From Chroococcidiopsidaceae cyanobacterium CP_BM_RX_35 (GTDB lineage Bacteria; Cyanobacteriota; Cyanobacteriia; Cyanobacteriales; Chroococcidiopsidaceae): a stretch of DNA of 6,685 bases. The stretch lies in NCBI GenBank assembly GCA_019242465.1, contig JAFAVL010000175.1, forward strand, positions 1-6,685, written 5' to 3'. The stretch's first letter is position 1, and each line of letters starts with the position of its first letter. The notes under the pieces are model-generated. The model was not told the origin of the DNA. It did not search any database and saw only the letters and a list, made by a program, of their open reading frames with translations. Shown in pieces: positions 1 to 6,685 of the stretch. The position numbers and the translations under genes were made by a program.

Positions 1-116
1 TTTAAGTCTCTTAGACAGCGATTGTATAACCGTCTGCAAATCTCCAACCATTCAAGCATTTGTACTTGTTGGTCTTGGGTTGGATAAATTCTGTAAGTGT
101 GGTTAAGTGTGATCAT
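1..116 (-). CDS. tnpB: TnpB-like RNA-guided nuclease, N-terminal part (runs off left edge)
   Basis: Translating the complement from the ATG at 116-114 gives MITLNHTYRIYPTQDQQ and then a helix with LEWLEICRRLYNRCLRDLK, open to the window edge. The Y-R-I-Y-P-T-x-x-Q start followed by a W-L-x-x-C-R-x-x-Y-N helix is the usual N-terminus of TnpB/OrfB proteins of IS200/IS605 and IS607 elements. TnpB is known as an RNA-guided DNA endonuclease that uses an RNA made from the 3' end of the element. Here the RuvC active site, zinc finger and guide-RNA region all lie left of position 1 and cannot be judged, so intactness is unknown. The ATG has no Shine-Dalgarno site and sits about 7 nt downstream of a TAAGAT -10 box. 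Recognition rests on 38 codons and is by motif memory only. Confidence 0.8.
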   Translation of the reverse strand, partial: MITLNHTYRIYPTQDQQVQMLEWLEICRRLYNRCLRDL

Positions 117-145
117 GTCTATATCTTAGCACATCTTTTGTGTGC
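117..145 (-). promoter_or_regulatory. Likely tnpB promoter with small dyad
   Basis: On the complement an extended -10 (TGC then TAAGAT, 128 down to 123) lies only 6 nt before the tnpB ATG. The initiation point would fall at or next to the A of ATG, which implies a leaderless or near-leaderless message. A weak TTTATC sits 17 nt upstream as a possible -35. Between the two hexamers lies a dyad, GCACA-7 nt-TGTGC (129-145), that could be an operator or a small hairpin. The -10 is seen directly; the promoter activity is inferred. Confidence 0.45.
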
Positions 146-154
146 GATAAACCC

Positions 155-207
155 CGTCCGCCATTCATCGTCGCGCCAAAACAAGTTTGGCGGACGCCTT
201 CTGGCGG
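155..207. repeat. Overlapping alternative hairpins, possible transposon left-end structure
   Basis: Two perfect stems share sequence and cannot form together. CGTCCGCCA (155-163) pairs with TGGCGGACG (188-196), 9 bp with a 24-nt loop. CGCCAAA (174-180) pairs with TTTGGCG (186-192), 7 bp with a 5-nt loop. A third, small CGCC-TTCT-GGCG stem follows at about 195-206. IS200/IS605 ends are recognised as single-stranded hairpins by TnpA, and this zone lies on the 5' side of tnpB, so a left-end hairpin is a reasonable guess. The element boundary itself is not identifiable from this copy. Confidence 0.4.
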
Positions 208-282
208 TTGAAGCTAAAATGCAACTGCCGACTTGAGGTTCGGGGTAGCAATGGAACTGCAAGTAACAAACGTAACGCCGTT

Positions 283-296
283 CAGTTTGTAAACTG
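283..296. repeat. 14-bp dyad CAGTTT-GT-AAACTG
   Basis: A perfect 6-bp inverted repeat with a 2-bp centre lies about 85 bp upstream of the antitoxin start. Its short spacing resembles a dimeric repressor operator more than a hairpin. No function can be assigned from sequence alone. Confidence 0.3.
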
Positions 297-336
297 CTTA
301 AACCCCTGAGTTCAAGGTTTGCCATAACAGCTACAG

Positions 337-363
337 TAAAATATGACCACATAGTGACCACAT
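337..363 (+). promoter_or_regulatory. Toxin-antitoxin promoter -10 and tandem operator repeats
   Basis: A TAAAAT hexamer (337-342) fits a -10 box; no convincing -35 is seen 16-18 nt upstream. Directly after it come two perfect copies of TGACCACAT (344-352 and 355-363), 11 bp apart and so on the same face of the helix. They cover the expected transcription start and end 5 nt before the Shine-Dalgarno GGAGG (369-373) of the antitoxin. Phd/YefM-family antitoxins and their toxin complexes normally repress their own operon from sites in this position. The repeats are plain in the sequence; the operator role is inferred. Confidence 0.5.
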
Positions 364-379
364 TATCCGGAGGCATGAC

Positions 380-625
380 ATGAAAAGTGTAGGTATACGC
401 GAGTTCAGAGACAAGGCTTCTCACTACTTAGCAAGCAGAGAAGTCCTGGCGGTGAAACGACATGGCAAGCTAGTGGGTCTATACATCCCAGTCAAGGAGT
501 CAGAGGACGAGGAAGTCCATCGAGCCATGGACCACTTGGGGCAAACGGTAGCAGCTGTTATTGCTGAAAGCGGCTGGGATGAAGAAACACTCAGCTGTGC
601 GTTAGATCTGTCGTGTCCAGATTAA
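380..625 (+). CDS. Phd/YefM-family (prevent-host-death) antitoxin
   Basis: An 81-residue protein with a classic Phd/YefM N-terminus: VGIREFRDKASHYLASRE followed by VLAVKRHGKLVGLYIPV. This is the helix plus beta-hairpin pattern by which these antitoxins dimerise and bind operator DNA. The C-terminal half (about residues 40-81) is acidic and likely unfolded until it wraps the toxin. The ATG at 380 is set by GGAGG at 369-373 with 6 nt spacing; an ATG 5 nt earlier meets a stop after one codon. The toxin start follows the stop after a single base, so the two are translationally coupled, antitoxin first, as is usual. Expected role: neutralise the PIN toxin and repress the operon through the repeats at 344-363. 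The family is clear; the exact subfamily is not. Confidence 0.9.
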   Translation: MKSVGIREFRDKASHYLASREVLAVKRHGKLVGLYIPVKESEDEEVHRAMDHLGQTVAAVIAESGWDEETLSCALDLSCPD

Positions 626-626
626 A

Positions 627-1064
627 GTGCGTTTAGTTGTTGATGCCAACATCTTGGTGGCAGAACTGATTCGCCAGCGGGGGCGGGAGTTAATTGTCCA
701 TCCTGAGCTAGAGCTTTACATGGCTGAAAAAGCTTGGGATGAAGCCCGCTATGAATTGAACAAACGGGTAGCAAAAATGGTGCAAAAGGGAATATTTAGT
801 CAAGACAGCGGACAAATTTTATTGGTTGATGCTATGGCTCTAGCTGAGGTAAAGGTGTCTTTGATCCCCCACAAAGTCTACGCTTCTAGAGAAACCATAG
901 CTAGGGCTCGTATCCCTCGTGACCTTGATGACTGGCCCACTGTAGCCCTAGCCTTAGTCATGTCAGCGGCCATTTGGACTTTGAACAAAGATTTTCTAGG
1001 ATGCGGTCTGCCAACATGGACTACAGACACACTTTTGACACATCTTGCTACTGAGGAGATTTAA
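627..1064 (+). CDS. PIN-domain ribonuclease toxin (VapC-like)
   Basis: A 145-residue protein of typical PIN-toxin length starting at GTG, one base after the antitoxin stop. It begins LVVDANILVAELIRQRG, the PIN strand 1 with the first metal-binding Asp (D6) and the usual D-A-N. Further acidic residues fall where the family needs them: E39 or E43 in the WDEARYEL helix, D101/D102 in RDLDDWPTVALAL, and D122 in TLNKDF. Together they would form the Mg2+ site that cuts RNA, commonly tRNA or rRNA; the target here is unknown. The pairing of PIN with a Phd-type antitoxin is common in cyanobacteria. All catalytic positions appear intact, so an active toxin is expected. There is no separate strong Shine-Dalgarno site, which supports coupling to the antitoxin. 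Confidence 0.9.
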   Translation: MRLVVDANILVAELIRQRGRELIVHPELELYMAEKAWDEARYELNKRVAKMVQKGIFSQDSGQILLVDAMALAEVKVSLIPHKVYASRETIARARIPRDLDDWPTVALALVMSAAIWTLNKDFLGCGLPTWTTDTLLTHLATEEI

Positions 1065-1244
1065 CTACTGAATAATCTTAGCTCGACTTCACCAATCAAC
1101 GAAGCTCTGTCACCGACAGCAATCCTGCTCTCCTACTTACACAATCTAGCGTTGTCTAAAATAATTGGGTTACACCAATTAGCTGATACAGAATGCGCTG
1201 TTTCGGAGGTAATCACTGCTCAATGGAAAGGTTTAGCTCCATAA
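1065..1244 (+). other. Open stretch in the toxin frame after its stop; possible gene remnant or small ORF
   Basis: After the toxin TAA (1062-1064) the same frame stays open for 59 codons to TAA at 1242-1244. It reads with plausible protein character, e.g. NEALSPTAILLSYLHNLALS and then IIGLHQLADTECAVSEVITA. There is no in-frame ATG or GTG. A GAGGAG (1053-1058) sits 9 nt before a CTG at 1068, so a non-standard start is conceivable. Alternatives are a decayed gene, a read-through extension of the toxin, or chance. I do not recognise a family. Confidence 0.25.
1162..1181. repeat. 7-bp inverted repeat TAATTGG/CCAATTA upstream of the antiporter
   Basis: TAATTGG (1162-1168) and CCAATTA (1175-1181) flank a 6-nt centre, GTTACA. 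The dyad lies about 90 bp upstream of the antiporter start and may be a regulator site or a weak hairpin. The only possible promoter hexamers nearby (TTGGGT, then TACAGA after 16 nt) are poor matches, so no promoter is called. Confidence 0.3.
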
Positions 1245-1272
1245 GACACAGACAATACTTGGAGAACTGCTT

Positions 1273-2241
1273 GTGATTATTCTGTGGATTTTAGTCATCC
1301 TTGCTAGTGTCGCAGCTATTGTCTGGGGGGCAGAAACGTTTGCTGAACATTTAGGAATGGCGGCTGTCCGGCTTCGCATTAGCATGTTTGCTTTAAGTTT
1401 ATTGCTGGCGGGGGCAGAACCTGAAGAGTTAGCGACAGCCGTAGCTGCGGCTTTGAAAGATGTTCCAGGGATTGCTTTTGGAGATGTGATTGGTGCAAAT
1501 ATCGCCATTTGCCTGGTAGCGTTGGGAGTAGGTGCATTAATCGCGCCATTACCGTTTGGGAAGCACGTTAGGCGCTATGCTTTGTTAAGCGTGCCGCTGG
1601 GAGTCATTGCTACTGGGTTTGTATGGGATGGTCAGGTTGATCGCGTAGAAGGTGCATTACTGGTAGGACTGTATATCCTTTACGTTGCGATGATCTGGAG
1701 CGTAGAACGCCACCCACCGACGTTAGGCGAAACTGAAGAAATCGAGGAAGTACAGGCGGAACTGGCTACCACTGAATCTAGCAACAGTAAGTCTCGTGTT
1801 AGTAAAGACATACTGTTGGTTTTAGCAGGTGTTATCGTAATGGCGGTAGGAGCAACCCTGCTTGTTGAGGCAGTCCGTCAGATTAGTAACGTTGAAGAGA
1901 CACAAACAAAGCTGGGGTTAACACTGATTGGATTTGCTACCGCGTTTGAACTGGTAGTACTTGCCTGGTCGTCAGCGCGACGGGGTATTTCTGAGGCAGT
2001 GGTTGCTGGAGTAGTTGGTTCATTTGCTTATAACGTCACTATGACATTAGGGACTGCTGCAATCGTTCGTCCGCTTCAAGTTTTAGATGCCGATCATCTG
2101 CATAGACCGTTACTCCTCATGCTGGCATCGCTTATACTGGTAATTCTTTTAGCAGTACCGCAAGGATTTCTCAACCGGATTTCGGGTAGTATTTTACTAA
2201 CCGCTTACCCACTGGTTGTGATCGCGATGCTTATCCAATAG
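1273..2241 (+). CDS. CaCA-superfamily (sodium/calcium exchanger-like) membrane antiporter
   Basis: A 322-residue integral membrane protein with about ten hydrophobic segments in two halves (roughly residues 2-143 and 179-321), separated by an acidic cytoplasmic loop (about 145-177, rich in Glu). Each half carries a degenerate alpha-repeat. The first is AGAEPEEL (46-53) with GDVIGANI (70-77); the second is FATAFEL (221-227) with VVGSFAYN (247-254). This two-repeat layout is that of YrbG/NCX-type exchangers, and the ion-binding Glu of each repeat is kept (E51/E52 and E226). The family's G-T-S-L-P-E core has however changed to G-A-E-P-E-E and F-A-T-A-F-E, so Ca2+ as substrate is uncertain; the cation may differ. 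The GTG start is supported by GGAG at 1261-1264 with 8 nt spacing. It reads as a single gene. Confidence 0.8.
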   Translation: MIILWILVILASVAAIVWGAETFAEHLGMAAVRLRISMFALSLLLAGAEPEELATAVAAALKDVPGIAFGDVIGANIAICLVALGVGALIAPLPFGKHVRRYALLSVPLGVIATGFVWDGQVDRVEGALLVGLYILYVAMIWSVERHPPTLGETEEIEEVQAELATTESSNSKSRVSKDILLVLAGVIVMAVGATLLVEAVRQISNVEETQTKLGLTLIGFATAFELVVLAWSSARRGISEAVVAGVVGSFAYNVTMTLGTAAIVRPLQVLDADHLHRPLLLMLASLILVILLAVPQGFLNRISGSILLTAYPLVVIAMLIQ

Positions 2242-2276
2242 GAGTATTCTCATCCTGAGAGAACTTCCCAGAATCA

Positions 2277-2408
2277 GGCGTTGCTGAAAGCTTAATGATT
2301 TAGGCGGCAAGAGGAATGGTTTTGAATTTCAAGTAATGCAGCAGCAAACGAACCGAGAGTTCAAGCATTTCGACAGATTTGGAGTAACAGAATGTCTTGC
2401 GGTGTAAC
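2277..2408 (-). mobile_element. IS1-family element remnant (3' end of transposase plus terminal sequence)
   Basis: On the complement the frame reads LHRKTFCYSKSVEMLE, then SVRLLLHYLKFKTIPLAA and a TAA at 2302-2300. The R-K-T-x-x-Y-S-K-S-x-E-M pattern near the end is the C-terminal signature of IS1-family transposases. Past the stop, the plus-strand GGCGTTGCTGAAAGC starting at 2277 looks like the element's outer end. Everything upstream of the last ~35 codons is missing, including the DDE residues and the other terminus, so the element is dead. The upper junction (about 2408) is placed where the flavoenzyme motif stops; it may be off by several bases. Confidence 0.7.
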
Positions 2409-2452
2409 AAGAATAAACCAGTCGGTCCTGCACCAACAATGACAACATCCAC
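2409..2452 (-). pseudogene. FAD-dependent monooxygenase/oxidoreductase, N-terminal fragment only
   Basis: A GTG at 2452-2450 on the complement begins VDVVIVGAGPTGLFL. This is the beta1 strand and GxGxxG dinucleotide-binding fingerprint that opens class A flavin monooxygenases. It starts 2 nt after the P450 stop codon. It is the only possible start in that frame, since a TGA lies 18 nt upstream with no other ATG, GTG or TTG between. It was therefore the second gene of an operon with the P450, probably translationally coupled. After 15 codons it runs in frame into an IS1-family transposase tail, giving a 50-codon chimeric ORF ending at 2300. The flavoenzyme is lost, and any product would be a non-catalytic stub. 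Confidence 0.7.
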
Positions 2453-2454
2453 AC

Positions 2455-3699
2455 TTAGAAAGTGGGATAGTCAAACTCAATATAGAGACACTCCAGTCCC
2501 CGCATGAGTACGTTTGGTAAGTACTGATAATCTTCCTGTGCCAAACGGATGTTCTTAAGCCGTAGCAGCAAACGCTCATAGGCAATCTGCATTTCCTTTC
2601 GAGCCAGCATAGCGCCCAAACAAAAATGAGTGCCATGACCAAAAGACAAGTGGCTGCTTGCATTATGGCGGCACACATCGAAACGCTCACCCTCTGGGAA
2701 CTTCACGGGGTCGCGATTAGCAGCATCGAAGCGGATCATAACCAAAGACCCAGCTTCGAGATCAACATCTGCGAGTTTCGTATCTTGCGTCACAACTCGC
2801 CACATTCCTGCTGTCGGATTTTCCATCCGTAGAACTTCTTCAACAAAGTTCTGTAGCTGGGAATCTATTTGTAATAGCTTCATCTGCTGAGGATTCTTTG
2901 CTAGCAACAACATTCCAGCTGCAAGCGCACTGGTGATAGTCTCATTACCTGCCACTAGGATTTGCTGAATGATACTTAGCAACTCAGCCATGTCGAGTGA
3001 TCGCTCTCCAGCCACTTTTGCTTGTACCAAGTCAGTGATCAAATCATCCTGAGGCTGTTTTTGGCGTGACTCTATGACACCACGAAAATAATGCTGGAAA
3101 GCAACGATATCTTTAGCACACTGGATCTCCTGCTCCCTAGAGAGCATGTGACCTAGACGCGCAATAAAAGCATCAGACCATTGCTTGAACTTTGACAGAG
3201 CTGCTTGCGGTACACCTAACTGCTGAGCAATAACTTTGATCGGTAAGGGTACGGCAAACTCACTGACGAATTCACACTTGCTCTTTTCGGCGAAACTGTC
3301 AATGAGTTCATCAACAGTTTGCTGAATCAAGTCATGCATCTTGTTGATCCGCGATGAGGTAAACGCCTTATTCACCAGTGCTCGGAATCGCTCGTGTTCT
3401 GGCGGATCGGCTGTGAGCAGGGTGTTTATCTGAGGCCAGCCTTGAGCAGAGATTTGCTGCAACTCCAGATCCTGTTCTTCTTTGCCAACCAGTAAAGTCG
3501 AGAAATTGCTAGAGAACACTCTTGTATCCTTAAGAATTTCTATCACCAAATCGTAGCTGGTGACGAGAAAGAGCTTGGCGTTAGCTCTAGGACTAGGTAG
3601 CTCCTTAATGGGTGCTTGCTCCTGTGCCAGCTTATAGAATTCATAAGGGCACACAAGTAGTTTAGGGTCAAAGAAGTTGTAGTCTGATAGATGCTTCAT
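2455..3699 (-). CDS. Bacterial cytochrome P450
   Basis: A 414-residue soluble P450 of normal bacterial length with no membrane anchor. The landmarks appear in order. C-helix DPPEHERFR (98-106) has the His and Arg that hold a heme propionate. I-helix AGNETI (250-255) keeps the oxygen-activating acid/Thr pair E253-T254, with Ile where a second Thr is usual. K-helix ExxR is E288-R291. The heme loop FGHGTHFCLG (353-362) has the ligand Cys360. It should be an external monooxygenase taking electrons from a ferredoxin/ferredoxin reductase; no redox partner is in the window and the substrate is unknown. The lost FAD monooxygenase immediately downstream suggests a secondary-metabolite tailoring pair. 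The ATG at 3699 matches the usual P450 start (NFFDP at residues 8-12) but has only a weak AGAAG before it. An in-frame leader ORF and an IS6 element lie directly upstream. Confidence 0.93.
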   Translation of the reverse strand: MKHLSDYNFFDPKLLVCPYEFYKLAQEQAPIKELPSPRANAKLFLVTSYDLVIEILKDTRVFSSNFSTLLVGKEEQDLELQQISAQGWPQINTLLTADPPEHERFRALVNKAFTSSRINKMHDLIQQTVDELIDSFAEKSKCEFVSEFAVPLPIKVIAQQLGVPQAALSKFKQWSDAFIARLGHMLSREQEIQCAKDIVAFQHYFRGVIESRQKQPQDDLITDLVQAKVAGERSLDMAELLSIIQQILVAGNETITSALAAGMLLLAKNPQQMKLLQIDSQLQNFVEEVLRMENPTAGMWRVVTQDTKLADVDLEAGSLVMIRFDAANRDPVKFPEGERFDVCRHNASSHLSFGHGTHFCLGAMLARKEMQIAYERLLLRLKNIRLAQEDYQYLPNVLMRGLECLYIEFDYPTF

Positions 3700-3729
3700 G
3701 CTTCTAATGATGGTCAGCGATGGTTTGCT

Positions 3730-3776
3730 TTAAGTCACTATCGTGAGATTGAATGTCCTCATTGTCTCATCCTCCT
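3730..3776 (-). promoter_or_regulatory. Strong Shine-Dalgarno and 10-codon leader ORF before the P450, in the same frame
   Basis: On the complement, AGGAGG (3776-3771) is followed after 8 nt by ATG (3762-3760). This opens a 10-codon ORF, MRTFNLTIVT, ending at TAA 3732-3730. The ORF is in frame with the P450 ATG, which lies ten sense codons after that stop and has no comparable Shine-Dalgarno site. The P450 may be translated by coupling to this leader, or the leader may be the original N-terminus cut off by a nonsense change. The Shine-Dalgarno site is only 2 nt from the terminal repeat of the IS6 element, so the original promoter has been replaced or removed. Confidence 0.4.
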
Positions 3777-3778
3777 GA

Positions 3779-4611
3779 GGGTTGTGTTGCAAAATTTTTT
3801 TGAGGACAGAAAACTTCTTGAAGAAGGAATTGCTTATGCGGCCACTCCCAAGATTTCAGCGATGAATTTCACCCATTTTCTAACGGCTCCTTTCTCTACT
3901 TTTTCGATCTGTCCCTTTCTCAGCATATTCATAATTTCGTATCCTTTTAGTGTTCGTCTTGCTGTATTAAATGAGCTAAATCCCATCCCCGGTTTGACCA
4001 ACCTTTTAATAAATCTATGGTCTTGTTCAATTCGATTATTCAGATACTTGTTCTGTCGTAACTCTACTCCCTCGGACAACTCTTCTTTCTCTTTAAGTTC
4101 GGCAATGGCTTTGGGATAGGCAGCATTCTTATCCACATTAATCACTCTAGGCTCTTGGTTGTGAATTGCCTTCAACGCTTTGCAGAGAGAACGTTTAGCC
4201 GCTTCGGCATCCCGATGAGCGGTCAACAAAAAGTCAATAGTCTTACCAAGGGAATCGACGGCACGGTACAAGTATCTATCCTTGCCTTTAATCTTGATGT
4301 ACGTCTCATCTACTCTCCACGAGTCATTAGTCGGACACAGATGCAGTCGGCATCGCTTATCCAATTCTGGAGCATATCGCTGGACCTATCGGTATATCGT
4401 TGAGTGATGAACATCCAAGCCCCGTTCATTTACCATCTCTGCCACTTGCCGATAGCTGAGCGGGTAGCTCAAGTACCAGCGGACGCACAGTAGGATGATT
4501 TCTGGTTCATAATGGCGCCATTTGAAAGGGTTGGACTTGGGCATGGAGAGAAAGCAGACAGGCGTACGAGCTTCTCAGCTTATCACTACCCCCGATTTTT
4601 GCAACACAACC
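3779..4611 (-). mobile_element. IS6-family (IS240/IS26-like) insertion sequence, both ends present
   Basis: An 833-bp element bounded by inverted repeats. The left end reads GGTTGTGTTGCAAAA at 3779-3793; the right end reads the same 15 bases on the complement from 4611. Size, the single transposase on the complement and the GGTT-TG-TGCAAA type of terminal repeat fit the IS6 family. The flanks CCTCCTGA (3771-3778) and TTCGCTTG (4612-4619) do not match, so the expected 8-bp target duplication is absent. This suggests a deletion or recombination at one side after insertion. The right end abuts a second, truncated IS6 copy. Confidence 0.85.
3834..4544 (-). pseudogene. IS6-family DDE transposase with a premature amber stop
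   Basis: Read from ATG at 4544, MPKSNPFKWRHYEPE is a standard IS6 N-terminus and the frame gives 236 codons, normal for the family. It is broken by TAG at codon 53 (4388-4386) in the context STIYR-stop-VQRYAPELDK. The neighbouring IS6 copy has Trp at this place (STINRWVLKYALELDK), so a TGG to TAG change is the likely cause. The catalytic triad is otherwise complete: D79 in WRVDET, D138 in INVDKN, E173 in NRIEQDH, with the DD(34)E spacing. The C-terminal GYEIMNMLRKGQ is also intact. Unless the amber codon is suppressed or translation restarts downstream (176 codons lacking the HTH part), the element cannot move by itself. Confidence 0.88.
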
Positions 4612-4859
4612 TTCGCTTGTCTAATTCCAGAGCATACTTCAGCACCCATCGATTGATCGTGGAATGATCTACTTCCACCCCTTGCTCTTGCATCATCTCC
4701 TCCAAATCTCGATAGCTCAAGGCGTAACGGCAATACCACCGCACATTCAGCAGGATGATCTCTGGCAGAAAGTGCCGCCACTTGAATGATGGAGAAGCCA
4801 TTTAGACCGAGGTCAGAGAAAATTAAACCCTCTCACTTTATCATTTTTGCGACAGAACC
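4612..4859 (-). mobile_element. Second IS6-family element, truncated (transposase N-terminus and one end)
   Basis: The complement carries the terminal repeat GGTTCTGTCGCAAAAA from 4859 inward and then a transposase start at ATG 4801-4799 (MASPSFKWRHFLPEIILLNV). The coding part runs about 63 residues, through the DNA-binding region STINRWVLKYALELDKR, and is cut at 4612. There it meets the first IS6 element; the frame continues a few codons into that element's terminal repeat before a stop at 4588-4586. The catalytic DDE domain and the other end are gone. The sequence is related to the neighbouring IS but clearly distinct, so this is not a simple duplication. Confidence 0.85.
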
Positions 4860-4861
4860 AA

Positions 4862-4966
4862 ACGTTGGAGGTCCACATTCATCGGTTGCGGGAAAAATTA
4901 GAGCTAGACCCCAAAAAGCCCGAGTACATTATTACAGTCGAAGGATTGGGTTACCGATTTGGGTAG
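4862..4966 (+). pseudogene. OmpR/PhoB-type response regulator, C-terminal fragment
   Basis: Thirty-four codons ending at TAG 4964-4966 read TLEVHIHRLREKLELDPK, then EYIITVEGLGYRFG. This is the recognition helix (V-H-I-x-R-L-R-x-K-L) and the C-terminal beta-hairpin wing (I-x-T-V-x-G-x-G-Y-R-F) of the winged-helix DNA-binding domain of OmpR/PhoB-type regulators. The receiver domain and the rest of the effector domain are missing, because the outer end of the truncated IS6 copy (4859) cuts directly into it. No matching N-terminal half is found on the far side of the IS elements (3700-3778). The original gene was therefore destroyed by deletion as well as insertion. Confidence 0.85.
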
Positions 4967-5053
4967 GGCAACAGAAAGCGGCTTTTCCCTCCATCTGAAA
5001 CCTATTGAAAGCTGATTAAAAAGCTGATGAATTGGACTGAGCCAAAATCCGCG

Positions 5054-5096
5054 GCTCGACCACAATAAGAGCCAAGGACACCATTGTCGGTCGAGC
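5054..5096. repeat. 13-bp bulged hairpin
   Basis: GCTCGACC (5054-5061) pairs perfectly with GGTCGAGC (5089-5096). The stem continues with ACAAT (5062-5066) against ATTGT (5083-5087), interrupted only by one unpaired C (5088), and closes on a 16-nt loop. No T-run follows, so it is not a standard Rho-independent terminator. It may be a transposon-end structure, a recombination site or part of an RNA. Confidence 0.6.
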
Positions 5097-5126
5097 GCCT
5101 CGCAGTATCAATAGCGTTTATCGTTT

Positions 5127-5153
5127 GGACAAGCAAACGCATTTGTTTTGTCC
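5127..5153. repeat. Bulged hairpin GGACAA/TTGTCC
   Basis: GGACAA (5127-5132) pairs with TTGTCC (5148-5153). After a small asymmetric bulge, CAAA (5134-5137) pairs with TTTG (5142-5145) around a 4-nt loop. An overlapping alternative, CGTTTG/CAAACG (5122-5127 with 5134-5139), competes with it. It is the second of four hairpins in this block. Confidence 0.4.
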
Positions 5154-5171
5154 GTTCGCACTCCCTAAAGT

Positions 5172-5203
5172 TCAAATCAACCCTTCTTTACTGGTTGATT
5201 TGA
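5172..5203. repeat. Perfect 11-bp hairpin TCAAATCAACC/GGTTGATTTGA
   Basis: Arms at 5172-5182 and 5193-5203 are perfectly complementary with a 10-nt loop. The stem is AT-rich with no U-tract after it. It could serve as an mRNA hairpin or as a protein-binding dyad. Confidence 0.6.
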
Positions 5204-5271
5204 CAGATGATAACACTAACGTTTTCCAATGCCTGTCTACTCTTGAGTGCCAGTGTGATTTGAATCAAAGT

Positions 5272-5329
5272 TTGGCGCAAAGCGCCAAGGTTTACTTCAC
5301 AAGATAATGCGCCAACCTATACTTCACAA
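5272..5329. repeat. GCGCCAA hairpin plus 21-bp tandem repeat (iteron-like)
   Basis: TTGGCGC (5272-5278) and GCGCCAA (5282-5288) form a perfect 7-bp stem with an AAA loop. The right arm also opens a 21-bp repeat: 5282-5302 and 5309-5329 match at 18 of 21 positions (GCGCCAA, two changed bases, then T-x-TACTTCACAA) with a 27-bp period. GCGCCAA thus occurs three times, once inverted and twice direct. Such arrays are typical of protein-binding iterons or transposase sites at element ends; which applies here is unknown. Confidence 0.55.
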
Positions 5330-5560
5330 AAAGGGAGGCGGGTATTAAGCAATGTTTCGCCACCAGTATCGAAAGCTAGGAAGAGCCCAAGGTAGTTGAC
5401 GTTTGACAGGTGGGGACGCAACCAAAAGATTATTTGTCGATGTTTAAGATTGAATTAGTTTGAGGTTTCGGTAGGGCGGTAGGTGAACGGTGTCTGCGGA
5501 GCGGTTTAGGCTTTATTGTGGTGTTCAGACCATTTGCCAACTTGATAGGAGGACATCAAC

Positions 5561-6058
5561 GTGACTGATGAACAACATTCTTTACTGAAAGCATCAGACA
5601 TCAATTCAATGGATGCGTTTGAGTTTCATCATCCGCTCAATCCCAATTCAGAAATTTATTTACGGTTTCTTGGGCGTACTGTCGGTCTTAAACGCATTGG
5701 GGTGACGATTGCTCGTGTACCATCAGGCAAAGAATCTTTCATTTACCACGCTCACCAGAATGAAGAAGAATGGGTTTACATCTTGTCAGGTCGAGGGATC
5801 GCGGAGATTGGAGATCTGGAATACGAAGTTGAACCAGGAGACTTCATGGGATTTGGGCTACCTCAACAACCCCATCATCTTCGTAATCCATTCAATGAAG
5901 ACCTTGTATATTTGATAGGTGGAGAAGCAGGATGCTTAGATGTTGCCGTTTTTCCTCGGCTTGGTAAACGAGTGATTAGGGATAGTGAGTCAGCTTACAT
6001 ATTTGATGAGTCAGCGCTTCAACTTTTTTGGAGCAGCAAGCGATCTGCTGAGGATTGA
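5561..6058 (+). CDS. Single-domain cupin protein, probable integron cassette gene
   Basis: A 165-residue protein with one complete small-barrel cupin domain. Motif 1 is HAHQNEEEWVYILSGRG (63-79): H63, H65 and E69 or E70 are likely metal ligands. Motif 2 is PGDFMGFGLPQQPHHLRN (92-109): H105 is the fourth ligand, followed by the H-x3-N spacing. Such proteins bind Fe, Mn, Zn or similar metals and act as isomerases, dioxygenases or ligand-binding proteins; the sequence does not choose between these. There is no HTH domain and no signal peptide. The GTG at 5561 is fixed by AGGAGGA (5547-5553) with 7 nt spacing. The stop lies 21 bp before an attC-like site in the correct orientation, so the gene looks like a cassette. 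No promoter of its own is evident, as is common in cassettes. Confidence 0.88.
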   Translation: MTDEQHSLLKASDINSMDAFEFHHPLNPNSEIYLRFLGRTVGLKRIGVTIARVPSGKESFIYHAHQNEEEWVYILSGRGIAEIGDLEYEVEPGDFMGFGLPQQPHHLRNPFNEDLVYLIGGEAGCLDVAVFPRLGKRVIRDSESAYIFDESALQLFWSSKRSAED

Positions 6059-6079
6059 TGTCTGCTCTTCGTGGTCGCG

Positions 6080-6166
6080 GTATAACAATTCAAATGCAGC
6101 GGACTGAAGAGAATTCCTCGTGCTGAGTTTGGTCTTGTTTGCCGCCGCTGATTTGAACCGTTAGAT
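6080..6166 (+). repeat. attC: attC-type integron recombination site (87 bp)
   Basis: R'' is GTATAAC (6080-6086), 6 of 7 to RYYYAAC. R' is GTTAGAT (6160-6166), a full match to GTTRRRY. Between them the arms fold as in known attC sites. TAAC pairs with GTTA; AA faces CC as an unpaired central spacer; TTCAAAT (6089-6095) pairs with ATTTGAA (6151-6157). G6096 is extrahelical, and CAGCGG (6097-6102) pairs with CCGCTG (6145-6150). A loop of about 42 nt (6103-6144) is the variable terminal structure. Size, box order, spacer, extrahelical G and placement 21 bp after a cassette-like gene all agree. Integron integrase recombines the folded bottom strand between G and TT of R'. No integrase gene is in the window. 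Confidence 0.85.
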
Positions 6167-6267
6167 AGCACTAATACTAATGGAGATGAACTCAACCATT
6201 TAGCGGGATTTCGTGACTGCTATTATCGATAGTTTTAATCTCCAATCTTGTCTCGTTGTGGCTTACG

Positions 6268-6685
6268 TTATCCAACACGCTGAGCCGACTTTTTCTGCAC
6301 CGCAGATGCTTCTGATGCTACAGGTTGTGTTTTTTCACCTGTTGTTTCAAAAACCTGTAACTCTGCTGTAGGCGAGGGTGCAATTTCTTCAGAATGAGCT
6401 GATGTAGCTTTTGAGCGACTCTGTCGCTTCTTGGGAGTCGGGGCTAGTTCTGGTGTAGGCTCAGTGGCAGTGGAAGCAACCACTTCTGCCATTGTTTTAG
6501 AAGAACGCTTTTTTCGAGTAGTTTTGTTAGACGGTGGCTCAATAACAGATGTGGTTGAGATTGCTGGTTCAGAGATTGGAGTAGGAATAGCAGTAGAATT
6601 CATGCCCATTTGTAATAATTGCCACAAATGTTCGCGACGACTTTCTACATATCTGAGTTTTTGTTCTCCCTCAACAGCATCTAGA
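6268..6685 (-). CDS. Unrecognised protein, C-terminal part, with basic low-complexity tail (runs off right edge)
   Basis: The complement is open from the window edge to TAA at 6270-6268, so 138 C-terminal residues are visible and the start lies outside. Frames that begin at TTG 6627 or at inner ATGs would miss the helical part. Residues 1-29 of the visible part (AVEGEQKLRYVESRREHLW region) form a charged amphipathic helix, perhaps coiled coil. The rest is Pro/Thr/Ser/Ala/Glu-rich and probably disordered, with three basic patches at about 54-63 (KTTRKKRSSK), 85-92 (KKRQSRSK) and 131-136. Such tails suit binding to DNA, RNA or an acidic partner. I do not recognise the family. It converges with the cupin cassette, leaving the attC site between them. 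Confidence 0.6.
   Translation of the reverse strand, partial: LDAVEGEQKLRYVESRREHLWQLLQMGMNSTAIPTPISEPAISTTSVIEPPSNKTTRKKRSSKTMAEVVASTATEPTPELAPTPKKRQSRSKATSAHSEEIAPSPTAELQVFETTGEKTQPVASEASAVQKKSAQRVG

Follow-up and report, generated by a model that had tools for sequence, protein, structure and literature searches.

A cupin gene ending in an attC-type recombination site, a likely mobile integron cassette of cyanobacteria

The 6,685-nucleotide stretch of DNA analysed here, referred to as the window, very probably carries a cupin gene cassette of the cyanobacterial integron type, ended by an attC site. Since the cupin gene ends in an attC-type recombination site, the unit is likely to be a mobile integron cassette, and one which has likely been moved between many cyanobacteria. 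The cupin gene, its leader and the attC site make up a discrete unit that occurs at 23 other loci whose surroundings are unrelated, and sites located beside cyanobacterial intI genes fall into the same covariance family as the window site. An earlier sequence-only reading of the window had proposed an attC site in a cyanobacterial-type context, and both proposals are supported. It had also described integron cassettes as little described in cyanobacteria, which does not hold: Cyanobacteria are named as integron carriers in PMC2426708, PMC8618304 and PMC9668308, and PMC8352920 presents a Cyanobacteria attC covariance model made from chromosomal cyanobacterial attC sites. With cyanobacterial integrons and a cyanobacterial attC model already in print, what is new is the window cupin cassette. 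No account of it was found in the open literature, most subscription papers being outside the scope of the search.

Table 1. Features located in the window, with the evidence for each.
Feature	Position	Strand	Evidence
Cassette leader	5396..5560	+	Left end inferred near GTT 5395-5397
Cupin gene, 165 aa, GTG start	5561..6058	+	ORF; Pfam Cupin_2, E 2.2e-13
attC site	6080..6166	+	R1 82.5 bits, bottom-strand fold, pair counts
TnsC/TniB-like ATPase C-terminal tail, Tn7-like transposon, cut by window end	6268..6685	-	L150 tnsC match
IS6-family insertion sequence	3777..4614	-	18-nt terminal inverted repeats, 94% complementary; DDE_Tnp_IS240
Response regulator gene, last 34 codons, cut off by transposase fragment	4862..4966	+	Trans_reg_C, E 7.3e-12

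The attC site and the cassette

The outer boxes of attC sites have the consensus RYYYAAC and GTTRRRY. The window site begins with GTATAAC, which departs once from this consensus, and ends with GTTAGAT, in which we presume the cut to fall between G6160 and T6161. The hairpin between these boxes is imperfect, with AA opposite CC in the spacer that separates outer box from inner arm and a single unpaired base in the left arm, which is a G on the top strand and a C on the bottom strand; in well-studied attC bottom strands the unpaired base is a G. When the bottom strand was folded as single-stranded DNA it reached -13.1 kcal/mol, and none of 200 dinucleotide shuffles was as good (z -3.0). The top strand gave -11.8 kcal/mol and was equalled by 8 of 200 such shuffles.

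As no family of Rfam 15 matched at the site, a covariance model of our own, R1, was built from five aligned attC-like sites, none of which follows the cupin. Contigs carrying an open intI supplied two of these (L096, L100), contigs whose intI match contains one stop codon supplied another two (L101, L102), and the fifth came from L007, where intI is present only as fragments. The source regions lie around integron integrase matches, plus some weaker ones, in cupin-bearing genomes; a match over the TIGR02249 cut-off was present in 6 of the 23 genomes with a close cupin relative (among the best 80 of 146 relatives). Two home-made attC scanners had been tried earlier. The first was so strict that it overlooked the site of the window itself, and the second found it along with 4-6 matches per shuffle of 513,654 bases; the covariance model was used in their place.

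With R1 the window site scored 82.5 bits (E 3.8e-20, 65 sources searched) versus 32.7 bits when read in the opposite direction, so the orientation of the site is clear. With filters off the model recovered the site again, and the next best match elsewhere in the window reached 8.1 bits. Two of the checks which the sequence-only reading had proposed, a covariance search and folding of the bottom strand, favoured attC. In an alignment of eight sites, the window's included, 92.3% of cells paired and both sides had changed in 6 of 20 pairs, values which were reached by 3 and 1 of 500 shuffles, respectively. Slid versions of the alignment gave far lower values, a comparison that is favoured by the structure having been drawn from the same eight sites.

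As had been read from the sequence, the cupin stop codon lies 21 bp ahead of the attC site on the same strand, giving the arrangement of a gene cassette, in which one gene is directly followed by an attC site of shared orientation. We infer the left junction of the window cassette from alignment, at about 5395/5396, where a GTT is present; it was placed there because in three relatives (L007, L014 and L022) the leader is immediately preceded by the end of an attC-like site. Homology detected by BLAST starts at 5415. The median difference in the leader was 0.17 compared with 0.25 at fourfold sites, with the leader lower in 24 of 28 pairs, and some constraint on the leader is possible. In an alignment of window positions 5425-5563 with seven relatives (A4), a predicted helix pairs GATGT with GACATC at the end of the ribosome site. 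Both sides had changed in 1 of the 34 predicted pairs, so covariation support for an RNA structure in the leader is minimal.

The cassette gene is predicted to encode a cupin of a single domain that binds metal. Its His 63, 65, 105 and 106 together with Glu 68-70 were invariant in 25 aligned sequences, hand-chosen from 120 listed, which would fit metal binding. Five structure models had pLDDT values of 43-80. The nearest structure to the best of them (80.3) was 3l2h (E 2.1e-14, 35% identity), whose deposition names it a putative sugar phosphate isomerase; the sequence profile also matched 3l2h, with an E of 2.5e-33. Nothing in NCBIfam exceeded its cut-off for the cupin.

The cupin unit at other loci

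A scan of genome contigs retained the best 80 of 146 relatives, and 23 loci were studied (L001-L022 and L025). Within this set, cupins 87-95% identical to that of the window were found at at least 23 loci, two of them partial (L021, L025). In five cases (L008, L011, L012, L021, L025) no more than about 400 bp separate the cupin from a contig end, and little of one flank is visible. The DNA shared with the window was confined to 5415-6163 in all 23 relatives (among the best 80 of 146), and an attC-like site was present just upstream of the leader in three: L007 (21.1 bits, E 0.028), L014 (28.5 bits) and L022 (41.8 bits), one of the three being weak. The cassette thus behaves as a mobile unit delimited by attC junctions. 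Among contigs of viral origin there were 19 pattern matches, none of which was a relative.

With L021 and L025 set aside, divergence of the cupin was compared with that of the hosts at the other 21 loci, recA serving as the single yardstick. The median difference at fourfold sites was 0.26 for the cupin compared with 0.68 for recA, and the cupin value was the lower in 209 of 210 pairs.

An R1 site followed the cupin in six of the 23 relatives (L001, L004, L007, L008, L010 and L012) with scores of 22.7-50.9 bits, compared with which the window site is the best preserved; in the remaining 17 (among the best 80 of 146 relatives) R1 gave no match after the cupin. Two loci place the cupin in an array. 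Trichocoleus sp. FACHB-40 (L007, contig G007:C19) has four attC sites, the cupin standing between the first and the second, and intI fragments are carried on the same contig, which shows a decaying integron. In Nodosilinea (L022) the cupin follows three attC sites at the end of the array, preceded by three GNAT acetyltransferases in a row. A single cupin can therefore be traced from attC arrays to a solitary copy with an intact attC site, that of the window, and on to copies with decayed sites, which makes the escape of cassettes and their domestication outside integrons testable, and in a phylum whose integrons are surveyed. At L012 (534-617) and L018 (3326-3868) a gene of similar start, with a weak match to AAA_28, lies after the cupin, and the two loci possibly share a two-gene array.

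The site family and its relation to integrons

Of 386 cyanobacterial genomes sampled, 22 had intI at E <= 1e-70 and at least 72 had an R1 site at E <= 1e-5, the latter figure being a lower bound since filters were strict and 11 candidates were scored per genome. The site family is dispersed, and it follows unrelated genes in many genomes. Nine proteins preceding sites were scanned with Pfam, seven of them upstream of sites that reach 37 bits or more and two upstream of weaker L022 sites. A family was assigned to eight and none to the ninth, the families including the three GNAT acetyltransferases of L022, DUF1993, HNH, GFA, F420/NADP oxidoreductase and L-PSP endoribonuclease family protein. 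Such a distribution is what would be expected of an ordinary interspersed palindrome, of REP or MITE type, that happened to lie after the cupin by chance, and the sequence-only reading had named recurrence of the palindrome after unrelated genes, as an ordinary interspersed repeat, as evidence against attC. The first half of this was found but not the second, as the orientation of the sites to the upstream ORF is fixed: 25 of 29 distinct sites come after an ORF on their own strand (80 aa or longer), versus 2 of 29 for the mirrored arrangement. These 29 sites score at least 37 bits and include five used in R1 and four that follow the cupin, and the ORFs were found mechanically. The sites are also linked to intI, being present in 17 of the 22 intI genomes versus 55 of the 364 others (Fisher p 9e-10, two lists joined; draft assemblies may hide intI), and arrays run divergent from intI, as in G196, where intI is on the plus strand and four sites on the minus strand lie no more than about 10 kb from it. 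As gene and site are in addition mobile together, we regard a chance palindrome as highly improbable. The hairpin might also be read as a transcription terminator or RNA element of the cupin transcript, given its position right behind the stop codon and the ability of its top strand to fold as well. A terminator-like pattern is, however, absent at the site and present only at 5271-5289, Rfam gave no match, and behind unrelated genes the structure recurs although its bases have changed, so this explanation too is highly improbable.

Returning to the cassette reading, a complete integron containing sites of this family is present on plasmid pB of Kovacikia minuta CCNUW1 (NZ_CP083584.1). Annotated genes on the minus strand are followed there, at a distance of 7-20 bp, by four strong sites, and the plus strand carries an annotated integron integrase; a fifth site scores a weak 19.4 bits. 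The plasmid shares the covariance family of its attC sites with the window but, unlike it, has the integron entire, and no cupin is annotated among the genes listed in 41 kb. An open cyanobacterial IntI (L100) aligned with PDB 2a3v over residues 3-313 of 314 (E 4.9e-93). Against the simple picture, the R1 sites of one genome (G034) are not near its intI. With respect to the published Cyanobacteria model, PMC8352920 agrees with our work in phylum and in kind of site; R1 differs in being our own model from five sites.

R1-type sites were also seen scattered over the chromosomes of G005, G262 and G301, with some small clusters. None of the three has an intI match at E <= 1e-70, and their sites look like a population of solo cassettes.

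The solitary copy and its surroundings

Clusters of attC sites that lack intI are known as CALINs. This label had been applied to the window cassette, and it does not fit: one site is present within the window, where two or more are needed. Nor does intI stand beside the cassette there to make a complete integron; the absence of an integrase noted in the sequence-only reading agrees with Pfam, as none of the eight window proteins that were scanned matched a tyrosine recombinase. With a single attC, one gene and no intI in view, the arrangement is that of a SALIN, a single attC lacking integron-integrase according to PMC12690207, rather than a CALIN, as far as the 6.7-kb window goes; intI or a further attC could exist just outside it.

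On the left of the cassette lies an IS6 element; the Tn7-like tnsC tail on the right had been overlooked in the sequence-only reading. The product of that tail is 50% identical over 101 aa to the tnsC of L150, which has AAA_22 and TniB matches in Pfam and follows a TnsA-like transposase gene, while NCBIfam gave nothing over its cut-off for the Tn7-like proteins. The window tnsC frame ends earlier than those of its relatives, and translated homology continues to about 6235. The right flank was matched in 5 of the 386 cyanobacterial genomes, and these five relatives with tnsC had no cupin match in the stretches compared. Because DNA homology of the right flank begins only at window position 6236, no insertion point or empty site can be demonstrated. 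Given the adjoining tnsC tail, the cassette may be cargo of a Tn7-like element, which suggests that such elements may carry single cassettes.

The bottom strand of attC is predicted to fold into a hairpin which would be the substrate for integron integrase, and IntI acting in trans would excise the cassette and insert it between the G and TT of the GTTRRRY box. For the presence of the window copy outside an integron, insertion at a secondary site is a likelier cause than survival as a remnant, and the copy would then lie next to or inside a Tn7-like element able to carry it onward. Insertion of cassettes at attG sites, for which Loot et al. 2024 is cited, would account for a lone cassette far from an integron, the empty site being what the window cannot supply.

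That the cassette is instead the last remnant of a complete integron at this position, perhaps itself Tn7-like cargo, from which intI and the other cassettes were lost, is an explanation we hold to be possible, if somewhat doubtful. The decaying integron of L007, with cupin, attC sites and intI fragments on one contig, provides a precedent; about 10% of Tn7-like transposons in the survey of PMC8649781 carry an intact or partial integron, and the IS6 elements on the left could have deleted DNA. The window, on the other hand, contains no second attC and no trace of intI, and in G005 and G301 the sites lie far apart with no intI, so single cassettes are common. We tentatively extend the solo-cassette reading to a large economy of such units in cyanobacteria, each made up of a single gene, a conserved leader of its own and an attC site, of which the cupin unit would be one self-sufficient example, seen in the window with its attC intact. 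It may be, with the same reserve for the sequence of events as a whole, that cassettes escaped from integrons to scattered sites and Tn7-like elements, were repeatedly fixed there and had their attC sites decay.

To the left of the cassette, two ORFs that share a frame (3834-4364 and 4386-4544) together make up the split IS6 transposase, and a second transposase fragment at 4586-4801, within the region 3777-4859, appears by eye to belong to another IS6-type element. A cytochrome P450 gene is present at 2455-3699 on the minus strand, in a region 82% identical in DNA to a plasmid of Nostoc sp. HK-01. On the plus strand at 380-1064, a small ORF is followed by a PIN_2-domain gene in the layout of a toxin-antitoxin pair, and pairs of this kind occur on Chroococcidiopsis plasmids.
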